Assembly (NCBI RefSeq): GCF_003721435.2
Contig: NZ_CP054585.1
Span: 2,108,001-2,172,000 of the forward strand
DNA from: Halorubrum sp. CBA1229
GTDB lineage: Archaea; Halobacteriota; Halobacteria; Halobacteriales; Haloferacaceae
Direction: 5' to 3'
DNA length: 64,000 nt
Part shown: in pieces, positions 1 to 64,000 of the stretch
Numbering within the stretch: position 1 is the stretch's first letter
Layout of the letters: every line of letters starts with the position of its first letter
The notes under the pieces: generated by a model
What the model saw: the letters and a program-made list of their open reading frames with translations, nothing else
Told to the model about the DNA's origin: nothing
Databases searched by the model: none
Translations under genes and position numbers: made by a program

Positions 1-91
1 GCCTTGGAAGCGTCCGCGTCCTTCCCGTGGCTCCGCCGAGCCTCGGACCTGGGACATGCGGAGATCGTGGGTTCGGAGCCCACCCCGGCCA
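1..91 (+). tRNA. 3' part of an intron-containing tRNA, probably elongator tRNA-Met (cut by the window start)
   Basis: Bases 67-83 form a perfect T arm (GTGGG, loop TTCGGAG, CCCAC). Bases 84-90 (CCCGGCC) are the 3' acceptor strand, followed by discriminator A91. Bases 57-61 (TGCGG) fit the 3' anticodon stem and 62-66 the variable loop. No anticodon with a preceding U fits directly upstream, so the sequence before about 56 is best read as the end of an archaeal intron at position 37/38. Haloarchaeal elongator tRNA-Met and tRNA-Trp carry such introns, and the 3' half looks more like Met. The 5' exon is outside the window, so the identity is inferred. Confidence 0.6.
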
Positions 92-202
92 CTCACTCGT
101 TGATACCTGACGAGCGGCAGCGCCGTTTCCTCGTACCGCCGCTCTGTTACCGCACCACCACCGGTCGAAACGCCTACGGCCCCCGCTCGCGACGGTGACG
201 GT

Positions 203-697
203 ATGCACGCGCGTGACCTGATGGAATCCGACGTGAAGACGGTCGCCCCCGACGACGACGTCGCCGACGTGTTCAAGAAGTTCGCCCGCTACGAGTTCAG
301 CGGCTTCCCCGTCGTCGACGGCGAGGACCGCTTGGTCGGCGTCATCACCGAGTCCGACCTCGTCGATCTGTTCGAGCCCGACGACGAGACGCTGTGGATC
401 CCGATCGGGCTCCCGCCGTTCGTCGACACGCTCACGTATCAGGTGAAGGCGCCGTGGGGCGACCTCGACTTGGGCGTAGACATGATCCGGAACGCCGACC
501 GCCCCGTCTCCGACGTGATGAGCACCGACGTGGCGACGGTGACCCCCGACGCCCCGGTCGACGACGTGCTCGACCTGCTCGTCGGCGACGACCCCGACAT
601 CAACCGCGTTCCGGTCGTGGACGAGGACGGGCGCGTCGTCGGGATCATCGCCCGCCAAGACGTGATCCGGGCGTTCCGGGATAAGCGACTGGCGTAG
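203..697 (+). CDS. two-CBS-domain protein
   Basis: A soluble 164-residue protein made almost only of two CBS modules, residues about 1-60 (HARDLMESDVKTV... PVVDGEDRLVGVIT) and about 100-164 (VSDVMSTDVATV... VPVVDEDGRVVGII). Each has the usual end, strand-Asp-x-Asp-Gly-Arg-x-Val-Gly-Ile followed by a helix. Paired CBS domains usually bind adenine nucleotides or SAM and act as regulatory sensors. No effector domain is fused and the neighbours are unrelated, so the target is unknown. It is monocistronic. Confidence 0.88.
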   Translation: MHARDLMESDVKTVAPDDDVADVFKKFARYEFSGFPVVDGEDRLVGVITESDLVDLFEPDDETLWIPIGLPPFVDTLTYQVKAPWGDLDLGVDMIRNADRPVSDVMSTDVATVTPDAPVDDVLDLLVGDDPDINRVPVVDEDGRVVGIIARQDVIRAFRDKRLA

Positions 698-759
698 CCG
701 GTCTCTCGGCGTGAGAACGCTCCCCCGCGTTGATATTCGACCCCCGCGTATCGACGCGT

Positions 760-1227
760 ATGAGCCACTCGTCCGAACAGACAGCGACGTTCGACGCCCG
801 CACAGAGTTAAAGGAGGGAACCCGAGTCCGCGCTGAGACCCGCCACTTCGAGTTCGTCATCGACGAGCCGGAATCGCTCGGCGGCACCGACGCCGGCCCC
901 AATCCGGTCGAGTACCTGCTCGGCTCGCTCGGCGGCTGTCTGAGCATCGTCGGCCGCGTCGTCGCCGGCGAGATGGACATCGATGTCGCCGAGCTGGCGA
1001 TCGACCTCGAGGGCGACCTCGACCCGGCGAAGTTCCAGGGCGCCGATGTCGACTCGCGCGCCGGCTTCCAGGAGATCCGCGCGTCGGTTCACGCGGAGCT
1101 GCGCTCACAGGACGGTGCGCCCGTCAGCGACGACACTCGCGACGAGTGGCTCGCTCGCGTCGAGCAGCGGTGCCCGGTGAGTGACAACCTCAGCGGCGAG
1201 ACCCCGATCGCGCTCGATCTGTCCTAA
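760..1227 (+). CDS. OsmC family protein
   Basis: A 155-residue OsmC/Ohr-fold protein. The family core GPNPVEYLLGSLGGC is present at about residues 47-61, and a second cysteine lies in RCPVSD near residue 141. In OsmC/Ohr proteins these two cysteines reduce organic hydroperoxides, so a thiol peroxidase role in oxidative-stress defence is likely, though many OsmC paralogues lack a proven substrate. The ATG at 760 is preferred over an in-frame TTG at 730 because family similarity begins after it and MSHSS... is a normal haloarchaeal N-terminus. Confidence 0.9.
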   Translation: MSHSSEQTATFDARTELKEGTRVRAETRHFEFVIDEPESLGGTDAGPNPVEYLLGSLGGCLSIVGRVVAGEMDIDVAELAIDLEGDLDPAKFQGADVDSRAGFQEIRASVHAELRSQDGAPVSDDTRDEWLARVEQRCPVSDNLSGETPIALDLS

Positions 1228-1243
1228 CCCGCGCCGTCGGCCC

Positions 1244-2431
1244 TCACGGATCGACCCGCACGAGCCACGCCTCGGGGTCGTCGATCTCCGCCTTCGTCGG
1301 GAGGTTCTCCGGACGCTCCCAGACGACGCCGGCGGCCTCGATCCCCCGGGCGTCGGCGACGTGGCGGAAGAAGGCGGCGCCGCGCTCGTACTGGCGCCGT
1401 TTCATCCCAAGCCCGAGGAGTCGCTGGGCGAGCTGCCGGATCGGTCCGCCGCCCCCGCGGCGCTCGTCGAGCTTGCGCCGCAGGTCGGCGTACTCGCCGT
1501 CGAACGCGCGGTCCATCAGCACCTCCGCGTACCCCTCGACCGCCGTCATCGCCGCCTGCAGCTCGCCGAACGCTTCCGTGTCGAGCCCGCCGATCGTCAC
1601 CTCGCCGGCCGTCAGCCCCTCGACGCCGCGCTCGACGCGCGATTCGAGGTACTCCGGGAGCCACGGCGCCGCGCCGAACTCGGCCGCGTGCGTCACCTCG
1701 TGGAAGGCGATCCACCGGCGAAACCGCGGGTAGTCGACGTCGAGCTCCGCCGCGACGCGCACGATGTTCGGGTGGACGAAGTAGAGCCCGTGCTCGGCGT
1801 CCGGCTCGTCCGCGAGCAACAGGGGGTCGTACTGCCCGAGCACGTTCCGCGCGAGGAAGCCGAGCGCGAACGCCATCGTCCCGGTGTTGGCGACCCGCGA
1901 GACGTCCCGCGAGAACGCGGCGACCGGGTTGTCGGAGCCGGTAGGCCCCCGGGGACCGCCGACCCCCCCCGGACCGCCGGATCCGCCGGCGCCCCCGAAC
2001 GGGTCCGGGATCCGGTCGAGCGGCCCTTCGGTCGTCCAGTCGCTGCTCTCGGGTTTCCAGTCGCCGCCCTCTGTCGTCCAGTTATCCTCGCTCGCTGGCT
2101 CGCTGGGGGCGCCGTCCGCCCCCGCTTGCCCGGTCGCCGCCGCCTCGATCGGCGCCATCACGTTCCGGAACGTGTCGACGCTCGCGTCGATCCAGTGGTG
2201 ACGGTTCTGCACTTCGATCGCGTCGGGCACGTCGAACGCGATTCCCGCGACCGCGCCGAGCCGGGTCCGGGCGTCCCGGACGTCGGCGGCGTACCCCTCC
2301 CGCTCGGCGGCCGTGAGCGCCAGCGAGCCCGGGTCGGTGCTCGCCTTCGCGGCCGCCGCGGCCCGGTCCCAGTCGACGACGCCGGTGCCGGACGCCTCGG
2401 AGACCGCGCGCAGGCTTCGGAGAATGTCCAT
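1244..2431 (-). CDS. zinc-dependent metalloprotease of the DUF2342 family
   Basis: A 395-residue cytoplasmic protein with a clear zincin signature HEVTH at residues 244-248 in the context IAFHEVTHAAEF, and a downstream Glu-rich helix (VEGYAEVLMD) typical of DUF2342/zincin-like proteins. These are sometimes annotated as coenzyme-F420-biosynthesis-associated, without a demonstrated role. A low-complexity linker rich in Gly, Pro and Trp (about residues 100-170) separates the N-terminal helical part from the catalytic part. It converges with the OsmC gene, 16 bases apart. Metal binding is well supported and the substrate is unknown. Confidence 0.85.
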   Translation of the reverse strand: MDILRSLRAVSEASGTGVVDWDRAAAAAKASTDPGSLALTAAEREGYAADVRDARTRLGAVAGIAFDVPDAIEVQNRHHWIDASVDTFRNVMAPIEAAATGQAGADGAPSEPASEDNWTTEGGDWKPESSDWTTEGPLDRIPDPFGGAGGSGGPGGVGGPRGPTGSDNPVAAFSRDVSRVANTGTMAFALGFLARNVLGQYDPLLLADEPDAEHGLYFVHPNIVRVAAELDVDYPRFRRWIAFHEVTHAAEFGAAPWLPEYLESRVERGVEGLTAGEVTIGGLDTEAFGELQAAMTAVEGYAEVLMDRAFDGEYADLRRKLDERRGGGGPIRQLAQRLLGLGMKRRQYERGAAFFRHVADARGIEAAGVVWERPENLPTKAEIDDPEAWLVRVDP

Positions 2432-2511
2432 ATCGACGGGAGGGGTGCGCGCCTCAAGTCGTTTGCGTCGGGTTCAGTCAGTCGGTAGCCGCGTCGGACC
2501 GCGTCCAGTCG

Positions 2512-2802
2512 TCACTCGTCGCCGGCGATCCCCGACGGGACCTCGTCGTCGCCGCGGAGCTTCGCGACGCCGACCGCGACCGCGACGAGCGCGGCCACCG
2601 CGAGCAGGAGACCGGCGACCGCCCGCGCCGAAACGCCGCCGTCGGTCTCGGTGTCGTCCTCGTCGGCGTCTGCGTCTGCGTCCGCTTCCGACGCGGCGAT
2701 CGCCGTCGGCTCGTCACTCGCGCCGAACAGTTCGAACGGCCCGATTTCGATGTCGCCGTCGCCGAGGTGGACCTCCAACAGGGTAAATGAGGAATCGGTC
2801 AT
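2512..2802 (-). CDS. small membrane-anchored protein of unknown function
   Basis: A 96-residue protein with a predicted soluble N-terminal part (MTDSSFTLLEVHLGDGDIEIGPFELFG), an Asp/Ala-rich acidic linker (ADADADADEDD), one hydrophobic helix at about residues 60-82 (ARAVAGLLLAVAALVAVAVGV) and a short charged tail. The ATG at 2802 is chosen over an upstream in-frame start at 2952, which would add 50 Arg-rich residues of non-coding character. The acidic linker and single helix resemble many haloarchaeal envelope proteins. I do not recognise a family. Confidence 0.7.
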   Translation of the reverse strand: MTDSSFTLLEVHLGDGDIEIGPFELFGASDEPTAIAASEADADADADEDDTETDGGVSARAVAGLLLAVAALVAVAVGVAKLRGDDEVPSGIAGDE

Positions 2803-2960
2803 ATCTCGTTGTTCGTGCGGCAACGATTTAGTCGTGGCGGCCGGCGGGGACCGTCGACCCGCGACCGGCGGGACGCCGCCGCCTCGCGACCGGCGGGCCC
2901 TCGCCCTCGCGGTCGCCCCCGACCGGCGGTTTCTTGCCGTGCGCCCCGTCACTCGCGTGC

Positions 2961-4025
2961 ATGCACGAGCGCGGCCGAACGTTCCTCGACGACCTGCTCG
3001 CGACCGCCAGCCCCTCCGGGTTCGAGACTCCGAGCCAGCGGGTCTGGACCGACTACGTCCGCGGGTTCGCGGACGACGTCTCCGTCGATGCCTACGGCAA
3101 CGCCGTCGCCGTCCACGAGGGCGCCCCCGACGCGCCGGCGATCGCCTGCACCGGCCACGCCGACGAGATCGGGTTCATCGTCCGCGACGTGCTCGACGAC
3201 GGCTTCCTCCGCATCTCCCGGATCGGCGGCTCAGACCGCACCGTCTCGAAGGGCCAGCACGTCACGGTCCACGCCGACGAGCCCGTCCAGGGCGTGATCG
3301 GCCAGACCGCGATCCACCTGCGCGACGCCGGGGACGAGGAGTACGAGGAGATCGCCGGCCAGTTCGTCGACATCGGCGCGACTGACGCCGACGAGGCCCG
3401 CGAGCACGTCGAGGTCGGCGACCCCGTCACCTTCTCGACCGACTGCGAGGAGCTCGCCGGCGACCGGATCGCGGCCCGCGGGATCGATAACCGCACGGGG
3501 GCGTGGGCGGCCGCCGAGGGACTCCGCCGTGCGGCCGAACGCGACGTCGACGCGACCGTGTACGCCGTCTCCACTGTCCAAGAGGAGGTCGGTCTTCAGG
3601 GCGCCCGGATGGTCGGCGTCGACCTCGACGACGTGGACGCGTTCGTCGCCGTCGACGTCACGCACGCCACCGACAACCCCGACGTCGACACCGAGCGCCG
3701 CGGGCCGGTCGAGCTCGGCGCGGGGCCGGTGATCGCCCGCGGCAGCGCGAACCACCCCGTCCTCGTGGAACTCGCACGCGGCGCCGCCGCCGCGGACGAC
3801 ATCGACGTGCAGCTCCAGGCGACCGGATCTCGAACGAGCACCGACGCCGACGCCTTCTACACCGCGCGCGGCGGCGTCCCCTCGCTCAACGTCTCGATCC
3901 CGAACCGATACATGCACACGCCCGTGGAGGTTGTCGACCTCGGCGACCTCGACGCGGTCGCTGACCTGCTCGCCGCCGTCGCCGACGACGCGGCCGAGGC
4001 GGCCCCGTTCGCCGTCGACGTCTGA
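2961..4025 (+). CDS. M42 family metallopeptidase (glutamyl/deblocking aminopeptidase or tetrahedral peptidase)
   Basis: A 354-residue M42 peptidase. Dinuclear-metal motifs are visible: TGHADE (H66, D68), the bridging Asp in GIDNRTGAWAA (about 178), the catalytic pair EE in VQEEVGLQGA (about 208-209), the Asp in VAVDVTHATD, and a C-terminal His in YMHTPVEVVD. M42 enzymes form dodecameric cytosolic particles that trim peptides. ATG 2961 is used because the in-frame upstream codons have no family similarity. A single-gene unit; convergent or operon partners are absent. Confidence 0.92.
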   Translation: MHERGRTFLDDLLATASPSGFETPSQRVWTDYVRGFADDVSVDAYGNAVAVHEGAPDAPAIACTGHADEIGFIVRDVLDDGFLRISRIGGSDRTVSKGQHVTVHADEPVQGVIGQTAIHLRDAGDEEYEEIAGQFVDIGATDADEAREHVEVGDPVTFSTDCEELAGDRIAARGIDNRTGAWAAAEGLRRAAERDVDATVYAVSTVQEEVGLQGARMVGVDLDDVDAFVAVDVTHATDNPDVDTERRGPVELGAGPVIARGSANHPVLVELARGAAAADDIDVQLQATGSRTSTDADAFYTARGGVPSLNVSIPNRYMHTPVEVVDLGDLDAVADLLAAVADDAAEAAPFAVDV

Positions 4026-4166
4026 GGGGCGCGTCGTCCGCGGCCGACCGGCTGTTCCCGCCGCAGTCGGGGAAACCGAACCACGGTAAACCGGGGCACG
4101 GTGCGGTCGAAACGGAACTGTTTTACAATATCCTGCCGTATCCGAGAATGCGTCGAACGGACGTGC

Positions 4167-4241
4167 GCTCTGGTGGTGTAGTCCGGCCAATCATATTGCC
4201 CTCTCACGGCAATGACCTGGGTTCGAATCCCAGCCGGAGCA
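4167..4241 (+). tRNA. tRNA-Glu (anticodon CTC)
   Basis: A complete 75-base cloverleaf. The acceptor GCTCTGG pairs with CCGGAGC (one G-U) plus discriminator A4241. Anticodon stem TTGCC/GGCAA encloses loop CTCTCAC with anticodon CTC, and T arm CTGGG/TTCGAAT/CCCAG is perfect. No intron and no encoded CCA. It sits at the left edge of the accessory block that starts just downstream, a common integration position in archaea. Confidence 0.96.
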
Positions 4242-4295
4242 TCCTAACCCGACGCCTTCTCCCGATTTTTGCCGTGAACTACCCAGCGGTAAACC

Positions 4296-4424
4296 GATGC
4301 CCTCACAAGCCACGGATCGGTCGATGACGCGCTCGCGGCATGGGATCAAACACGCACCGAGTACGGCACCACGCTCGTCGTCCGCGGGAAGCAGATGGGT
4401 GACGTGCGGCTGAGCTTGGACTGA
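4296..4424 (+). pseudogene. 3' remnant of an FAD monooxygenase gene
   Basis: In frame to the stop at 4422-4424 this stretch reads SHGSVDDALAAW...TRTEYGTTLV...GKQMGDVRLSLD. That is nearly identical to the last 40 or so residues of the complete minus-strand monooxygenase at 20298-21440. Nucleotide similarity continues about 65 bases past the stop (to about 4491). There is no start and no upstream domain. It is therefore the truncated end of a duplicated gene, in inverted orientation to the intact copy. Confidence 0.88.
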
Positions 4425-4661
4425 TCAGCGGCTCGGAGTGGTCGCCTGAACGAGTGCCGCGTGGTACGGCCGTCAAGCGGGCCGGCAATCGATAAAACCG
4501 ACCGGTTTACAAGTCAACTACAGTCTCACTACTCTGTACGCCCACCCTATCCGTTTCGACGTGTTTCGACAGAGCCCAAGGGCGGTTGTCGATTTATTCA
4601 CCCTCGTCAGTTTGTTATGGCAACCGTTGACTATTCACGTGACGAGTGATGGCAGTAGCAT

Positions 4662-5216
4662 ATGGCGATTGACCGTGTGACAGTTTCACTTGATACGGAT
4701 GCGAAGGAGGCACTCGATGATCTCACTGAACGAACGGGGCACGGGCAAAGCGAGCTACTGCGGCGTGCGTTGACCTTCTACGCTGCTAATTACCAAGCCG
4801 CAACGACTGACGCGGGGACGAAGCTCGGCGATTATCACAAAATGCTCTCGGGCGGTGAACACGTTCTTCTCGACGTCGATTTCCTCCACTGCTTCCTCGA
4901 TTACGTGTCTGATAGCGACGACGAGCCGGATCCCGACTTCTTAGCGAAAGCGGACCAAGTCTCTGAGTATCACGCACACGAGTACGACGGTGAGTTTGAG
5001 ACGCTCGACGAGTTACTTGAGTGGCTCTCGCTGTGCGGGTTTTTGAGTGTCCGTCGGAGTGACGATAACCGGTATCACGTCGTGTTTCCGTCAGATCAGA
5101 TCCGGTGGTTTATGACTCGATTTATTGAACGGAGTGCGGCGAATCTCCCCTTCGACCTCGTTATTGAGGAAGGGTTAACGAAGGTGCTGATCACTGAGAC
5201 GAGACCGGACAAATGA
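4662..5216 (+). CDS. ribbon-helix-helix (CopG/Arc-type) DNA-binding protein with an unknown C-terminal domain
   Basis: A 184-residue protein. Residues 1-45 (IDRVTVSLDTDAKEALDDL...GHGQSELLRRALTFY) match a ribbon-helix-helix domain: a short basic strand, then two helices, with the usual S-E-L-L-R-R-A-L second helix. The remaining 140 residues are acidic, contain aromatic-rich helices (LLDVDFLHCFLDYV, IRWFMTRFIERS) and have no family I recognise. Base composition is clearly AT-richer than the surrounding genes and synonymous choices differ (GAT, ACT, TTA), which suggests recent acquisition. It is probably an autoregulator or element-borne regulator. No partner toxin is visible. Confidence 0.75.
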   Translation: MAIDRVTVSLDTDAKEALDDLTERTGHGQSELLRRALTFYAANYQAATTDAGTKLGDYHKMLSGGEHVLLDVDFLHCFLDYVSDSDDEPDPDFLAKADQVSEYHAHEYDGEFETLDELLEWLSLCGFLSVRRSDDNRYHVVFPSDQIRWFMTRFIERSAANLPFDLVIEEGLTKVLITETRPDK

Positions 5217-5253
5217 GAACGATCCCTGTTCGGCGATCGCCGATACTCCAGTA

Positions 5254-5280
5254 GTATGCAGAATTCATACTGATTCATAC
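5254..5280. promoter_or_regulatory. palindrome GTATG-N7-CATAC plus a third half-site
   Basis: A perfect 5-bp inverted repeat GTATG (5254-5258) and CATAC (5266-5270) is followed by a further ATTCATAC (5273-5280) in direct orientation with the second arm. It lies between the ribbon-helix-helix gene and the binding-protein gene, about 46 bases upstream of the latter's TATA box, so it could be an operator or activator site. The motif was seen directly; any function is inferred. Confidence 0.35.
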
Positions 5281-5325
5281 GATGACATCGCGCCGACGCA
5301 TTACGTGTGAGTTTCTAACAACCAC

Positions 5326-5334
5326 ATATTTATA
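5326..5334 (+). promoter_or_regulatory. TATA box of the transporter/hydantoinase operon
   Basis: ATATTTATA, centred about 31 bases before the ATG at 5361, is a strong archaeal TATA element in a locally AT-rich stretch. At the usual 25-27 base distance transcription would begin within a few bases of that ATG, giving an almost leaderless mRNA. This supports 5361 over the in-frame ATG at 5346. Confidence 0.6.
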
Positions 5335-5360
5335 CTGAGATACATATGAGATTCGTAGCC

Positions 5361-6713
5361 ATGTCGAATGATAGCACGTTTGCAGAGCGGCTCAAACGGC
5401 GTCGGTTCGTTCGTCTGAGTGGCGGTGCCGGAGTCGCGGCCTTGGCGGGGTGCAGTAGTCAGGAAGACCTCCAAGGCGACGGTGGTGACGGCGGTGATGG
5501 GTCGTCCGACGGTTCCGACTCGGAGGACGGCTCCGACTCGGCGGACGGTGAGGACGGTGGGGCGGGCGACAGCGACCCGATCGGTGTCGGTGTCGTGATC
5601 CCGTTCAGTGGTGACCTGAGTGACTTCGGGCAACCGATGCTGAACGGCCTGGAAATGGCGTTAGAGGATATCAACGCCGCCGGTGGGCCGCTCGGCAGAG
5701 AGATCGAACTGTTCGACGAGGACTCGGAAACCAATTCGACTGCGGGGGTCAACGCGGCGAACTCCCTCGTGAACACGCAGAACGTCTCAGGACTGATCGG
5801 GGCGGTTTCGAGCGGCGTGACGATCAGTATCGCCCAATCAGTGAGTATTCCGAACGAGGTTCTGCACATCACGTCTGCGTCGTCGTCACCGACGATCAGC
5901 ACGCTCGACGACAACGACCTCGTGTTCCGGACGCGGACGAACGACCGGTTCATCGCGCAGGTCATGGCACAGATCATCGAAGACGAGGGAGCGGACTCCG
6001 CGGCAGTTCTCTACATTAACAACGATTTCGGGGCGGCGCTCGCAGACACGTTCGAGGAAACGTTTAGCGGGACGACGACGGCCACGGTCGGGTACGAGTC
6101 CGGACAGTCCTCGTACCAGCAGGCGTTGTCCGAGCTGTACGCCGACGATCCGGAGTTCATCGCGTACGCCGGGTACCCGGAGAGCGGGACCACCATTCTG
6201 AATCAGTGGAACGAGGAGGGGTACGGTGGGAACTGGGTGCTGCACACGAGTCTCCTCTCACAGGACTTCCTCAACAACGTCGGCGCGGATATCCTCAACG
6301 GGATGTACGGCGTGCGGACGCTCCCGCCCACTGGTGACGCAACGAGTAGCTTCGAAGCGGATTACGCCGACGCGTACCCGGACGCCGACCTGTTCTCGCC
6401 GTACTCGTGGAACTCGTACGACGCGCTCGTTTCCTACGCGCTCGCGGTCCATCACGCCGGGACGACCGATCCGAACACGGTCAAGGAAAGCATGCGTCCG
6501 GTCTCAAATCCCGATGGTGACACCGTGAGTTACGCGGAGGTCGGCGACGGATTCGACCTGATCGATGACGGGACGACGATCGATTACTCGGGGCCGAGCG
6601 GGCAGGTGAACTACGACGAGAACGGCGACGTCGCCAGTGACATGGTTATCGTGCAAGTCGAGGACGGCGAGTTCGTCGATCAGGAAACGATTCCGGCCGG
6701 TGACCTGATCTAA
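5361..6713 (+). CDS. branched-chain-amino-acid-type ABC transporter substrate-binding lipoprotein
   Basis: A 450-residue exported binding protein. The N-terminus has a twin-arginine-like signal (KRRRFVRLSGGAGVAALAGC) ending in a lipobox Cys, then an Asp/Gly/Ser-rich tether. The mature part is a Leu/Ile/Val-binding (type I periplasmic) fold: VVIPFSGDLSDFGQPMLNGLEMALEDINAAGG at the start and a second lobe with AAVLYINNDFGAALADTFEE. It would deliver its ligand to the LivH/LivM/LivG/LivF genes downstream. The intervening hydantoinase genes suggest a cyclic ureide, amide or oxoproline-like ligand rather than free leucine; that is inference. Confidence 0.9.
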   Translation: MSNDSTFAERLKRRRFVRLSGGAGVAALAGCSSQEDLQGDGGDGGDGSSDGSDSEDGSDSADGEDGGAGDSDPIGVGVVIPFSGDLSDFGQPMLNGLEMALEDINAAGGPLGREIELFDEDSETNSTAGVNAANSLVNTQNVSGLIGAVSSGVTISIAQSVSIPNEVLHITSASSSPTISTLDDNDLVFRTRTNDRFIAQVMAQIIEDEGADSAAVLYINNDFGAALADTFEETFSGTTTATVGYESGQSSYQQALSELYADDPEFIAYAGYPESGTTILNQWNEEGYGGNWVLHTSLLSQDFLNNVGADILNGMYGVRTLPPTGDATSSFEADYADAYPDADLFSPYSWNSYDALVSYALAVHHAGTTDPNTVKESMRPVSNPDGDTVSYAEVGDGFDLIDDGTTIDYSGPSGQVNYDENGDVASDMVIVQVEDGEFVDQETIPAGDLI

Positions 6714-6826
6714 CGATTTCGCATCCTGTAGCCGAACTACGGGATGCCCGCGCTCTATCACCAACTCATCCATGATTGGCAGCTACACTCAACGGGTGCA
6801 TCGGCCTCTCCGCGGTGGGAGGACTA

Positions 6827-8878
6827 ATGACTAGCAGCGATATCCGTGTCGGCGTCGATATCGGGGGTACGTTCACCGATCTTGTCACGATCTCGGACGG
6901 AACGCTCGACGTTACGAAGACGTCTTCGACGCCTGAAGCGCCGGAAGACGGCGTCACGGACGGACTCGAACAAACGCGTGAGAAGACGGGGGTTCAATTC
7001 GAGGACGTCGATTTCTTCGCGCACGGGACGACGGTCGCGACGAACGCGGTACTCGAGGAAGACTGGGCGGACACCGCGTTAGTCACGACCGGCGGCTTCC
7101 GCGACGTGCTCGAAATCGGGCGGCAGGCGCGTCCCGACATTTATGACTTCCAAACGGAGAAACCGGCGACCGTCGTTCCCCGAAACCACCGGTACGAGAT
7201 CCCGGAACGGCTGGACGAACGGGGCGACGTGTCGACACCGCTCGATGAAGCGGCCGCTCGTGACGTCGCAGCGCAACTCGTGGACGCGGATATTTCGAGC
7301 GTTGCGATCAGCCTCCTCTTCTCGTACGAGAACGACGAGCATGAGCGTCGCATCCAAGAAATACTGGAGGCAGAAGGCGTTGACGCGTCGTTCTCGCTGT
7401 CGAGCGAGGTGCTGCCCGAGATCCGCGAGTACGAACGGACGTTGACGACCGCGCTCAACGCGGCGCTAAAGCCGGTAATGGACCGGTATCTCGGGAATCT
7501 CGAGACACAGATCGCCGACCTCGGGATTCGCCCGGACCTCGAGATCATGCAATCGAACGGCGGTATCATCACCGCCGATATCGCGCGGACGCGTCCGGTC
7601 AACACGCTGCTTTCGGGCCCGGCAGCCGGCGTCCAGGGGGCGAGTTACGTGGCCGGGCTCGCCGGCATCGAGAATCTGATCACGATGGACATGGGCGGCA
7701 CGTCGTGTGACGTCTCGCTCGTCGAAGGTGGCGATCCGATGGTCGCCACCGACGTGGAGGTCGGCGCCTACCCGGTCAACGTGCCGATGATCGATATTCA
7801 CACGGTCGGCGCCGGCGGCGGCTCGATCGCGTGGATCGACGACGGCGACGCGCTCCGCGTCGGGCCGCGGTCCGCGGGCGCCGACCCGGGACCGATCTGT
7901 TACGGTCGCGGCGGCACCAGCCCGACGATCACGGACGCGCAGCTCCTCTTGGGGCGGCTGAATCCCGACGCGTTCCTCTCCGACGACCTGTCTGTCGACG
8001 TGAACCGCGTCGAGGAGATCTTCGAACGGGAGCTCGCCGACCCGCTCGGGAAGTCCGTCGAGGCCGCCGCGCAGGGCGTGCTCGACGTCGCCAACGCGAG
8101 CATGGAGCGGGCCCTTCGGGTGGTGTCGGTCGAACGCGGGTACGATCCGCGAGACTTCGGGCTCGTCGCGTTCGGCGGGGCCGGGCCACTCCACGCGACG
8201 ACGCTCGCCGCCGAACTCGATATTCCGCGGGTGCTCATCCCGCGGACCGCCGGTGTGCTTTCCGCGCTCGGGTTACTGATCAGCGACATCCTGTACGACT
8301 ACAGTACCTCTCGCGTTCGGAACTGGGAGGGTGTCGAGCCGAGCGACCTCCAAGCGACCTTCGACGAGTTCGTCGCTAACGGCCGCGAGCAGTTAGCGAA
8401 CGAGAACTTAGACGAGTCACAGATGCAGTTCGAACGGTCGGTCGACCTCCGGTACGCCGGGCAGTCTTTCGAGCTGTCCGTCCCGATCCCTGACGGGCCG
8501 CTCGATTCCCAGACGAAGGCCACGATCCGAGACCGCTTCCACACCAAGCACCGACAACGCTACGGGCACGCCTACGACGACGAGCCGATCGAGCTCGTCA
8601 CGCTTCGCACGCGCGCTCGCGGCGTCGTCGAGACGCCCAACCTCCGGCAGGACACGAACACGGGGGACGTCGCGGACGCGATCGTCGAGGAGCGGCCGGT
8701 TCAGTTCGACGGCGAGGTGCGTGACACGCGCGTCTACCGGCGGGAGCAGTTGCCGCCCGCCGGCAGTTTCACCGGGCCGGCGATCGTGGAGGGCGCGGAG
8801 AGCACGGTCGTCGTCCGCCCGGAGCAGTCCGTCGAGGTGGACGAGTACGGCAGTCTCATCGTGGAGGTCCACTCATGA
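6827..8878 (+). CDS. hyuA: hydantoinase/oxoprolinase family subunit A
   Basis: A 683-residue HyuA-type subunit. Residues 8-18 (VGVDIGGTFTD) are the phosphate-binding motif of the ASKHA-like N domain. MDMGGTSCDVSL and FGGAGPLHA are two further family signatures, and the C-terminal domain ends with GPAIVEGAESTVVV. With HyuB, such enzymes use ATP to open cyclic amides (N-methylhydantoin, 5-oxoproline) or to carboxylate ketones. Sequence alone does not choose among these. The start at 6827 is set by a Shine-Dalgarno GGGAGGA at 6817-6823; the in-frame upstream codon at 6776 lacks one. It overlaps hyuB by four bases. Confidence 0.92.
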   Translation: MTSSDIRVGVDIGGTFTDLVTISDGTLDVTKTSSTPEAPEDGVTDGLEQTREKTGVQFEDVDFFAHGTTVATNAVLEEDWADTALVTTGGFRDVLEIGRQARPDIYDFQTEKPATVVPRNHRYEIPERLDERGDVSTPLDEAAARDVAAQLVDADISSVAISLLFSYENDEHERRIQEILEAEGVDASFSLSSEVLPEIREYERTLTTALNAALKPVMDRYLGNLETQIADLGIRPDLEIMQSNGGIITADIARTRPVNTLLSGPAAGVQGASYVAGLAGIENLITMDMGGTSCDVSLVEGGDPMVATDVEVGAYPVNVPMIDIHTVGAGGGSIAWIDDGDALRVGPRSAGADPGPICYGRGGTSPTITDAQLLLGRLNPDAFLSDDLSVDVNRVEEIFERELADPLGKSVEAAAQGVLDVANASMERALRVVSVERGYDPRDFGLVAFGGAGPLHATTLAAELDIPRVLIPRTAGVLSALGLLISDILYDYSTSRVRNWEGVEPSDLQATFDEFVANGREQLANENLDESQMQFERSVDLRYAGQSFELSVPIPDGPLDSQTKATIRDRFHTKHRQRYGHAYDDEPIELVTLRTRARGVVETPNLRQDTNTGDVADAIVEERPVQFDGEVRDTRVYRREQLPPAGSFTGPAIVEGAESTVVVRPEQSVEVDEYGSLIVEVHS

Positions 8879-10614
8879 GCGACTCTTCAGCCATCGATTC
8901 GGTAACGCTCGAGGTGACCCGGAACGCGGCCGCGGCGGTCTGCGAGGAGATGAACGCGAACCTGATCCGGACGGGGTACTCTCCGAACATCAAGGAGCGG
9001 CGCGACTGCTCGTGTGCCCTGTTCGACGCAGACGCCGAGATGATCGCACAGGCGGAGAACATGCCGGTGCACCTCGGTTCGATGCCGTTCTCGGTTCGAG
9101 CCGCAGTCGACCGGTTCCCGCGCGAATCGCTGAACCCCGGCGACGCGATACTGCTCAACGACCCGTTCTACGGCGGGGCGCATCTCCCGGATCTCACGCT
9201 CGTCACGCCGGTGTATCACGACGGCGAGCTCATCGCGTTCACCGCGAACCGCGCGCACCACGCGGACGTCGGCGGCTCGCACGCCGGGAGCGTCTCCGCG
9301 GATTCGACCGAGATCTATCAGGAGGGACTCCGGATCCCGCCGGTGAAACTCTTCGAAGGGGGCGACCCGAACGACGCCGTCTTCGAGATGATCCTCTCGA
9401 ACGTCCGGACGCCGGACGAACGTCGCGGCGACCTCCGGGCGCAGGAAGCCGCGAACGAGACCGGACGGCGGCGGTTCGGCGAGCTCGCGGACCGGTACGG
9501 GGCCGACAAGCTGGGAGTCGCGCTCGAGGAGATCAAAAACTACTCCGAGCGCCGGATGCGGTCGGAGATCGAGTCGCTGCCCGACGGCGAGTACTCGTTC
9601 GAGGACGTGCTCGATGACGACGGCGCTGGAAACGTTGACCTTCCGATCGAGGTCACGCTGACGATCGACGGCGACGAGATCCTCGTCGATTTCACCGGCA
9701 CCGCGGATCAGACCGCCGGTCCGGTCAACGCGGTCTTCGCCGTGACCGCGTCCGCGACCTACTACGCGGTTCGCTGCGTGACCGACCCGGAGATACCCCC
9801 GAATCACGGGTGCTATCGGCCGATCACGATCGAGGCGCCCGAGCAGAGCATCGTGAACCCGGACCCGCCCGCGGCCGTCGTCGGCGGGAACCTGGAGACG
9901 TCACAACGCGTGACGGACGTCGTGCTCGGCGCGTTCGCCGAGGTCGTTCCCGAGAAGGTCGTCGCGGGCTCGCAGGGCACGATGAACAACGTCACGTTCG
10001 GCGGGGAGGATCCCCGGTCGGACGAACCGTACGCGTTCTACGAGACCCAAGGCGGTGGGTTCGGTGGACGCGCCGGGAAAGACGGGTTGGACGGCGTGCA
10101 CGTCCACATGTCGAACACGATGAACACGCCCGCGGAGGTGCTCGAAACCGCCTACCCGCTCCGCGTTGCGCGGTACGAACTCCGTGAGGATTCGGGCGGG
10201 GCGGGCGAGTTCCGCGGTGGACTCGGCCTGCGTCGTGACATCACCGTCAGGGACCACACGGCGACGTTCAGCCTCCTCGCGGACCGGCAGACGCATCGTC
10301 CGTACGGGCTGCTGGGCGGCACCGACGGCGACTCCGGGAGCGCGGTCCGTATCGATCCCGACGGCGACACCGAGCGGCTGCCGCAGAAATCCACGCACTC
10401 GTTGCCCCCCGGAACGACGGTGAGTATTCGAACGCCCGGCGCCGGCGGGTACGGCGACCCGACCGCCCGATCGAAGGCCGCGATCGAACGAGACCTCCGT
10501 ACGGAGAAACTCTCGATCGGGCACGCCCGAGACCTGTACGGTGACGCGGTGATCGACGAGATCACCGGGTCGGACACAGACGCCGTGAGCGACGGTGGAC
10601 AATCCGATGAATGA
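8875..10614 (+). CDS. hyuB: hydantoinase/oxoprolinase family subunit B
   Basis: A 579-residue HyuB subunit with the family landmarks NANLIRTGYSPNIKERRDCSCALFD, HLGSMPFSV, PGDAILLNDPFYGGAHLPDLTL and NMNTPAEVLE-like C-terminal blocks, and an Asp/His-rich metal site (AFTANRAHHADVGG). It starts inside the hyuA stop (ATGA), so translation is coupled and a 1:1 complex is expected. The far C-terminus (about 550-579) is a hydrophilic tail specific to this copy. The substrate is unassigned, as for HyuA. Confidence 0.92.
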   Translation: MSDSSAIDSVTLEVTRNAAAAVCEEMNANLIRTGYSPNIKERRDCSCALFDADAEMIAQAENMPVHLGSMPFSVRAAVDRFPRESLNPGDAILLNDPFYGGAHLPDLTLVTPVYHDGELIAFTANRAHHADVGGSHAGSVSADSTEIYQEGLRIPPVKLFEGGDPNDAVFEMILSNVRTPDERRGDLRAQEAANETGRRRFGELADRYGADKLGVALEEIKNYSERRMRSEIESLPDGEYSFEDVLDDDGAGNVDLPIEVTLTIDGDEILVDFTGTADQTAGPVNAVFAVTASATYYAVRCVTDPEIPPNHGCYRPITIEAPEQSIVNPDPPAAVVGGNLETSQRVTDVVLGAFAEVVPEKVVAGSQGTMNNVTFGGEDPRSDEPYAFYETQGGGFGGRAGKDGLDGVHVHMSNTMNTPAEVLETAYPLRVARYELREDSGGAGEFRGGLGLRRDITVRDHTATFSLLADRQTHRPYGLLGGTDGDSGSAVRIDPDGDTERLPQKSTHSLPPGTTVSIRTPGAGGYGDPTARSKAAIERDLRTEKLSIGHARDLYGDAVIDEITGSDTDAVSDGGQSDE

Positions 10615-11759
10615 GTCACACCAACTCCCCGCTTGGCCTGCGGATTGCGCCGCATCTCGCCGTCGTGAGCATGGGCTACGTGATGTTCGGGTACGCCGGC
10701 GTCCCGGAATTCTACCTGAACCGGTACGACATCGGCTACGCGTCGTTCGGCCTCATGCTCTCAGCGACGCTGCTTCCGTTCGTCTTGGTGCAGTGGCCGG
10801 CGAGCAAACTCGTGGAGCGAACCACGACGACCCGACTGCTGATCACCGCGACGGTCGTCCAAGCGGGGCTCGCGGTGACCGTGGACTTCGCCCCGACGTT
10901 TCCGGCGGTGCTCGGCCTCCGGTTCCTGTGGGGAATCGCCGCCGGACTGGTTCTCAGCGTCGGTGCGACACACGTCGCTCGCCTCTACAGGGGGGACGCC
11001 GCGAGCCGGCAACAAGGCGTGTACGGCGGGATGCTGACGCTCGGCGGGGCGTTCGGCTTCCTGATCACGCCGCGGCTCGTGACCGCGACGAACGGGATCG
11101 GTATCCACGCGCTCGGCACGCTTATTGCGATTCCTGCCGTCGGTATTTTGTATCTCAATCGCGCCGATCGACTGACGGCCCCGTCGGAAACGGCGTCCGA
11201 CGCCGCCGGCGCATCGGTACTGACGAATCCGGTCGTCGTTCTCGCGTCGCTCTGCTACGTCGCCGCCATCGGATCGTACCTGACGCTCTCGGCGTTCATC
11301 ACCTCGTACTTCGAGGACCTCGGACTCCTCGGTCCGTTGAACGCGCTCGTTCTCGGGGTCGCAACCCTCGGCCGGGCAGCGGGCGGGAGCGCGGTCGTCG
11401 GCTTTCGGATAACCGACCCGAAAATCATCGCGGGAGCTTCGACAGTGGCCGCACTCGGGTTCGGCACACTCGCCGCAGCGCCGTCGGGCCCGCTTCGCGT
11501 CGGACTCCCGCTCCTCGTCATGCTGGCGGTGTCAGTTCCGTTCGGCGCGATATACAACGTCGCCGCGGGCGCGACTGCCGCCGAAGGCAGCGCGCTAGCG
11601 ATGGTCATCGCGGTCGGCAACCTCGTCGCACTCGTGTTACCGGTCGTCACCGGCTCCATCCGGGACGCCACCGGGGGGTACGAGGGCGCATTTATGATAC
11701 TGGTCGGACTGAACACGCTCGCAATCGGTGCAGCGGTCCTCATCACGCGAACACACTAA
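10611..11759 (+). CDS. major facilitator superfamily transporter
   Basis: A 382-residue permease with about 12 hydrophobic segments and the MFS loop 2-3 basic patch (QWPASKLVERTTTTRLL). It overlaps the hyuB stop by four bases and precedes livH, so it is part of the same transcript. Its position suggests it moves the hydantoinase substrate or product, possibly as exporter or as a lower-affinity route parallel to the ABC system. No specific MFS subfamily can be named from the sequence alone; CynX-like is the closest impression. Confidence 0.85.
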   Translation: MSHTNSPLGLRIAPHLAVVSMGYVMFGYAGVPEFYLNRYDIGYASFGLMLSATLLPFVLVQWPASKLVERTTTTRLLITATVVQAGLAVTVDFAPTFPAVLGLRFLWGIAAGLVLSVGATHVARLYRGDAASRQQGVYGGMLTLGGAFGFLITPRLVTATNGIGIHALGTLIAIPAVGILYLNRADRLTAPSETASDAAGASVLTNPVVVLASLCYVAAIGSYLTLSAFITSYFEDLGLLGPLNALVLGVATLGRAAGGSAVVGFRITDPKIIAGASTVAALGFGTLAAAPSGPLRVGLPLLVMLAVSVPFGAIYNVAAGATAAEGSALAMVIAVGNLVALVLPVVTGSIRDATGGYEGAFMILVGLNTLAIGAAVLITRTH

Positions 11760-11813
11760 TGACACGACACTCGCCGCCACACCGGAGTCGTCCCGCTCGC
11801 GGAGGTGCACTCC

Positions 11814-13010
11814 ATGGTTAGCGCCGGTCTCTTGGACGCGACGGTCCAAGGGCTGATCACCGGTGCAGTGATCGCCGGCGGAGCGCTGGGACTCTCCCTC
11901 ATCTACGACATCGCGGAGGTCCCGAACTTCGCACACGGAGACATGATCACGATCGGCGCGTACCTCGCGCTCGTCTTCAACAACCCGGGCGAGATACCGT
12001 TCCTTCCGGACTTCGGATCCGCCCCGTTCGTGCTCGCAGCGGTCATCGGAGTCGTGCTGGCCGGCGTCCTCGGCGCGGTGTACGAACTCGCTATCTTCCG
12101 GAAATTCCGCGAGAAAGACGCGGACCTGATCACCATGGTGATCGTGTCGCTGGGTCTCGCACTCGTGTTACGGAACGCCGTGCTGTTCCTCGTCGGCTCG
12201 AAGAACATCCAGTACCAGACGCCCCGCGTCATCACCACGAACTTCGATTTCCTCGTCACGGGGGGCGGACTCACCGTCATCACGACCCAACGACAGGCCG
12301 GTGAACTCGTCACGACCGGGGCGTGGGGGTACCCGTGGTGGCTCATCGTCGCCGGGATCCTCGCCGCCGTCGCGGTCGGGTACGCGGTCTTCGCGCTCTA
12401 CCGCCAAGAGGAAGATTTCACCACGGTCTACCTCATCCCGCCGAAAATCCTGGGTGCCGCCGGGAGCATCGCTACCGTCCTCCTCCTGGGCGTGTTCGCA
12501 CGGCTCGGCCCGCAGGGAACCGACTACATTCTCGGCACACAGATCGGCCTGAACGTCAAGCACATCACGATACTCGCAGTGGTCATCGCCGCGATGTTCG
12601 TCCTCAACGTGATCTTGAAAACCACCAAACTGGGGCGCGCGATGCGCGCGACCGCGGACAACATGGATCTCGCGGAAGTCCGCGGCGTCGACGCCGACAG
12701 AGTGCAACTCGTCGTGTGGGTCGTCGCCGCGATGCTCGCCGCGCTCGCCGGGATCCTCACCGGGTGGTTCGCAACGAACCTCACGCCGAACATGGGGTTC
12801 GCGTTGTTGCTCCCCATCTTCGCGGCTGTGATCCTCGGCGGGATCTCCTCGCCGTACGGGGCGGTCGCGGGCGCGATGATCATCGGACTGAGCATGGACG
12901 TCGGCGTCTACCTGATACCCGGCTCGTCGACGTACAGGGTGGCGATCGCGTTCGTCATCCTGATCGGCGTCCTGCTCGTCAAACCCGAAGGCATCTGGGG
13001 TGATGTCTAA
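11814..13010 (+). CDS. livH: branched-chain-amino-acid-type ABC permease, LivH family
   Basis: A 398-residue membrane permease. The LivH signature is clear: ALGLSLIYDIAEVPNFAHGDMITIGAYLAL near the N-terminus, TTKLGRAMRATADNMDLAEVRGVDADRV as the coupling loop, and AAVILGGISSPYGAVAGAMIIGL near the C-terminus. It is about 100 residues longer than typical LivH. The extra part (about 135-250) contains two additional hydrophobic segments. ATG 11814 is chosen because GGAGG at 11801-11805 is spaced 8 bases before it; the in-frame GTG at 11805 lies inside that site. Confidence 0.92.
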   Translation: MVSAGLLDATVQGLITGAVIAGGALGLSLIYDIAEVPNFAHGDMITIGAYLALVFNNPGEIPFLPDFGSAPFVLAAVIGVVLAGVLGAVYELAIFRKFREKDADLITMVIVSLGLALVLRNAVLFLVGSKNIQYQTPRVITTNFDFLVTGGGLTVITTQRQAGELVTTGAWGYPWWLIVAGILAAVAVGYAVFALYRQEEDFTTVYLIPPKILGAAGSIATVLLLGVFARLGPQGTDYILGTQIGLNVKHITILAVVIAAMFVLNVILKTTKLGRAMRATADNMDLAEVRGVDADRVQLVVWVVAAMLAALAGILTGWFATNLTPNMGFALLLPIFAAVILGGISSPYGAVAGAMIIGLSMDVGVYLIPGSSTYRVAIAFVILIGVLLVKPEGIWGDV

Positions 13011-14269
13011 TGGCCGTCGCTGACTTCATCATCTCGCTCCTGACGTTCATCGCGATTTACAGCCTGTTCGGTATCGGCCTGAACCTCAAATTCGGGTTTA
13101 CCGGCCTCATCGACTTCGGCCACGTCGCGTACTTCATGATCGGAGCGTACGTGACCGTGGTCCTGACGATGCCCGCCGGTGCCGCCGGGTACGGCGGTAT
13201 CGGCGGCTTCGCACTCCCGGAGCTGTTCGGTGTTCTCGGCCCGCTCGGGAGTCTCTTCGGGTGGGTCCTCGGTGTCCTCGGCGGTATGATCGCCGCCGCG
13301 CTAGTCTCTCTCGCGGTCGGCGTGCCGACGCTGCGCCTCCGGGAAGACTACCTGGCTATCACGGCGCTCGGAATCGCCACGATCCTCACCACCGTGGTGA
13401 ACGACGAGGAATGGCTGTTCAACGGGCCGTTCGGCATCAACACCGTTTACACACCGCTTCGTGACGTCTTCCCGCTCAGCCTGGGCGGCTTCACGCTGAA
13501 CATGGCCGTCTTCGGCGTCCTGTCACTCGCCGTGTTCGGGCTCACCGGCTACTGGCTCGTGAAGGTGTTCCAACACCGAGGTCGCCGCGGGAGACTCGTC
13601 CTCGGCGTCTTAGTCCCGCTCGTCGCCGTCTGGTACTTCGTCCTCCCGACGCTGAGCGGCGGCATGGTCGAACTCACCCGGAACACGCTCTGGCTGTTCG
13701 ACCCGACGGCCGGCCCTAACGGCGGAATGGATTACGACCGGTTCATCCTCCTGCTGTCGGTCGCGGCGCTCGGCGGCGGGTACTGGATAACGGAGCGAAC
13801 GATCAACAGCCCGTACGGCAGGGTCCTGCGAGCGATCCGCGAAGACGAGGACGTCCCGCGAGCGCTCGGGAAAGAGACGTTCCAGTACAAGCTGCAAGCG
13901 CTGATGCTCGGGTCGGCGCTCGCCGGGGCCGCCGGGGCGCTGTGGGCGATCAATATCGGGTTTATCGCTCCCGACCAGTTCGCCGCGACGATCACGTTTT
14001 ACGCCTTCACGGCCGTCATCGTCGGCGGCACCGCCAACAACAAGGGCGTCATTCTCGGCACCGCGTTCTTCTGGGGCATCCGCAACGGAACGCGGTTCAT
14101 CGACGTCCCGTCTCAGTACTCCATTCAACTCGCAGCGGCCCGCCTCATGCTGATCGGCGTCGTGCTGATACTCATCCTGTACTACCGGCCCGAGGGCCTC
14201 CTCGGCGAACAGGACTACGACATCCCGCTGCCGTCGCGGGACGCCTCCGGAGGGACCGACGATGTCTGA
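13010..14269 (+). CDS. livM: branched-chain-amino-acid-type ABC permease, LivM family
   Basis: A 419-residue LivM-type permease starting on the last base of the livH stop (TAATG). Landmarks are GIGLNLKFGFTGLIDFGHVAYFMIGAY, TLRLREDYLAITALGIATIL, the coupling loop SPYGRVLRAIREDEDVPRALGKETFQYKL, and the terminal LYYRPEGLLG. A segment of about 90 residues (170-250) is inserted in mid-protein with extra hydrophobic stretches, matching the enlargement seen in its LivH partner. It forms the heterodimeric channel with LivH. Confidence 0.92.
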   Translation: MAVADFIISLLTFIAIYSLFGIGLNLKFGFTGLIDFGHVAYFMIGAYVTVVLTMPAGAAGYGGIGGFALPELFGVLGPLGSLFGWVLGVLGGMIAAALVSLAVGVPTLRLREDYLAITALGIATILTTVVNDEEWLFNGPFGINTVYTPLRDVFPLSLGGFTLNMAVFGVLSLAVFGLTGYWLVKVFQHRGRRGRLVLGVLVPLVAVWYFVLPTLSGGMVELTRNTLWLFDPTAGPNGGMDYDRFILLLSVAALGGGYWITERTINSPYGRVLRAIREDEDVPRALGKETFQYKLQALMLGSALAGAAGALWAINIGFIAPDQFAATITFYAFTAVIVGGTANNKGVILGTAFFWGIRNGTRFIDVPSQYSIQLAAARLMLIGVVLILILYYRPEGLLGEQDYDIPLPSRDASGGTDDV

Positions 14270-15098
14270 ACAGAACACACCGACCCCGACGCCCGACGCA
14301 ACGCCAACAGACAGCCCGGCGGTGGGAGATGACCGCGACCCGATTCTTCGAACCGAAGGGATCACCAAACAGTTCGGCGGCATCACGGCGCTTGACGGCG
14401 TCGATCTGACCGTCGATACCGGCATCACCGGACTCATCGGCCCGAACGGTGCCGGGAAGACGACCCTGTTCAACTGTCTCACCGGCTTCCACAAGCCCGA
14501 CGACGGGCGGGCCCGCCTCTACGAGACGGACATCACCGGCGAGGAGCCGCCGGCCATCGCCCAGCACGGCATGGTTCGGACCTTCCAAATTCCGCGTGAG
14601 CTCGCCGACATGACCGTGTTCGAGAACCTGCTTCTGGCCCCGATGAACCAGCACGGTGAACGGCTCCGTGGCGCGTGGATCCGGGGAGACCAGTTCGTCG
14701 AGGAAGAGCAGACGATCCGAGACCGGGCCCGCGAAATCGCGGCGTTCTTCGAGATCGACCACCTACTCGACGAGCCCGCCGGCAGCCTTTCGGGAGGCCA
14801 GCGGAAACTCCTCGAAATCGCCCGTGCGCTGTTGACCGACCCCGATATCGTCCTGTTGGACGAGCCGTTAGCCGGAGTGAATCCGACCCTCGAACAGAAG
14901 ATCCTCGGTCGGATCGAAGACCTCGTCGAGGACGGCTACTCGTTCCTCCTCATCGAACACGACATCGATCTCATCATGGACAACTGCGAGCGCGTCGTGG
15001 TCATGCACCAAGGCACGGTCCTGACGACGGGCTCTCCGGAAGCGGTCCAGTCAGACGAGCGCGTTATCGAGGCGTACCTCGGCGGTGATGACGTATGA
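14262..15098 (+). CDS. livG: branched-chain-amino-acid-type ABC transporter ATPase, LivG family
   Basis: A 278-residue ATPase. Walker A is GPNGAGKTT (about 66-74), the signature LSGGQRK (about 176-182), Walker B IVLLDEPLAGVNP and switch His in LLIEHDID. A Thr/Pro-rich 25-residue N-terminal leader precedes the ABC domain. The C-terminal IEAYLGG is characteristic of LivG/LivF. It overlaps livM by eight bases and livF by four, so the ATPase pair is co-translated with the permeases. Confidence 0.93.
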   Translation: MSEQNTPTPTPDATPTDSPAVGDDRDPILRTEGITKQFGGITALDGVDLTVDTGITGLIGPNGAGKTTLFNCLTGFHKPDDGRARLYETDITGEEPPAIAQHGMVRTFQIPRELADMTVFENLLLAPMNQHGERLRGAWIRGDQFVEEEQTIRDRAREIAAFFEIDHLLDEPAGSLSGGQRKLLEIARALLTDPDIVLLDEPLAGVNPTLEQKILGRIEDLVEDGYSFLLIEHDIDLIMDNCERVVVMHQGTVLTTGSPEAVQSDERVIEAYLGGDDV

Positions 15099-15799
15099 CG
15101 GTGCTCGAAATCGAGGGGTTAGACGCCGGGTACGGGGACCTCCAGATCCTCTCGAACGTCGATATGACTGTTGAAGACGATGAATACGTGACCATCGTCG
15201 GGCCGAACGGCGCGGGGAAGTCCACGGCGATGAAATCCGTCCTCGGGCTGACGACGTACATGGACGGGTCGATCACGCTCAACGGGGAATCCATCGAGGG
15301 GATGGACACGAACGCCGTCATCGAGCGAGGGATCAGCTACGTACCACAGAGCGACAACCTCTTTCCCTCGATGACGGTTCGAGAAAACCTCCTCATGGGC
15401 GCGTTCAGCCTGCCGGAGGTCCCCGAAGAGCGATTGGCGGAAATTCTCGACCGATTCCCGATTCTGAAAGAGCGGCAACGGCAGCGCGCCGGGACCATGA
15501 GCGGTGGCCAACAGCAGATGTTAGCGATGGGGTCGGCGCTGATGGTTGACCCCGACATCCTGTTACTAGACGAGCCGTCCGCGGGGTTGGCACCCGAGCT
15601 CGTCGAGGACATGTTCGACCGGATCGACGAGATCAACGATGCGGGCACAGCCGTTCTGATGGTCGAACAGAACGCGAAGAAGGCGTTACGGCGCTGCGAT
15701 CGAGGGTACGTCCTCGTGAACGGCGAAAACGCGTACGAGGGGCCGGGCGAAGAGTTACTACACGACCAAGAAGTCCGCGAGCGGTTCCTCGGTGGATGA
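15095..15799 (+). CDS. livF: branched-chain-amino-acid-type ABC transporter ATPase, LivF family
   Basis: A 234-residue ATPase, the usual LivF length. Walker A GPNGAGKST, Q-loop YVPQSDNLFPSMTVRENLLMG, signature MSGGQQQML, Walker B ILLLDEPSAGLAP and switch His replaced by Gln in LMVEQNAKKAL, the LivF norm. It ends VRERFLGG. Last gene of the operon; the hairpin at 15817-15838 begins 18 bases after the stop and may end transcription. Confidence 0.94.
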   Translation: MTVLEIEGLDAGYGDLQILSNVDMTVEDDEYVTIVGPNGAGKSTAMKSVLGLTTYMDGSITLNGESIEGMDTNAVIERGISYVPQSDNLFPSMTVRENLLMGAFSLPEVPEERLAEILDRFPILKERQRQRAGTMSGGQQQMLAMGSALMVDPDILLLDEPSAGLAPELVEDMFDRIDEINDAGTAVLMVEQNAKKALRRCDRGYVLVNGENAYEGPGEELLHDQEVRERFLGG

Positions 15800-15816
15800 T
15801 AAAGATACGAGCGCAT

Positions 15817-15838
15817 ACCCCCGTCTTTAGGCGGGGGT
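15817..15838. repeat. perfect 7-bp hairpin with TTTAG loop (possible insertion-sequence end or terminator)
   Basis: ACCCCCG (15817-15823) and CGGGGGT (15832-15838) enclose TCTTTAGG. It may terminate the liv transcript. The same loop core (TTTAG) in a GC-only stem recurs at 16363-16381 on the other side of the next gene. Such hairpins are also typical of IS200/IS605-type element ends in haloarchaea; no transposase or TnpB is present here. Confidence 0.5.
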
Positions 15839-15979
15839 CAAGCGGACAATAGCCTACACACCCACCGACGACGCCAGCGCTGTCACGTCTGTTCGACTCG
15901 ACTCGCAGCCCACGCGGATCCGAAGCCGTAGACCGAACTCGTGTCCAGCGTTCAAGTACGTGGCACGCAACGTGAAGCC

Positions 15980-16333
15980 GTGACTGACGACGCGTCCGCT
16001 CCCGAGAACTCCGGTGTCCCGACCGTCTCCTGTGCTCGGTGTGGCCGCGAGTGGGAGCTTGACCACGAGCTGGACGACCTCCACGCCGGGAACCGCGCGG
16101 TCGAACAGTTCGCGCTCGACCACGAACGGCACACCGGTCACTACCCGGACGACGTGACCCCGTGGACCGTTCGGTGCCAGCACTGTCCGGACGGGGAACA
16201 GTTCCTTTCCGAACGCCCTGCTCGGCGCTGGGCGACCACCCACGCACGCCACACGCGTCATACCGTCCACCTCGAAGGCCCAGACGAAACGGACGACGTC
16301 GTTTCGTCCGGGGCCAGCGAGTCGCAGCCGTAG
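15980..16333 (+). CDS. haloarchaeal zinc-finger protein of unknown function
   Basis: A 117-residue protein (130 if an in-frame GTG at 15941 is used). Two Cys pairs, CARCGREW and CQHCPDG, about 48 residues apart, with many His between them (DHERHTGHYPDD) suggest one or two zinc sites. The C-terminal part (RRWATTHARHTRHTVHL) is His/Arg-rich. A decayed second copy of that part lies at about 30041-30188, which shows the family is duplicated in this genome. Flanking hairpins at 15817 and 16363 hint that the gene travels with a mobile element. No function can be assigned. Confidence 0.65.
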   Translation: MTDDASAPENSGVPTVSCARCGREWELDHELDDLHAGNRAVEQFALDHERHTGHYPDDVTPWTVRCQHCPDGEQFLSERPARRWATTHARHTRHTVHLEGPDETDDVVSSGASESQP

Positions 16334-16354
16334 GAACCGATTACGGAGAATCGA

Positions 16355-16389
16355 GGCAACTGCCTCGCGTTTAGCGCGGGGAGGATGCC
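16355..16389. repeat. two-part hairpin resembling an IS200/IS605 right end
   Basis: Inner stem CCTCGCG (16363-16369) and CGCGGGG (16375-16381) around loop TTTAG; outer stem GGCA (16355-16358) and TGCC (16386-16389). The string from the loop onward (GCGCGGGGAGGATG) is like the ends of haloarchaeal IS200/IS605/TnpB elements as I remember them. It overlaps the last codons and the stop of the minus-strand symporter gene. Confidence 0.5.
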
Positions 16390-17354
16390 GAGGGACCGCT
16401 CGCGGTCCGGTCGTCGCTCCACGTGAAGTAGCTCGCCAGCGCGGGGCCGCTGACGTTGTGCCAGACGCTGAACAGCGCGGGGATAAGCGCGGCCGCCGGG
16501 TCGAACAGCGACGCCGCGAGCGCCACCGCGAGCCCGCTGTTCTGGAGACCGACCTCGAACGTGGTCGTCCGCACGCGGTCCTCGGACATGCCGAACGCGC
16601 GGCCGACGCCGTAGCCCGCGCCGAGACCGATGCCGTTGTGGAGGACGACCGCGGCCAGCACGAGCGCGCCCGCGGTGAGGATGTTGTCGACGTTCGCGCC
16701 GACGACGCCCGCGACGATGGCGACGATGGCGACGACGCTAATCACGGGGAAAACGTCGACGCCGACCGCCGCGGCCTTCGGCGAATAGCGGTCGAGGGCG
16801 TACCGAATCCCGAACCCGAGCACGACCGGGATGATGACGATCTGGACGATGCTCGTGAACATCTCCATGAACGTCACGTCGACGGCTTCCCCGAGGATGA
16901 ACAGCGTCCACGCGGGCATCACGACGGGTGCCGCGAGCGTCGTCACCGTCGTGATGGCGACGGAGAGCGCGACGTCGCCGCGGCCGAGGTACGTCATCAC
17001 GTTCGACGCCGTGCCGCCGGGCGCCGCGCCGACGAGGATGAGTCCGACCCCGATCGCGTCCGGCAGGTCGAAGAGGAGGTAGAGCGCGTACGCCGCCAGC
17101 GGCATCACGAGCCACTGCGTGATCGCGCCGATGCCGACGTCGACGGGGCGCTCGACGAGCCGCTGGAAGTCCTCGGGCTGGAGGGTCAGCCCCATCCCGA
17201 GCATGATGATGCCGAGCAGGGGGTTGACGTAGTCCAGCACCGGGACGAACGCGGTCGGGTAGACGAGCGCGAGGCCCGCCGCCGCGATCACCCAGACGAC
17301 GAAGTACTTGCTCGCGACCTGTGCCGCCCGCGAAATTCCGCCCGTAACGCTCAT
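16371..17354 (-). CDS. bile acid:sodium symporter (BASS) family transporter
   Basis: A 327-residue, roughly ten-helix membrane protein. The BASS landmarks are LLGIIMLGMGLTLQPEDFQRL, the VGAAPGGTASNVMTYLGRGDVALSV unwound-helix Na+ site, and the crossover FEVGLQNSGLAVALA. Relatives move pyruvate, pantothenate, bile acids or other organic anions with Na+. ATG 17354 (MSVTGGIS) is used; longer in-frame starts add a non-family, Arg-rich leader. The final residues (SASSPR) and the stop are encoded within the hairpin at 16355-16389, so the native C-terminus may have been replaced. Confidence 0.9.
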   Translation of the reverse strand: MSVTGGISRAAQVASKYFVVWVIAAAGLALVYPTAFVPVLDYVNPLLGIIMLGMGLTLQPEDFQRLVERPVDVGIGAITQWLVMPLAAYALYLLFDLPDAIGVGLILVGAAPGGTASNVMTYLGRGDVALSVAITTVTTLAAPVVMPAWTLFILGEAVDVTFMEMFTSIVQIVIIPVVLGFGIRYALDRYSPKAAAVGVDVFPVISVVAIVAIVAGVVGANVDNILTAGALVLAAVVLHNGIGLGAGYGVGRAFGMSEDRVRTTTFEVGLQNSGLAVALAASLFDPAAALIPALFSVWHNVSGPALASYFTWSDDRTASGPSASSPR

Positions 17355-17454
17355 ACGGTTACCGCGACAGTCCGCGGAAAGAAAGCTTCCCTTACTGGCA
17401 GAATTGCGGGACGCCTCCCGCCTCGGTGTGACCAACGGAATCGCTGGGGCCAAA

Positions 17455-17754
17455 CTAGTCTACCAGATCGAGATCGCCGCGGCGCTCCCGATGCATGATG
17501 CCGGTGAACAGCCGAAGTTTCGAAACGAGCTCGGACTCGGTCTCGTGTGTCGCTACTCGCAAGTCCCATCGCACCTGTGCGGATCGTATCATCACGCTCG
17601 TCACGTCAGCTTCGTGCACGAAGATCAACCGGTCACCGTGGGTTTCCGAAAGCGCTTCGGGAACGCTTCCGGCTGCTTCTCCGACGCCGAAATTATGTCC
17701 GAGTCTCTGTGTCGACAGTCGCTGCGTCGCCGACTCAGGTGCGGAGGAGCTCAC
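17455..17754 (-). CDS. possible small coupled ORF of unknown function
   Basis: An open frame of up to 99 codons starting at a GTG (17754) that overlaps the end of the upstream lipoprotein gene (stop at 17735). The N-terminal 25 residues are not protein-like. From about residue 22 (GHNFGVGEAAGSVPEALSETHGDRLIFVHEADV...) the composition is ordinary haloarchaeal protein with a mixed helix/strand pattern, ending GDLDLVD. No family is recognised. It could be a short gene, a remnant of a longer one, or chance. No other gene fills 17355-17734. Confidence 0.3.
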   Translation of the reverse strand: MSSSAPESATQRLSTQRLGHNFGVGEAAGSVPEALSETHGDRLIFVHEADVTSVMIRSAQVRWDLRVATHETESELVSKLRLFTGIMHRERRGDLDLVD

Positions 17755-19024
17755 CAGCACGCCGGACGACAGGTGGTGCGGCGGCCGCGAGGCGGTTTGC
17801 GACGGCGTACTGCGCGTAGAGATCAGATCCGTCGGCGCCACTGGGGTTCTCGTCGGCGATCCTGTCGGCGTTCCGGATCGGGGTGTGAACGGAGCCGGCG
17901 AGGCGACGCGCGATGGGTTCCGGGGACGTACCGAGGAGCGCCCGGAGCCCGTCTACCGCAGCGGCCCGTTCGGCGGCGATCGGGTCCACCGACTCCGGCA
18001 CGCCGTACGCGCCGTCCGAGGCGGCGTTCTTCGCGTCAGTGACTGCGCGGTCCGCCGTCAACGCACCTAACGCGGGGATAACGGCGCCGACCTTGCGGCC
18101 GGCATCGCGGCGCTCGACGGCGTTCTGCGCGCTCGCCCACCGATTTTTCGACAGCTCCCTGAGTAGCTTTTCGCCGGGAGTGTTCGAGAGCTCCCGCTTG
18201 ATATCGCTCGTCAGCGCTTCCCAGTCGGGCCGCGTCGCGTGCGACGCGATGTCGTCGGTGAGCGTCGCCGCGACGCTCGCGAAGTGCGCTCCGTACTCAC
18301 GCGGGTCGTCAAGCGTCGATGCGTACCGCTTGTAGAGCCGGCGGGCGTCAGCGGCATACGCCCGCCCCCACTCGGCGTTCTGCGCGAGCTCGGCGACGTG
18401 CAAGACTGCGTTCTCGTACTCGCGGCGCGACTCCGGGTCGGTGAGTCTGACACCCGTATACCCCCAGTCGGTAATGCGGGCATGCTCGACGAACGCCGCC
18501 GTCGGGTCGTCCGGTGGACCGACGTGTGAGTAGTCGGTGAGGAACGACTCGGCGTCAGCGTGGTCCCGCTCTCGACGCGTGCTGACGTCTTCCGCGGTGA
18601 GTTCATCACGGAACGCGGCGAGGCCGGCATCGACGAACATAGCCTCCGAGCGCGGATGCGTGAGCCCCTCAAGCGCCTCACTCCGACTCTCTCCGGAGTC
18701 CTCCGGGGAGAGCGCCGATCGCGCGGACTCGCGTTCGCGGGCGAGCTCGTCTCGGACGACGGCATTCGGGATCTGCGAGAGATCCGTCCCGTCGAGGAGC
18801 AAGCGGATGCGGTCGCGTGCACTCGTGAGGTGTGCATCCGTCGGCTGAACCGGTGTCGCCGGAGGTACTCGCGGGATAGCGCCCGGCAGCGCGGCGATGG
18901 CCGACTCGTCGTACTCGACGGTCGTCTCGCCCGACAGCGGAGTAAGACCGTTACACCCCGAAAGCGTGCCCGTGAGCGCGGTGCCGACGCCAGCGAGCAC
19001 CGAGCGACGAGTCTCCCGACTCAT
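17735..19024 (-). CDS. twin-arginine lipoprotein of unknown function
   Basis: A 429-residue exported protein. The signal is TRRSVLAGVGTALTGTLSGC, with the lipobox Cys at about residue 24. The mature part is largely helical and acidic with no Cys. Repeated short motifs around Arg/Glu-rich helices (DELARERESARSAL, DARRLYKRYASTLDD) and an Ala-rich C-terminal helical bundle are visible. It is translated directly after the 19021-19644 lipoprotein (four-base overlap), so the two probably form one cell-surface complex. No enzyme motif was found. Confidence 0.75.
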   Translation of the reverse strand: MSRETRRSVLAGVGTALTGTLSGCNGLTPLSGETTVEYDESAIAALPGAIPRVPPATPVQPTDAHLTSARDRIRLLLDGTDLSQIPNAVVRDELARERESARSALSPEDSGESRSEALEGLTHPRSEAMFVDAGLAAFRDELTAEDVSTRRERDHADAESFLTDYSHVGPPDDPTAAFVEHARITDWGYTGVRLTDPESRREYENAVLHVAELAQNAEWGRAYAADARRLYKRYASTLDDPREYGAHFASVAATLTDDIASHATRPDWEALTSDIKRELSNTPGEKLLRELSKNRWASAQNAVERRDAGRKVGAVIPALGALTADRAVTDAKNAASDGAYGVPESVDPIAAERAAAVDGLRALLGTSPEPIARRLAGSVHTPIRNADRIADENPSGADGSDLYAQYAVANRLAAAAPPVVRRAGELLRT

Positions 19025-19644
19025 GCCGGCTCACTCTCGTTGTACCGCGACGGGATCCGGCCACAGCTCCCACCGGTACCGATGGAGAGCCCGCTATACT
19101 CGTCGTCAGGAAACGGAAGTCGAACGGCGGCCGCGACGTGACCCCAGGCGTCGCGCTCGCAGTCAACCTCGGCGTCGCGGATCACGTGACAGAACTGAAC
19201 GTCGGGGCTGCCGTCATCGTCTCTGGCGACGTAGTTCAACTGCAGTGTGTAGCAGTCACGAACGCGGGTCTGGTAGAGGAGGACCGATTCGCTCGCGTAC
19301 GCTGTCTCCGAAATAAGGCGGCGGACGGCGGCGACGTTCGTGGCGTCGCCGGCAAACGCAACTGCCTCACTCCCGCTCTCGCTCCCAATAACGTGCGAAG
19401 TGAGCGGGTCAGACGCGGTGTCGTCGGCACTCTCGTCGGTATCGGTGGACTCACGCGGAGCGACGATCGGCGGCCGGTCGCTCGTTGAACGCGTCATGAC
19501 GGCCGCGTGGTCGGTGACGATCGTCCCATCAGCTGGCGGTGATTGACGGCTTTCGGACCCGCTACAACCGGCGACCGACGCGGCGAGCCCGCTGCCGATA
19601 CCGGCGAGAACGGCACGCCGAGACGGGGTGGAGGGCGAAAACAT
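19021..19644 (-). CDS. twin-arginine lipoprotein of unknown function
   Basis: A 207-residue exported protein with a classical signal SRRAVLAGIGSGLAASVAGC (lipobox Cys about residue 27), then a Ser/Thr/Asp tether to about residue 80 and a compact C-terminal domain of about 125 residues. That domain has three Cys (DCYTLQL, QFCHVI, DCERD) plus a fourth in GGSCGRIP, so disulphides are possible outside the cell. It is first in a two-gene unit with the 429-residue lipoprotein. No family is recognised. Confidence 0.75.
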   Translation of the reverse strand: MFSPSTPSRRAVLAGIGSGLAASVAGCSGSESRQSPPADGTIVTDHAAVMTRSTSDRPPIVAPRESTDTDESADDTASDPLTSHVIGSESGSEAVAFAGDATNVAAVRRLISETAYASESVLLYQTRVRDCYTLQLNYVARDDDGSPDVQFCHVIRDAEVDCERDAWGHVAAAVRLPFPDDEYSGLSIGTGGSCGRIPSRYNESEPA

Positions 19645-19889
19645 CGAGAATCGCTATACAACCAGACCGACAAGAAACCGACGGTCCACCGACCGGCGCT
19701 CCTCGTCGTTCCTCGATCAGACCAACACGGAACTGCTCTGGGTAGACGTTACAGCGCCCCTAACCCTCGCCCACGGGATCAAACCCCGCGTACCGACCGA
19801 GCCTTGTGAGACCGGCTCTCAAGCTTAACCAGCTCTTTGTGTTTTAGTAGTCTCTTTAACAAACCCTGGTGTAGGCTGACCCGAGAACG

Positions 19890-20078
19890 ATGTACCTGCT
19901 GGAAACCATCTACCCGCTCGCGATAGCCACCGCGAACCTGGCTCTAGGCTGGGTCCTCTACCGCTTCTCTGAACCGGTGGTCGGCGGCCTGCTCGTCATA
20001 CTCGGGTTGTTCGTCATACTCACGCTGATCGGAAGTACGCTCAGCAGACACCGACCACTACTCCGAGAACCGACGTGA
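19890..20078 (+). CDS. small two-helix membrane protein
   Basis: A 62-residue protein of two hydrophobic helices, residues 5-25 (ETIYPLAIATANLALGWVLY) and 31-52 (VVGGLLVILGLFVILTLIG), joined by a short charged turn and followed by a basic tail. The composition is strongly membrane-like. The region 19645-19889 upstream is AT-rich enough for a promoter (TTTAACAAA near 19853) but I see no other gene in it. The role is unknown. Confidence 0.5.
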   Translation: MYLLETIYPLAIATANLALGWVLYRFSEPVVGGLLVILGLFVILTLIGSTLSRHRPLLREPT

Positions 20079-20232
20079 TTTTCTCCGAACTGTCGTCGTG
20101 ACTCCCGACTCAGGATCCAACAAGGACCCCGCATAGCTCACGAGCGGATCGCCCAGCAAAGCGGCACGTGAGCAGCCGTGTCGACATCCGATTCCGGCTC
20201 TGTCGAAAGCTGAGAGATATCTCAACTCCAAC

Positions 20233-20426
20233 CGGTCGCTAGCCCGCTCGACGGCCGTACCACGCGGCACTCGTTCAGGCGGTCAGTCGAGCCCCGATCA
20301 GTCCAGATTCAGCCGCACGTCACCCATCTGCTTCCCGCGGGCGACGAGCGTGGTGCCGTACTCGGTGCGTGTTCGACTCCACGCCGCGAGCGCGTCGTCG
20401 ACCGATCCGTGGCTCGCAAGCGCGTC
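20233..20426. repeat. inverted partner of the duplicated monooxygenase 3' end
   Basis: Read on the minus strand, this stretch (last 40 or so codons of the monooxygenase plus about 65 bases beyond its stop) aligns over about 195 bases with 4295-4491 read on the plus strand, with few mismatches. The two copies face each other across about 15.7 kb that holds the hydantoinase/liv block. They are long enough to support recombination that would invert the interval. Confidence 0.85.
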
Positions 20427-21440
20427 GACGAGCGCGGTCGCATCGCCGGCCGCCTTCGCCGTCCCGGCCGCCGTGTGCGGGCGGGCAACGAACGCGCCGT
20501 CACCGAGCAGACACGCCCGATCCGTGACCATCTTCGGTACCGTCAGGTCGTAAATCGCCTGCACGAAGAGATCCGGCGTCTCGTTGACCAGGGTCTCGAA
20601 CACGGGCGGGAGCGTCGCTGCGCGCTCGCGCTGTCGGTGGCGAATCGGATCGCGCAACCGACCCGGTGGCACGGAGAACCGTCGTTCGGTATCGCTCGTG
20701 TCCGTGAATATCGCGCGCCGGTCCCGCCCGTCGAACGTGTCGTACCACACCCAGTTGAGCCGACGCGACCCCGGTGCCGTCTCGCCGTCCGGGCCCGGAA
20801 TAAAGTACGCGAGAACGAGCTGATCGGCCCCCTGGTAGAACGTGAACGTCTCGTCGAACGTCTCGACACACGCGGCCGGGAGGCCCGCTTCGTCGACGAC
20901 GCCACGCCACGCGACGTAGGACGCGAACTCCGGTTCCACGCTGGGATGTAGCTGCGCACGCGTCGTCGACTGACCGCCCTCCGCGGCGACCACTACGTCC
21001 GCCGTCCGTTCCGTCCCGTCATCGATCGTGACGGTCGCCGTCTCGGGCGTCACGCCTGTGACCGCTGTCCCCGTCCGGTACCGCTCGTCGGGGAAGGCGT
21101 CGCGGAGCTGTCGATAGAGCGCGTCCCACGACGTGAACACCATCGTCTCGGACACGGCGCGCTCGACGTCCCCGCTCTCCGTGAGAAACCGGCGCTCGTG
21201 AGACCGCGTCGTGATAGCCTCGGGGTCAACGATGCCGTGGTCGCTGAGAAACCGGCGGATGTTCTGTTGGGCGACGATCCCGCCGCCGCGGCTTTTGAGC
21301 GCCCCTGCCGACCGTTCGTAGATCGTCGGATAGTGGCCCGACCGCGCGAGCGAAATCCCCGTAAAGAGCCCGCCCATCGATCCGCCGGAGATGAGCACAT
21401 CGAGACCGGAAACGGACTGATGAGACTGGTCTTGAGACAC
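20298..21440 (-). CDS. FAD-dependent monooxygenase (UbiH/dihydroxypyridine hydroxylase type)
   Basis: A 380-residue group A flavoprotein monooxygenase. The FAD/ADP loop is VLISGGSMGGLFTGISLARSG (about 14-34), followed by the strand YERS. A DG-like motif is DVVVAAEGGQST (about 150-160), and the GD motif is ACLLGDGAFVARPHTAAGTAKAAGDA (about 310-335). The overall pattern is closest to 2,6-dihydroxypyridine/6-hydroxynicotinate and HpxO-type ring hydroxylases, which would fit the catabolism of N-heterocycles near a hydantoinase. The exact substrate is inference. A truncated inverted copy of its end is at 4296-4424. Confidence 0.88.
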   Translation of the reverse strand: MSQDQSHQSVSGLDVLISGGSMGGLFTGISLARSGHYPTIYERSAGALKSRGGGIVAQQNIRRFLSDHGIVDPEAITTRSHERRFLTESGDVERAVSETMVFTSWDALYRQLRDAFPDERYRTGTAVTGVTPETATVTIDDGTERTADVVVAAEGGQSTTRAQLHPSVEPEFASYVAWRGVVDEAGLPAACVETFDETFTFYQGADQLVLAYFIPGPDGETAPGSRRLNWVWYDTFDGRDRRAIFTDTSDTERRFSVPPGRLRDPIRHRQRERAATLPPVFETLVNETPDLFVQAIYDLTVPKMVTDRACLLGDGAFVARPHTAAGTAKAAGDATALVDALASHGSVDDALAAWSRTRTEYGTTLVARGKQMGDVRLNLD

Positions 21441-21898
21441 ACCGGTCCGTTACCGCGTGACAGGTGAAAGCCTACGGGTCGATCGATGCCGCGCGGCTTC
21501 TCGCGGCGGTTGCCGCTTCACCACATTCGCGGTGTCTAGGCCCTCCCGCGATCGGGTGTCGGAAACTCCTCGGCGATACCAACATCGTGTCCGGCGGCGT
21601 ACCCGTTCAACTTGGCCGCGATCGGCGACTCGCGCAACTCGTCGTCGCCGTATCCCGCTTTCAAACGCGTCCATGAACGAGGAGACGGACGAGTCACCGG
21701 GTTACCGTCCGGTGAGTTCGGTTGCCCTCGGGACACAGCGGTTACGGATCGGGAGCGTCGTCCGACGGCGTATGGCTATATACCGGTCTATAACGGTAGC
21801 AACTGCTACCGCTCGATAGTGCCACCACGGGAGTAGAACGTATCAGTACACTAACCTATTATAAACCTGTTTAATTGAGCTGTACCTGGAATCACCTG
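21441..21898. other. intergenic stretch with a possible decayed minus-strand gene
   Basis: No intact gene is supported here. On the minus strand, 21536-21682 reads MDAFESG, then after a one-base shift YGDDELRESPIAAKLNGYAAGHDVGI...EEFPTPDRGRA and a stop. This looks like real protein sequence with a frameshift near 21657, so it may be a remnant or a small protein. The last 60 bases hold the pstS promoter. The remainder (21690-21840) shows nothing I can name. Confidence 0.3.
21857..21865 (+). promoter_or_regulatory. TATA box of the pst operon
   Basis: TATTATAAA in an AT-rich stretch, 34-42 bases before the pstS ATG at 21899, would start transcription near 21888-21892. That favours ATG 21899 over the in-frame codon at 21875, which would lie upstream of the transcript. 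Phosphate-responsive control is expected from the genes but no defined P-box is claimed. Confidence 0.55.
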
Positions 21899-23074
21899 AT
21901 GTCACGTGCTTCGGGGCGTCAGGCGGACGCGGTATCACGCCGAAAGTATCTGCTCACGACGGCCGCCGTTGGGGCGGCCGGTCTCGCTGGGTGCAGCGGT
22001 ACCGGGGATAACGATAGCGACGGCGGCGACGGCAGCGACGGCGGCAGCGGGGGCGAGGAGGGGAACACGATGGACTCCGGCTCGTCGGCTCCGGCGACGG
22101 TGACGGCCGAGGGGTCGTCAACGGTGTACCCCATCTCGAACAAGGGGAGCTCCTACTGGAACTCGAACTCGCCGGCGAGCGACGGCGAGTACTGGGGAGC
22201 CAACGACGAGTCGTCGGTCGCCGGGTGGGACCAGATCGAGACCGACCAGAACATCGCCGACTACTTCGCCAGCCTGTACGGCTTCGAGCCGACCGGCGAG
22301 CGGTCGAATCCGCCGTTCGCGACCCGCGTCGCGCTGAGCCACTCGGGGACCGGCTGCGAGGCGGTCCGAGACGGGCTCGTCGACATCGGGAACTCCTCCG
22401 GGCCGATCACGGCCGAACTGGACATCAGCGAGGAGCAGCGCGACGAGAACTACGTCGACCACGTCGTCGGCCGCGACGGCCAGCCGGTGTTCGTCAGTCA
22501 GGCGATCTACGACGCCGGCGTCGAACAGCTCACCGGCGAGCAGATCCGCGGCATCTACCAGGGCGATATCACCAACTGGAGCGAGGTCGGCGGGCCCGAT
22601 CAGGAGATCTACGTGGTCGGCCGCGCCGAGGGCTCCGGGACGGACACCTCCTTCCGCCTGAACATGCTCGGCGACGCCGACGCCCCGATGGACGTCGACA
22701 CGCGCCTCGGGCAGAACCAGCAGGTCCAACAGGTCCTCCAAGACAACGACAACGCCATCGGCTACATGGCGCTGGCGTTCTCCGGGTCGGGGATCCAGGC
22801 GATCGCGATCGACTTCGAAGGCACCGTCTTCCGCCCGGACCCCGACGCCGAGAACACCATCTTCGACTCCGAGTACCCGCTGAACCGGGACCTGCACATG
22901 TACACTCGGATCAACGAGGAGACGCCCGAGGGGACGGACATGCGTGAGGCCGCGTTCCTCAACATGTTCCTGACTGAGTTCGGCCAGAAGACGTTCGTGG
23001 AGGACGTCAACTACATCACGCTGCCGACGTCCGACATCGAGGCCGAGCGCGAGAAGCTCCCCGATCAGGCCTAG
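21899..23074 (+). CDS. pstS: phosphate ABC transporter substrate-binding lipoprotein
   Basis: A 391-residue PstS. The twin-arginine signal SRRKYLLTTAAVGAAGLAGC ends in a lipobox Cys and is followed by an Asp/Gly/Ser tether. Phosphate-binding loops are visible: AEGSSTVYPIS, SHSGTGCEAV and GRAEGSGTDTSFR (the family SGT motif). It binds inorganic phosphate at the cell surface and passes it to PstC/PstA. It is the first gene of pstS-C-A-B-phoU. Confidence 0.95.
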   Translation: MSRASGRQADAVSRRKYLLTTAAVGAAGLAGCSGTGDNDSDGGDGSDGGSGGEEGNTMDSGSSAPATVTAEGSSTVYPISNKGSSYWNSNSPASDGEYWGANDESSVAGWDQIETDQNIADYFASLYGFEPTGERSNPPFATRVALSHSGTGCEAVRDGLVDIGNSSGPITAELDISEEQRDENYVDHVVGRDGQPVFVSQAIYDAGVEQLTGEQIRGIYQGDITNWSEVGGPDQEIYVVGRAEGSGTDTSFRLNMLGDADAPMDVDTRLGQNQQVQQVLQDNDNAIGYMALAFSGSGIQAIAIDFEGTVFRPDPDAENTIFDSEYPLNRDLHMYTRINEETPEGTDMREAAFLNMFLTEFGQKTFVEDVNYITLPTSDIEAEREKLPDQA

Positions 23075-23119
23075 GTCTGCGGTCGCGCAGACGCTCGCTT
23101 CGCGGCCCGACCCCATTAT

Positions 23120-24247
23120 ATGTCACTCACTACCCCTCAAACCGATTGGCGCGCGAGCATCGAGCGACGGCTGACGAGAACGCGGGAGTTCGTCGACGAT
23201 ACGGACCCGGAGGCGCTGGCGGTGGTCCTCGCCTCGATGGGGTCGCTACTCGCCGCGTTCGTCGGGTTCCTGCTGGCGTCGCCGTGGACCGCCGTTCCGC
23301 TCGGCGCGTTCCTGATCGCCACCGGCTACGGCTGGGCGCGCCACCAAGCGCTCGTCGCCCGCGCGGTCACGTTCGCGATGACGACGGTGACGCTCGTGAC
23401 GCTCGGGCTCATCGTCGCCTTCATTTTCGCCGAATCGATCCCGGCGTTTCAGTACGAGACGGCGAGCGTGTTCGGCGTCTCCGTGCCCGGACTCGGGATG
23501 TTCGCACAGGCGCGCTGGGACGCCGTCTCGGAGCCCGTGCGCTACTCGCTGCTCCCGATGATCCACGGGACGGTGATGGTGACGGCCATCGCGACGCTCG
23601 TGGCGGCCCCGCTCGGCGTCGCCGCGGCGCTGTTCATCGCCGAGATCGCACCGCCGCGGGTCCGCGAGCTCGTCAAGCCGGGCATCGAGATACTGGCGGG
23701 CATTCCCTCTATCGTCTACGGCTTCATCGGATTCACCGTCATCAACCCGTGGGCGAGCGGGGCGTTCGCGCTCAACGGCGGCTCGACGTACCTGTTCGTC
23801 GGGATGGTCGTCGGGCTAATGGCGTTACCGACCGTCGTCTCCGTGGCCGAGGACGCGCTGACGAGCGTCCCGGACGTGATGAAAAACGGGTCGCTCGCCT
23901 TGGGGGCGACCGACTGGCAGTCGATGACCTCGATCACGCTTCCCGCGGCCTTCTCGGGCGTGTCGGCGGCCGTCCTCCTCGGAGTCGGGCGGGCCATCGG
24001 CGAGACGATGGCCGCGACGGTGATGCTGGCCGGCATTCCGCGGATCAGCGAGCCGCTCGTGAACGTCTTTTACGGCTACGAGACGCTCACCTCGCTCATC
24101 GCCCGCGGCTACGGCAGCGCGAACGGCGTCCACGAGAGCGCGCTGTTCGCCGCCGGCGTCGTTCTGTTCGTGACCGTGCTGTGTCTGAGCGTCGGTTCGC
24201 AGTACATCGAGGCGCGGATGCGTCGCCGCCTCGGGGGTGTCGAATGA
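23120..24247 (+). CDS. pstC: phosphate ABC transporter permease PstC
   Basis: A 375-residue permease. A cytoplasmic leader of about 30 residues and two hydrophobic segments come before the conserved six-helix core. Core landmarks are [41 protein letters not shown], the EAA loop [26 protein letters not shown], and [18 protein letters not shown]. It pairs with PstA, whose start overlaps its stop by four bases. Confidence 0.95.
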
Positions 24248-25812
24248 GCCGCGCGACCCGGAGTGCGCTCGTCCGGGACGACCGCACGCTGTACGAGGCC
24301 GCCGCCGGGGCCGCGGTCGGGCTCTCCGGCGTCGCGTTCGCGGCCGGTCTGGCGGCGCTGTTGGGCGTCGTCGCGATCGACGATCCCGTCGCCGGCCTCG
24401 AACTGTCGGTCGTGTTCGGTGCGACGCTGCTCGCGCTGGGACTGGCGGTCGTCGGCTTCGGGGTCGCATCACGGCTCGAATACGTCGACGCGGCGCCCCA
24501 GCCCAGCGCGGGACTCGTCGCTGCGGCCGCGTTCACGGGGATCTGGTTCGCCGTGGGCGCGGTCGTTTCCGGAGCCGCCGGGCTCGGGATCGGCGCCCGG
24601 TTCGGGGCCGGAGCGGTCCTCGGCGGAATCGCGTTCGCGGCGACCGCGCTCCCCCGCGAAGACATCGGATCGACGGTCCCCGCGGGGGCCGTCGCCGGCC
24701 TCTGCGGGCTGTTCCTCGTCACGGGCGTCGTCGGCCCCGGATGGGAGCGGGCGCTCGCCGGGTACAACGCGACGCTGTTCGGCGACACCGTCGTTCCCGC
24801 AGTCGTGTTGTTCGCCTCGCTCGTGAGCGGCTGGAGCGCCGCGAAAGCGTACGGCGGGTTCGGCGCTCGGGGGCGGAACGTCGGCGCGTACGTGCTCATC
24901 TACCTCGTGGTCTGTTCGATACTAGCCGTGCTCGTCGGGCTCGTCGCGTTCGTCACGGTGAAAGGGCTCCCCGGGCTGTTCAACGGGTTCGGCGTCGGGG
25001 GTGCGGCTCTCATCAGCTGGCCGTTCCTGACCAACGGTGCCGGGCTGTTAGCCGACGTCGCGGGCGTGTTCCCCGCCCTCGTCGGAACGGTCTGGCTGGT
25101 CATCGGCGCCGTCCTCTTCGCCGTGCCGACCGGCGTCGGCGCCGCCGTGTTCCTCAGCGAATACGCCGAGCAGGGGCGGTTCACGGGCGCCGTCGAGGTG
25201 GCGACCAACGGCCTCTGGAGCACGCCGAGCATCGTGTTCGGCCTGTTCGGTGCCGCCTTCCTGATCCCGCGTTTCGGCAATCAGAAATCGCTGATCGCCG
25301 GGATGTTGACGCTCGGGTTCATGCTGTTGCCGCTGGTGTTGATCACGAGCCGAGAGGCGATACTCGCGGTGCCCGACGAGTACCGCGACGCCAGCGCGGC
25401 GCTCGGCGTCTCCAAGTGGCAGACGATCCGGAGCGTCGTCCTCCCCGCGGCGATCCCGGGAATCACCACCGGCGTCATCCTCGGCGTCGGCCGTATCGCC
25501 GGCGAAACTGCACCGATCCTGCTGACGATGGGCGGTGGCGTCCTCCCGGCGAAGTCGGCCGCGCCCGACGTGCTGGGCGGCTTCCAACTGAGCGGGTCCC
25601 CGCCGTTCGTCAGCAATCCCGCGCTGCTGGAGGCGACCAGCGCGCTGCCGTACCAGCTGTACGCGCTCATCACGGCGGGCCTGAGCGGGAACATCCAGAG
25701 CCCGCAGGAGTACGCGTGGGGACTGGCGCTGACGCTGCTGCTCGTCGTGCTGGTCTTTTACGCCATCGGCATCGCGACGCGCTACTACTTCAGACGGAAA
25801 CTCCACCAATGA
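24244..25812 (+). CDS. pstA: phosphate ABC transporter permease PstA with a long N-terminal membrane extension
   Basis: A 522-residue PstA. The conserved permease core occupies about 225-522: [40 protein letters not shown], the EAA loop [29 protein letters not shown], and [15 protein letters not shown]. The first 220 residues hold about six extra hydrophobic segments, roughly doubling the usual size (about 280-300). ATG 24244 overlaps the pstC stop; the longer in-frame upstream codons are antisense to no gene but run through pstC in another frame and are rejected. Confidence 0.93.
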
Positions 25813-26723
25813 GTCAGACAGACACCGCAGAGATCGCGGCGAACCGCACCGACGGCCAGGGGGTCTCCACGACCGCCGGCGAGACCGTCGAGGAGACGCG
25901 TCCCGAGTGGACGCGCTACGAGGCCGGCGGCGAGACGAAACTCGCCGTCGAGGACCTCGACGTCCACTACGGCGACGACCACGCGCTGAAGGGCGTCTCG
26001 ATGGATATCCCCGAGCGGAGCGTCACAGCGCTCATCGGTCCGTCCGGATGCGGGAAGTCGACGTTCCTCCGGTGTCTCAACCGGATGAACGACCGTATCC
26101 GCGCCGCCAGCGTCGACGGGACGGTCGAGCTCGACGGGGAGGACGTCTACCAGGACGGCGTCGATCTCGTCGAGCTGCGCAAGCGAGTCGGGATGGTGTT
26201 CCAGAGTCCGAATCCCTTCCCGAAGTCGATCCGCGAGAACGTCTCCTACGGACCGCGGAAACACGGCGATATCGAGACCGGACTGCTCGCCAAGCTGACC
26301 GGCCGCGCGGAGCCCGACCGCGAGGAGGCGCTCGTCGAGCGGTCGCTCGAACGGGCCGCGCTCTGGGAGGAGGTGAGCGACCGGCTCGACGACAATGCGC
26401 TCGGGCTGTCCGGGGGCCAACAGCAGCGCCTCTGTATCGCCCGATGCCTGGCCGTCGACCCGGAGGTGATCCTCATGGACGAGCCGGCCTCGGCGCTCGA
26501 CCCGATCGCCACCTCGAAGATCGAGGACCTCATCGAGGACCTCGCGCAGGACTACACGGTCGTCGTCGTCACCCACAGCATGCAACAGGCCGCCCGGGTC
26601 TCCGACCAGACCGCGGTCTTCCTGACCGGCGGCGAGCTCGTCGAGTACGACGACACGGACAAGATCTTCGAGAACCCCGAGAGCCAACGCGTCGAGGATT
26701 ACGTTAGCGGGAAGTTCGGGTGA
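25809..26723 (+). CDS. pstB: phosphate ABC transporter ATPase PstB
   Basis: A 304-residue ATPase with an unusually long (about 45-residue) polar leader before the ABC domain ([25 protein letters not shown]). Walker A is GPSGCGKST (about 77-85), then the PstB motif [11 protein letters not shown]-loop [12 protein letters not shown], signature LSGGQQQRL, Walker [13 protein letters not shown] and switch [12 protein letters not shown]. It overlaps pstA and phoU by four bases each. Confidence 0.95.
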
Positions 26724-27397
26724 TCGACGTGCCCCGCGAAGCGTACCGCGAGTCGCTGGACGAGCTGCGGGCCGATATCGAGTCGATGGCGAACGACGTG
26801 CTGGGTCAGCTCCTGCGGGCCCTCGACGCGCTCGAACGCGACGACCACGGGCTGGCTCGCGAGGTGATCGAGGGCGACGACCGAATCAATCACCGATACC
26901 TCGAGCTCGAAGGCGACTGTATCGACTTGATCGCGCTCCAACAGCCCGTCGCCTCGGACCTCCGCTTCGTCGCTGCGTCGTTCAAGATCCTCACCGACCT
27001 AGAGCGGATCGGCGACCTCGCGACGAACCTCGCTCGCTACGCCCTCGCCGGCAGCTCGGAAATCATCGCGGAAGTCCGCATTCAACAGATCGGCGAGACC
27101 GCTTATACGCAGGTCCGGGAGGCCATCGACGCGTACGTCGACGCCGATTCCGAGGCGTGCCGAGCGATCGCCGACCGCGACGACGAACTCGATGCGGCGT
27201 GTCAGAACGCCAGCGAAGCCGTCGTGCGCGAGCTGATCGCCGGCGAATCCGACCGCTGGGAGATCGAACGACTGCTCGACGCCGTGTCACGGTTGCTGCT
27301 CACGATCCGCGACCTCGAACGAGTCGGCGATCACGCCGTCAACATCGCTGCGCGCGCGCTGTACATGAGCGACGGCGATCCAGAGCTGATCTATTGA
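26720..27397 (+). CDS. phoU: phosphate signalling protein PhoU
   Basis: A 225-residue all-helical PhoU made of two three-helix repeats. Each carries the metal-cluster motif: E(G)[31 protein letters not shown]... and the RIGDLATN / [10 protein letters not shown] pair (about 102-109 and 204-213). The GTG at 26720 overlaps the pstB stop. PhoU restrains phosphate uptake and relays the phosphate state; its archaeal partner kinase is unknown. Confidence 0.95.
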
Positions 27398-27399
27398 CC

Positions 27400-28419
27400 A
27401 TGGAGACCAGGAAGCTACAGGAGGTCGGCGGCGGCACGTTCACCGTTTCGATTCCGAAGGGCTGGGCGACGAACCACGGCTTCGAGGTCGGGATGGAACT
27501 GCGGCTGTACACGCATCGCGACGGGTCGATCCTCATTCGATCCTCGGACGCGGACGTCGACTGTTTGGACGAAGCATCGGTCGAAACCGACGGCGACGGT
27601 ACCGAAACCGTCAGGCGCGCCGTCCGAACGGCTCACGCGATCGGGTTCGAGACGATAACGCTGCGTCGGGCGAACAGCTTCTCCGACGCGGAGCGCAACG
27701 CCGTGCGGTCGACGGTTCGGGATCTGGTCGGGACGAACATCCTCAGTGAATCGAACGCGGAGATCACGATCAGACACCTCTTGGACACGTCGTCCGTCTC
27801 AGTCCGGCAGTCGATAGTCCAGCTCCAGTACGTGGTCGTTTCACTCCTCCGTGACGCGACCGCCGCGTTCGTTGACGCCCCCGACACACACGCACGAATT
27901 CGTGACCGCGCTGACGAGGCGCGCCGCTCCGCGGAGATGGTCACGCGACACTTCTCGCGGTCACTGGTCTCGCACGCCGAGCTCGACGCGCTGGGCGTCG
28001 CTCGCCCCGAGCTGTTCGCCTACTACGCTCTCGCCAATCGCCTGGAAACCGTCGCCGATCAGGCCGTCGGGATCGCCACCACCGGGCAAAAACTCCCCGA
28101 GCCGCCCGCAGACGAGGTGGCCGCAGACGTATGCACCGCGGCCGACGACGTCGCGGGCGCCGTAGACGACGCGGTAACCGCTGTCCTCGACAGGGACAGA
28201 ACGACGGCGCAACGGGCGAGAGATCAGTATGACGAGGCCGTCGAGCGTATTGAGACGGTCGAACAACGGTTGTATAACGAGTCCGTTTCCGACTCGGTGC
28301 CCGCGGCAGTCGCGCTGTCGAACGCGCTCTCTCACCTGCAACGGGCGGCTGACTGCGGTCGCTACATGGCCGATATCGCTGCGAGAACCGCGATCCGGGC
28401 CGAAAACATCGACATCTGA
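27400..28419 (+). CDS. AbrB/SpoVT-PhoU fusion regulator
   Basis: A 339-residue protein. Residues 1-45 (METRKLQEVGGGTFTVSIPKGWATNHGFEVGMELRLYTHRDGSILI) are an AbrB-type swapped-hairpin DNA-binding domain. The rest is helical with PhoU-like repeats at about 115-215 and 225-339, including ANRLETVADQAV and LQRAADCGRYMADIA in place of the usual GD pairs. It starts two bases after the phoU stop. In archaea such fusions are proposed transcription regulators of phosphate genes, giving a plausible direct phosphate-to-DNA link for this operon. Confidence 0.88.
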   Translation: METRKLQEVGGGTFTVSIPKGWATNHGFEVGMELRLYTHRDGSILIRSSDADVDCLDEASVETDGDGTETVRRAVRTAHAIGFETITLRRANSFSDAERNAVRSTVRDLVGTNILSESNAEITIRHLLDTSSVSVRQSIVQLQYVVVSLLRDATAAFVDAPDTHARIRDRADEARRSAEMVTRHFSRSLVSHAELDALGVARPELFAYYALANRLETVADQAVGIATTGQKLPEPPADEVAADVCTAADDVAGAVDDAVTAVLDRDRTTAQRARDQYDEAVERIETVEQRLYNESVSDSVPAAVALSNALSHLQRAADCGRYMADIAARTAIRAENIDI

Positions 28420-28466
28420 CGGTTCGAGGGAGACAACCGATAATCTCGCTTCGGGGACGGCGGTCG

Positions 28467-29417
28467 CTACTCGATCGCCGGCCGGTGTTTCTCGGCAACG
28501 GCTTCGACCTCGGCCCATGGGACCGGCGGCTCCATCTCTTCGAGCGCCTCGTCGAGCGCCGTTAGTTGGTCGTCGAACCGATCGATCCACGCCGGTTCGG
28601 CGCACGCGGTGAGTCGCTCGCCGACCGCCTCGTGGCTGGCTTGAGCCGCTTCGATCCTGTGATCGATGTCCGACGGCGGCATCTCACCGACGCGCTCGGC
28701 CCAGGTTCGAAGCGTCTCCAGCTCGGCTTGGAGATCCGTGGTCATCAACGCCACGACGCGGTGCCGAACCATCGCTGTGGCCCACGCCCGTGCCGGATCG
28801 TGCTCGGGACCGCTGTGGTCGCCAGCGAGGGTTTCGGCGACGTCGTCGAGCTCGTCCACAGACTCTGCGAGTGCATCGATGTCGGCGGTGAGTTCCTCGA
28901 TGCGCCGATCGGCGTCACCGAGCCACTCCTCGAACGACTCGAGCTCGAACTGGAGGTCATCGGCGGCGCGTTGGACCTCGGTAGCAGCGTTCGTCACCCG
29001 TCTGATCCGTCGGGCAATCTCGTAGAGATCGCCGTCCGCCTTCATCGCGAGTACCTCCTGTACGGCCTCCCCGAGGTTGTCTGCCCTATTATTGATCGCG
29101 GTGAGCCGTGCATCGAAGTCGTCGATGCGCGCCGCCACGAGATCCAGATCCGAGACCGGAGTGGCCGTCGCCCGTGCGCTCTCCAGCTTGTCGGCCGCGA
29201 GCTCGACTCGCGTCTCGGCGGTCGTCACCACCATCGACGCGTTCGCGACCGCGTCATCGACGGCTGTCCGGCGGACGATGCCATCCTGCGCAACGATCGC
29301 GAGTGTCTCTCGGACCTTGTCGGACTGCTCCTCGCCACCAGTAACGCCGGTAGCCGCTCGTTCGACAGGCAGTCCGTCGAGGCTCACCGAGTCGTCGTCG
29401 GATTCCGCTTCGGTCAT
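28467..29417 (-). CDS. halo-transducer-like coiled-coil protein
   Basis: A 316-residue soluble, strongly acidic protein that is nearly all heptad helix (for example TRVELAADKLESARATA..., DADRRIEELTADIDALAESVDELDDVAETL). The pattern resembles haloarchaeal halo transducer proteins, relatives of the signalling domain of methyl-accepting transducers but without membrane helices or a HAMP domain. ATG 29417 is preferred; ATG 29426 and a further one at 29468 are possible. It converges with the AbrB-PhoU gene. No partner is visible nearby. Confidence 0.6.
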   Translation of the reverse strand: MTEAESDDDSVSLDGLPVERAATGVTGGEEQSDKVRETLAIVAQDGIVRRTAVDDAVANASMVVTTAETRVELAADKLESARATATPVSDLDLVAARIDDFDARLTAINNRADNLGEAVQEVLAMKADGDLYEIARRIRRVTNAATEVQRAADDLQFELESFEEWLGDADRRIEELTADIDALAESVDELDDVAETLAGDHSGPEHDPARAWATAMVRHRVVALMTTDLQAELETLRTWAERVGEMPPSDIDHRIEAAQASHEAVGERLTACAEPAWIDRFDDQLTALDEALEEMEPPVPWAEVEAVAEKHRPAIE

Positions 29418-29496
29418 GCGTCCCATTTTTGCGTGGTGGTTCGGTAGAGATCTGCCGGCATCGGGCACTCGTCGTTTGAGTTACTCCGCATTCGCG

Positions 29497-29979
29497 TCAC
29501 TCCGCGGACGCGGTTTCCGACAGGAGCTCATCGAACAGGGCGACGACGCGGTTCTCGATCTCGTCGCGAATCTCGCGTACGTCCTTGAGCGACTGCCCGT
29601 GCGGATCGTCGAGTCCCCAATCGCGGCTCTCGCCGTTCCACGTCGCCGGGCAGACGTCCGACGCCGAACACCCCATCGTGACGACCAGATCGACCGCCCG
29701 CAGTTCGTCGGGCGTCACCTCTCGCGGCGTTCGGTCGCCGAGTTCGACGGACAGTTCACGCATCGCCTCCACGACGACATCGTGAACGTGGTCGGCGGGC
29801 CGTGTCCCGCCGGTGATGATCTCGATCCGATCGCCCGCGTCGCGGTCGTCACGTTCGCGCTCTGCGAACGCCGCCGCCATCTGGCTCCGTCCTGCGTTCT
29901 GGACGCAGACGAACGCGATCCGGTTGTCCGGCTGAGCGCTGTGATTGGTCACGAGTGGGTATGCAGGAGGAATCACCAT
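29497..29979 (-). CDS. arsenate reductase (thioredoxin-type)/low-molecular-weight phosphatase family protein
   Basis: A 160-residue protein with the LMW-phosphatase P-loop CVQNAGR (C25-R31) and the acid motif WGLDDPHG (about 121-128). It also has two more Cys, C104 and C110, in TMGCSASDVCP. That third-Cys arrangement is the signature of thioredoxin-coupled arsenate reductases (ArsC) rather than plain tyrosine phosphatases. Reduction of arsenate to arsenite in the cytosol is therefore the best call. Proximity to the phosphate cluster fits, since arsenate enters by Pst. No arsenite pump or ArsR is adjacent. Confidence 0.85.
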   Translation of the reverse strand: MVIPPAYPLVTNHSAQPDNRIAFVCVQNAGRSQMAAAFAERERDDRDAGDRIEIITGGTRPADHVHDVVVEAMRELSVELGDRTPREVTPDELRAVDLVVTMGCSASDVCPATWNGESRDWGLDDPHGQSLKDVREIRDEIENRVVALFDELLSETASAE

Positions 29980-30040
29980 AATCGTTGCTTGGGACCGGTA
30001 TTGAGGGGTATAGAGCGCTATAGTGATCTAAACACCGTTC

Positions 30041-30188
30041 CCGGCACCGTCCGAACGGCGACCGGTTTCCTCCGGAACGCCAGGCACGACGCTGGGCGAC
30101 TACCCCGAACGCCGCACGCGACACGCCGTGCACCTCGAGGGGCCGGAGGAAACGGACGACCTCGCTTCGCCCGAGACCGGCGATCGCG
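30041..30188 (+). pseudogene. degraded copy of the zinc-finger protein at 15980-16333
   Basis: Reading about 30041-30105 gives RPNGDRFPPERQARRWATT, matching CPDGEQFLSERPARRWATT of the 16-kb gene. After a frame change near 30107 the sequence resumes as ERRTRHAVHLEGPEETDDLASPETGD, matching the end of the same protein. Both zinc-site Cys pairs are lost or absent, and there is no start. It lies in the 224-base gap between two minus-strand genes. Confidence 0.75.
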
Positions 30189-30203
30189 CGACGAGGGACC
30201 CCG

Positions 30204-30851
30204 TTATCCCGGGCCGAGCGTGGCGATGTCGGCTCCGACAGCGGCCCGAGCGTCGGCCGGATTCGGCTCGTGATCGGCGAGGTGCGTCCACTCGCACGCC
30301 GACAGCGCGGACAGGTGATCCAGGATCGCCGGTCGATACGGCGCCGCCGCGGCGACGCCGTCGCCGTCCCGCCAGATATCGTTGATCACCGTCATCGAAT
30401 CGATGCGTATCTCCACCGCGGTCGGGTCACACCGCGAAACGAGCGCCTCCAATCCGAGGTGAAGCGCGGCGTACTCCGCGGTGTTGTTCTCCGCTCTCGA
30501 CCCGACCGGCCGCCCCAACTCCGCGAACGACTCGCCGTCGGCCCGGAGGACGGCTCCCGCGCCGGCCGGTCCGGGGTTCCCGCGCGAACTCCCGTCGACG
30601 TACAGCACGACGTCGCTCCCACCGGAATCGCAGCACCGTTCTCCGACAGACGGCGGATCCCCGGCGAGTATCTCGTCGACTGCCGTTCGGATCTCGCCGT
30701 CAGTCGTCTCCGGGTCGAACAGTCCACCGAACCCGGCGACGGCCGCATCGATCGCGTCGATCGCGGGCCGTATCTCGTACTCGTGTAACGCGAGCACCGC
30801 GTCGACGCGACTGGCAAGCGGCGACAGCGTCGCCGTCGGTAAGCGGTCCAT
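30204..30851 (-). CDS. rnhA: ribonuclease HI family protein with an N-terminal helical domain
   Basis: A 215-residue protein. The RNase H fold is at about 80-215, with catalytic D86 (YVDGSSRGNPGPAGAG), E126 (ENNTAEYAAL), D151 (RIDSMTVINDI), H194 and D200 (DHEPNPADA), so the active site is complete. Residues 1-75 form a helical domain (SRVDAVLALHEYEIRPAIDAIDAAV) found in haloarchaeal homologues. It would cut the RNA strand of RNA-DNA hybrids. It is a single gene. Confidence 0.9.
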   Translation of the reverse strand: MDRLPTATLSPLASRVDAVLALHEYEIRPAIDAIDAAVAGFGGLFDPETTDGEIRTAVDEILAGDPPSVGERCCDSGGSDVVLYVDGSSRGNPGPAGAGAVLRADGESFAELGRPVGSRAENNTAEYAALHLGLEALVSRCDPTAVEIRIDSMTVINDIWRDGDGVAAAAPYRPAILDHLSALSACEWTHLADHEPNPADARAAVGADIATLGPG

Positions 30852-31021
30852 CTTAGCCGCCGATCCGCCCCCATCGTTCTCGCCGGTTCATCAGTGTACT
30901 CACATTAGTCAGAACGGACAAAAGTACGTGGGTCCCGACCCTGCAGACCGAGTTCGGCACCTCGTCTCGCCGCGCTCGCCGCCCTAGTACCGGGTCGAAT
31001 ACCGACGCCCGGTGGCGTCGG

Positions 31022-32311
31022 TCACGGCCAGAGACCGCGAATCTCGTGGGCCTCCGCGACCCGTTCGAGCGCGACGATATACGCCGCGTCGCGCCACGTC
31101 ACGTCACGGGTCTCGAACTCCTCGCGGACGTCTTGCCAGGCCGCCAGCATCTCCGTTTCGAGCTCGTCGTGAACGCGGTCCAGCGACCACGCGCGCCGAT
31201 TGATGTCCTGGAGCCACTCGAAGTAACTCACCGTCACGCCGCCGGCGTTGGCCAGAATGTCCGGGATCACCGGGAGGTCCCGCTCGGCGAAGACCGCGCT
31301 CGCCGCGCTCGTCGTCGGTCCGTTCGCTCCCTCGATAACGATGTCGGCGGCGACGTCGTCGGCGTTCTCCGCCGTCAGGACGTTTCCGATCGCCGCCGGA
31401 ATCACCACGTCCACGTCGAGCTCCAGCAGCTCGTCGTTGGTCAGCGTCTCCGGGGCGCCGTGCCCAAGCACCGCCTCCGGCTCTTCGTCGTGCGAGGGAA
31501 TCGCGTGCGTGTCCAACCCGTTCGCGTCGTAGATGCCGCCGTTGACGTCGCTCACGGCGACGACGCTCGCCCCCCAGTCGTCGAGTAACTTCGCCGCGTT
31601 CGCCCCGACGCTCCCGAAGCCCTGCACGGCGACCGAGGTCGACGCGATCTCCTTGTCGTAGTACGCGATCGCCTCGCGGGCGATGATAGCGACGCTCCGG
31701 CCGGGCGCCGAATCGCGTCCCTCGCTCCCGCCGACGACGGGCGGTTTCCCCGTGACGACCCCCGGGATCGTCTCGCCCTCTTGCATCGAGTAGGCGTCCA
31801 TCAGCCACGCCATCGTCTGCGGATCCGTCCCCATGTCGGGCGCGGGGATGTCTTTCGTCGGGCCGATGACGGACCGGATTTCGTCGGTGAACCGGCGCGT
31901 CAGCTGTTCCTTTTCGGACTCGCTGAGGTCCTTGGGGTTGACCGCGATCCCGCCTTTCGCACCGCCGAAGGGGATATCCATCACGGCGCACTTCCACGTC
32001 ATCCACATCCCGAGTCCGACGCACTCCTCGCGCGTCACGTCGGGGTGATACCGAAGCCCGCCCTTGAACGGGCCCCGGACGCTGTCGTGTTGGGCGCGAT
32101 ACCCCGTGTACAGCTCTACCTCGCCGCTTTCGCGTTCGATCGGAACGGTAACCTCGTGGACGGTTTTCGGGTGCTCGAGCCGCTCGATGATGTTCTGATC
32201 GACGTCGAGGTGATCGGCGGCCTGCCGGAGCTGGCGGCGCGCCGTCTGCAACGCGGACTCCGGTTCACTCGGCTCCTCGTCCCGTGTCGCTGATGTCGAG
32301 GCCATCGTCAT
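31022..32311 (-). CDS. gdhB: glutamate dehydrogenase
   Basis: A 429-residue hexameric-type GDH. The substrate site [13 protein letters not shown] and catalytic-Lys region [13 protein letters not shown] are intact, and the Rossmann loop is [19 protein letters not shown]. It interconverts glutamate and 2-oxoglutarate plus ammonia; NAD versus NADP use cannot be settled here. The start at 32311 overlaps the stop of the upstream 47-residue zinc ribbon (ATGA), so both are probably co-expressed. A second in-frame ATG at 32305 is possible. Confidence 0.94.
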
Positions 32312-32451
32312 TCGACCGGCATGCGGCGGTTTCGCATCTCACCGCCGCAGTCGGGACACGTGCCGGGACTCGTTTCCGAGAGCACGACGTTTCCGCACTC
32401 GAAACACTCGTAGGGCGATTCCGCGGCCGAATTTTGGGTGGCGTCTCTCAT
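32308..32451 (-). CDS. rubrerythrin-like small zinc-ribbon protein
   Basis: A 47-residue protein whose only domain is a zinc ribbon: [30 protein letters not shown], with CxxC pairs 16 residues apart. Such rubredoxin/rubrerythrin-like ribbons are common and mostly uncharacterised in haloarchaea. ATG 32451 gives the compact form; an in-frame start at 32496 adds 15 unlike residues. Coupling to gdhB suggests a role in assembly or control of the dehydrogenase, which is speculation. An AT-rich TTTATAATTC at 32560-32569 may supply the promoter. Confidence 0.75.
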
Positions 32452-32629
32452 GGTAACCGAGAACGCCGGCGGTCTCTCGCCGGGCACTCTACTCACACAG
32501 AGTGGCCGTACGGGGGAATACTCGGTAGTTGAGCATGAAGCAGAGCGATTCGATGGAAGGTTTATAATTCAACCCATAGGTACCGAGGAGGCAATCATCC
32601 ACCCGCCGGCCGGCAGTGTTTCGTCTCCG

Positions 32630-35509
32630 TCAGGTGCCGTCGGCGGACTGCGTAACGACGGGCGAGTGGTCGTCGATCAGCGACGTGAACAGCTTCCGCT
32701 GTGCGGTTCGGATATGTTGATAGAAGGCCTGGGGAGAGATGTCCAGCGAGTCCGACACGGCCTCCCCGGTCGCCTCCCGCGGGGACTCGAAGAACCCGCT
32801 GTAGTACGCCGTCTCCAGCACCTCTAGTTGTCTGTCGGTCAGTTGGTCGAGCACCGACGCGTAGAGCCCGTGTTCGGACGCCTGTTCCCGCGTCTGCTTC
32901 GACGTGAGCGCGACGTCGCGAAACCGCTCGCTGACGAACCGAGTGACGTGCCTGACCTCGACGCCCTGGGAGATGTCAATAACCAGCTCCGTGTCCGTCT
33001 GCGTAGCGGTCGCACCCCGAAGGACGGCGCCGTGATCGGCGAGCTCCGTCGCGAGGAACGGCTCGGACAACCGGAGTCGCACCACGCCGCCGGAGTCACC
33101 GCCGCGAATGCGCTGTACGCCCTCAACGACCCGGAGGCCGTTCGCCGCGTCGACGACGGCGTCGAGCGGCGCGTCGTCGACGGTGACGAAGACGTAGTTG
33201 CCGCTGGCGGTCTGTTGGACGCCGCCTTCGTAGGTGAGCGTGCAGTCTGCGGCCGCCGCCAACTGCGTCAGCACGAACGACGGATCGGTGACCGCGTACT
33301 CGACCCGGGTCATCGACGTGGTGAGCAGCGCCCGCTTGCGCTCGCTCGCGCTGATGGCGGCGGCGATCGTCTCTCCCAGCTCCGCGAACACGGACCGGAT
33401 GGTCTCACCGAAGGCGTCCGGCGTGGTCGCGTACACCGTCAGGACGCCGTACGAGAGGTCGTTGTACACCAGCGGGACGCTCAGCGCGGAGAGCAGGTCG
33501 CGCGAGATCGCGTCCTTGCGCCACGAGGCCGCGCGGAGGTCGGCCGCGACGTTCGAGACGAGCGTCATCGCTCCGGTCGCCGCGGTCCGGCCCGCGGGCT
33601 CGACGTTCTCAGCGGCCACGGGGAACGATTGCGTGTCGAGATACCCCTGATCGGTTCCGGCCCACGCCTGCGGCGTCACCGTCTCGCTCGGCCCGTCGAG
33701 CGTGCCGATCCAGGCGAACTGGAAGCGGCCGTCGGCGGTGAGGCGGTCGCAGACGGTGTGGTCGATCTCCTCTCGGGTCTCGGACTGCACGAGCGCCTGA
33801 TCGATCTCGCGGATAGTCTCGTTGATCTGGTTGAGCGCGGTGAGCTGGTCGTTCTGTCGCTGGAGCTCGCGGTCCTGTTCGCGGAGCTGCGACTCGCGGT
33901 CGACGCGGTCGAGCGCCGCCTCCGCGGTCGCGGCGAGGAGGTCGGTGAGCTCTCGCGTGACCTCGTCGAATGCGCCGACCTCCGTCGAGCCGACCACGAA
34001 CACGCCGTGGTTGCCGAGCGGGACGTACGCCGCGCTCCGGAGGTCGGTCGCGACGTTCGCGAGGCGGTCCGCGTCGTGGACGTCCGCGAAGAAGCCGGCG
34101 TCGTTCTCGACGAAGCTGTGGCTCACGAGGTCGTTCCCGTCGGCGTGAACGGCTGGCAGCGGACCGTGGGCGTTCCGCATCGCCTGCGAGTGGACGACGG
34201 GCTGGAGATGGTTGTCGTCGGCGTCGAAGAGGTAGACGGCGCTCGCGTCGAGGCCAAGGACGTCCGCGGTGTCGTCGACGACGTGCTGGGCGATCTCCTG
34301 GTGCGTCTCGGCGTAGAGGAAGTCCCGTGCGGTCTCTTGGAGAGCGGCCAGGGACCGTTCGCGCTGCTTCCGTTTCGTGATGTCCCGACAGCTGTACAGC
34401 AGCGTCCCGTCCTGAATAGCGACCTCGCGGACGTTCACCAACAGCGTGTGTTCGCGGCCGGCCTTGTCCGTCGCCGTCGTCTCGATGTTCTTCAAGACTC
34501 CCTCATCAGCGAGCCGCTCGCGGTCGAAGAGGTCCTCGCCGAGCAGGTCCTCGATCGTTCCGAGCTCCCGGATCTCGTCGGCGGTGTACCCGAAGATGAA
34601 GTGCGCGTTCGGGCAGACGTACGTGTACTCACCGCCCTCGTCGGTCATGAGGACGGTATCGGTCATGTTGTTGAGCGTGACGCGGTGGAGCTCCTCGGAG
34701 CGCCGGAGCTCCCGTTCGAGGTCGACGCGGTCGGTGATTTCGACGCTGTCGACGATGATCGAGACGAGCTCGCCGCGCCCGTCGGTGACCGGCTGGACGG
34801 AGAGCTCCAGAACGCTGGAGCCCGTCGCGGCGTCCTGGATGACGACGGCGTGCCCGAACTCGCCGTCTCCGGCCGCGTCCACGAGCCGGCGGACGTCGTC
34901 CCTCGTCTGGCCGTCGTCGGGCCACCAGGGAAGCGTCCAGAACGGGTCGCCGACGACGGCGTCGGCGTCCGTGTCCACCATGTCGCGGGCGGCCTGGTTG
35001 ACGCGTGTCAGCGTCCCGTCGGGGTCGAGCACCCACGTCGCGGACCTGGTATCGTGGAAGATGGCGTCGAACTGTCGCGCACGCTCTCGCTGCGTGGCCG
35101 AGCGCTGGGCCCGCCGGAGCGCCCGCTCGGTTCGCCGCAGCGCGTCGGTGACGGTGTCGTCCGACGGATCCGTGACGGCGATGTAATCGGTGACGCCGGC
35201 CTCGATCGCCTCGCTGGCGAGGCGTTCGCTGCCGTCGGCCGTCCCCAGAATCACCGGGAGCGACGCGGACGTATCGCGGATGCGGCGCACGAGGTCGACC
35301 CCCGTCGTTCCGGCGAGGCCGTCGTCCGTGACCACGCAGTCGACGGTCGTCTCGCGGAGCTTCTCTTGTGCCGCCGACCCCGTCGACACCTCGTGGACCG
35401 TCGCGTCGAACTCCTCTCGGAGCGCGGCGGCGTACGACGTTATCCACGGCGTGTCGCCGACGACGACGACGGCGGACGTGTCGAGGACGCTACGTGTCTC
35501 GGCGTTCAT
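32630..35509 (-). CDS. soluble Bat-type sensor-regulator (receiver, PAS, PAS, GAF, GAF, bacterio-opsin activator HTH)
   Basis: A 959-residue cytoplasmic regulator. In order: a receiver-like domain (about 10-125; Asp in VTDDGLAG, but no C-terminal Lys), PAS (about 145-260, RQFDAIFHDTRSATWVLDPDG), PAS with PAC (about 275-385, NMTDTVLMTDEGG... YSCRDITKRK), GAF (about 395-530), a short coiled coil, GAF (about 580-720, FAWIGTLDG), the Bat central domain, and an HTH_10 domain (about 900-950, LTDRQLEVLETAYYSGFFESPREATGEAV). There is no kinase domain. It is likely a one-component redox/light/oxygen-type transcription factor. The 21-bp repeats lie 149-295 bases upstream of its start. Confidence 0.88.
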   Translation of the reverse strand: MNAETRSVLDTSAVVVVGDTPWITSYAAALREEFDATVHEVSTGSAAQEKLRETTVDCVVTDDGLAGTTGVDLVRRIRDTSASLPVILGTADGSERLASEAIEAGVTDYIAVTDPSDDTVTDALRRTERALRRAQRSATQRERARQFDAIFHDTRSATWVLDPDGTLTRVNQAARDMVDTDADAVVGDPFWTLPWWPDDGQTRDDVRRLVDAAGDGEFGHAVVIQDAATGSSVLELSVQPVTDGRGELVSIIVDSVEITDRVDLERELRRSEELHRVTLNNMTDTVLMTDEGGEYTYVCPNAHFIFGYTADEIRELGTIEDLLGEDLFDRERLADEGVLKNIETTATDKAGREHTLLVNVREVAIQDGTLLYSCRDITKRKQRERSLAALQETARDFLYAETHQEIAQHVVDDTADVLGLDASAVYLFDADDNHLQPVVHSQAMRNAHGPLPAVHADGNDLVSHSFVENDAGFFADVHDADRLANVATDLRSAAYVPLGNHGVFVVGSTEVGAFDEVTRELTDLLAATAEAALDRVDRESQLREQDRELQRQNDQLTALNQINETIREIDQALVQSETREEIDHTVCDRLTADGRFQFAWIGTLDGPSETVTPQAWAGTDQGYLDTQSFPVAAENVEPAGRTAATGAMTLVSNVAADLRAASWRKDAISRDLLSALSVPLVYNDLSYGVLTVYATTPDAFGETIRSVFAELGETIAAAISASERKRALLTTSMTRVEYAVTDPSFVLTQLAAAADCTLTYEGGVQQTASGNYVFVTVDDAPLDAVVDAANGLRVVEGVQRIRGGDSGGVVRLRLSEPFLATELADHGAVLRGATATQTDTELVIDISQGVEVRHVTRFVSERFRDVALTSKQTREQASEHGLYASVLDQLTDRQLEVLETAYYSGFFESPREATGEAVSDSLDISPQAFYQHIRTAQRKLFTSLIDDHSPVVTQSADGT

Positions 35510-35657
35510 GTGGTGAGTCGAAGGCGCCAATCACGGAGTTCGGTACCACGCGCGATGGGCTGTCGATGCCATCAGGTACTCGATAGACAACTAAAACCCC
35601 TGTTATTTAGTATTCAACCCCACTCGCTCGAACTTCGGAGACGGCGTGGACACCCGG

Positions 35658-35804
35658 GCGCAGCAGACGTTCACCCGAGCGCAGCGGACGTTCACCCGAG
35701 CGCAGCGGACGTTCACCCGAGCGCAGCGGACGTTCACCCGAGCTCAGCGGACGTTCACCCGAGCGCAGCGGACGTTCACCCGAGCTCAGCGGACGTTCAC
35801 CCGC
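35658..35804. repeat. seven tandem 21-bp repeats
   Basis: Seven head-to-tail 21-base units with core ACGTTCACCCGAGC: 35658-35678, then 35679, 35700, 35721, 35742, 35763 and 35784-35804. They differ only at one base early in the unit (GCGC or GCTC), one variant in unit 1, and the end of unit 7. Unit 7 contains the stop codon of the mrp gene (35797-35799), so the array appears to have grown from the 3' end of that gene. 21 bp is two helical turns, so all units present the same DNA face. Confidence 0.95.
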
Positions 35805-36882
35805 TCTCGTCGGTCGTGGTTCGGCGGTGGTGGCGTCGCAGCACGCCGACTTTGTTCGCGACCGTCGCCGACAGGTCTCGGAACGCTTCCGCGGTCTCAC
35901 CGGCGTCCCGGCCGACGATCGGCTCGCCGGCGTCGGCGCCCGCGCGGATCGCCGGGTCCAGCGGAAGCGACCCGAGGTACGGGACGTCGACCGCGTCGGC
36001 CAGCGCACGGCCGCCGTCCTCGCCGAATATCTCGTGCGCGTCTCCGCAGTTCGGACAGACGAAGCCGCTCATGTTCTCGACGACGCCCAACACGTTGGTC
36101 TGGTACTCACCGAACATCTCGATACCCCTGCGGGTGTCGCCCACCGCGACGGACTGCGGCGTCGTGACGACGACGGTCCCCGTGACGGGTAAGTGCTGAA
36201 GCACCGTCAGCTGGACGTCGCCGGTTCCCGGCGGGAGGTCGACGACGAGGTAGTCTAACGACCCCCACGACACGTCGGCGAACAGGTCGGTGAGGGTGTT
36301 CTGGGCGACCGGGCCGCGCCAGACCACCGGATCGTCGTCTTCGATCATCAGCCCGACGCTCATCAGTTTCAACCCGTGGGCGGTCGGCGGCTCGATCCGC
36401 TCCTCGCCGTCGACGGTCGTCACGTCGGGGTCGGTGTCGGCGCCGAGCATCTGCGGGACGTTCGGGCCGTAGACGTCGGCGTCGAACAGTCCGACGTTCG
36501 CCCCGCGGTCGGCGAGGCCGGCGGCGAGGTTGACGGCGACGGTGCTTTTCCCGACGCCCCCTTTTCCGGAGGCGACGGCGATCACGTTTTTGACGCCCGG
36601 CAGAACCGACGACTCGGCGGAATCGAACAGCGGCACGTTCGCCGACAGCTCGACGTCGATCCCCGCCTCGTCGGCGACCTCGCGGACGCGCTCCGCGATG
36701 GCGGCCTCGTCCGGGGCGTGCGGCGCGCCGAGCGCGAGCTCGACGGCGGCGGTCCCGTCGTCGACGGAGATGTCCGTGACGAGTCCGGCGCTGACGATGT
36801 CGGTATCGAGCGCCGGGTCGTCGACGGCGCGGAGGCGATCACGGAGGTCGTCGTCTGCGATGTCTGTCGTTGTTGGTGGCAT
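35797..36882 (-). CDS. mrp: Mrp/NBP35-type P-loop ATPase, Fe-S cluster carrier
   Basis: A 361-residue protein. It has an N-terminal MIP18/DUF59 domain (about 5-85, LRDRLRAVDDPALDTDIVSAGLVTDISV), a deviant Walker A SGKGGVGKST (about 103-112), switch FDADVYGPNVPQML, and the cluster-ligand CxxC in NMSGFVCPNCGDAHEIFG (about 265-282). It carries 4Fe-4S clusters to apoproteins. It starts 11 bases after torD in the molybdoenzyme operon, so supplying clusters to the reductase is a reasonable inference. ATG 36882 is chosen; the longer frame runs back into torD. Confidence 0.92.
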   Translation of the reverse strand: MPPTTTDIADDDLRDRLRAVDDPALDTDIVSAGLVTDISVDDGTAAVELALGAPHAPDEAAIAERVREVADEAGIDVELSANVPLFDSAESSVLPGVKNVIAVASGKGGVGKSTVAVNLAAGLADRGANVGLFDADVYGPNVPQMLGADTDPDVTTVDGEERIEPPTAHGLKLMSVGLMIEDDDPVVWRGPVAQNTLTDLFADVSWGSLDYLVVDLPPGTGDVQLTVLQHLPVTGTVVVTTPQSVAVGDTRRGIEMFGEYQTNVLGVVENMSGFVCPNCGDAHEIFGEDGGRALADAVDVPYLGSLPLDPAIRAGADAGEPIVGRDAGETAEAFRDLSATVANKVGVLRRHHRRTTTDESG

Positions 36883-36893
36883 CTGTTGAGTGG

Positions 36894-37625
36894 TTACGAG
36901 GGTGTGGTTTCGGACGGCTGCGGCTCGGTCTGTACGACTTCTCGCGCGTCCCACGCGGTGAACGTCCGGGCGAGCCGAGCGATCGCGGCGAAGACGCCTT
37001 CGACCGTGTCGCTGCTCGCGACGGCGGCTTCGAACCGGTCGATCCAGCCCAGACGGGAGAGCGTCCGGGACTGCAGCTCGCGGACCGCGCGGAGGTCCGC
37101 TTCGGTTCCCTCGCCTTCGAGGAGAGCCGCCTCTCGCTCGCAGAGCGCGCGCATGAACTCGAAGCAGGCGGCGACGTGGTCGGGGATCTCGTCCCCGCGC
37201 TCGGGCGAGAACCCGGCGGCTGCGTACAGCTTCGCCATGTCGGCCGCCGGATCGCCGAGGAGTTCGCCGGCCTCGCCGGCGGTGTGGTACCGCGAGTCCG
37301 ACTCGAACGCCTCGCTCGGGTCGGTCGCGTGAGCGGACGCGAACGGCGGAACGTAGTGGGTCCCGGGAACGACGAACAGGTTGTCGTACCCGACGCCCAA
37401 CGCGTCGGCGTCGTAGCCGTCGCCGCGCAGGTCCGCCGTCTCGATGTCGATCGGGAACACGTCGGCGACGGCCGCGAACGCCCCCCGGTCGAGCGCGGCG
37501 GCGGTCGTCTCCGTCTCGCCGTCGAAGGTCGCGGCCAACAGCCCGTACAGCCGAGCGCGGGCCGTGGCCATCGCGGCCTCCTCGCGGCCGTCGTCCGTGT
37601 CCGTGTGTTCGGACACGCGAATCAC
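36894..37625 (-). CDS. TorD/DmsD-type molybdoenzyme chaperone
   Basis: A 243-residue, mostly helical cytoplasmic chaperone. The family landmarks are ARLYGLLAATFD at the N-terminus, NLFVVPGTHYVPPFASAH (the E/VPxxYVPP region), DMAKLYAAAGF, and DHVAACFEFMRALCERE. TorD-like chaperones bind the twin-arginine signal of the catalytic subunit and help insert the cofactor before export. Translation starts at GTG 37625, which overlaps the stop of the catalytic subunit (GTGA); an internal ATG follows 18 codons later. The adjacency identifies its client as the molybdoprotein upstream. Confidence 0.88.
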   Translation of the reverse strand: MIRVSEHTDTDDGREEAAMATARARLYGLLAATFDGETETTAAALDRGAFAAVADVFPIDIETADLRGDGYDADALGVGYDNLFVVPGTHYVPPFASAHATDPSEAFESDSRYHTAGEAGELLGDPAADMAKLYAAAGFSPERGDEIPDHVAACFEFMRALCEREAALLEGEGTEADLRAVRELQSRTLSRLGWIDRFEAAVASSDTVEGVFAAIARLARTFTAWDAREVVQTEPQPSETTPS

Positions 37626-40600
37626 CGCCGCTCCACGTCGACGAAGGCGTCGTACTGCGCGTTGCTCCCGCCGACCAGGTCCGAGAGCCCGGTGTCGCCG
37701 AGCACCTCGTCTAACGGCTGGACGTGGTTGATCGCGAAGCCGGCGTCCCGGCCCTTCGCGTACCCGGCCTCCTCGGTCATCGGCTCGTCGAACTGGTAGT
37801 CGCTGTGGCCGTCGGCCTCGACCGCCGGGCGCGTTTCGCCGTCGACCGTCTCGGCCGTCGCGCCGCCGCCGGTCCGGCCCCACCCCCACATCGCGCCGAC
37901 GACGCCGGGGCGGATCCCGCTCGTGACCATGGCGACGGCGTCGACGGTCTCGCGTCCCGCGTCGAGGACGATGTCGTCGCCGTTCTCGATGCCGCGCTCG
38001 TCGGCGTCCCGCGGGTTGATCCACACGGGGTTCTCCGGGCGCGTCTCGCGGAGCCACGGGCTGTTCTGGGTGCGGTGCATCCCCTGCGTCCGGGGTTTCC
38101 AGTTGATCAGCCGGAGGGGGCGCTCCCGGTCGTCGTCGCCGCTCACCGCGGCCTGAACGGTTCCGTCGTAGTGCTCGACGTCGTCGACCCGCGGAAGCGG
38201 GTCGAACCGCTCGCCGGTGAAGGAGTGTTTCCCCTTCGGGACGACCTCGCTGTAGAAGTCGACGCGCGATTCGAGCTTGTACCGCATGTGCTCGCCGTCG
38301 TAGGCGTTCGAGTCGTCCTCGCGCTCGGCGTAGTCGTACCCGTGACCGTGCTCGGCGAACGCCTCCTCGTAGCCCTCGGTCGGCTCCTCGAAGCGGCCGC
38401 CCCGGTTCAACACCGTGACGACCTTCGGCCACTCCTCGTCGGTGACCGCCGCCTTCCAGCGGTCGAGGTCGAACTGATCGCCGAGCCCGTTCTCGTGGCT
38501 CTCGCGGAACACCCGGAGCTCGTCCTCGCTCGCGTCCGCGACCGGATCGCGACCGTGCGCGATGTTGGCCGCGAGCTTCAGGTAGAAGTCCTCGGCCTGC
38601 TCGAGCGGCCACAGGTCGCCGTCCGCGTCCGGGATGGCCTCCTCGCCGACGCCCGGCAGGTCCATCTCCGACCACAGCTCGATGAGCACGTCCTCGAACG
38701 GGCGCGCGTCGGGGACGACGGAGACGGCCGGCTGGCTGATCTTCTCGTCGGCCAGCCGCTTGTTCGGGTACGTCCCGAAGTTCTCCCACCGTTCGAGGTA
38801 CGTCGGCTCGGGCAGGATGTAGTCCGCGTACTGGCTCGTGTCGCCGATGACCGTGTCCGAGGCGACGATCAGCGGAATCGTCTCCGTGTCCTTGAGGATC
38901 GCCGGGATCTCGTCGCCGCCGGCGACCGCCATGACGTGGTTGTTCGAGTACGGGCGGATGAACAGCGCCTCGACGCCGTACGGGTACTCGTCCGCGGCGC
39001 TCCCGTAGAGCTCCTGGGTCGCCTGCGGCGGTGCGACGGGGAACCACGGCCGCTTTGCCGGGTAGCCGTCGTCGCGGTCGAACAGCGAGGTGTCCTCGTA
39101 GTTGACGCCGCCGCGGAGCAGGGGGATCCCCCACGGCGAGTGGCCGTCGGGTACCGAACCGAGTTCGTACCGGCCGGACATCGTGTCGTAACCGGCGTAC
39201 GGCGTGATCTGGCCGCCCTTCCAGTCGTAGTTCCCGATGAGGTGCTGGAGGGTGGCGATCGCCCGCGTGTTGTAGAAGCCGTTCGTGTGCTTCGCCGGAC
39301 CGCGGTAGGCCATGATCGCCGCGCGCTTGCCGTGGCTGGTGAACTCGTCGGCGATCTCCGCGATCTGCTCGGCCGGCACGCCGGCCATCTCGGCGTACTC
39401 CTCGACGGTGTGCTCGAAGACACGCTCGCGGTACTGGTTCCAGACGCTCCGGACCGCCGTCCCGTCGATTGTCACGTCGACGTCGAGAACGGCCGTGTCG
39501 ACCTCGCTCGCGGGGCGCGGCTCGCCAGTGGCGGCGTCGACGGCGACGAAGTCGTCGGCGGTCTCGGCGCCCTCCGGAACGAGCCCGAGGTCGGCGGCGC
39601 GCGCCTTCGGCCCCGCCGACTCGTCGACGAGGACGAGGTGCGTCGCGTCGCTCCACGTCGGCTCGTCGTCGTCGCTCGCGGCCGACCGCGAGGGATTCTG
39701 GAGGTACGTCAGGTCGTGGCGGTCGTTCTCGATGATCCACCGCGCCATCCCGAGCGCGAGCGCCCCGTCCGCGCCGGGTTCGACGGGGACCCACGTGTCG
39801 GCCTTTTCGGCCGTCTTCGAGAGCCGCGGGTCGACCACGTCCATCCGCATCCCGTCCTCGATGGCGTTCGTCAGCTTCGGCGCGAGCCACGTCGGGCCCT
39901 TGTTGGCGACCATGGGGTTGGTCCCCCACGCGATGAGGTACTCGCAGTTCTCGATGTCGGGGTACTGCCGCTTCTTCTTGGCGGCGTGCGAGCGGACGTT
40001 GCCCATCACGCTCGAGACGCCGCAGGTCCCGGCGTGGTGGACGCTGTTTATCGACCCCAACCCCTGATGCCAGAGCCGGTTGCGGATGAAGTTTCGCCGG
40101 AATCCGCCGACGTCGACGATCTGGTTGGACTTCGGTCCCAGGTCGGGGTGGTCGGTGTCGATGAGGTCGTCCGCGTACTTCTCGTCGAACGCCGACTTGG
40201 ACAGCTCGCCGTTCTGGACGGCCTCCCAGTCGCTCATTACCGTCTCCTGCGGGGCGTACCCCCAGATGTCTTCGAGTCCGGGGTGGCCGAGGTCGTCGTC
40301 GCCCTCGACGATGTCACGAATGGCCCGGTCCCACGAGACGGTCTTCCACTCGCCCGACCCGCGCGGGCCGACCCGTTTCATCGGCTGGCGGACGCGGTAG
40401 CTGTCGAACGCCGTCTGAATGCCCGCCTGCCCTTTTAAACAGATCCGGCCGCCCGAGAGCGACCAGCGGTCGGTGTCGACGTCGCCGCTCCCCTCGACGT
40501 CGCCCATCGCCACGTCCTCCGGGTCGCTCTCGTAGGGCACCTGCGAGAACGGCTGCGTGTTGAGGAACGAGTACGGGTTCCCGGCGAGCTTCCGGACGAG

Positions 40601-40879
40601 CGAGCTGTACTCGCCGGTCCCGCTCCCGTCCGCGAGCTGGACCTTGATCGGGCAGAACGTGTTACACTGCCCGCAGGTGGTGTGTATCACGTCGCTCGCG
40701 CCGTACTCGCCGTACTCGTCTCCGACGTAGTGGTGTTCGTCGTCCGTCCACAGGTCGTCGACGTCCACGTCGACCGCGGCGTTGCTCGCCGCCGCGATGA
40801 CTCCGATACTCCCGGCCGCCTTGACGAAGTCGCGGCGCGAGACCCTCGCGCCGTCATCGCCCGAATCGTCGGTACTCAT
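37622..40879 (-). CDS. exported molybdopterin oxidoreductase catalytic subunit (polysulfide/tetrathionate/DMSO reductase superfamily)
   Basis: A 1085-residue bis-MGD enzyme. The twin-arginine signal is SRRDFVKAAGSIGVIAAAS (RR at 15-16). The N-terminal 4Fe-4S site is CGQCNTFC plus C147 (C69, C72, C76, C147). Cys286 in HHAGTCGVSS is at the position expected for the Mo ligand, which points to the polysulfide/thiosulfate/tetrathionate/arsenate branch rather than Ser-ligated DMSO or Asp-ligated nitrate reductases. Later blocks IAWGTNPMVANKG, ASDTVIGDTSQYADYILPEPTYLERW and WINPRDADERGIENGDDI bind the MGD. It acts outside the membrane with the ferredoxin and NrfD subunits. The actual substrate is unassigned. 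Confidence 0.9.
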   Translation of the reverse strand: MSTDDSGDDGARVSRRDFVKAAGSIGVIAAASNAAVDVDVDDLWTDDEHHYVGDEYGEYGASDVIHTTCGQCNTFCPIKVQLADGSGTGEYSSLVRKLAGNPYSFLNTQPFSQVPYESDPEDVAMGDVEGSGDVDTDRWSLSGGRICLKGQAGIQTAFDSYRVRQPMKRVGPRGSGEWKTVSWDRAIRDIVEGDDDLGHPGLEDIWGYAPQETVMSDWEAVQNGELSKSAFDEKYADDLIDTDHPDLGPKSNQIVDVGGFRRNFIRNRLWHQGLGSINSVHHAGTCGVSSVMGNVRSHAAKKKRQYPDIENCEYLIAWGTNPMVANKGPTWLAPKLTNAIEDGMRMDVVDPRLSKTAEKADTWVPVEPGADGALALGMARWIIENDRHDLTYLQNPSRSAASDDDEPTWSDATHLVLVDESAGPKARAADLGLVPEGAETADDFVAVDAATGEPRPASEVDTAVLDVDVTIDGTAVRSVWNQYRERVFEHTVEEYAEMAGVPAEQIAEIADEFTSHGKRAAIMAYRGPAKHTNGFYNTRAIATLQHLIGNYDWKGGQITPYAGYDTMSGRYELGSVPDGHSPWGIPLLRGGVNYEDTSLFDRDDGYPAKRPWFPVAPPQATQELYGSAADEYPYGVEALFIRPYSNNHVMAVAGGDEIPAILKDTETIPLIVASDTVIGDTSQYADYILPEPTYLERWENFGTYPNKRLADEKISQPAVSVVPDARPFEDVLIELWSEMDLPGVGEEAIPDADGDLWPLEQAEDFYLKLAANIAHGRDPVADASEDELRVFRESHENGLGDQFDLDRWKAAVTDEEWPKVVTVLNRGGRFEEPTEGYEEAFAEHGHGYDYAEREDDSNAYDGEHMRYKLESRVDFYSEVVPKGKHSFTGERFDPLPRVDDVEHYDGTVQAAVSGDDDRERPLRLINWKPRTQGMHRTQNSPWLRETRPENPVWINPRDADERGIENGDDIVLDAGRETVDAVAMVTSGIRPGVVGAMWGWGRTGGGATAETVDGETRPAVEADGHSDYQFDEPMTEEAGYAKGRDAGFAINHVQPLDEVLGDTGLSDLVGGSNAQYDAFVDVERR

Positions 40880-42147
40880 TCGTGGTCACCTCCGGTAAGC
40901 GGCGTCAACGGCAGCGTCTCCGCGCCGACCGTGTACAGCAGCAGTCCGACGCCTATCATGCCGACGCTCGTCCCCCACTCGACTACTGTCGGGAAGTACG
41001 ACCCGTGGGGAAGCCCCTCCATCACCGGCATGACCTGCGCCGGGACGACGATGTTGAACCGCACCGCGACGATCCCGACGACGACGCTCAATCCGGCGAG
41101 CACCATCACCGCCGGCGTGCGCCGCCACGACCGATTGCTCAGCAGGACCATCGGGAACACCCAGCTGAAGCCGATCATGAACCACCAGAACGACCACGAC
41201 ATCGGGCCGTACATGATGACGTTCCAGGTCTCGATCTCGTGGGGGTGGACGCTGGCGATCGCGATGAACGTCTCGATGGCGGTCAGAGCGGCGTCGATGA
41301 CGATGAACCCGATCAGGAGCTGCGCGAGTCGATCCAGCAGGTCCGGGTCGACCGAGTCGCCGTCGAACAGCCGGGTCCGGAGCACGTAGATCACCATCAC
41401 GAGTGCAGTTCCGCTGAGCAGCGCCGAGATGACGAAGATCACCGGGAACAGCCCGCTGTTCCAGTACGGACGGGCCTTCGAGACGGCGAACAGCACGCCG
41501 GTCCCGCCGTGGACCATGAAGATCGCCAGCGGGATCCCGACGATGCCGGCCCGCTTGAGCCAGCGCTGGTCGAACGCCTCGGACCCCTCGCTCGTGTCCA
41601 GCCGACCGAGCGCGAGCGCCGCGTAGAACCGCTTTTTGAGCCCCGACGTGCGCTCGGCGACCCGCGCGAGGTCGATCCGCATCGAGAAGTACAGCTCCGT
41701 GACCAGAATCCCGATGTAGGCCACGTAGGCGTGCACTTCCCACGAGAGCGCGGAGGTCAGCTGGCGCCAGACGAACGGGAAGTACATCCGGTCCATCCGT
41801 CCGAGGTCGATCCAGACGAACAGCAGCGCCACCGCCATGCTGATGACGGCCGCGAACAGCGCGTCGCGGTCGATCCGATGCATCCCCTCGACCTCGAAGA
41901 CGTTGGCCATCGTGCTCACGAGGAACGCGCCGGCGGAGAGGCCGACGAAGTAGATGTAGAAGGCGACCCACGCGCCCCACGGGACGACGCTCGTGAGGTT
42001 GGTGGTCGCCATCCCCCCCGTGATCCGGAGGTACGTCGCGTACGCGCCGACGGCGACGAGGACGCCGACGACCGCGTACCAGGCGACGCGCAGCCGGTCG
42101 TCTTCGAAGCCCGGGTCGAACTCGAAGCGTGAACTCTGTGTCGCCAT
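40876..42147 (-). CDS. NrfD/PsrC-type membrane subunit of the molybdoenzyme
   Basis: A 423-residue polytopic protein with about nine hydrophobic helices. NrfD/PsrC features include VPWGAWVAFYIYFVGLSAGAFLVSTM in the first helices, RIDRDALFAAVISMAVALLFVWIDLGRMDRMYF, and SWEVHAYVAYIGILVTELYFSMR. The family passes quinol electrons to the Fe-S subunit without heme. It overlaps the catalytic gene (ATGA) and begins four bases after the ferredoxin stop. Confidence 0.92.
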   Translation of the reverse strand: MATQSSRFEFDPGFEDDRLRVAWYAVVGVLVAVGAYATYLRITGGMATTNLTSVVPWGAWVAFYIYFVGLSAGAFLVSTMANVFEVEGMHRIDRDALFAAVISMAVALLFVWIDLGRMDRMYFPFVWRQLTSALSWEVHAYVAYIGILVTELYFSMRIDLARVAERTSGLKKRFYAALALGRLDTSEGSEAFDQRWLKRAGIVGIPLAIFMVHGGTGVLFAVSKARPYWNSGLFPVIFVISALLSGTALVMVIYVLRTRLFDGDSVDPDLLDRLAQLLIGFIVIDAALTAIETFIAIASVHPHEIETWNVIMYGPMSWSFWWFMIGFSWVFPMVLLSNRSWRRTPAVMVLAGLSVVVGIVAVRFNIVVPAQVMPVMEGLPHGSYFPTVVEWGTSVGMIGVGLLLYTVGAETLPLTPLTGGDHE

Positions 42148-42151
42148 TGGC

Positions 42152-43183
42152 TTATTTGAGGTAGTAGACGTTGGGGTCGGTCCCCTCGTCCTCTTTTAGT
42201 TGGAACGCGCGCGACGAGTCGGCCATCTTCGCGACGTCGCTGTCGGGGTTCTCGAGGTCGCCCATGTTCCGGGCGTCGCCGACGCAGGTCTCGACGCACG
42301 CGGGCTCTTCGCCCCGCTCCAGCCGGTGCGTACAGAAGCTGCACTTGCGGATGTTGCCGATCGGCGACTTCCCCTCCTCGCGCGACCCCCGATCGACGCC
42401 GTACTCGGGGCTGGTCAGTTCGCCGGCCCCGTCGACCTCGTCGTCGTAGTTCTCGCCGAAGTCGAAGTACCGCGCGCCGTACGGACAGGCGATGTTGCAG
42501 TACCGGCAGCCGATACAGCGGTCGTAGTCGATGTTGACCACGCCGTCGTCCATCTTGTACGTCGCCGAGACCGGACACACCTGCACGCAGGGCGGGTTGT
42601 CGCACTGCATGCACGGCCGGGGCACGTTCGTCCGCGTGACGTTCGGGAACTCGCCGTGTTCCTCCTCCATCACGACGTTGTACGAGACGCCCGGCGGCGT
42701 TCGGTTCTCGGACTTGCAGGCGACCGTACACGAGTCGCAGCCGACGCACTTCTGGAGGTCGATCACCATCCCCCACTTCTGGTCGCCCGCGCCGATCCCG
42801 CCCTCCGGCTCGTCGCCCTCGACCTGCGCCGACTCCGTCGAGACCGTGTCCATCGAGCCGACGGCGCAGCTCAGCGACTCGGCCGTCTCGGTCGAGACGG
42901 TCTGGTCGCCGGCGTCGACCGCCGGGTTCGGCGTCTCCCGATACGCCTCGCCGAACTCGGCGGCCGCGGCCTCGTCGTACTTCTCCCAGTACTCGTCGCC
43001 GGAGAGTTCACCGCGTGCGACGCGCTGTGCGTCGTCGGCCATCGCGACGCCGAGGTCCGTGTCCGCCTCGACGTCCGCGAGCTCCTCCCGCGGATCGGGT
43101 CGCTCGTTCTCCACCATCGCGTCGAGGTCGGCCTTCCCGACGTTCGGGATCCCCGGGAGCGCGTCGTCGTCCGCGGCGCTCAT
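42152..43183 (-). CDS. four-cluster ferredoxin subunit of the molybdoenzyme, with a long N-terminal extension
   Basis: A 343-residue electron-transfer subunit. Four Cys groups occur from about residue 142: CVGCDSCTVAC, CMQCDNPPCVQVCP, CIGCRYCNIACPYGAR and CSFCTHRLERGEEPACVETC, enough for four 4Fe-4S clusters as in DmsB/PsrB. The first 130 residues are unusual: acidic, mostly helical (DEYWEKYDEAAAAEFGEAY), with no cluster site. Typical family members are about 190-250 residues. No export signal is present, so it probably leaves the cell together with the catalytic subunit. First gene of the operon. Confidence 0.92.
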   Translation of the reverse strand: MSAADDDALPGIPNVGKADLDAMVENERPDPREELADVEADTDLGVAMADDAQRVARGELSGDEYWEKYDEAAAAEFGEAYRETPNPAVDAGDQTVSTETAESLSCAVGSMDTVSTESAQVEGDEPEGGIGAGDQKWGMVIDLQKCVGCDSCTVACKSENRTPPGVSYNVVMEEEHGEFPNVTRTNVPRPCMQCDNPPCVQVCPVSATYKMDDGVVNIDYDRCIGCRYCNIACPYGARYFDFGENYDDEVDGAGELTSPEYGVDRGSREEGKSPIGNIRKCSFCTHRLERGEEPACVETCVGDARNMGDLENPDSDVAKMADSSRAFQLKEDEGTDPNVYYLK

Positions 43184-43348
43184 CGCGACCACCCGTCACC
43201 GTTCGTCCCGTCGACGAGGGCTTTCCCCCGCGTCGGCCGGTTAGTCCTGGACGTCATACACGTATTCGTACGCGGTCCCCCGTGGAGAGGGTGATACCAA
43301 TATACTCTGAGTCGCCCCGAAACCGGAGAGACACCCCATATCGCGGGT

Positions 43349-43363
43349 ACCAATACTGTTTGG
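43349..43363. promoter_or_regulatory. palindrome CCAA-N6-TTGG, resembling the Bat activator site
   Basis: ACCAATACTGTTTGG. Its inner part is a perfect CCAA/TTGG inverted repeat with a 6-base spacer. It fits the ACC-N7-TTnG layout reported for the bacterio-opsin upstream activator sequence bound by Bat. It lies about 45 bases upstream of the operon TATA-like element, which is where Bat-type sites act. Binding by the adjacent Bat/DmsR-type regulator is inferred. Confidence 0.5.
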
Positions 43364-43445
43364 ATCGGGGTCGATCGGGGCCACGTCGGCCCGCGTCCCG
43401 GGCGACGGACCGACCACAGGGATTATTCGAAGAGACCGGTTACCC

Positions 43446-43460
43446 CCAAGTATGACTTGG
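43446..43460. promoter_or_regulatory. palindrome CCAAG-N5-CTTGG upstream of the regulator gene
   Basis: CCAAGTATGACTTGG is a perfect 5-bp inverted repeat with a 5-base centre, 69-83 bases before the ATG at 43529. It shares the CCAA...TTGG arms with the site at 43349-43363 and could mediate autoregulation. The similarity of the two sites was seen directly; the function is inferred. Confidence 0.45.
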
Positions 43461-43528
43461 TCGAGTCGAAGTGGACGGACGCTCCCCGGCAGAGGGTCTT
43501 TCCGCTGTCGGAAGACCCCGCGAACCGC

Positions 43529-45376
43529 ATGAACTGGATTATCGCCCTCTCGATCGGACTGCGGCTGCTGGGCGTCGGGTACTCCGTCCTGCTGCTCGCT
43601 CGCACCCGCGACCGCCGGTTCGGCTTCCTGACGCTGCTGTTCTCCTTTATGACGCTCCGGCAACTGCTCACCGCACAGACGGCGAGCACCGGGCTCGAAG
43701 AGCTTCCCGGCCTCGTCGTGAGCGCGCTCACCCTGCTGACGGTGTACTACCTCTCGGAGTACGTCACCGAGGAAGACGCCCTCAAGACGGAACTTCGGAC
43801 GGCAAACGAGCGCCTCAGGAGCTTTCGGAAGGCGATCGAACACGCCGGACACGCGATCTTTCTCACCGACTCCGACGGGACTATCGAGTACGCGAACCCG
43901 GCCGTCGAGTCGGTCACCGGGTACGAGCGGGACGAGGTGATCGGGGAGAACCCCCGGCTCTGGCAGTCCGGGAAACACGGCGACGATTTCTACGCGGATC
44001 TCTGGGGGCAGATCACGTCTGGGTCGGTGTGGGAAGGCGAACTCACGAACCGTCGGAAGTCGGGGGAGCTGCTGTGGATAGACGCGACGATCGCCCCGAT
44101 CACCGAGGACGAAGACGTGGACCGCTTCGTCGCGATCGAGCGCGACGTCACCGAACGAAAGGAGCGCGAACTCCGCATCGAGGACCAGAACGAGCGCCTG
44201 ACGGTCCTGAACAACACGAACGAAGTGCTCCGCGATATCAACCGCGAACTCGTCGCCGCGTCGACGCGCGACGAGATCGAGGCCGCCGTCTGCGAGCAGT
44301 TCGCCTCGTCGGACCTCTTCGATGCGGCTTGGATCGGGAGTCGCGGACTCGTCGACGGCACGGTGAGCCCGCAGTCGTGGGCCGGCAGCGACCGCGGACC
44401 GCTCGAGAGCCACATCGAAGCCATGTGTAGCGCCGATCCGACTCCGGTCGAACGGGCATTAGAGAGCGGAGGCCCCGTGTTTACCGACGTCGAGGACGAC
44501 GAGTCGGAGTCAGGGGACAACAAGCGATGCGTCGTCGTTCCGCTCGCCTACCGCGACGCGGAGTACGGCGTCCTCGGCGTCGTCACCCGCAACCCGGAGG
44601 CGTTCGATCTGATCGACCGGGACGTGTTCCTCGAACTCGGTCGAACGATCGCGGACGCCATCAGCGCCGTCGAGAGCAAGCAGACGCTCATCTCCGACAG
44701 CGTCACCGAGCTGGAGTTCCGGCTGACGGGAGTCGACGAGCCGCTGGCAACGATGGCGGCGCGGCTCGACTGTACCGTCACGGTCGAGCACGTCGTCGAC
44801 GACGGCGACGAGAATCAGATCCAGTACGTTACCGTCGACGAGCCCGATCCGGACGTCGTCGCCGAGTACGCGGCCGACGCCGAGTGCATCGAGACCGTCC
44901 AGCACGTCTACACGTACGACGACCGCGCGCTGTACCGGCTCTCGGTCGGCGGACCGTCGGTCGTCACGACGTTAGCGCGGTACGGGGCCAGCATCGAGTC
45001 GTTCTCGCTCACCGGAACCACCGGACGGCTGGTCGCGCGGGTCGCCAGCTCGAACGACATCCGAAGCGTCGTCAACGCGCTTCGGACGACCTACGACGGA
45101 TTGACGCTGGTCGCGCAGCGGGAGCGCGAGCGGGACGTCCAGACCGAAGCCGCCTTCCGGAAACAGCTGACGGCCGTGTTGACGGAGCGCCAACGAGAGG
45201 CGGCGCGTACCGCGTACTTCTCGGGGTTCTTCGATTGGCCCCGCGAACACAGCGGCGAGGAGGTCGCGTCGATGATGGACATCTCACAGACGACGTTCAC
45301 CCAGCACCTCCGGGCAGCGGAGAAGAAACTCTTCGAGGCGCTGTTCGACGGGACGGGGACGTCCGCCTCGCCGTGA
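43529..45376 (+). CDS. membrane-anchored Bat/DmsR-type regulator (TM, PAS, GAF, HTH_10)
   Basis: A 615-residue protein. Three hydrophobic segments occupy residues 1-75 (MNWIIALSIGLRLLGVGYSVLLLA..., LPGLVVSALTLLTVYYL). A PAS domain follows (about 95-205, RSFRKAIEHAGHAIFLTDSDG), then GAF (about 215-385, DLFDAAWIGSRG), the Bat central domain, and HTH_10 (about 555-608, LTERQREAARTAYFSGFFDWPREHSGEEVASMM). In Halobacterium a Bat homologue (DmsR) sits beside and activates the DMSO/TMAO reductase operon. The same arrangement here, divergent from a molybdoenzyme operon, supports an equivalent role. ATG 43529 is preferred over a TTG at 43457. Confidence 0.88.
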   Translation: MNWIIALSIGLRLLGVGYSVLLLARTRDRRFGFLTLLFSFMTLRQLLTAQTASTGLEELPGLVVSALTLLTVYYLSEYVTEEDALKTELRTANERLRSFRKAIEHAGHAIFLTDSDGTIEYANPAVESVTGYERDEVIGENPRLWQSGKHGDDFYADLWGQITSGSVWEGELTNRRKSGELLWIDATIAPITEDEDVDRFVAIERDVTERKERELRIEDQNERLTVLNNTNEVLRDINRELVAASTRDEIEAAVCEQFASSDLFDAAWIGSRGLVDGTVSPQSWAGSDRGPLESHIEAMCSADPTPVERALESGGPVFTDVEDDESESGDNKRCVVVPLAYRDAEYGVLGVVTRNPEAFDLIDRDVFLELGRTIADAISAVESKQTLISDSVTELEFRLTGVDEPLATMAARLDCTVTVEHVVDDGDENQIQYVTVDEPDPDVVAEYAADAECIETVQHVYTYDDRALYRLSVGGPSVVTTLARYGASIESFSLTGTTGRLVARVASSNDIRSVVNALRTTYDGLTLVAQRERERDVQTEAAFRKQLTAVLTERQREAARTAYFSGFFDWPREHSGEEVASMMDISQTTFTQHLRAAEKKLFEALFDGTGTSASP

Positions 45377-45476
45377 GCGTCGGGAGTGCCTCGCGCCGAG
45401 CATACCGCCCGCCGACCCCCTGAGGCGACTCGCGGGTCCGCCTCGGCGATCGCTAATCGGACAGCGACCGCCGGGG

Positions 45477-45854
45477 TCACCCGTGAAACCGGTACAGCGA
45501 CGTGACGTACGGCAGCCGGTTGAGCATCCAGATCGCGACCGGGAGCCCGACGACCGTGATCGCGAGGAACGACGCCGCGTTCGCCCACAGCAGGCTCAGC
45601 CACCAGCCGACGAGGACGAAGTAGATCGCTCGGACGGCGAGCGATCGTTGCCCCCGCGCCGACTCGGGCTCCGAGAGCGACCGCGGCTCTGCGAGCGTGA
45701 GGACCGTCGGCACGAGGTTGATCAGCTTGATACCGAGCGGGAGCAGGACGACCGTGACGTTGAGCAGCCACGCGGTGTTGACGACGATCGGTGTCACCCA
45801 CCAGCCGACGAACACGAACCACAGCGCCCGAACGAGGAGAGATCGTTGTGCCAT
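45477..45854 (-). CDS. YccF domain-containing membrane protein
   Basis: A 125-residue protein made of two similar YccF repeats, each with RSL-x-VRA-x-(W/Y)F-V-(F/L)VGWW followed by two hydrophobic helices (residues 5-50 and 70-120). The family is of unknown function and sits in the cytoplasmic membrane. It is transcribed convergently with the Bat-type regulator; the 100 bases between them show no further gene. Confidence 0.88.
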   Translation of the reverse strand: MAQRSLLVRALWFVFVGWWVTPIVVNTAWLLNVTVVLLPLGIKLINLVPTVLTLAEPRSLSEPESARGQRSLAVRAIYFVLVGWWLSLLWANAASFLAITVVGLPVAIWMLNRLPYVTSLYRFHG

Positions 45855-45983
45855 CGCTCGGCGTAGACGCCCGGACGGTAAATCCGTATCGTCGATCTCG
45901 GCGGTCCCCGACGCGCTCGGACAGGCGGATCACCCGACACACGATCGTTATTACGATTGACACACGATCGCTACGAAGGAAAC

Positions 45984-47201
45984 ATGGCCGCCGAAATCTC
46001 ACGCTGGTCGCGCCGGTACGTCCTCACCGGAGCCATCGCGCTCTGTTGCTGGCAGGTGGCCACCGTCGCCGGTCTCCCGCGACGCACGACGGTCGCGCTG
46101 GCCGTGTACGGGTTCGTGTTCCACGTCGTGTTCGGCAAAGCCTACGCCCTCGTCCCGGCGTACTTCGACGCCGATCTCGTCTCCGAGCGCGCGCCGGCGG
46201 TCCAGTTCCCCTTCGTCGCTGCGGGAGCGGCGTGTCTCGCGATCGACCCGCTTCTCGCTCGCGGTTTCCGCGTCGATCTCGGTGCTCTCGGCGGTGGACT
46301 CTGGGCGATCGGCGTCGCCGTGTTCGTCGGATCGATCGCGGTGACGATCGGCGGCCCGCTCCGCCGCGGGACGACCGGAACCGGGGACCACAACGCCGAT
46401 CGCCGGTCGCTCGACCGGTTCGCGAACCGCTTCGTGCCGGTCGTGCTCCTGTATCTCCTCGCCGGCACCTACGAGACCGCCGCCCTGCGGATCGGCGCGT
46501 TCCCGCCGCTGATAGGCGTACAGGCCGCCGCGACGCACCTCTTGGCCGCCGGCTCCGCGGCGCTGCTCGTGGTCACGCTCGGATTCCGACTGCTGCCGCG
46601 GTTCCTCGGCGCCCACCCGACGCGACTGTCGGCCGCGCTCGTTCTGCCCGCGGCCGCGACCGCCCCCGCGTTCATCGCCGGGGGATTCGCCGACCGGCGA
46701 CTGCTCCCGGTCGGAGCCGCCCTGATGGTGTTCGGAGTCGGCGGCTTCGCGCTCGTCGTCTTCCGAATGTGGCTCCAGTCGGATACGCGGCGGATCGGGC
46801 TGTACGCCCTCGTCCCGAGCGCGACGTTCGGCGTCGTCGGCGTCCTGTTCGGCGGGCTCTTCGCGGTCGGCGGCGCCGCTCCGGCGTTGATCGAGACGCA
46901 CCTCAGGGTCAACCTGCTCGGCTTTCTCGGCCTGATGATCGTCGGCACCTCGTTCCAGTTCTATCCCCCCCGACTGGACGCGTTTCCCGGGTCGTCGAAC
47001 CGGTCGGCGAGCGTCGCGATCGCCGCGCTCGCCTGCGGACTCGCGATCGAGGTCCTCGGCGTCGCTGCGGCCACCGCGTTCGGCCCCGTGGCGACGTCGC
47101 TTTCGGCCGGAGCGACCGCTCTCGGGCGGTGGCTCACCCTCCTCGGGGCGGTCGGCTACGCGTCCCTCGTCGCGAGCGTGTTCGCGGCGCGGTCGAACTG
47201 A
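45984..47201 (+). CDS. polytopic membrane protein with conserved His, NnrS/heme-copper-oxidase-like in appearance
   Basis: A 405-residue protein with about 11-12 hydrophobic helices. His residues within helices (YGFVFHVVFGKAYALVPAYF and LIETHLRVNLLGFLGLMIVGTSFQFYPP) are reminiscent of NnrS or subunit-I-like heme-copper proteins, but the copper-site motifs are not present, so this is only a resemblance. ATG 45984 is used because GAAGGA lies just upstream; an in-frame ATG at 45957 is possible. It stands alone between yccF and the FKBP gene. Confidence 0.65.
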   Translation: MAAEISRWSRRYVLTGAIALCCWQVATVAGLPRRTTVALAVYGFVFHVVFGKAYALVPAYFDADLVSERAPAVQFPFVAAGAACLAIDPLLARGFRVDLGALGGGLWAIGVAVFVGSIAVTIGGPLRRGTTGTGDHNADRRSLDRFANRFVPVVLLYLLAGTYETAALRIGAFPPLIGVQAAATHLLAAGSAALLVVTLGFRLLPRFLGAHPTRLSAALVLPAAATAPAFIAGGFADRRLLPVGAALMVFGVGGFALVVFRMWLQSDTRRIGLYALVPSATFGVVGVLFGGLFAVGGAAPALIETHLRVNLLGFLGLMIVGTSFQFYPPRLDAFPGSSNRSASVAIAALACGLAIEVLGVAAATAFGPVATSLSAGATALGRWLTLLGAVGYASLVASVFAARSN

Positions 47202-47250
47202 CCGCACCCTCGATGGAATAGACTTTCCGTGTGGCACTCGTTATATACGT

Positions 47251-47721
47251 ATGACGATAGATACCGGCGATTCTGTGACGCTCGAGTACACGGGACGACT
47301 GGACGACGACACGGTGTTCGACACTTCTCGGCAATCCGTCGCCGAGGAGGCGGGCCTCGCCGAGGCCCAACCGGACCGAGAGTACGCGCCGCTGACGGTC
47401 GAAATCGGCGACGAACAGGTCATCGAGGGGATGGAGGAGGGGCTCATCGGCCTCGAGGCCGGGGAGACGGACACGCTGACGATCCCGCCGGAGAAGGCCT
47501 ACGGCGAGCCCAGCGACGACCAGGTCCAAGAGTTCGCAACCGAGGAGCTCCGCGAGATGCTCGGCGGCCAGACGCCCGAAGAGGGCGCCTATCTCGAGGC
47601 CCAGAACGGCAGACAAGGCGAGGTCGTCCACGTCGACGAGGAGGTCGTCCGGGTGGATTTCAACCCCGCACTCGCCGGCGAGACGCTGACGTTCGACGTC
47701 GAGATCGTCGACGTCAACTGA
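47251..47721 (+). CDS. slyD: FKBP-type (SlyD-like) peptidyl-prolyl cis-trans isomerase
   Basis: A 156-residue protein with the SlyD layout: an FKBP half (VTLEYTGRLDDDTVFDTS), the insert-in-flap chaperone domain (about 80-130), and a return strand LAGETLTFDVEIVDV. VIEGMEEGLIGLEAGE is the diagnostic FKBP motif. The His-rich metal-binding tail of bacterial SlyD is absent. It speeds proline isomerisation and assists folding in the cytosol. Confidence 0.93.
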   Translation: MTIDTGDSVTLEYTGRLDDDTVFDTSRQSVAEEAGLAEAQPDREYAPLTVEIGDEQVIEGMEEGLIGLEAGETDTLTIPPEKAYGEPSDDQVQEFATEELREMLGGQTPEEGAYLEAQNGRQGEVVHVDEEVVRVDFNPALAGETLTFDVEIVDVN

Positions 47722-47860
47722 ACCCCTACGTTTAGACCTCCCTGTCTGATCGAGACGCCGTACCGGAACGAAACGATTCGGACGACAACTGATACGCTGG
47801 GTCTTCGGGAGCGACCGCGCGGTCGGTGGGTATACGTCGCCGCGCGCCACAGCACGCGTT

Positions 47861-49105
47861 ATGTCTCCCGCGTTGCGGTGTTACCGGTGTGGGGAACGGT
47901 ACGAGGGCGCGACCCGCGTCCGCTGTGAGTGCGGGGAGCCGCTCTGGTTCGAGACCGACGCGACGGAATTCGCCTGGGCGGACCGTCGGGAGCGCGACGG
48001 CGTGTGGCGCTACGATCCGCTCCTGCCGATCGACCGCCCCGCCGGGCTCGCTCGCGCCGCGGGCGGTACCCCGCTGGTCAGGAGCGAGGGGCTCGACGCC
48101 GCCGCGGGCTGTCGCGTGTACGTCAAAGACGAGGGCGAACACCCGACCGGAGCCTACAAGGACCGGGGCAGCGCCGTCGCCGTCCCGCGCGCGACCGCGG
48201 CGGGCGACGGCGCCGTCGGCACCGTCTCGTACGGGAACATGGCGATGAGCACCGCCGCGCACGCCGCGAGCCTCGGTCGGGAGTGCGCCGTGCTCGTTCC
48301 CGACGACATCTCGTCGGTCCGACTGGAGCTCATCGGTCAGTACGAGCCGACGATCGTGCGGGTCGACGGCGACTACGGGGCGCTGTACGGCGACGCGCTC
48401 GAGCTGTCCGCGACGCTCCCGGTCCGGTTCCTCGTCAGCGACGACCCGGCCCGGATCAGCGGCTACAAGACCGCCCTCTTCGAGATCTGCGAGGCGTTCG
48501 CGCTCGACGCGCCCGACGTGCCCGACGCCCCCGACGTGCCCGACGCCCCCGACGCGATCGTGCTGCCGACGAGCTCCGGCGGGTTCGCCTCGGGGATCTG
48601 GCGCGGGATCCGCGACCTCGAGGCCGCCGGCCTGCTCGACGACCCGCCGCGGCTGCACCTCGTCCAGACCGCCGCGTCGGACCCGATCACGCGGGCGTTC
48701 GACGCCGGCGAGACCGATCCGACGCCACTCGGGCCCGACGAGACCGGCGAGACGATCGCCCACTCGATCGGGAACCCGGACCCGCCGAGCGGCGGGCGCG
48801 CGCTCGCGGCGGTCCGCGACACCGGCGGCGCCGTCGTCTCGGTCACCGACGACGAGCTCCGGGCGGCGAAGCGGCGGTTCGCCGTCGACGGCGGCTTCTG
48901 CGTCGAGCCGGCGTCGGCGGCGTCGCTCGCCGGCGCGACCCGACTGTCGGAGCGCGGCGAGATCGCCGTCGACGACGCCGTCGTCCTCGTCCCGACCGGG
49001 ACGGGATTCAAGGAGCTCGGTGCCGGCGACGCGTCGGTGTCGACCGAGCGGGCGAGCAGGGCGGCGCTCCCGGAGCGGCTCGCCTCGCTGCTCGGCGCCC
49101 GCTGA
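47861..49105 (+). CDS. thrC: threonine synthase-like PLP enzyme
   Basis: A 414-residue fold-type II PLP enzyme. An N-terminal zinc ribbon (CYRCGERYEGATRVRCECG, residues 7-25) is typical of archaeal threonine synthases. The cofactor Lys is in HPTGAYKDRGS (about 101), and the phosphate loop is TSSGGFASGIW. It converts O-phosphohomoserine to threonine if a true ThrC; paralogues with other substrates exist. Residues about 215-230 are a near-tandem DAPDVP repeat (DAPDVPDAPDVPDAPDA), a local expansion likely in a surface loop. Confidence 0.85.
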   Translation: MSPALRCYRCGERYEGATRVRCECGEPLWFETDATEFAWADRRERDGVWRYDPLLPIDRPAGLARAAGGTPLVRSEGLDAAAGCRVYVKDEGEHPTGAYKDRGSAVAVPRATAAGDGAVGTVSYGNMAMSTAAHAASLGRECAVLVPDDISSVRLELIGQYEPTIVRVDGDYGALYGDALELSATLPVRFLVSDDPARISGYKTALFEICEAFALDAPDVPDAPDVPDAPDAIVLPTSSGGFASGIWRGIRDLEAAGLLDDPPRLHLVQTAASDPITRAFDAGETDPTPLGPDETGETIAHSIGNPDPPSGGRALAAVRDTGGAVVSVTDDELRAAKRRFAVDGGFCVEPASAASLAGATRLSERGEIAVDDAVVLVPTGTGFKELGAGDASVSTERASRAALPERLASLLGAR

Positions 49106-49193
49106 CGGCGCTCGCGACGGCCGTCGCGTCGATCGGCCGCCGTCGCGGAGCGACTCGGGGGCAACCGCGGATGGCGGAGGAGGGCGAGCGGCG

Positions 49194-49481
49194 TCACTCG
49201 GTGCGGAGCCACCCGAGCGTGTCGCCGATCTCGAACGCGTCGTCCTCGCCGACGACGATCTCGTCGAGCGTCCCCGCCACGGACGCTCGCACGTCGACGC
49301 TCACCTTCTCGACTTGAATCTCGCAGAGCGTGTCGCCCGCCTCGACCGACCGGCCTTCGCGGGCGAACCAGTCGACGAGGATCCCCTCGGTCTCGTCGAC
49401 GTCGTCCTCCCAGTCGCCGGTCGCGCGGATCGCGACCCGCATCCCCGAGCCGCCGTCGGTCGCGCCCCGTCGGCCGCTCAT
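49194..49481 (-). CDS. stand-alone lipoyl/biotinyl-domain protein
   Basis: A 95-residue protein that is a single lipoyl domain: EGILVDWFAREGRSVEAGDTLCEIQVEKVSVDVRASVAGTLDEIVVGEDDAFEIGDTLGWL. The modified Lys is in QVEKVSV, between the two sheets. There is no catalytic acyltransferase domain. The start at 49481 overlaps the stop of the E1 beta gene (ATGA), so it is co-translated with E1 and would be its acyl acceptor. It looks like a free lipoyl carrier in place of a full E2, unless E2 is encoded elsewhere. Confidence 0.85.
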   Translation of the reverse strand: MSGRRGATDGGSGMRVAIRATGDWEDDVDETEGILVDWFAREGRSVEAGDTLCEIQVEKVSVDVRASVAGTLDEIVVGEDDAFEIGDTLGWLRTE

Positions 49482-50506
49482 TGTTCGGACGCGACCGCCC
49501 GGACGCGCGCTTCGATGTCGTCGGCGTCCGGGATCACCTCGTTCTCCATCGGCCGGGCGTACGGGATCGGCACGTCGGGGACGGCGACCCGCTCGACGGC
49601 CTCGAGCGCGCCGAGGTCGCGGTCGGCGACGCTCGCGACGATCTCTCCGGTGACGCCGAAGGACCGGTAGTCCTCGTCGACGACGACGAGCCGCCCGGTC
49701 TTCCGGACCGATTCGAGGACCGTGTCGGTGTCGAGCGGGACCAGCGTGCGGAGGTCGATTACCTCGACGTCGATCCCCTCCGCCGCGAGCGACTTCGCCG
49801 CGTCGAGGGCGCGGTGGACGTGGAGCCCGAGCGTGACCACCGTGACGTCGGCGCCCTCGCGCTTGACGTCTGCCGACCCGAACGGAATCGTGTAGTCGGT
49901 CTCCGGGACCGGGGTCTTCGGGCCGTCGGGCGCCGGCATCCAGCCGATCCCCATCAGCCGCTTGTGGAACAGGTACATCACCGGGTCGTCGTCGCGGATC
50001 GCGTTGTGCATCAGCCCCTTCGCGTCGTAGGCGGTCGACGGCACGACGAGCTTCAGCCCGGGAATGTGCGCGAACGTCCCGTAGAGCGTCTGTGAGTGCT
50101 GGGCGGCGTCGTTGTACGTCCCGCCCACCGCGGCCGTGAGCACGAGCGGCACGTTCACGTTGCCGCCGCTCATGTAGGTGTTCTTCGCGAGCTGATTGTA
50201 GATCTGGTCCATCGCGACGCCGAAGAAGTCCGCGAACATCAGCTCCGCGATGGGGCGCATTCCCTCCTGCGCGGCGCCGACCGCCGCTCCGAGGTACGCG
50301 GTCTCGCTGATCGGCACGTCCATGATCCGGTCGCGACCGAACTCGTCGAGCAACCCCTGGGTGCTGTCGAAGATGCCGCCGTAGTCGGCGACGTCCTCGC
50401 CCATGTAGAAGACCTCCTCGTTCTCGCGCATCTCGTGGGCGATCGACTCGACCATCGCCCGGCTCATCGTCAGCTCGCGGTCGACGACGCCCTCCGTCTC
50501 ACTCAT
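49478..50506 (-). CDS. 2-oxoacid/acetoin dehydrogenase E1 component, beta subunit
   Basis: A 342-residue TPP-enzyme beta subunit. The family blocks are MSRAMVESIAHEM, NEEVFYMGEDVADYGGIF, YLGAAVGAAQEGMRPIAELMFADFFG, and the C-terminal transketolase domain VTVVTLGLHVHRALDAAKSLAAEGIDVEVIDLRTLVPLD. It forms a heterotetramer with the alpha subunit encoded just upstream (overlap eight bases). Sequence alone does not separate acetoin from branched-chain or pyruvate dehydrogenases. Confidence 0.92.
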   Translation of the reverse strand: MSETEGVVDRELTMSRAMVESIAHEMRENEEVFYMGEDVADYGGIFDSTQGLLDEFGRDRIMDVPISETAYLGAAVGAAQEGMRPIAELMFADFFGVAMDQIYNQLAKNTYMSGGNVNVPLVLTAAVGGTYNDAAQHSQTLYGTFAHIPGLKLVVPSTAYDAKGLMHNAIRDDDPVMYLFHKRLMGIGWMPAPDGPKTPVPETDYTIPFGSADVKREGADVTVVTLGLHVHRALDAAKSLAAEGIDVEVIDLRTLVPLDTDTVLESVRKTGRLVVVDEDYRSFGVTGEIVASVADRDLGALEAVERVAVPDVPIPYARPMENEVIPDADDIEARVRAVASEQ

Positions 50507-51545
50507 CGCCGCTCACCTCCGCGAGGTCGAACTCCGGCTCCTCCGTCGTCACGCCCGAGGGCGGGTTCACGAAGACGTCGTCGTAGGCGTCCTCGGGGTC
50601 GGGCTGCGGCTGTTCTTTCGCCCACGCGATCGCCTCCTCGACCCGCGACTCCGCGTCGTCGCGGATCGCCCCGAGTTCGGCGTCGTCGACGCCGTGGTCG
50701 CGGAGCTCGGACTCGAGCCTGTCGATCGAGTCGCGGGCGAGCGCCGCGTTCTCGTCCTCGTCGGAGCGGTACGTCTGCGGGTCGCCCATGAAGTGACCCA
50801 TCCGGCGGTGGACCTGCACCTCCAGGAGCGTGGGCCCGTTCCGGTCTCGCGCCCGCCCGATCGCCTCGCCGGCCGCCTCGTAGACGGCGAGGGCGTCGTC
50901 CCGATCGACGCGGACGCCGGGCATGTCGAACCCGGCGGCCCTGTCCGACCCGTCCTCCACGTCGGTGACGCGCTCCTTGGGCATGCTGATCGCCCAGTCG
51001 TTGTCCTCGACGACGAACACGACCGGCAGGTCGTGGACGCTCGCGAAGTTCAGCGACTCGAGGAACGCCCCCTGGTCGATCGCCCCCTCGCCGAGGAACG
51101 CGACCGCGACGGCGTCCTCGTTCCGCTTTTTCGCCGCCAACGCCGCCCCGGCCGCCGGCGGACACCCCTCGGCGATGATCCCGCTACACGCGAAGTTCAC
51201 GTCGGGGTCGAACAGGTGCATGTGGCCGCCCTTCCCCTTTCCGAGACCGGTCTCCCGCCCGAAGATCTCGGCGGTCATCCGCTTCAGGTCGACGCCCTTC
51301 GCGATGGCGACGTGGTGGGGCCGATGCGGCGCCGTCACGGTGTCCTCCTGACGGAGGTGATGACAGACGCCCGCGGCGGCCGCCTCCTGGCCCGCCGCCA
51401 GGTGGAGCTCACCGGGAATCGGTCCCGCGGAGATGTCGAACGCCGGTTGCTTCCCCTCCAGATACTCCTCTTGGAGGCGTTCCTCGTAGTGCCGGGCCGT
51501 TACCATGTCTGCGTACAGCTCGCGCATCCTGTCTGGTGATACCAT
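50499..51545 (-). CDS. 2-oxoacid/acetoin dehydrogenase E1 component, alpha subunit
   Basis: A 348-residue TPP-dependent alpha subunit. The TPP/Mg motif runs from GEGAIDQGAFLESLNFASVHDLPVVFVVEDN (about 153-183). GKGGHMHLFDPDVNF and the phosphorylation-loop-like RRMGHFMGDPQTYRSDEDE are typical. It decarboxylates the oxoacid and hands the acyl/aldehyde group to a lipoyl domain. The GKGKGGHMHL region is acetoin-dehydrogenase-like. It is the first gene of a three-gene unit (alpha, beta, lipoyl protein) with a palindrome just upstream. Confidence 0.92.
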   Translation of the reverse strand: MVSPDRMRELYADMVTARHYEERLQEEYLEGKQPAFDISAGPIPGELHLAAGQEAAAAGVCHHLRQEDTVTAPHRPHHVAIAKGVDLKRMTAEIFGRETGLGKGKGGHMHLFDPDVNFACSGIIAEGCPPAAGAALAAKKRNEDAVAVAFLGEGAIDQGAFLESLNFASVHDLPVVFVVEDNDWAISMPKERVTDVEDGSDRAAGFDMPGVRVDRDDALAVYEAAGEAIGRARDRNGPTLLEVQVHRRMGHFMGDPQTYRSDEDENAALARDSIDRLESELRDHGVDDAELGAIRDDAESRVEEAIAWAKEQPQPDPEDAYDDVFVNPPSGVTTEEPEFDLAEVSGDE

Positions 51546-51552
51546 CCCACGC

Positions 51553-51567
51553 TAACCTACATGGTTA
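51553..51567. promoter_or_regulatory. palindrome TAACC-N5-GGTTA at the E1 alpha promoter
   Basis: TAACCTACATGGTTA lies 8-22 bases upstream of the E1 alpha start (51545), in an AT-rich stretch whose minus strand offers a TATA-like ACTAATATC just beyond it. The site would cover the transcription start, as expected for a repressor operator. Inferred from position. Confidence 0.4.
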
Positions 51568-51608
51568 ATGATATTAGTTACTTCTGGCGGCCGCCGTCTC
51601 GCCATATT

Positions 51609-51618
51609 TATTCATAAG
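51609..51618. repeat. 10-bp direct repeat flanking the PD-(D/E)XK gene (copy 1)
   Basis: TATTCATAAG occurs here and again at 52968-52977, on either side of the 51705-52868 gene and in the same orientation. Such an AT-rich 10-mer is rare in this GC-rich sequence. It may be a shared promoter-like element or a relic of insertion. The 159 bases from 51546 to 51704 hold no gene. Confidence 0.45.
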
Positions 51619-51704
51619 AAATATAGGTAATTTAAAAAGGAACAGGCGGCGTCTCGGCGTCTTTCGCGAGGGATGACGTCGCTCTCGGCCGCGGTCTCGG
51701 CCAC

Positions 51705-52868
51705 CTATCCGAGATCGGCGACGATCCACGGCTTCTCGTCCGGGTCGTACTCGTCGATCGCCCCGCTGTGGCTCCGCGTCTCCGGCGCGAGCACGCCGAC
51801 GTGTTTCAGCTGCTGGACGAAGTTGAAGAGGACGTTGTTGCGGACCACGTCCGTCCACACCGCACGGTCCCGATAGAGGCGAGCTGTCCGCCCCCGCTCG
51901 ATCAGCTTCCGCGCCCGCGTGGCCCCACGCGTCGTGCAGAAGGCGCTCAGGAAGACGTTCGGGTACTCGCGGACCAGCCGCTTGACGAGATCGAGGAAGT
52001 GAACGCGCGGCCCCTCCTTGCGGAGCGCGTCGAGCAGCAGGCCGAACTCCGGGTGCTTGGAAAACGAGTTCCGGAGGAGCACCGCGAGCGGCGGGTGGAC
52101 CGCCGCGACCGTGCGCCGCGAGACGTCCGCTTTCGTCAGGCGGAGGTCGTCGAGGTCCTCGACTCCGTAGCCGCGGAGCACCGTCGCGGCCAACTCCCCC
52201 TGCGAGGTCAGCTCGTGGGGCGACCCGAGCGCGAGGAGGCCGAGCGTCCGCGCGCTCGCGACGGCCTCGTCGCCGGCGCCGAACCCGTACTCGTCGGCGA
52301 TGATGTCGACGAGCCCGTCGCGTGCGAGCGGCCCGTACCGGTCGACCGCGACGACCGGCGCGAGGTAGTTCAGCGGCTGCGCGAGGCTCAGCGTCGTGAT
52401 ATCGCCGCCGAACTCGTTCCTGCGGAGCCGCACCGACAACTGCCCTTCGATGTCCGCGACCTCCTCGGTCGATTCGGCGCTCGGCGGATCGCTCCACGAG
52501 GTCGCTCCGTCACCGTCGACGCCGATGACGCCGACGCCCTTCGACCGGAGCAGGGTCTCGTGGGGCGCGACGGCCTCGCCGTCGCCCGCGAGGTACGAGA
52601 CGTGCGCGCCCTGCTGGTAGGTCATCGCCTGCCCGATACCGCGGAGGAGGTTCCGCGATCCCTTCACTTCGATCGCGAACACGCGGTCCGCGTCGGTGAA
52701 GCCGAGCACGTCCGGGTACCGCCCCCGGATCGTTATCTCGTGGCGGCGACACCGGTCGAGCACGTCCGCGTACGTCTCGCTGTGGGCCTCCGGCACGTGC
52801 ACCAGCGGTTCGTAGTTCCGCTCGTCGAGCGCGGTCACCACCCGGTCGAACACCGCCGCCTCGTCCAT
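51705..52868 (-). CDS. PD-(D/E)XK nuclease-like protein of unknown function
   Basis: A 387-residue protein. The N-terminal domain shows the restriction-endonuclease-fold pattern: D53 (RYPDVLGFTDADR), E67-x-K69 (FAIEVKGSRN) and Q80 (GQAMTYQQGAH). The rest is mixed helix/strand with probable winged-helix segments (DVSRRTVAAVHPPLAVLLRNSFSKH) and no domain I can name. A complete D-ExK-Q set suggests an active nuclease or a DNA-binding derivative. It stands next to rdfA and the SMC-like gene but has its own AT-rich promoter region, so a functional link is only a hypothesis. Confidence 0.75.
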   Translation of the reverse strand: MDEAAVFDRVVTALDERNYEPLVHVPEAHSETYADVLDRCRRHEITIRGRYPDVLGFTDADRVFAIEVKGSRNLLRGIGQAMTYQQGAHVSYLAGDGEAVAPHETLLRSKGVGVIGVDGDGATSWSDPPSAESTEEVADIEGQLSVRLRRNEFGGDITTLSLAQPLNYLAPVVAVDRYGPLARDGLVDIIADEYGFGAGDEAVASARTLGLLALGSPHELTSQGELAATVLRGYGVEDLDDLRLTKADVSRRTVAAVHPPLAVLLRNSFSKHPEFGLLLDALRKEGPRVHFLDLVKRLVREYPNVFLSAFCTTRGATRARKLIERGRTARLYRDRAVWTDVVRNNVLFNFVQQLKHVGVLAPETRSHSGAIDEYDPDEKPWIVADLG

Positions 52869-52964
52869 ACGGGGCCGTGAAGCCGGCGGACAATAAGCGG
52901 TTCTCCCGCCGGACCGACGAGCACCTCGGCACGCGGACCCCGCCCTGCTCCGCCCCAGCCCGGA

Positions 52965-53185
52965 GAATATTCATAAGTATATAAATATATCCAAATGTAC
53001 TCCTTCTCTGAAATATACTCGCACGTCTACGGCGGGTGCACGCCTGCAGAGATCGCGTCTCTACGGCCTCGATCCGCGGCATCCGTCCGACGCGTTACTG
53101 CGACAGATCCGTCTCTGTCGGCCGGAATCACGCTCAGAATTCGCACCGTGGCAATAAAACGAACGTTATATTTATATGAATATTC
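52965..53185. repeat. AT-rich inverted repeats within a 446-base gene-free spacer
   Basis: The left arm GAATATTCAT (52965-52974) with ATATAAATAT (52979-52988) is mirrored by ATATTTATATGAATATTC at 53168-53185. Between them lie 179 bases of ordinary GC with no supported gene. Both arms look like TATA-containing promoters pointing outward or inward. The spacer 52869-53314 separates the PD-(D/E)XK gene from rdfA; further TATA-like runs occur at about 53250-53280 without a gene to serve. Confidence 0.6.
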
Positions 53186-53314
53186 TATCCCGCGTAATTA
53201 GTAGATCGTTACGATTCGTCGACTGCGGCTCCGAGATCGCGCTACGTATAATTTATACAGGTATCACAGTAGAGTTATACATGTTCGAGAAACCGCGTTC
53301 TGCCCGCGTCCGGG

Positions 53315-53938
53315 TCAGTCGTCGCTCGGCGACTCGTCCTCGCTCGTGCAGCCGCAGCCGCCTCGCCGGATCAGGTCGACGACCGACGCGTCCGCCCCGC
53401 AGTGCGGACAGACGCCCCGCACGTCGACGAGGACGTCGTAGTCGTCACGGTCGAGCTCGTCGGCGCTCGCGAGTGACGAGATCGCCGACTCGGTGACCGC
53501 GGAGAGGCGGCCCTGCAGCTTCTCGATCGTCTCGATCTTGCGCTCGGCGCGGTCCGTCTCGTCGGTCGGGAGGCTCGCCCCGCGGTCCTCGGTGAGGTAC
53601 GTGTGGACCGCCTGATGCGTGACGAAGTCCGCGGTCAGCTCGTCGACGTCCACCCCCTCGCGTTCGAGGCGTCGTCGCGCCCGGGTCGCCTCCGATCCGG
53701 TCCCGTTCCGCAGCGCCTCGTACGTGCTCGACGCCTCGACGTCGAGCGACGAGCCGGCGGTCTCGCGGACCGCCGCCGCCAACACCGCCTCGTTGAACTC
53801 GTCGGCGAGGTCCCGCAGGCTCGTGCGTTCGCCCGTTTCCCCCGTCCACGCGGCCTCGAGCCTCGCTCCGAGCTCGTCGAGGTCGTACGTCTCGATCACG
53901 CGTCCGACCTTCGTGTTCGGTCCGTCCTCGCCGGTCAT
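53315..53938 (-). CDS. rdfA: rod-determining factor RdfA
   Basis: A 207-residue protein matching the RdfA pattern: KVGRVIETYDLDELGARLEAAWTG...RTSLRDLADEFNEAVLAAA at the N-terminus, then a helix with the conserved TADFVTHQAVHTYLTEDRGA (about 112-131), and a C-terminal zinc site CPHCGADASVVDLIRRGGCGC (about 176-196). In Haloferax volcanii RdfA is needed for the rod cell type and is encoded beside an SMC-like gene, as here. The role in this organism is inferred from family and context. It lies 79 bases downstream of the SMC-like gene on the same strand. Confidence 0.82.
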   Translation of the reverse strand: MTGEDGPNTKVGRVIETYDLDELGARLEAAWTGETGERTSLRDLADEFNEAVLAAAVRETAGSSLDVEASSTYEALRNGTGSEATRARRRLEREGVDVDELTADFVTHQAVHTYLTEDRGASLPTDETDRAERKIETIEKLQGRLSAVTESAISSLASADELDRDDYDVLVDVRGVCPHCGADASVVDLIRRGGCGCTSEDESPSDD

Positions 53939-54017
53939 ACCGATCGATGGAGGGACGAGGTTACAAGCGTATCGGTGGAACGCCGCCCTTTCGAGTCGCG
54001 CGGCGCCGGTCGCTCGG

Positions 54018-55985
54018 TCAGTCGATCTGCTCGACGTACGTGTACTCCTCGGAGAGCGCGGCGGCGTCCTCGGGCAGCAGGGCGGCGACGAGGAAGTCGG
54101 CGTGGTCGCGGAAGTAGTCGACCACGCGCGCGATGCGGTCCGAGTCGATCGCCTCCAGCGAGTCGAGGACGATGAACGGCACCGTCTCGTGGACGTCGTG
54201 GACCAGGTATCCCGCCAGCGCGAACACCAGTCCGGTCACCTCGCGCTCGCTCTCCGAGAGGTGGTCGACGGTGTCCTCGTACGCCGCCCCGTCGGGCGAC
54301 GAGCGGACGATGTGCAGATCGAACCGCGTTCGGGTGACGGTCCGGCGCCCCTCGCGCACGTCGGTCTCGCGGCGCTCGATCCAGATCCGGTCGAGGTTCT
54401 CGTACCCGAGAATGTCGAGGACCGTCGCCATGTGCTCGTTGAACTCCTCGACGGCCCCCTCCTCCAACCGATCGACTCGGGTGCGCAGCTCCGTCAGCCG
54501 CTCCGCGACCGCTTCGCGCTCCGCCTCCAACTCCTCGCGCCGTTCGATCGCGGCCTCCCGCTCGTCGATCTCCGCGTCGAGTTCCTCGATCTCCGATTCG
54601 AGCCGCTCGACCCGGAGCTCGATCTCGTTGGCTTCGCGGTGGCGCTCCAGCGTCTCCTCGTGGCCGTCCACGTCGATCGATTCGGCCTCCGCCTCCAGCT
54701 CCTCGATCTCCGTCCGCTTCGCCTCGATCGCCGCCTCCAGCTCCTCGATTCGCGACTCGGTCGACGCGATCTCCGTCTCGACCGCGTCGAGCCGCTCTTC
54801 GGCGCGCTCGGCCTCGCGCTGCGCCTCGCGGAGCGCGGACTGCCTGTCGGTCAGCTCCTGGATCTCCGCGCGGAGCTCGCTGCGCTCGTCGAGCCGCTCC
54901 GACCGGAGGTCCCGGAGGCGGTCGAGCGTCGTCTCGATCTGTCCGGTCTCCACCGCGGAGCCGCAGGTCCAACACGTCGTCCGGTCGTCGCCGGTCAGCG
55001 CGTCGGTCGGACTGTCGTCGGGCTGAGACGCGCCGGCGGCGTCGACCGCGTCGCCGCCGCTCCGGTCCACGTCGATGGCGGGCGCCGTGCCCTCGAGCAT
55101 GTCCTCGTTGAAGCTGATGACGCTGCCGAGCTCGTTGATCGCGTCGTCGAGCGCGCGCTGGCGACGCCGCAGCTCGTCGATGCGCCCCGCGAGCTCGTCG
55201 GGGCTCTCGTCGGGCTCCCGCGTCGACTCGACCGTCTCCCGGAGCTCGTCGCGCTCCGACTCCAGCTCCGTCAGCGTCGACCGCTCCGTCTCGAGGTCGA
55301 ACTGGAGGTCGTCGAGCTCCGAACGCGCGTCGCGAACCCGCTGGAACGCGTCCTCGAGCTCCTGTTTGCGCGTCCGGCTCTCCTCGACGCCGGCGTCGAG
55401 GTCCGCCAACTCCTCCCGGACCGCCTCGAGCTCCGCCTCCGCGTCGTCGAGCTCCGCCCGCTTCTCCCGGCGCTCGGCCTCGAGGTCGGGCAGTTCGCGT
55501 TCCAGCCCGTCCAGCCGGTCGATCTCGTCTTCCAGCTCGCTCCGTTCCCGCTTGCATTCTTGGATCTCGGCGTCGATCGACTCCGTATCGATCGGCCGCA
55601 TGATGATCTCTTGGAGGTCGTCGCCGCGCGCGACGGCCCGACGCGCCTCGTTGTTCTCCAGCAGGAACGCGAACAGGTCCGCGAGCTCCGGGTCGTCGAG
55701 GTACGGGTCGCCGCCGAACGCGACGGAATCGCCCCGCCGCGTCAGCGTTCGGGTGTACGTCTCGTCCCCGAGTTCGAGGGTCACCGACCCCTCGTCGGCG
55801 TCGCCCTTCAGCGAGCTCCGCCGGCTCCCGAGCCCGGCCATCAGCGCCTGCAGGAAGGAGGTCCGGTTCGTCGCGTTCCGCCCGGCCAACACGGAGACGC
55901 CCTCGGGGAGGGTCACGGTCGCCTCGTCGATGCCGCCCACGTTCCGGACGTCAACGCGGACGACCGATTGAGAGGTCTGAGTCAT
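54018..55985 (-). CDS. archaea-specific SMC-related (Rad50-like) protein with degenerate ATPase motifs
   Basis: A 655-residue protein with a Rad50/SMC plan: an N-terminal head (VVRVDVRNVGGIDEATVTLPEGVSVLAG), long coiled coil (about 130-545) broken by a zinc-hook-like CWTC (about 337-340), and a C-terminal head with signature-like LSESEREVTG (about 575). The Walker A region reads GRNATNRT (35-42), lacking the Lys of GxxGxGK(S/T). Walker B reads FIVLDSLEAID, with Ser where the catalytic Glu is expected. It is probably partner to RdfA in cell-shape control. The nucleotide chemistry is doubtful. Confidence 0.85.
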   Translation of the reverse strand: MTQTSQSVVRVDVRNVGGIDEATVTLPEGVSVLAGRNATNRTSFLQALMAGLGSRRSSLKGDADEGSVTLELGDETYTRTLTRRGDSVAFGGDPYLDDPELADLFAFLLENNEARRAVARGDDLQEIIMRPIDTESIDAEIQECKRERSELEDEIDRLDGLERELPDLEAERREKRAELDDAEAELEAVREELADLDAGVEESRTRKQELEDAFQRVRDARSELDDLQFDLETERSTLTELESERDELRETVESTREPDESPDELAGRIDELRRRQRALDDAINELGSVISFNEDMLEGTAPAIDVDRSGGDAVDAAGASQPDDSPTDALTGDDRTTCWTCGSAVETGQIETTLDRLRDLRSERLDERSELRAEIQELTDRQSALREAQREAERAEERLDAVETEIASTESRIEELEAAIEAKRTEIEELEAEAESIDVDGHEETLERHREANEIELRVERLESEIEELDAEIDEREAAIERREELEAEREAVAERLTELRTRVDRLEEGAVEEFNEHMATVLDILGYENLDRIWIERRETDVREGRRTVTRTRFDLHIVRSSPDGAAYEDTVDHLSESEREVTGLVFALAGYLVHDVHETVPFIVLDSLEAIDSDRIARVVDYFRDHADFLVAALLPEDAAALSEEYTYVEQID

Positions 55986-56037
55986 CGATTTATGCTAATG
56001 AATTTTCTCACGCTCTTAAGTCTATCTCTCAGACGAG

Positions 56038-56135
56038 GCGTCGGTCCGCCGCGCCGGTGCGCGTCGGTCCGCCGCGCTGGTGCGCCTCACTGCGCGCCCG
56101 CCGTTACGGACTCACCGCGCGCCCGCCGTTACGAC
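56038..56135. repeat. two adjacent tandem duplications (23 bp x2, 25 bp x2)
   Basis: A 23-base unit at 56038-56060 recurs at 56061-56083 with one mismatch. A different 25-base unit at 56086-56110 recurs at 56111-56135 with a few mismatches. The second pair includes the stop codon of the LarA-like gene (56129-56131). The stretch separates that gene from the SMC-like gene's promoter. Confidence 0.85.
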
Positions 56136-57478
56136 TCGCCGCCTCCCGTCTCGTGCGGGGTCGGCGCGGCGAACTGTCCGTCGTCGAACTCGATCGGTGT
56201 CGGCTCCGCGACGACTCGCAGGTCGTCGCGCTCGCGGGCCGCTTCGACGAGCGCAGGGGAGGCGTACAGCCGGTCGAGCCGCATCGTGTCCGTCGCTCGG
56301 AGCACGCGGGCGTCGTCCGGGCCGACGACGCCGACGGTCGACAGCGACGCGACGAGGCCGGCGCGGTCCGTCTCGACGACCGGTGGCAGCCTGACGCCCC
56401 GCGTCGTGCTCGCGGTGATCGCGTTGATGAGCGTGGTCGAGCTGTCGAGCTCGGCGGCCAGGTCCCGGTGGACGAAGTCCGCGGACCCCATCCCCATGGC
56501 GTTGCCGTGGGTCGTCTCGGTCAGCCCCCGCACGAAGATCCGCTTGACGTCGGGGAGCTCCGGCTCCGGCTCGTTGATCGCGAACGGGCGGCGACCGATC
56601 ACGTTCGTGTCCATCCCCTGTCCGCTGACGTCTTTCCCCTGCCGGTCGAGGATCAGCACGTCGACGTCATCGAAGGGGATCGTCGGCAGGCGGTCGTAGG
56701 CGAGCTCCAACAGCTCCGCCTCGCGGTCGAGGAACCCGGACGGGGGGACGCCCTCGATCACGGCGGTGTCGTCGAACTGGTCCTCGACGATCGCGACGCC
56801 GCCCGCGACCGGGAGCTCGGCCAGCAGCTTCTCCGCGATCTCCGGGATCATGTTCCGGAAGCTCCAGTCGACCGCCCACTCGTGGGCCGTCTTCGCCCCG
56901 CGCTGTTTCCCCATGCCGATGACGAGCATCTTCGAGAGCCCGCTCTCGACGGGGCCGTCGTAATCGGTGTGGGGCTTCACCCGGTTGACCGGAACGATCG
57001 CGTCGGCGGCGGCGGCGTGGGCGTCCGCGTAGACGGGGACGCCACGGTCCGGGGTCTCGCCGACCTGAACGACCTCCATGCTCGATCGGATCTCGCAGCC
57101 GATCGCGTCCGGGGTCACCCCGAGGGATTCGAGCATCTCCCGCTGGCCCGCCGCGGTCGCCCCGCCGTGGCTCCCCATCGCCGGGAACACGAAGGGGTCG
57201 TAGCCGGCGTCCCGAACCGCACCGACGACGCCGGCCACGATCGCCGGGAGGTTAGCGATCCCGCGGCTGCCGGCGCCGACGGCGACCTCGCCGCCGTCGG
57301 GTACGCCGTCGAAATCGAGCGACGCCACCGCCGCCGCGGCCGCGGCCTCGATGCGCTCGCTCGGGATGGGGTCGGTGTCCCACCTGCGCTCGATGAGCCC
57401 CAGGTCCGGGAGCGGTCGGGCGCCGCACGCGTCGAGCACCGTCGCCTCGGGCACGACGAGGTCGTCGAGAGTGTCCAT
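56129..57478 (-). CDS. LarA-like (DUF2088) protein, nickel-dependent lactate racemase family
   Basis: A 449-residue protein of the DUF2088/LarA superfamily. The N-terminal Rossmann-like domain carries VAVGAGSRGIANLPAIV. The substrate-loop FPAMGSHGGATAAGQREMLESLGV (about 136-159) and RVKPHTDYDGPVESGLSKMLVIGMGK (about 204-229) hold His and Lys positions known in LarA (SHGG, KPH). LarA racemises lactate with a nickel-pincer cofactor; many relatives racemise or epimerise other 2-hydroxyacids. No LarB/C/E cofactor genes are in the window. Confidence 0.85.
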   Translation of the reverse strand: MDTLDDLVVPEATVLDACGARPLPDLGLIERRWDTDPIPSERIEAAAAAAVASLDFDGVPDGGEVAVGAGSRGIANLPAIVAGVVGAVRDAGYDPFVFPAMGSHGGATAAGQREMLESLGVTPDAIGCEIRSSMEVVQVGETPDRGVPVYADAHAAAADAIVPVNRVKPHTDYDGPVESGLSKMLVIGMGKQRGAKTAHEWAVDWSFRNMIPEIAEKLLAELPVAGGVAIVEDQFDDTAVIEGVPPSGFLDREAELLELAYDRLPTIPFDDVDVLILDRQGKDVSGQGMDTNVIGRRPFAINEPEPELPDVKRIFVRGLTETTHGNAMGMGSADFVHRDLAAELDSSTTLINAITASTTRGVRLPPVVETDRAGLVASLSTVGVVGPDDARVLRATDTMRLDRLYASPALVEAARERDDLRVVAEPTPIEFDDGQFAAPTPHETGGGES

Positions 57479-57936
57479 GCGAACCGGTCCCGCTCGACCG
57501 GTATAAACGTGGGGGCCGCGACGGGGTCCGTCCCGGGGTCGACGGTCGAGACGAGACTGATGCCCGGAAGCGGTATCGACACTCGGGAACGGTATCGACA
57601 GCTGGAAGCGGTACCGAAACCCGAGAGCGGCACTGGCGGAGCGTCGACTGTCTGCGTCCGTCCCGGCGTGACGTTACAGTCGTAGGTCTGTAACGAGAAC
57701 TGCCGCAGTGGTCGACAAATCCGAAAGAATCGGATCGATGTTTTTCGAAGATACAGCGCGTTTCGTCGCTAATTCGCCGTGTTTAGCCGTCATACTACCG
57801 TACAAGCCGTTTCATAAGCGTAGATCGCGGCTCAGGTCAGCGAACCCTCGATCGGTTTCGACGACTGAGAGCGCTCAAATATTCTTTATTATCCGAGTAC
57901 TCGGGAAGTTAAGTACTCAGGCGTGATCGAGATTGT
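57479..57936. other. intergenic region between larA-like and iclR genes, with degenerate short repeats
   Basis: No gene is supported in these 458 bases. At 57566-57640 an approximately 19-base motif, GGAAGCGGTATCGACA and variants, is repeated three to four times imperfectly. From 57700 the sequence turns AT-rich and ends in the iclR promoter. A 72-codon open frame at 57708-57926 has no protein-like composition and is not called. Confidence 0.6.
57883..57904 (+). promoter_or_regulatory. iclR promoter with palindromic operator candidate
   Basis: TCTTTATTA (57883-57891) is a TATA-like element. It is followed at once by a perfect 12-bp palindrome CCGAGTACTCGG (57893-57904), and a further AGTACTC lies at 57912-57918. 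The site lies between the TATA box and the expected transcription start (about 57915) of the IclR gene at 57937, a typical position for autoregulation. Confidence 0.5.
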
Positions 57937-58698
57937 ATGGGAAAGGAGCTCAAATCGGTCGCGAAGACGACTGAAACGTCGTTACGAGTGGTAGACGCGC
58001 TGCGGGAGACGGACGGGATGACGATCGACGATCTATCCGAGCATCTCGGATTGGCCCCGAGCACGGTCCACCGCCACCTCGCGACCCTGAAAAAGCACGG
58101 GTACGTCGTCAGCGACGGCGACGTGTACGCGCTCGGCCTCCAGTTCCTGACGGTCGGCGGGCAGATCCAGCGCCGGGTGACCGCCTATCCCATGATCAAG
58201 GAGAAGGTCGACGCCCTCGCCGACGAGACGGGCGAGCGCGCGCAGTTCATCGTCGAGGAGAACGGGCAGCGGGTGTACCTCTACACCGAGGTCGGCCAGA
58301 GCGCCGTCCAGACCGGCGCCCACGTCGGGAAGCGCGGCGCGATCCACACCAGCGCGGCGGGGAAGGCGATCCTCGCGGCGTACGACCGGGACCGGGTCGA
58401 GGAGATCGTCGACGCCCGCGGACTCGACGCCGACCAGGACGCGATCGCGACCCGCGAGGAGCTGTTCGAGGAACTCGACCGGATCCGCGACCGCGGTTAC
58501 GCGTTCAACCGACAGGAGACGACCGCGGGCGTCCACGCGGTCGGCGCGCCCGTGACCGCCGACGGCGAGGTGATCGGGGCGCTGAGCGTCTCCGGACCCG
58601 CCAACCGGATCACCGGCGACCGCTTCACCGAATCGCTCCCCGAGCGGATCCTCGGCGCGGTCAACGAGCTGGAGCTCCACATCGAACACTCCGTGTGA
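57937..58698 (+). CDS. IclR family transcriptional regulator
   Basis: A 253-residue regulator. The N-terminal winged helix (about 8-70) is VAKTTETSLRVVDALRETDGMTIDDLSEHLGLAPSTVHRHLATLKKHGYV. The C-terminal effector domain has GKRGAIHTSAAGKAILA, GVHAVGAPVTADGEVIGALSVSGPANRI and FTESLPERILGAVNELE. IclR proteins bind a small organic acid or aromatic and usually control adjacent catabolic genes. The likely targets here are itself, the MFS and CoA-transferase genes downstream, and perhaps the LarA-like gene. Confidence 0.93.
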   Translation: MGKELKSVAKTTETSLRVVDALRETDGMTIDDLSEHLGLAPSTVHRHLATLKKHGYVVSDGDVYALGLQFLTVGGQIQRRVTAYPMIKEKVDALADETGERAQFIVEENGQRVYLYTEVGQSAVQTGAHVGKRGAIHTSAAGKAILAAYDRDRVEEIVDARGLDADQDAIATREELFEELDRIRDRGYAFNRQETTAGVHAVGAPVTADGEVIGALSVSGPANRITGDRFTESLPERILGAVNELELHIEHSV

Positions 58699-58715
58699 GG
58701 ATCGCCGGCCCCCGA

Positions 58716-58727
58716 GAGTTTATTAGG
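58716..58727 (+). promoter_or_regulatory. TATA box of the MFS gene
   Basis: GAGTTTATTAGG about 25-34 bases before ATG 58750 is a good haloarchaeal TATA element and predicts a leaderless message, so the MFS gene can be transcribed separately from iclR. Confidence 0.5.
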
Positions 58728-58749
58728 CTTCTCGGCGCTCGTCAACCCA

Positions 58750-59952
58750 ATGAATGCGAACGATCGGTCCCTCGTGCGATTTACCTCTCTCGCCCACGGG
58801 ATGTTTCATACCTACGAACTCTCGATACCGCTCTTCGTCGGGCTCTGGATGGCCGAATTCGACGTCTCCGCGGCCGTCATCGGGACCGTCATCGGCGCCG
58901 GCTACGCGTTCATCGGTCTCGGCGCGCCGGTGAGCGGCGTCCTCTCCGACCGGTTCAGCTCTCGGCGACTGATCCTGGCCTCGATCGGGGGGATGGGGAT
59001 CGGGTTCGGGATCGTGGCGCTCTCGCGCGGTCTGGTCTCGCTCGCCGCCGCCGTGCTGATTTGGGGCTGTTTCGCGAGCGTCTACCACCCCGCGGGGCTC
59101 TCGCTCATCAGTCGCACCGCGGACGCCCGCGGCACGGTGTTCGCGTACCACGGGGTGGGCGGCAACGTCGGCACGGCGTTCGGGCCGCTCCTCACGGCGC
59201 TGCTGCTCATGTTCGTCGACTGGCGACTCGCGGCCGGCGCGCTGGCGGCCGTCGCTCTGCTCGTCGGGCTGGCCGGCACGCGGATCGAGTTCGAGATCGG
59301 CGCGGCCGAGGACGCCGGCGAAACGGGGTCGATCGCCGACGAGCTCCGCAAGACCGCCCGCGACTCCCGCACTCTGTTCGCGACGGCGTTCGCCGTCGCG
59401 CTCGTCGGTGTGCTGCTGTACGGGATGTACTACCGCGGGCTGTTGACGTTCCTGCCGGACGTCCTCGCCGAGTCCCCGGCGCTCCGCCCCTTCCAGCTGC
59501 TCGATCAGACCGTCCAACCGGCGCAGTACGTGTACACCGCCCTCTTGACCGTCGGCATCGGCGGCCAATACGTCGGCGGCCGGCTGACCGACCGCGTCTC
59601 CAGCACCACCGCCTTCTTCGGCTTCTTCGCCGTGCTGGCCGGCCTCGCTGCGGCGTTCCCGTTCGTCCGAGGGCTCGGCACCGTCCCGCTCGTCGGGATC
59701 TGCCTCCTGCTCGGATTCTTCGTGTACGGCACGGCGCCGGTGTATCAGGTCGTCGTCGCCGACAACGCCGACGAGGCCGTGCAGGGACTCTCGTACGGAT
59801 TCACCTACCTCGCGATGTTCGGTGTCGGCGCCCTCGGCGCGTCGCTCGCGGGGTTCGTGCTCACCCACGCGACGAGCGCCGTGCTGTTCTTCCTCCTCGC
59901 CGGGATCGCCGGACTCGGCGGCGCCGCGGTGTTGCTGTTGATGCGGCTGTAA
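58750..59952 (+). CDS. major facilitator superfamily transporter
   Basis: A 400-residue, 12-helix permease. The loop 2-3 motif is GVLSDRFSSRRLIL (family G-x-x-x-D-R-x-x-R-R). The paired motif in the second half is GGQYVGGRLTDRVS. The first helix begins SLAHGMFHTYELSIPLFVGLW. It sits between an IclR regulator and a class III CoA-transferase, so an organic acid substrate is likely. The specific ligand is not deducible. Confidence 0.9.
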   Translation: MNANDRSLVRFTSLAHGMFHTYELSIPLFVGLWMAEFDVSAAVIGTVIGAGYAFIGLGAPVSGVLSDRFSSRRLILASIGGMGIGFGIVALSRGLVSLAAAVLIWGCFASVYHPAGLSLISRTADARGTVFAYHGVGGNVGTAFGPLLTALLLMFVDWRLAAGALAAVALLVGLAGTRIEFEIGAAEDAGETGSIADELRKTARDSRTLFATAFAVALVGVLLYGMYYRGLLTFLPDVLAESPALRPFQLLDQTVQPAQYVYTALLTVGIGGQYVGGRLTDRVSSTTAFFGFFAVLAGLAAAFPFVRGLGTVPLVGICLLLGFFVYGTAPVYQVVVADNADEAVQGLSYGFTYLAMFGVGALGASLAGFVLTHATSAVLFFLLAGIAGLGGAAVLLLMRL

Positions 59953-59980
59953 CGATCCCCGCGCACCCCCGCAATCTCCC

Positions 59981-59990
59981 AAGTTTTATG
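59981..59990 (+). promoter_or_regulatory. TATA box of the CoA-transferase gene
   Basis: GTTTTATGCT, 24-33 bases before ATG 60014, is TATA-like and predicts a start of transcription close to the coding start. Confidence 0.45.
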
Positions 59991-60013
59991 CTCTCGTCGT
60001 CGGACGTAGAGGT

Positions 60014-61270
60014 ATGAGCGCAGACGAAAAGCGACAGCGACTCTTAGAGGAGATCGTCGTGGTCGACCTGACGACGTTCGTCACCGGCGGGTTCGCCACG
60101 TTGATGCTGGCGAACCAGGGCGCGGAAGTGATCAAGGTGGAGCGCCCGGAGGTCGGCGACGACAGCCGGTACTCGGGGCCGCCGTTCGTCGACGTCGAGG
60201 GGTACGAGGGCCCCGGCAAGTCGGCGTCCGAGGAGGGCGAGTCGCCGTACTTCTGGACGGTGAACTACGGCAAGCAGAGCATCGAACTGAACCTGAAGAC
60301 CGAGGAGGGGTTAACGGCGCTGTACGACGTCGTCGCCGAGGCGGACGTCGTCGTCGAGAACTTCCGGCCGGGCACCGCCGAGCGGCTCGGCGTCGACTAC
60401 GAGACGCTGCAGGAGCACAACGACGACCTGGTCTACTGTTCGATCTCGGCGTTCGGCGAGACGGGCCCGTGGAGCGACAGGCCCGGGTACGACCTGCTTG
60501 TGCAGGGGATGAGCGGCATGATGAGCGTCACGGGCTACCCCGACGCGCCGCCGGCGAAGGTCGGGCTCCCGCAGACGGACCTCATCACCGCGATGTGGTC
60601 GGCGTTCGGGATCGTCACGTCGCTGTACAACCGCGAGCGGACCGGCGAGGGCGAGCGCGTCGAGCTCGGGATGCTCGACGCCGCGCTCCCGTGGCTCACG
60701 AAGCAGGCGGGCAAGAGCTTCGTCGGCGAGGAGACGTCCCGGATGGGGACGAAGGACCCGGTGCTCGCGCCGTACCAGATGTACCCGACCGCCGACGGGC
60801 ACCTCAACGTCGCCTGCGGGAACCAGAAGCTCTGGGAGGAGTTCTGCGCGGCGATCGGCCGCGAGGACCTCTCGACGGACGAGCGGTTCGCCACGAACTC
60901 GGCGCGGGTGAACAACATGGACGCGCTCGAAAAGGAGCTCTCGGAGGTCCTGCGGACCAAGACGACCGACGAGTGGGTCGACCTGCTGGCCGACGAGCGC
61001 GGGCTCCCCGTGGGCCCGGTGTTCGACGTCGACGAGGCGCTGGACAACGAGCAGGTGCGCGCCCGCGGCGTCGTCGACTCGATCGACCACCCCGCGGCGG
61101 GCGAGATCCCCGTCATCGAACACCCGCTCAACTACGAGCGGGCCGACTCGGGGTTCTCGGAGGCGCCGCCGCTGCTCGGCGAGGACACGGTGCGCGTGCT
61201 GAAAGCGGCCGGCTACGACGACGCCCGCATCGACGAGCTGATCGAGGCCGGCGCGATCCCGGAGCCCTGA
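60014..61270 (+). CDS. class III (CaiB/BaiF) CoA-transferase
   Basis: A 418-residue family III CoA-transferase. The N-terminal CoA-binding part is VDLTTFVTGGFATLMLANQGAEVIKVERPEVGD, the motif VVENFRPGTAERLGVDYETL is present, and the catalytic Asp is in SDRPGYDLLVQGMSGMM (about 157-165). It moves CoA between a donor such as succinyl-CoA and a carboxylic acid. With the MFS permease and IclR regulator it probably activates an imported organic acid. The acid itself is unknown. Confidence 0.92.
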   Translation: MSADEKRQRLLEEIVVVDLTTFVTGGFATLMLANQGAEVIKVERPEVGDDSRYSGPPFVDVEGYEGPGKSASEEGESPYFWTVNYGKQSIELNLKTEEGLTALYDVVAEADVVVENFRPGTAERLGVDYETLQEHNDDLVYCSISAFGETGPWSDRPGYDLLVQGMSGMMSVTGYPDAPPAKVGLPQTDLITAMWSAFGIVTSLYNRERTGEGERVELGMLDAALPWLTKQAGKSFVGEETSRMGTKDPVLAPYQMYPTADGHLNVACGNQKLWEEFCAAIGREDLSTDERFATNSARVNNMDALEKELSEVLRTKTTDEWVDLLADERGLPVGPVFDVDEALDNEQVRARGVVDSIDHPAAGEIPVIEHPLNYERADSGFSEAPPLLGEDTVRVLKAAGYDDARIDELIEAGAIPEP

Positions 61271-61285
61271 CCGGCGCGCCGGCGA

Positions 61286-62269
61286 TCAGCGAGACGTGTC
61301 GAGGACGACCTTCCCGAGCGTCCCGGAGGAGCGCAGTTCGGCCAGCGCTTCCGGCACCGAACCGAGACCGAACACGGAGTCGACCGCCGCGGTGAACGTC
61401 CCGTCGTCGAGGCGCTCGCCGACCCGTTCGAGGATCGCCGCCTGATCGCCCGCCGAGGCCACGATCGACATGAACCGGAGGTCGGCGTCCGCCTGCTTCG
61501 CCGCCATCGACGTGCCGCCGTCGACGGCGATCGTCTCGTTCTCCCCGATGACGACGATCCGGCCGCCGCGCGTCAGGCAGGCCAGGTCCGCCGCGAGGTG
61601 CGCGTCCGCCTGCGGTTCGAACACCACGTCGACCTCGCGGCCGTCGGCCGCCGTCCTGACGGCTTCCGCGAGCTCGTCGCTCCGGTAGTCGACGACGGCG
61701 TCGGCGCCGAGCCCCCGCGCGAACGCCGCGGGCTCGCCGTCGCGGGCGGTGCCGACGACGGTCGCCCCCGCCGCCGCGGCGACCTGCACCGCCGCGTGAC
61801 CCACGCCGCCGGACGCGCCGTGGACCAGCGCGAGGTCGCCCAGTCGGAGGTCGCCGCGGGTCACGAGCGCGCGCCAGGCGGTCGCGAACGCCATCGCGGC
61901 CGCCGCCCCCTCTCGAAACGGGACCGACGCCGGGAGCGGCGCGAGCTGTTCGACCGGCGCCGCGGTGTACTCCGCGTACGTCCCGGGCGAGAAGAGGCCG
62001 AGCCCGGTCGCGAACACGCGGTCGCCCGGTGCGACCGCGGTCACGCCGTCGCCGACCGCCTCGACGACGCCGGCGAGGTCGGAGCCGCCGACGTGCGGGA
62101 GCCCGGACGGGGGGCTCACGCTCCCCTCCCGGACGTACTCGTCTATCGGGTTCACGCTCGCCGCCTCGATCCGCACGAGGGCCTCGCCCGGACCGGGGTC
62201 GGGGCGATCGACGGTCTCCAGGGCAAGTACGCTCTCGTCTCCGTGTTCGTGGAAGCGGACGGCGCGCAT
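61286..62269 (-). CDS. zinc-independent alcohol dehydrogenase-like NADPH:quinone oxidoreductase (MDR superfamily)
   Basis: A 327-residue MDR protein. The N-terminal GroES-like domain has EALVRIEAASVNPIDEYVREG, and the Rossmann domain has LVHGASGGVGHAAVQVAAAAGATVVGTA (about 135-162). The zinc ligands of true alcohol dehydrogenases are missing, as in quinone oxidoreductases (zeta-crystallin type). It probably reduces quinones or enones with NADPH. It converges with the CoA-transferase gene (15 bases apart). Confidence 0.92.
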   Translation of the reverse strand: MRAVRFHEHGDESVLALETVDRPDPGPGEALVRIEAASVNPIDEYVREGSVSPPSGLPHVGGSDLAGVVEAVGDGVTAVAPGDRVFATGLGLFSPGTYAEYTAAPVEQLAPLPASVPFREGAAAAMAFATAWRALVTRGDLRLGDLALVHGASGGVGHAAVQVAAAAGATVVGTARDGEPAAFARGLGADAVVDYRSDELAEAVRTAADGREVDVVFEPQADAHLAADLACLTRGGRIVVIGENETIAVDGGTSMAAKQADADLRFMSIVASAGDQAAILERVGERLDDGTFTAAVDSVFGLGSVPEALAELRSSGTLGKVVLDTSR

Positions 62270-62406
62270 ACGGCCCGTACGACGAACCGACGTATAGTGT
62301 TATGCCAGCGGTCGGCTCCCGCGGCGGTCGCCTCCGGTGAGCGCTTCGTCCCGGCGATCTCTTCGTCCCGGCGAGCGCTTTTGTACTCGCCGCTCCCACG
62401 GAGCGC

Positions 62407-62790
62407 ATGCACGTCACCGGGCTCGATCACGTCGTGTTGACCGTCGAGGACGTCGACCGCGCCGTCGATTTTTACGCGACGACCCTCGGCGGCACGGCCG
62501 AGACGTTCGACGGCGGTCGGCGAGCCGTCTCGTTCGGCGACCAGAAGATCAACTTCCACCCGGCGGAGGCCGTCTACTCGCCCCACGCCGACCGGCCGAC
62601 GCCCGGCAGCGGGGACCTCTGTCTCGTCGTCGACGACTCCCTCGACGCGCTCCGCCGGGACCTCCGCGACCGCGGCGTCGAGGTCGTCCACGGCCCCGTC
62701 GAGAAGGTCGGTGCGCGCGGCCCGATGGAGTCGGTGTACGTCCGCGACCCCGACGGCAATCTGGTCGAGCTGGCCCGGTACGACGCGTAG
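62407..62790 (+). CDS. VOC (glyoxalase/bleomycin resistance/dioxygenase) family protein
   Basis: A 127-residue protein with two beta-alpha-beta-beta-beta modules. Metal-site candidates are H8 (GLDHVVLTVED), a mid-protein His in KINFHPAE, and Glu122 in VRDPDGNLVELARY. The N-terminal VEDVDRAVDFYATTLGG is the classic VOC opening. Members are glyoxalases, epimerases, thiol transferases or dioxygenases. The single-domain length fits a homodimeric lyase or resistance-type protein; the substrate is unknown. Confidence 0.9.
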   Translation: MHVTGLDHVVLTVEDVDRAVDFYATTLGGTAETFDGGRRAVSFGDQKINFHPAEAVYSPHADRPTPGSGDLCLVVDDSLDALRRDLRDRGVEVVHGPVEKVGARGPMESVYVRDPDGNLVELARYDA

Positions 62791-62824
62791 CCGACCGTTC
62801 GGATCGGCCGGGTCCCGCGGCGAC

Positions 62825-63151
62825 TCACTCGGCGGCGACGATGCGGACCCCCCACAGCGGCCCGTCCTCTGTGACCCGGAGCGCTCTCTCCCCGACTAGC
62901 CGCACGTCGTCCCCGATCGAGAGCTCCCCGTCGAGCTGAGCGATGACGTTCGCGCCGCCGGGGAACGAGGCGAGCCCGAGCGCGTTCGGCTCCCGGACCC
63001 CGTCCGGCGTGACGTGGACGGTCGTCACCGACAGCAGCTCGCCGGTCCCGGCCGGAACGGCGTCGAACGCCGCCCCGCCGCACTCCGGGCAGCGGCGCTT
63101 CTCGTAGTAGGTCCGGCGCCCGCAGTCGCGACACTCGAGCAGTTCGGTCAC
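62825..63151 (-). CDS. DUF35 (zinc ribbon-OB fold) thiolase partner
   Basis: A 108-residue protein. The N-terminal rubredoxin-like zinc ribbon is CRDCGRRTYYEKRRCPECGG (residues 7-26); the OB fold follows (GTGELLSVTTVHVTP... DGPLWGVRIV). DUF35 proteins bind acyl-CoA and act as partners or channels for thiolases. It starts at GTG 63151, overlapping the thiolase stop (GTGA), the usual arrangement of such pairs in archaea. Confidence 0.9.
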   Translation of the reverse strand: MTELLECRDCGRRTYYEKRRCPECGGAAFDAVPAGTGELLSVTTVHVTPDGVREPNALGLASFPGGANVIAQLDGELSIGDDVRLVGERALRVTEDGPLWGVRIVAAE

Positions 63152-64000
63152 GCGTCGCCCTCCAGCAGCGTGCAGACGGCGTTGTTCCCGAACCCGGCGA
63201 CGTTGACGGCGAGGCCGCGGGACGCGCCCTCGACCGCCCGTTCGTCGGGGAGGTCGCCGCGGAGCTGCCACACGAGCTCGATCACCTGCGAGATCCCCGT
63301 CGCGCCGAGCGGGTGCCCGCGGGCCTTCAGCCCGCCGCCGGGATTGACGGGGAGCTCCCCGTCGAGGTCCGTCTTCCCGTCGCGGGTGCGCTCCCACGCG
63401 CGCCCCGCCGGCGCGAGCCCCAGCTCCTCCATCTCCAGCCACTCGAGGATCGTGAACGCGTCGTGGATGCACGCGAGGTCGACCGCGTCCGCCCCGAAGC
63501 CGGCCGCGTCGTACGCGCGCTCGCCGGCCGTCCGCACGCTCGCGATCTCCAGCGGGTCAGCCCGATCCGCGACCGCGTGCGTCCCGGTGGCGCTCTCGCA
63601 GGCGGCGATCGTCACCGCGTCGTCGGTCGCCCCCGACCCGGATTCGACCACGACCGCGGCCGCCCCGTCGCTGGTCGGACAGCAGTCGTAGAGGCGCAGC
63701 GGCTCGGCGACCGCCGGCGACGCGAGCACGTCATCGCCGTCGATCCGCTTGTTGAACTGAGCGTATTCGTTCGCGTACGCGTTGGCGTGGTTCTTCACGG
63801 CGACCCGCGACAGGTCGCGCCGGTCCGCGTCGGTCTCGCGGAGGTAGGCGGCCGCCGCCAGCCCGCCGAACGACGGCAGGGTGACCCCCTGTTCGTACTC
63901 CCGGTCGTGCGTGATCCGACTGATGATCTCGGTGGCCGTGGCCGTGTCCGCGGCGGACATCTTCTCGCCGCCGACGGCCAGCGCCCGCTCGCTCCGCCCG
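63148..64000 (-). CDS. thiolase (acetyl-CoA acetyltransferase/SCP2-type), 5' end outside the window
   Basis: The last 284 or so residues of a thiolase. The frame stays open through 64000 and upstream codons read RALAVGGEKMSAADTAT, the usual thiolase interior, so the ATG at 63960 is not the start. The catalytic His lies in CIHDAFTILEWLEMEELGL and GHPLGATGISQVIEL; NPGGGLKARGHP is also diagnostic. The nucleophilic Cys would lie beyond the window. Archaeal thiolase plus DUF35 pairs act with HMG-CoA synthase in mevalonate synthesis or in acyl-CoA breakdown; the flanking catabolic genes favour the latter. Confidence 0.9.
   Translation of the reverse strand, partial: GRSERALAVGGEKMSAADTATATEIISRITHDREYEQGVTLPSFGGLAAAAYLRETDADRRDLSRVAVKNHANAYANEYAQFNKRIDGDDVLASPAVAEPLRLYDCCPTSDGAAAVVVESGSGATDDAVTIAACESATGTHAVADRADPLEIASVRTAGERAYDAAGFGADAVDLACIHDAFTILEWLEMEELGLAPAGRAWERTRDGKTDLDGELPVNPGGGLKARGHPLGATGISQVIELVWQLRGDLPDERAVEGASRGLAVNVAGFGNNAVCTLLEGDA

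Follow-up and report, generated by a model that had tools for sequence, protein, structure and literature searches.

An invariant Arg/Ser pair at the ATP site of a haloarchaeal subfamily of ASRP/Sph-type SMC-related proteins

Introduction

Proteins of the SMC superfamily are generally understood to be ATP-cycling machines. The window analysed here, a stretch of 64,000 nucleotides from Halorubrum sp. CBA1229, contains a gene whose product shares the overall architecture of these proteins, and which a first-pass annotation had described as a Rad50-like machine that kept this architecture, lost the standard hydrolysis residues, and could be a structural or nucleotide-sensing scaffold. The locus raises the question of what kind of protein this is, whether its unusual ATP site is a defect of one gene or a maintained feature of a family, and what such a site might still do.

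The ASRP family was described in 2022 (Yoshinaga) and unites ClsN from Sulfolobus with the haloarchaeal Sph proteins (PMC9389158). Haloferax volcanii possesses four Sph proteins; Sph3 and RdfA are required for the formation of rods (PMC10869688), all four Sph affect gene conversion, and sph2 and sph4 cannot be deleted together (PMC11276520). One report names Sph3 as plate-promoting (PMC13286277), which conflicts with the finding that a delta-sph3 strain is unable to form rods (PMC10869688, PMC11276520). A word search of these last two papers, in which Sph is treated as SMC-like, returned no mention of Walker motifs; while the family itself is known, the fixed Arg/Ser pattern described below appears to be undescribed.

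Results

Family assignment and predicted fold

By its sequence, the Halorubrum protein belongs to the Sph2/3/4 type of haloarchaeal ASRPs. It matches the NCBIfam ASRP model NF045487 along the entire profile (positions 1-593 of 593) with 689 bits, against a cut-off of 300, while the NCBIfam Rad50 models reach at most 63 bits against a cut-off of 700, with their best stretch in the coiled coil. An odd Rad50 is ruled out by these scores. Of the Rad50-like machine first proposed, the architecture and the absence of the standard hydrolysis residues therefore stand, and the family assignment does not. The Arcadin-4 model NF053563 gave a weak match (E 0.011). In control searches, a Sulfolobus acidocaldarius protein, presumably ClsN, also scored above the ASRP cut-off, and a search of the PDB by sequence returned no ASRP. 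With the haloarchaeal Sph2/3/4 group the protein shares the family model, length, zinc hook, short coiled coil and RdfA neighbour, and it shows no difference from its own clade. Arcadin-4 is SMC-related, as is ASRP, and is tied to cell shape and the cytoskeleton, yet it falls with Rad50 and away from ASRP in the published tree (PMC9389158).

A monomer without nucleotide was modelled by AlphaFold from an alignment of 104 sequences, from which the plasmid-derived row had been left out. The model is predicted with a pLDDT of 90.9 overall and of about 93-98 in the head blocks, and in it the N- and C-terminal halves of the head flank a coiled coil that bears the zinc hook. Its P-loop strand (29-34) and the following helix (38-51) occupy the same places as in an SMC head, and so does the Walker B strand (604-607). 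A structure search returned Rad50 (7zr1, E 7.6e-16), Smc5/6, MukB and Lamassu as the best PDB matches, and the head is thus confidently predicted to adopt a Rad50/SMC-type fold. The likeness to Rad50/SbcC extends to the CxxC zinc hook and the coiled coil, although the latter is much shorter in the Halorubrum protein, and Mre11 is found on neither flank of its gene, where RdfA and a nickel-pincer isomerase are encoded instead. Furthermore, Rad50 carries GxNGxGKS, LSGGE, LDEPT and an H-loop histidine, and the Halorubrum protein differs from it at all four.

The altered ATP site

The positions of the gene and of its motifs are collected in Table 1. Translation, alignment and the AlphaFold model all agree with the head, coiled coil, hook and signature-like motif as first annotated, and the non-canonical Walker A and Walker B readings reported there hold as well. 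Both Walker positions can be aligned with those of other ASRPs, and the Walker A lysine, the third P-loop glycine and the catalytic glutamate are all replaced. Set against the alignment columns of 214 homologues, the Halorubrum protein has Arg41 for the lysine and Asn40 for the third glycine; in Walker B, Ser609 stands in place of the catalytic glutamate, followed two residues later by Glu611 and then by the D-loop aspartate, Asp614. Since residues 35-37 are modelled in the strand-to-helix turn of the P-loop (pLDDT about 97), Arg41 is predicted to occupy the position of the Walker A lysine. No second canonical P-loop lysine was found elsewhere in the head; Lys60 is conserved in 175 of 176 homologues of the arginine-bearing type, yet it lies well past the P-loop helix. 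The H-loop region reads FLVAALLPEDA and contains no histidine; in the alignment, no class of ASRP regularly has a histidine there.

Table 1. Positions of the ASRP gene, its motifs and the RdfA-type genes. Coordinates refer to the window unless a locus is named.
Feature	Position	Strand	Basis or remark
ASRP/Sph-type SMC-related protein gene	54018..55985	-	ORF call; 655 aa, whole gene including stop
Walker A position GRNATNRTS, residues 35-43	55857..55883	-	Translation; alignment columns counted over 214 homologues
Zinc-hook motif CWTC, residues 338-341	54963..54974	-	No variation at either Cys among 176 R-type homologues
Signature motif LSESE, residues 576-580, instead of LSGGE/Q	54246..54260	-	Ser577 and Glu580 invariant
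Walker B and D-loop FIVLDSLEAID, residues 604-614	54144..54176	-	Homologue alignment columns
RdfA, rod-determining factor A, 207 aa	53315..53938	-	Pfam PF21811, 232 bits (cut-off 27); downstream of ASRP gene
RdfA-like gene directly beside Methanosarcinales-type ASRP	L157:2811-3470	-	
RdfA-like gene directly beside Methanosarcinales-type ASRP	L155:5390-6148	+	
RdfA-like gene directly beside Methanosarcinales-type ASRP	L156:2889-3545	-	
RdfA-like gene directly beside Methanosarcinales-type ASRP	L159:2647-3381	-	

Motif states across the family

ASRPs were collected from genome contigs, 194 Halobacteria genomes, 393 genomes of the phylum and plasmids. Two of the 216 aligned rows lack the N-terminus, which leaves 214 readable sequences, 203 haloarchaeal and 11 non-haloarchaeal, and these were classed by Walker A positions 6-7 together with the residue after the Walker B aspartate. 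Because the sample is skewed towards relatives of the Halorubrum protein, the proportions of the classes are not frequencies, but the coupling of Arg with Ser is unaffected: all 176 proteins with arginine (R-type) have serine in Walker B (NR/Ser 172, HR/Ser 3, GR/Ser 1). The NK class is paired with alanine in 10 of 10 cases. Among the 17 haloarchaeal GK proteins, the residue next to the aspartate is Gly in 12, Arg in 3, and Gln and Ser in one each, so that none of the 203 haloarchaeal ASRPs whose Walker A can be read has the catalytic glutamate. The 11 non-haloarchaeal ASRPs are all GK, with Glu in 8, Asn in 2 and Asp in 1. Methanosarcinales ASRPs, such as METHO_RS12130 from Methanomethylovorans hollandica, belong to the same family, possess the zinc hook and in several cases have an RdfA-like neighbour, yet they keep both residues lost from the Halorubrum protein, with PNASGKTS in Walker A and LDELT(Y/F)LD in Walker B.

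At the DNA level, the pattern GxNATNRT was present in 151 of the 194 Halobacteria genomes, while the reversed control gave two stray hits. Many genomes hold several Sph paralogues. In each of two Haloferax genomes, a GK type lacking Glu is accompanied by two NR/Ser proteins. A further ASRP in one of these two genomes (locus L262) is more decayed (GDAADRTS, LAESE, VFDSLGAID), with Arg and Ser still in place. In the Halorubrum genome itself, two Rad50-type proteins read GLNGSGKSS and GKNGAGKST, each with LDEPT, and the one other ASRP of this genome, a Sph1-type paralogue on the second contig, reads ASNFQGKSS with VDG, having kept the lysine without the glutamate. The arginine is therefore not a genome-wide trait.

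Conservation of the altered site

The 176 R-type proteins are diverse: among randomly sampled pairs, the median identity is 50% and the minimum 26%. N37, A38, T39, R41, S43 and both hook cysteines are nevertheless invariant among them, as are S577, E578, E580, D608, S609, E611 and D614. Across the same genes Arg41 and Ser609 are each encoded by six different codons, and this invariance at the protein level excludes a broken gene or chance. Whether the substitutions are fixed, a point raised when the gene was first annotated, is thereby answered, and the altered site proves to be the property of a whole clade, not of a single protein. This pattern argues that purifying selection, and not decay, keeps the altered ATP site. 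N40, K60, H596 and E611 are common to the R-type and NK/Ala proteins, whereas the GK types have them rarely or not at all.

Trees of the head were built with the motif columns left out. Non-haloarchaeal GK/Glu proteins take the outside position, the Sph1-type GK proteins, which lack Glu, group in a single clade, and the NK/Ala and NR/Ser proteins make up the remainder. Within it, NK/Ala occupies two places and a single NK/Ala clade is rejected (AU p 0.002), from which it follows that the joint switch between Lys/Ala and Arg/Ser took place on at least two occasions. A single R-type clade is broken in the best tree, yet it is not rejected by the AU test (p 0.094). An independent-pairs test of the link between Arg and Ser found agreement in both supported pairs, a number (n=2) that cannot reach significance. 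The simplest order of events, by parsimony over weakly supported inner branches, is loss of Glu, then replacement of Gly by Asn, and then the switch between Lys and Arg; GK without Glu (Sph1) and NK with Ala are both seen as intermediates.

Discussion

The explanation that we favour, with a probability of roughly 0.55, is that R-type ASRPs carry an ABC-type head that has lost hydrolysis while keeping its pocket and dimer interface, and that, together with RdfA, they would serve as a clamp or scaffold that does not cycle. The paired, fixed substitutions, GK to NR in Walker A and Glu to Ser in Walker B, would abolish ATP hydrolysis, and the remainder of the nucleotide pocket, together with the interface between the heads, would stay under strong selection. 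The heads would retain nucleotide binding, or would at the very least form dimers like those of the nucleotide-bound state, and such a head dimer, combined with pairing through the hook, would yield a long-lived clamp or scaffold instead of a cycling motor. In rod formation, the protein would then act with RdfA, possibly as its physical partner. The structural or nucleotide-sensing scaffold that had been suggested for the gene fits this evidence.

Both substitutions have precedents among degenerate ABC sites (PMC7756269): ABCC7/CFTR shows Glu to Ser, and ABCG5/G8 shows Lys to Arg. In Walker A Lys-to-Arg mutants, hydrolysis is often lost while ATP binding persists, although there are exceptions (PMC6254361, PMC9769622). 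In light of these precedents, hydrolysis has likely been lost in R-type ASRPs, and the balance tips slightly towards retained nucleotide binding or a bound-like head dimer. CFTR and ABCG5/G8, however, are membrane transporters with two unlike sites, whereas the Halorubrum protein combines both changes in one SMC-like polypeptide; and while CFTR retains one working site beside its degenerate one, a homodimer of the Halorubrum protein would have none.

Two features of the site weigh against the favoured explanation, and each leads to a rival. First, the change in the third P-loop glycine could conceivably close the pocket. In that case the protein would be a pure pseudo-ATPase that binds no nucleotide and forms a static coiled-coil part of an intermediate-filament-like scaffold. 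Together with Lys to Arg, Gly to Asn does alter the P-loop twice; the K694R mutant of Msh2 loses ATP binding (PMC6254361); and Sph3 has been suggested to have a cytoskeletal function (PMC10869688). Yet N37, T42/S43, D608, S577, E580 and D614, for which a dead pocket would have no use, are all invariant or nearly so over the 176 proteins, and we consider this explanation unlikely.

Second, the invariant Glu611 might be a displaced general base, in which case hydrolysis would be rearranged, with Arg41 taking over from the lysine and Glu611 activating the water. As Glu611 is invariant in the R-type and NK/Ala proteins and nearly absent from the GK types, it appears to have arisen with the altered site, and the switching of Arg/Ser and Lys/Ala as pairs could likewise point to a reorganised mechanism. 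However, a residue three past the Walker B aspartate corresponds to the threonine of LDELTYLD in the canonical relatives, a non-catalytic position, and we know of no SMC or ABC precedent for a glutamate displaced in this manner. Rearranged hydrolysis is hence quite improbable.

Hydrolysis might also be supplied by another subunit, if the protein formed heterodimers with an SMC-family member that is itself competent for catalysis. In heteromers, degenerate ABC sites are often accompanied by a working one (PMC7756269), and the several Sph paralogues of many genomes would offer candidates for pairing; the zinc hook, though, suggests pairing inside the family, and given that no haloarchaeal ASRP carries the catalytic glutamate, no Sph:Sph pair could hold a canonical site, which makes a competent partner very improbable. 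Finally, although lysine is generally depleted in haloarchaeal proteins, salt adaptation devoid of functional meaning is strongly disfavoured as the cause of Lys to Arg by the lysines kept in the Rad50-type proteins (GSGKSS and GAGKST, with the catalytic Glu) and the Sph1-type paralogue (QGKSS) of the same genome, and it would leave Glu to Ser unexplained.

A large conserved clade seems to have discarded hydrolysis with the site still under selection, and in Haloferax rod shape or gene conversion depends on some of its members. More tentatively, and at a little under even odds, the whole class Halobacteria may run cell shape, and possibly the maintenance of genome copies, with non-hydrolysing SMC-family proteins. 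The ATP site of a working ASRP ATPase would then have been converted stepwise into a fixed Arg/Ser site that serves as a clamp, either permanent or sensing, and RdfA would be its ancient partner. With relatives intact in Lys and Glu, intermediates and a tractable host all at hand, SMC-like function without an ATP cycle is directly testable.

The cell-shape gene noted beside the ASRP gene at first annotation is indeed rdfA. Of the 173 R-type loci with enough flank, 117 have RdfA as a same-strand neighbour, and it adjoins 12 of the 16 haloarchaeal GK genes. To our knowledge, descriptions of RdfA otherwise come from haloarchaea, but RdfA-like genes also adjoin four Methanosarcinales-type ASRPs, two of them scoring above the Pfam cut-off of 27 (53 and 35 bits) and two below it (26 and 22 bits), which suggests that the pair of RdfA and ASRP is older than the haloarchaea and first existed with an intact ATPase. 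RdfA carries a conserved C-terminal CxxC...CxC, and its AlphaFold model is mostly helical (pLDDT 91.5); a structure search returned no PDB relative better than E 1, and the modelled fold is possibly undescribed. A third RdfA is encoded in the same genome (G000:C1:1529106-1529681, L255), with no ASRP gene adjacent within the stretch read. Within the window, an ORF of 387 aa between the 2-oxoacid dehydrogenase genes and rdfA (51705-52868, minus strand) has no Pfam or NCBIfam match, and the gene just upstream of the ASRP gene (56129-57478, minus strand) encodes a nickel pincer cofactor-dependent isomerase, group 22 (NF052515, 485.7 bits).
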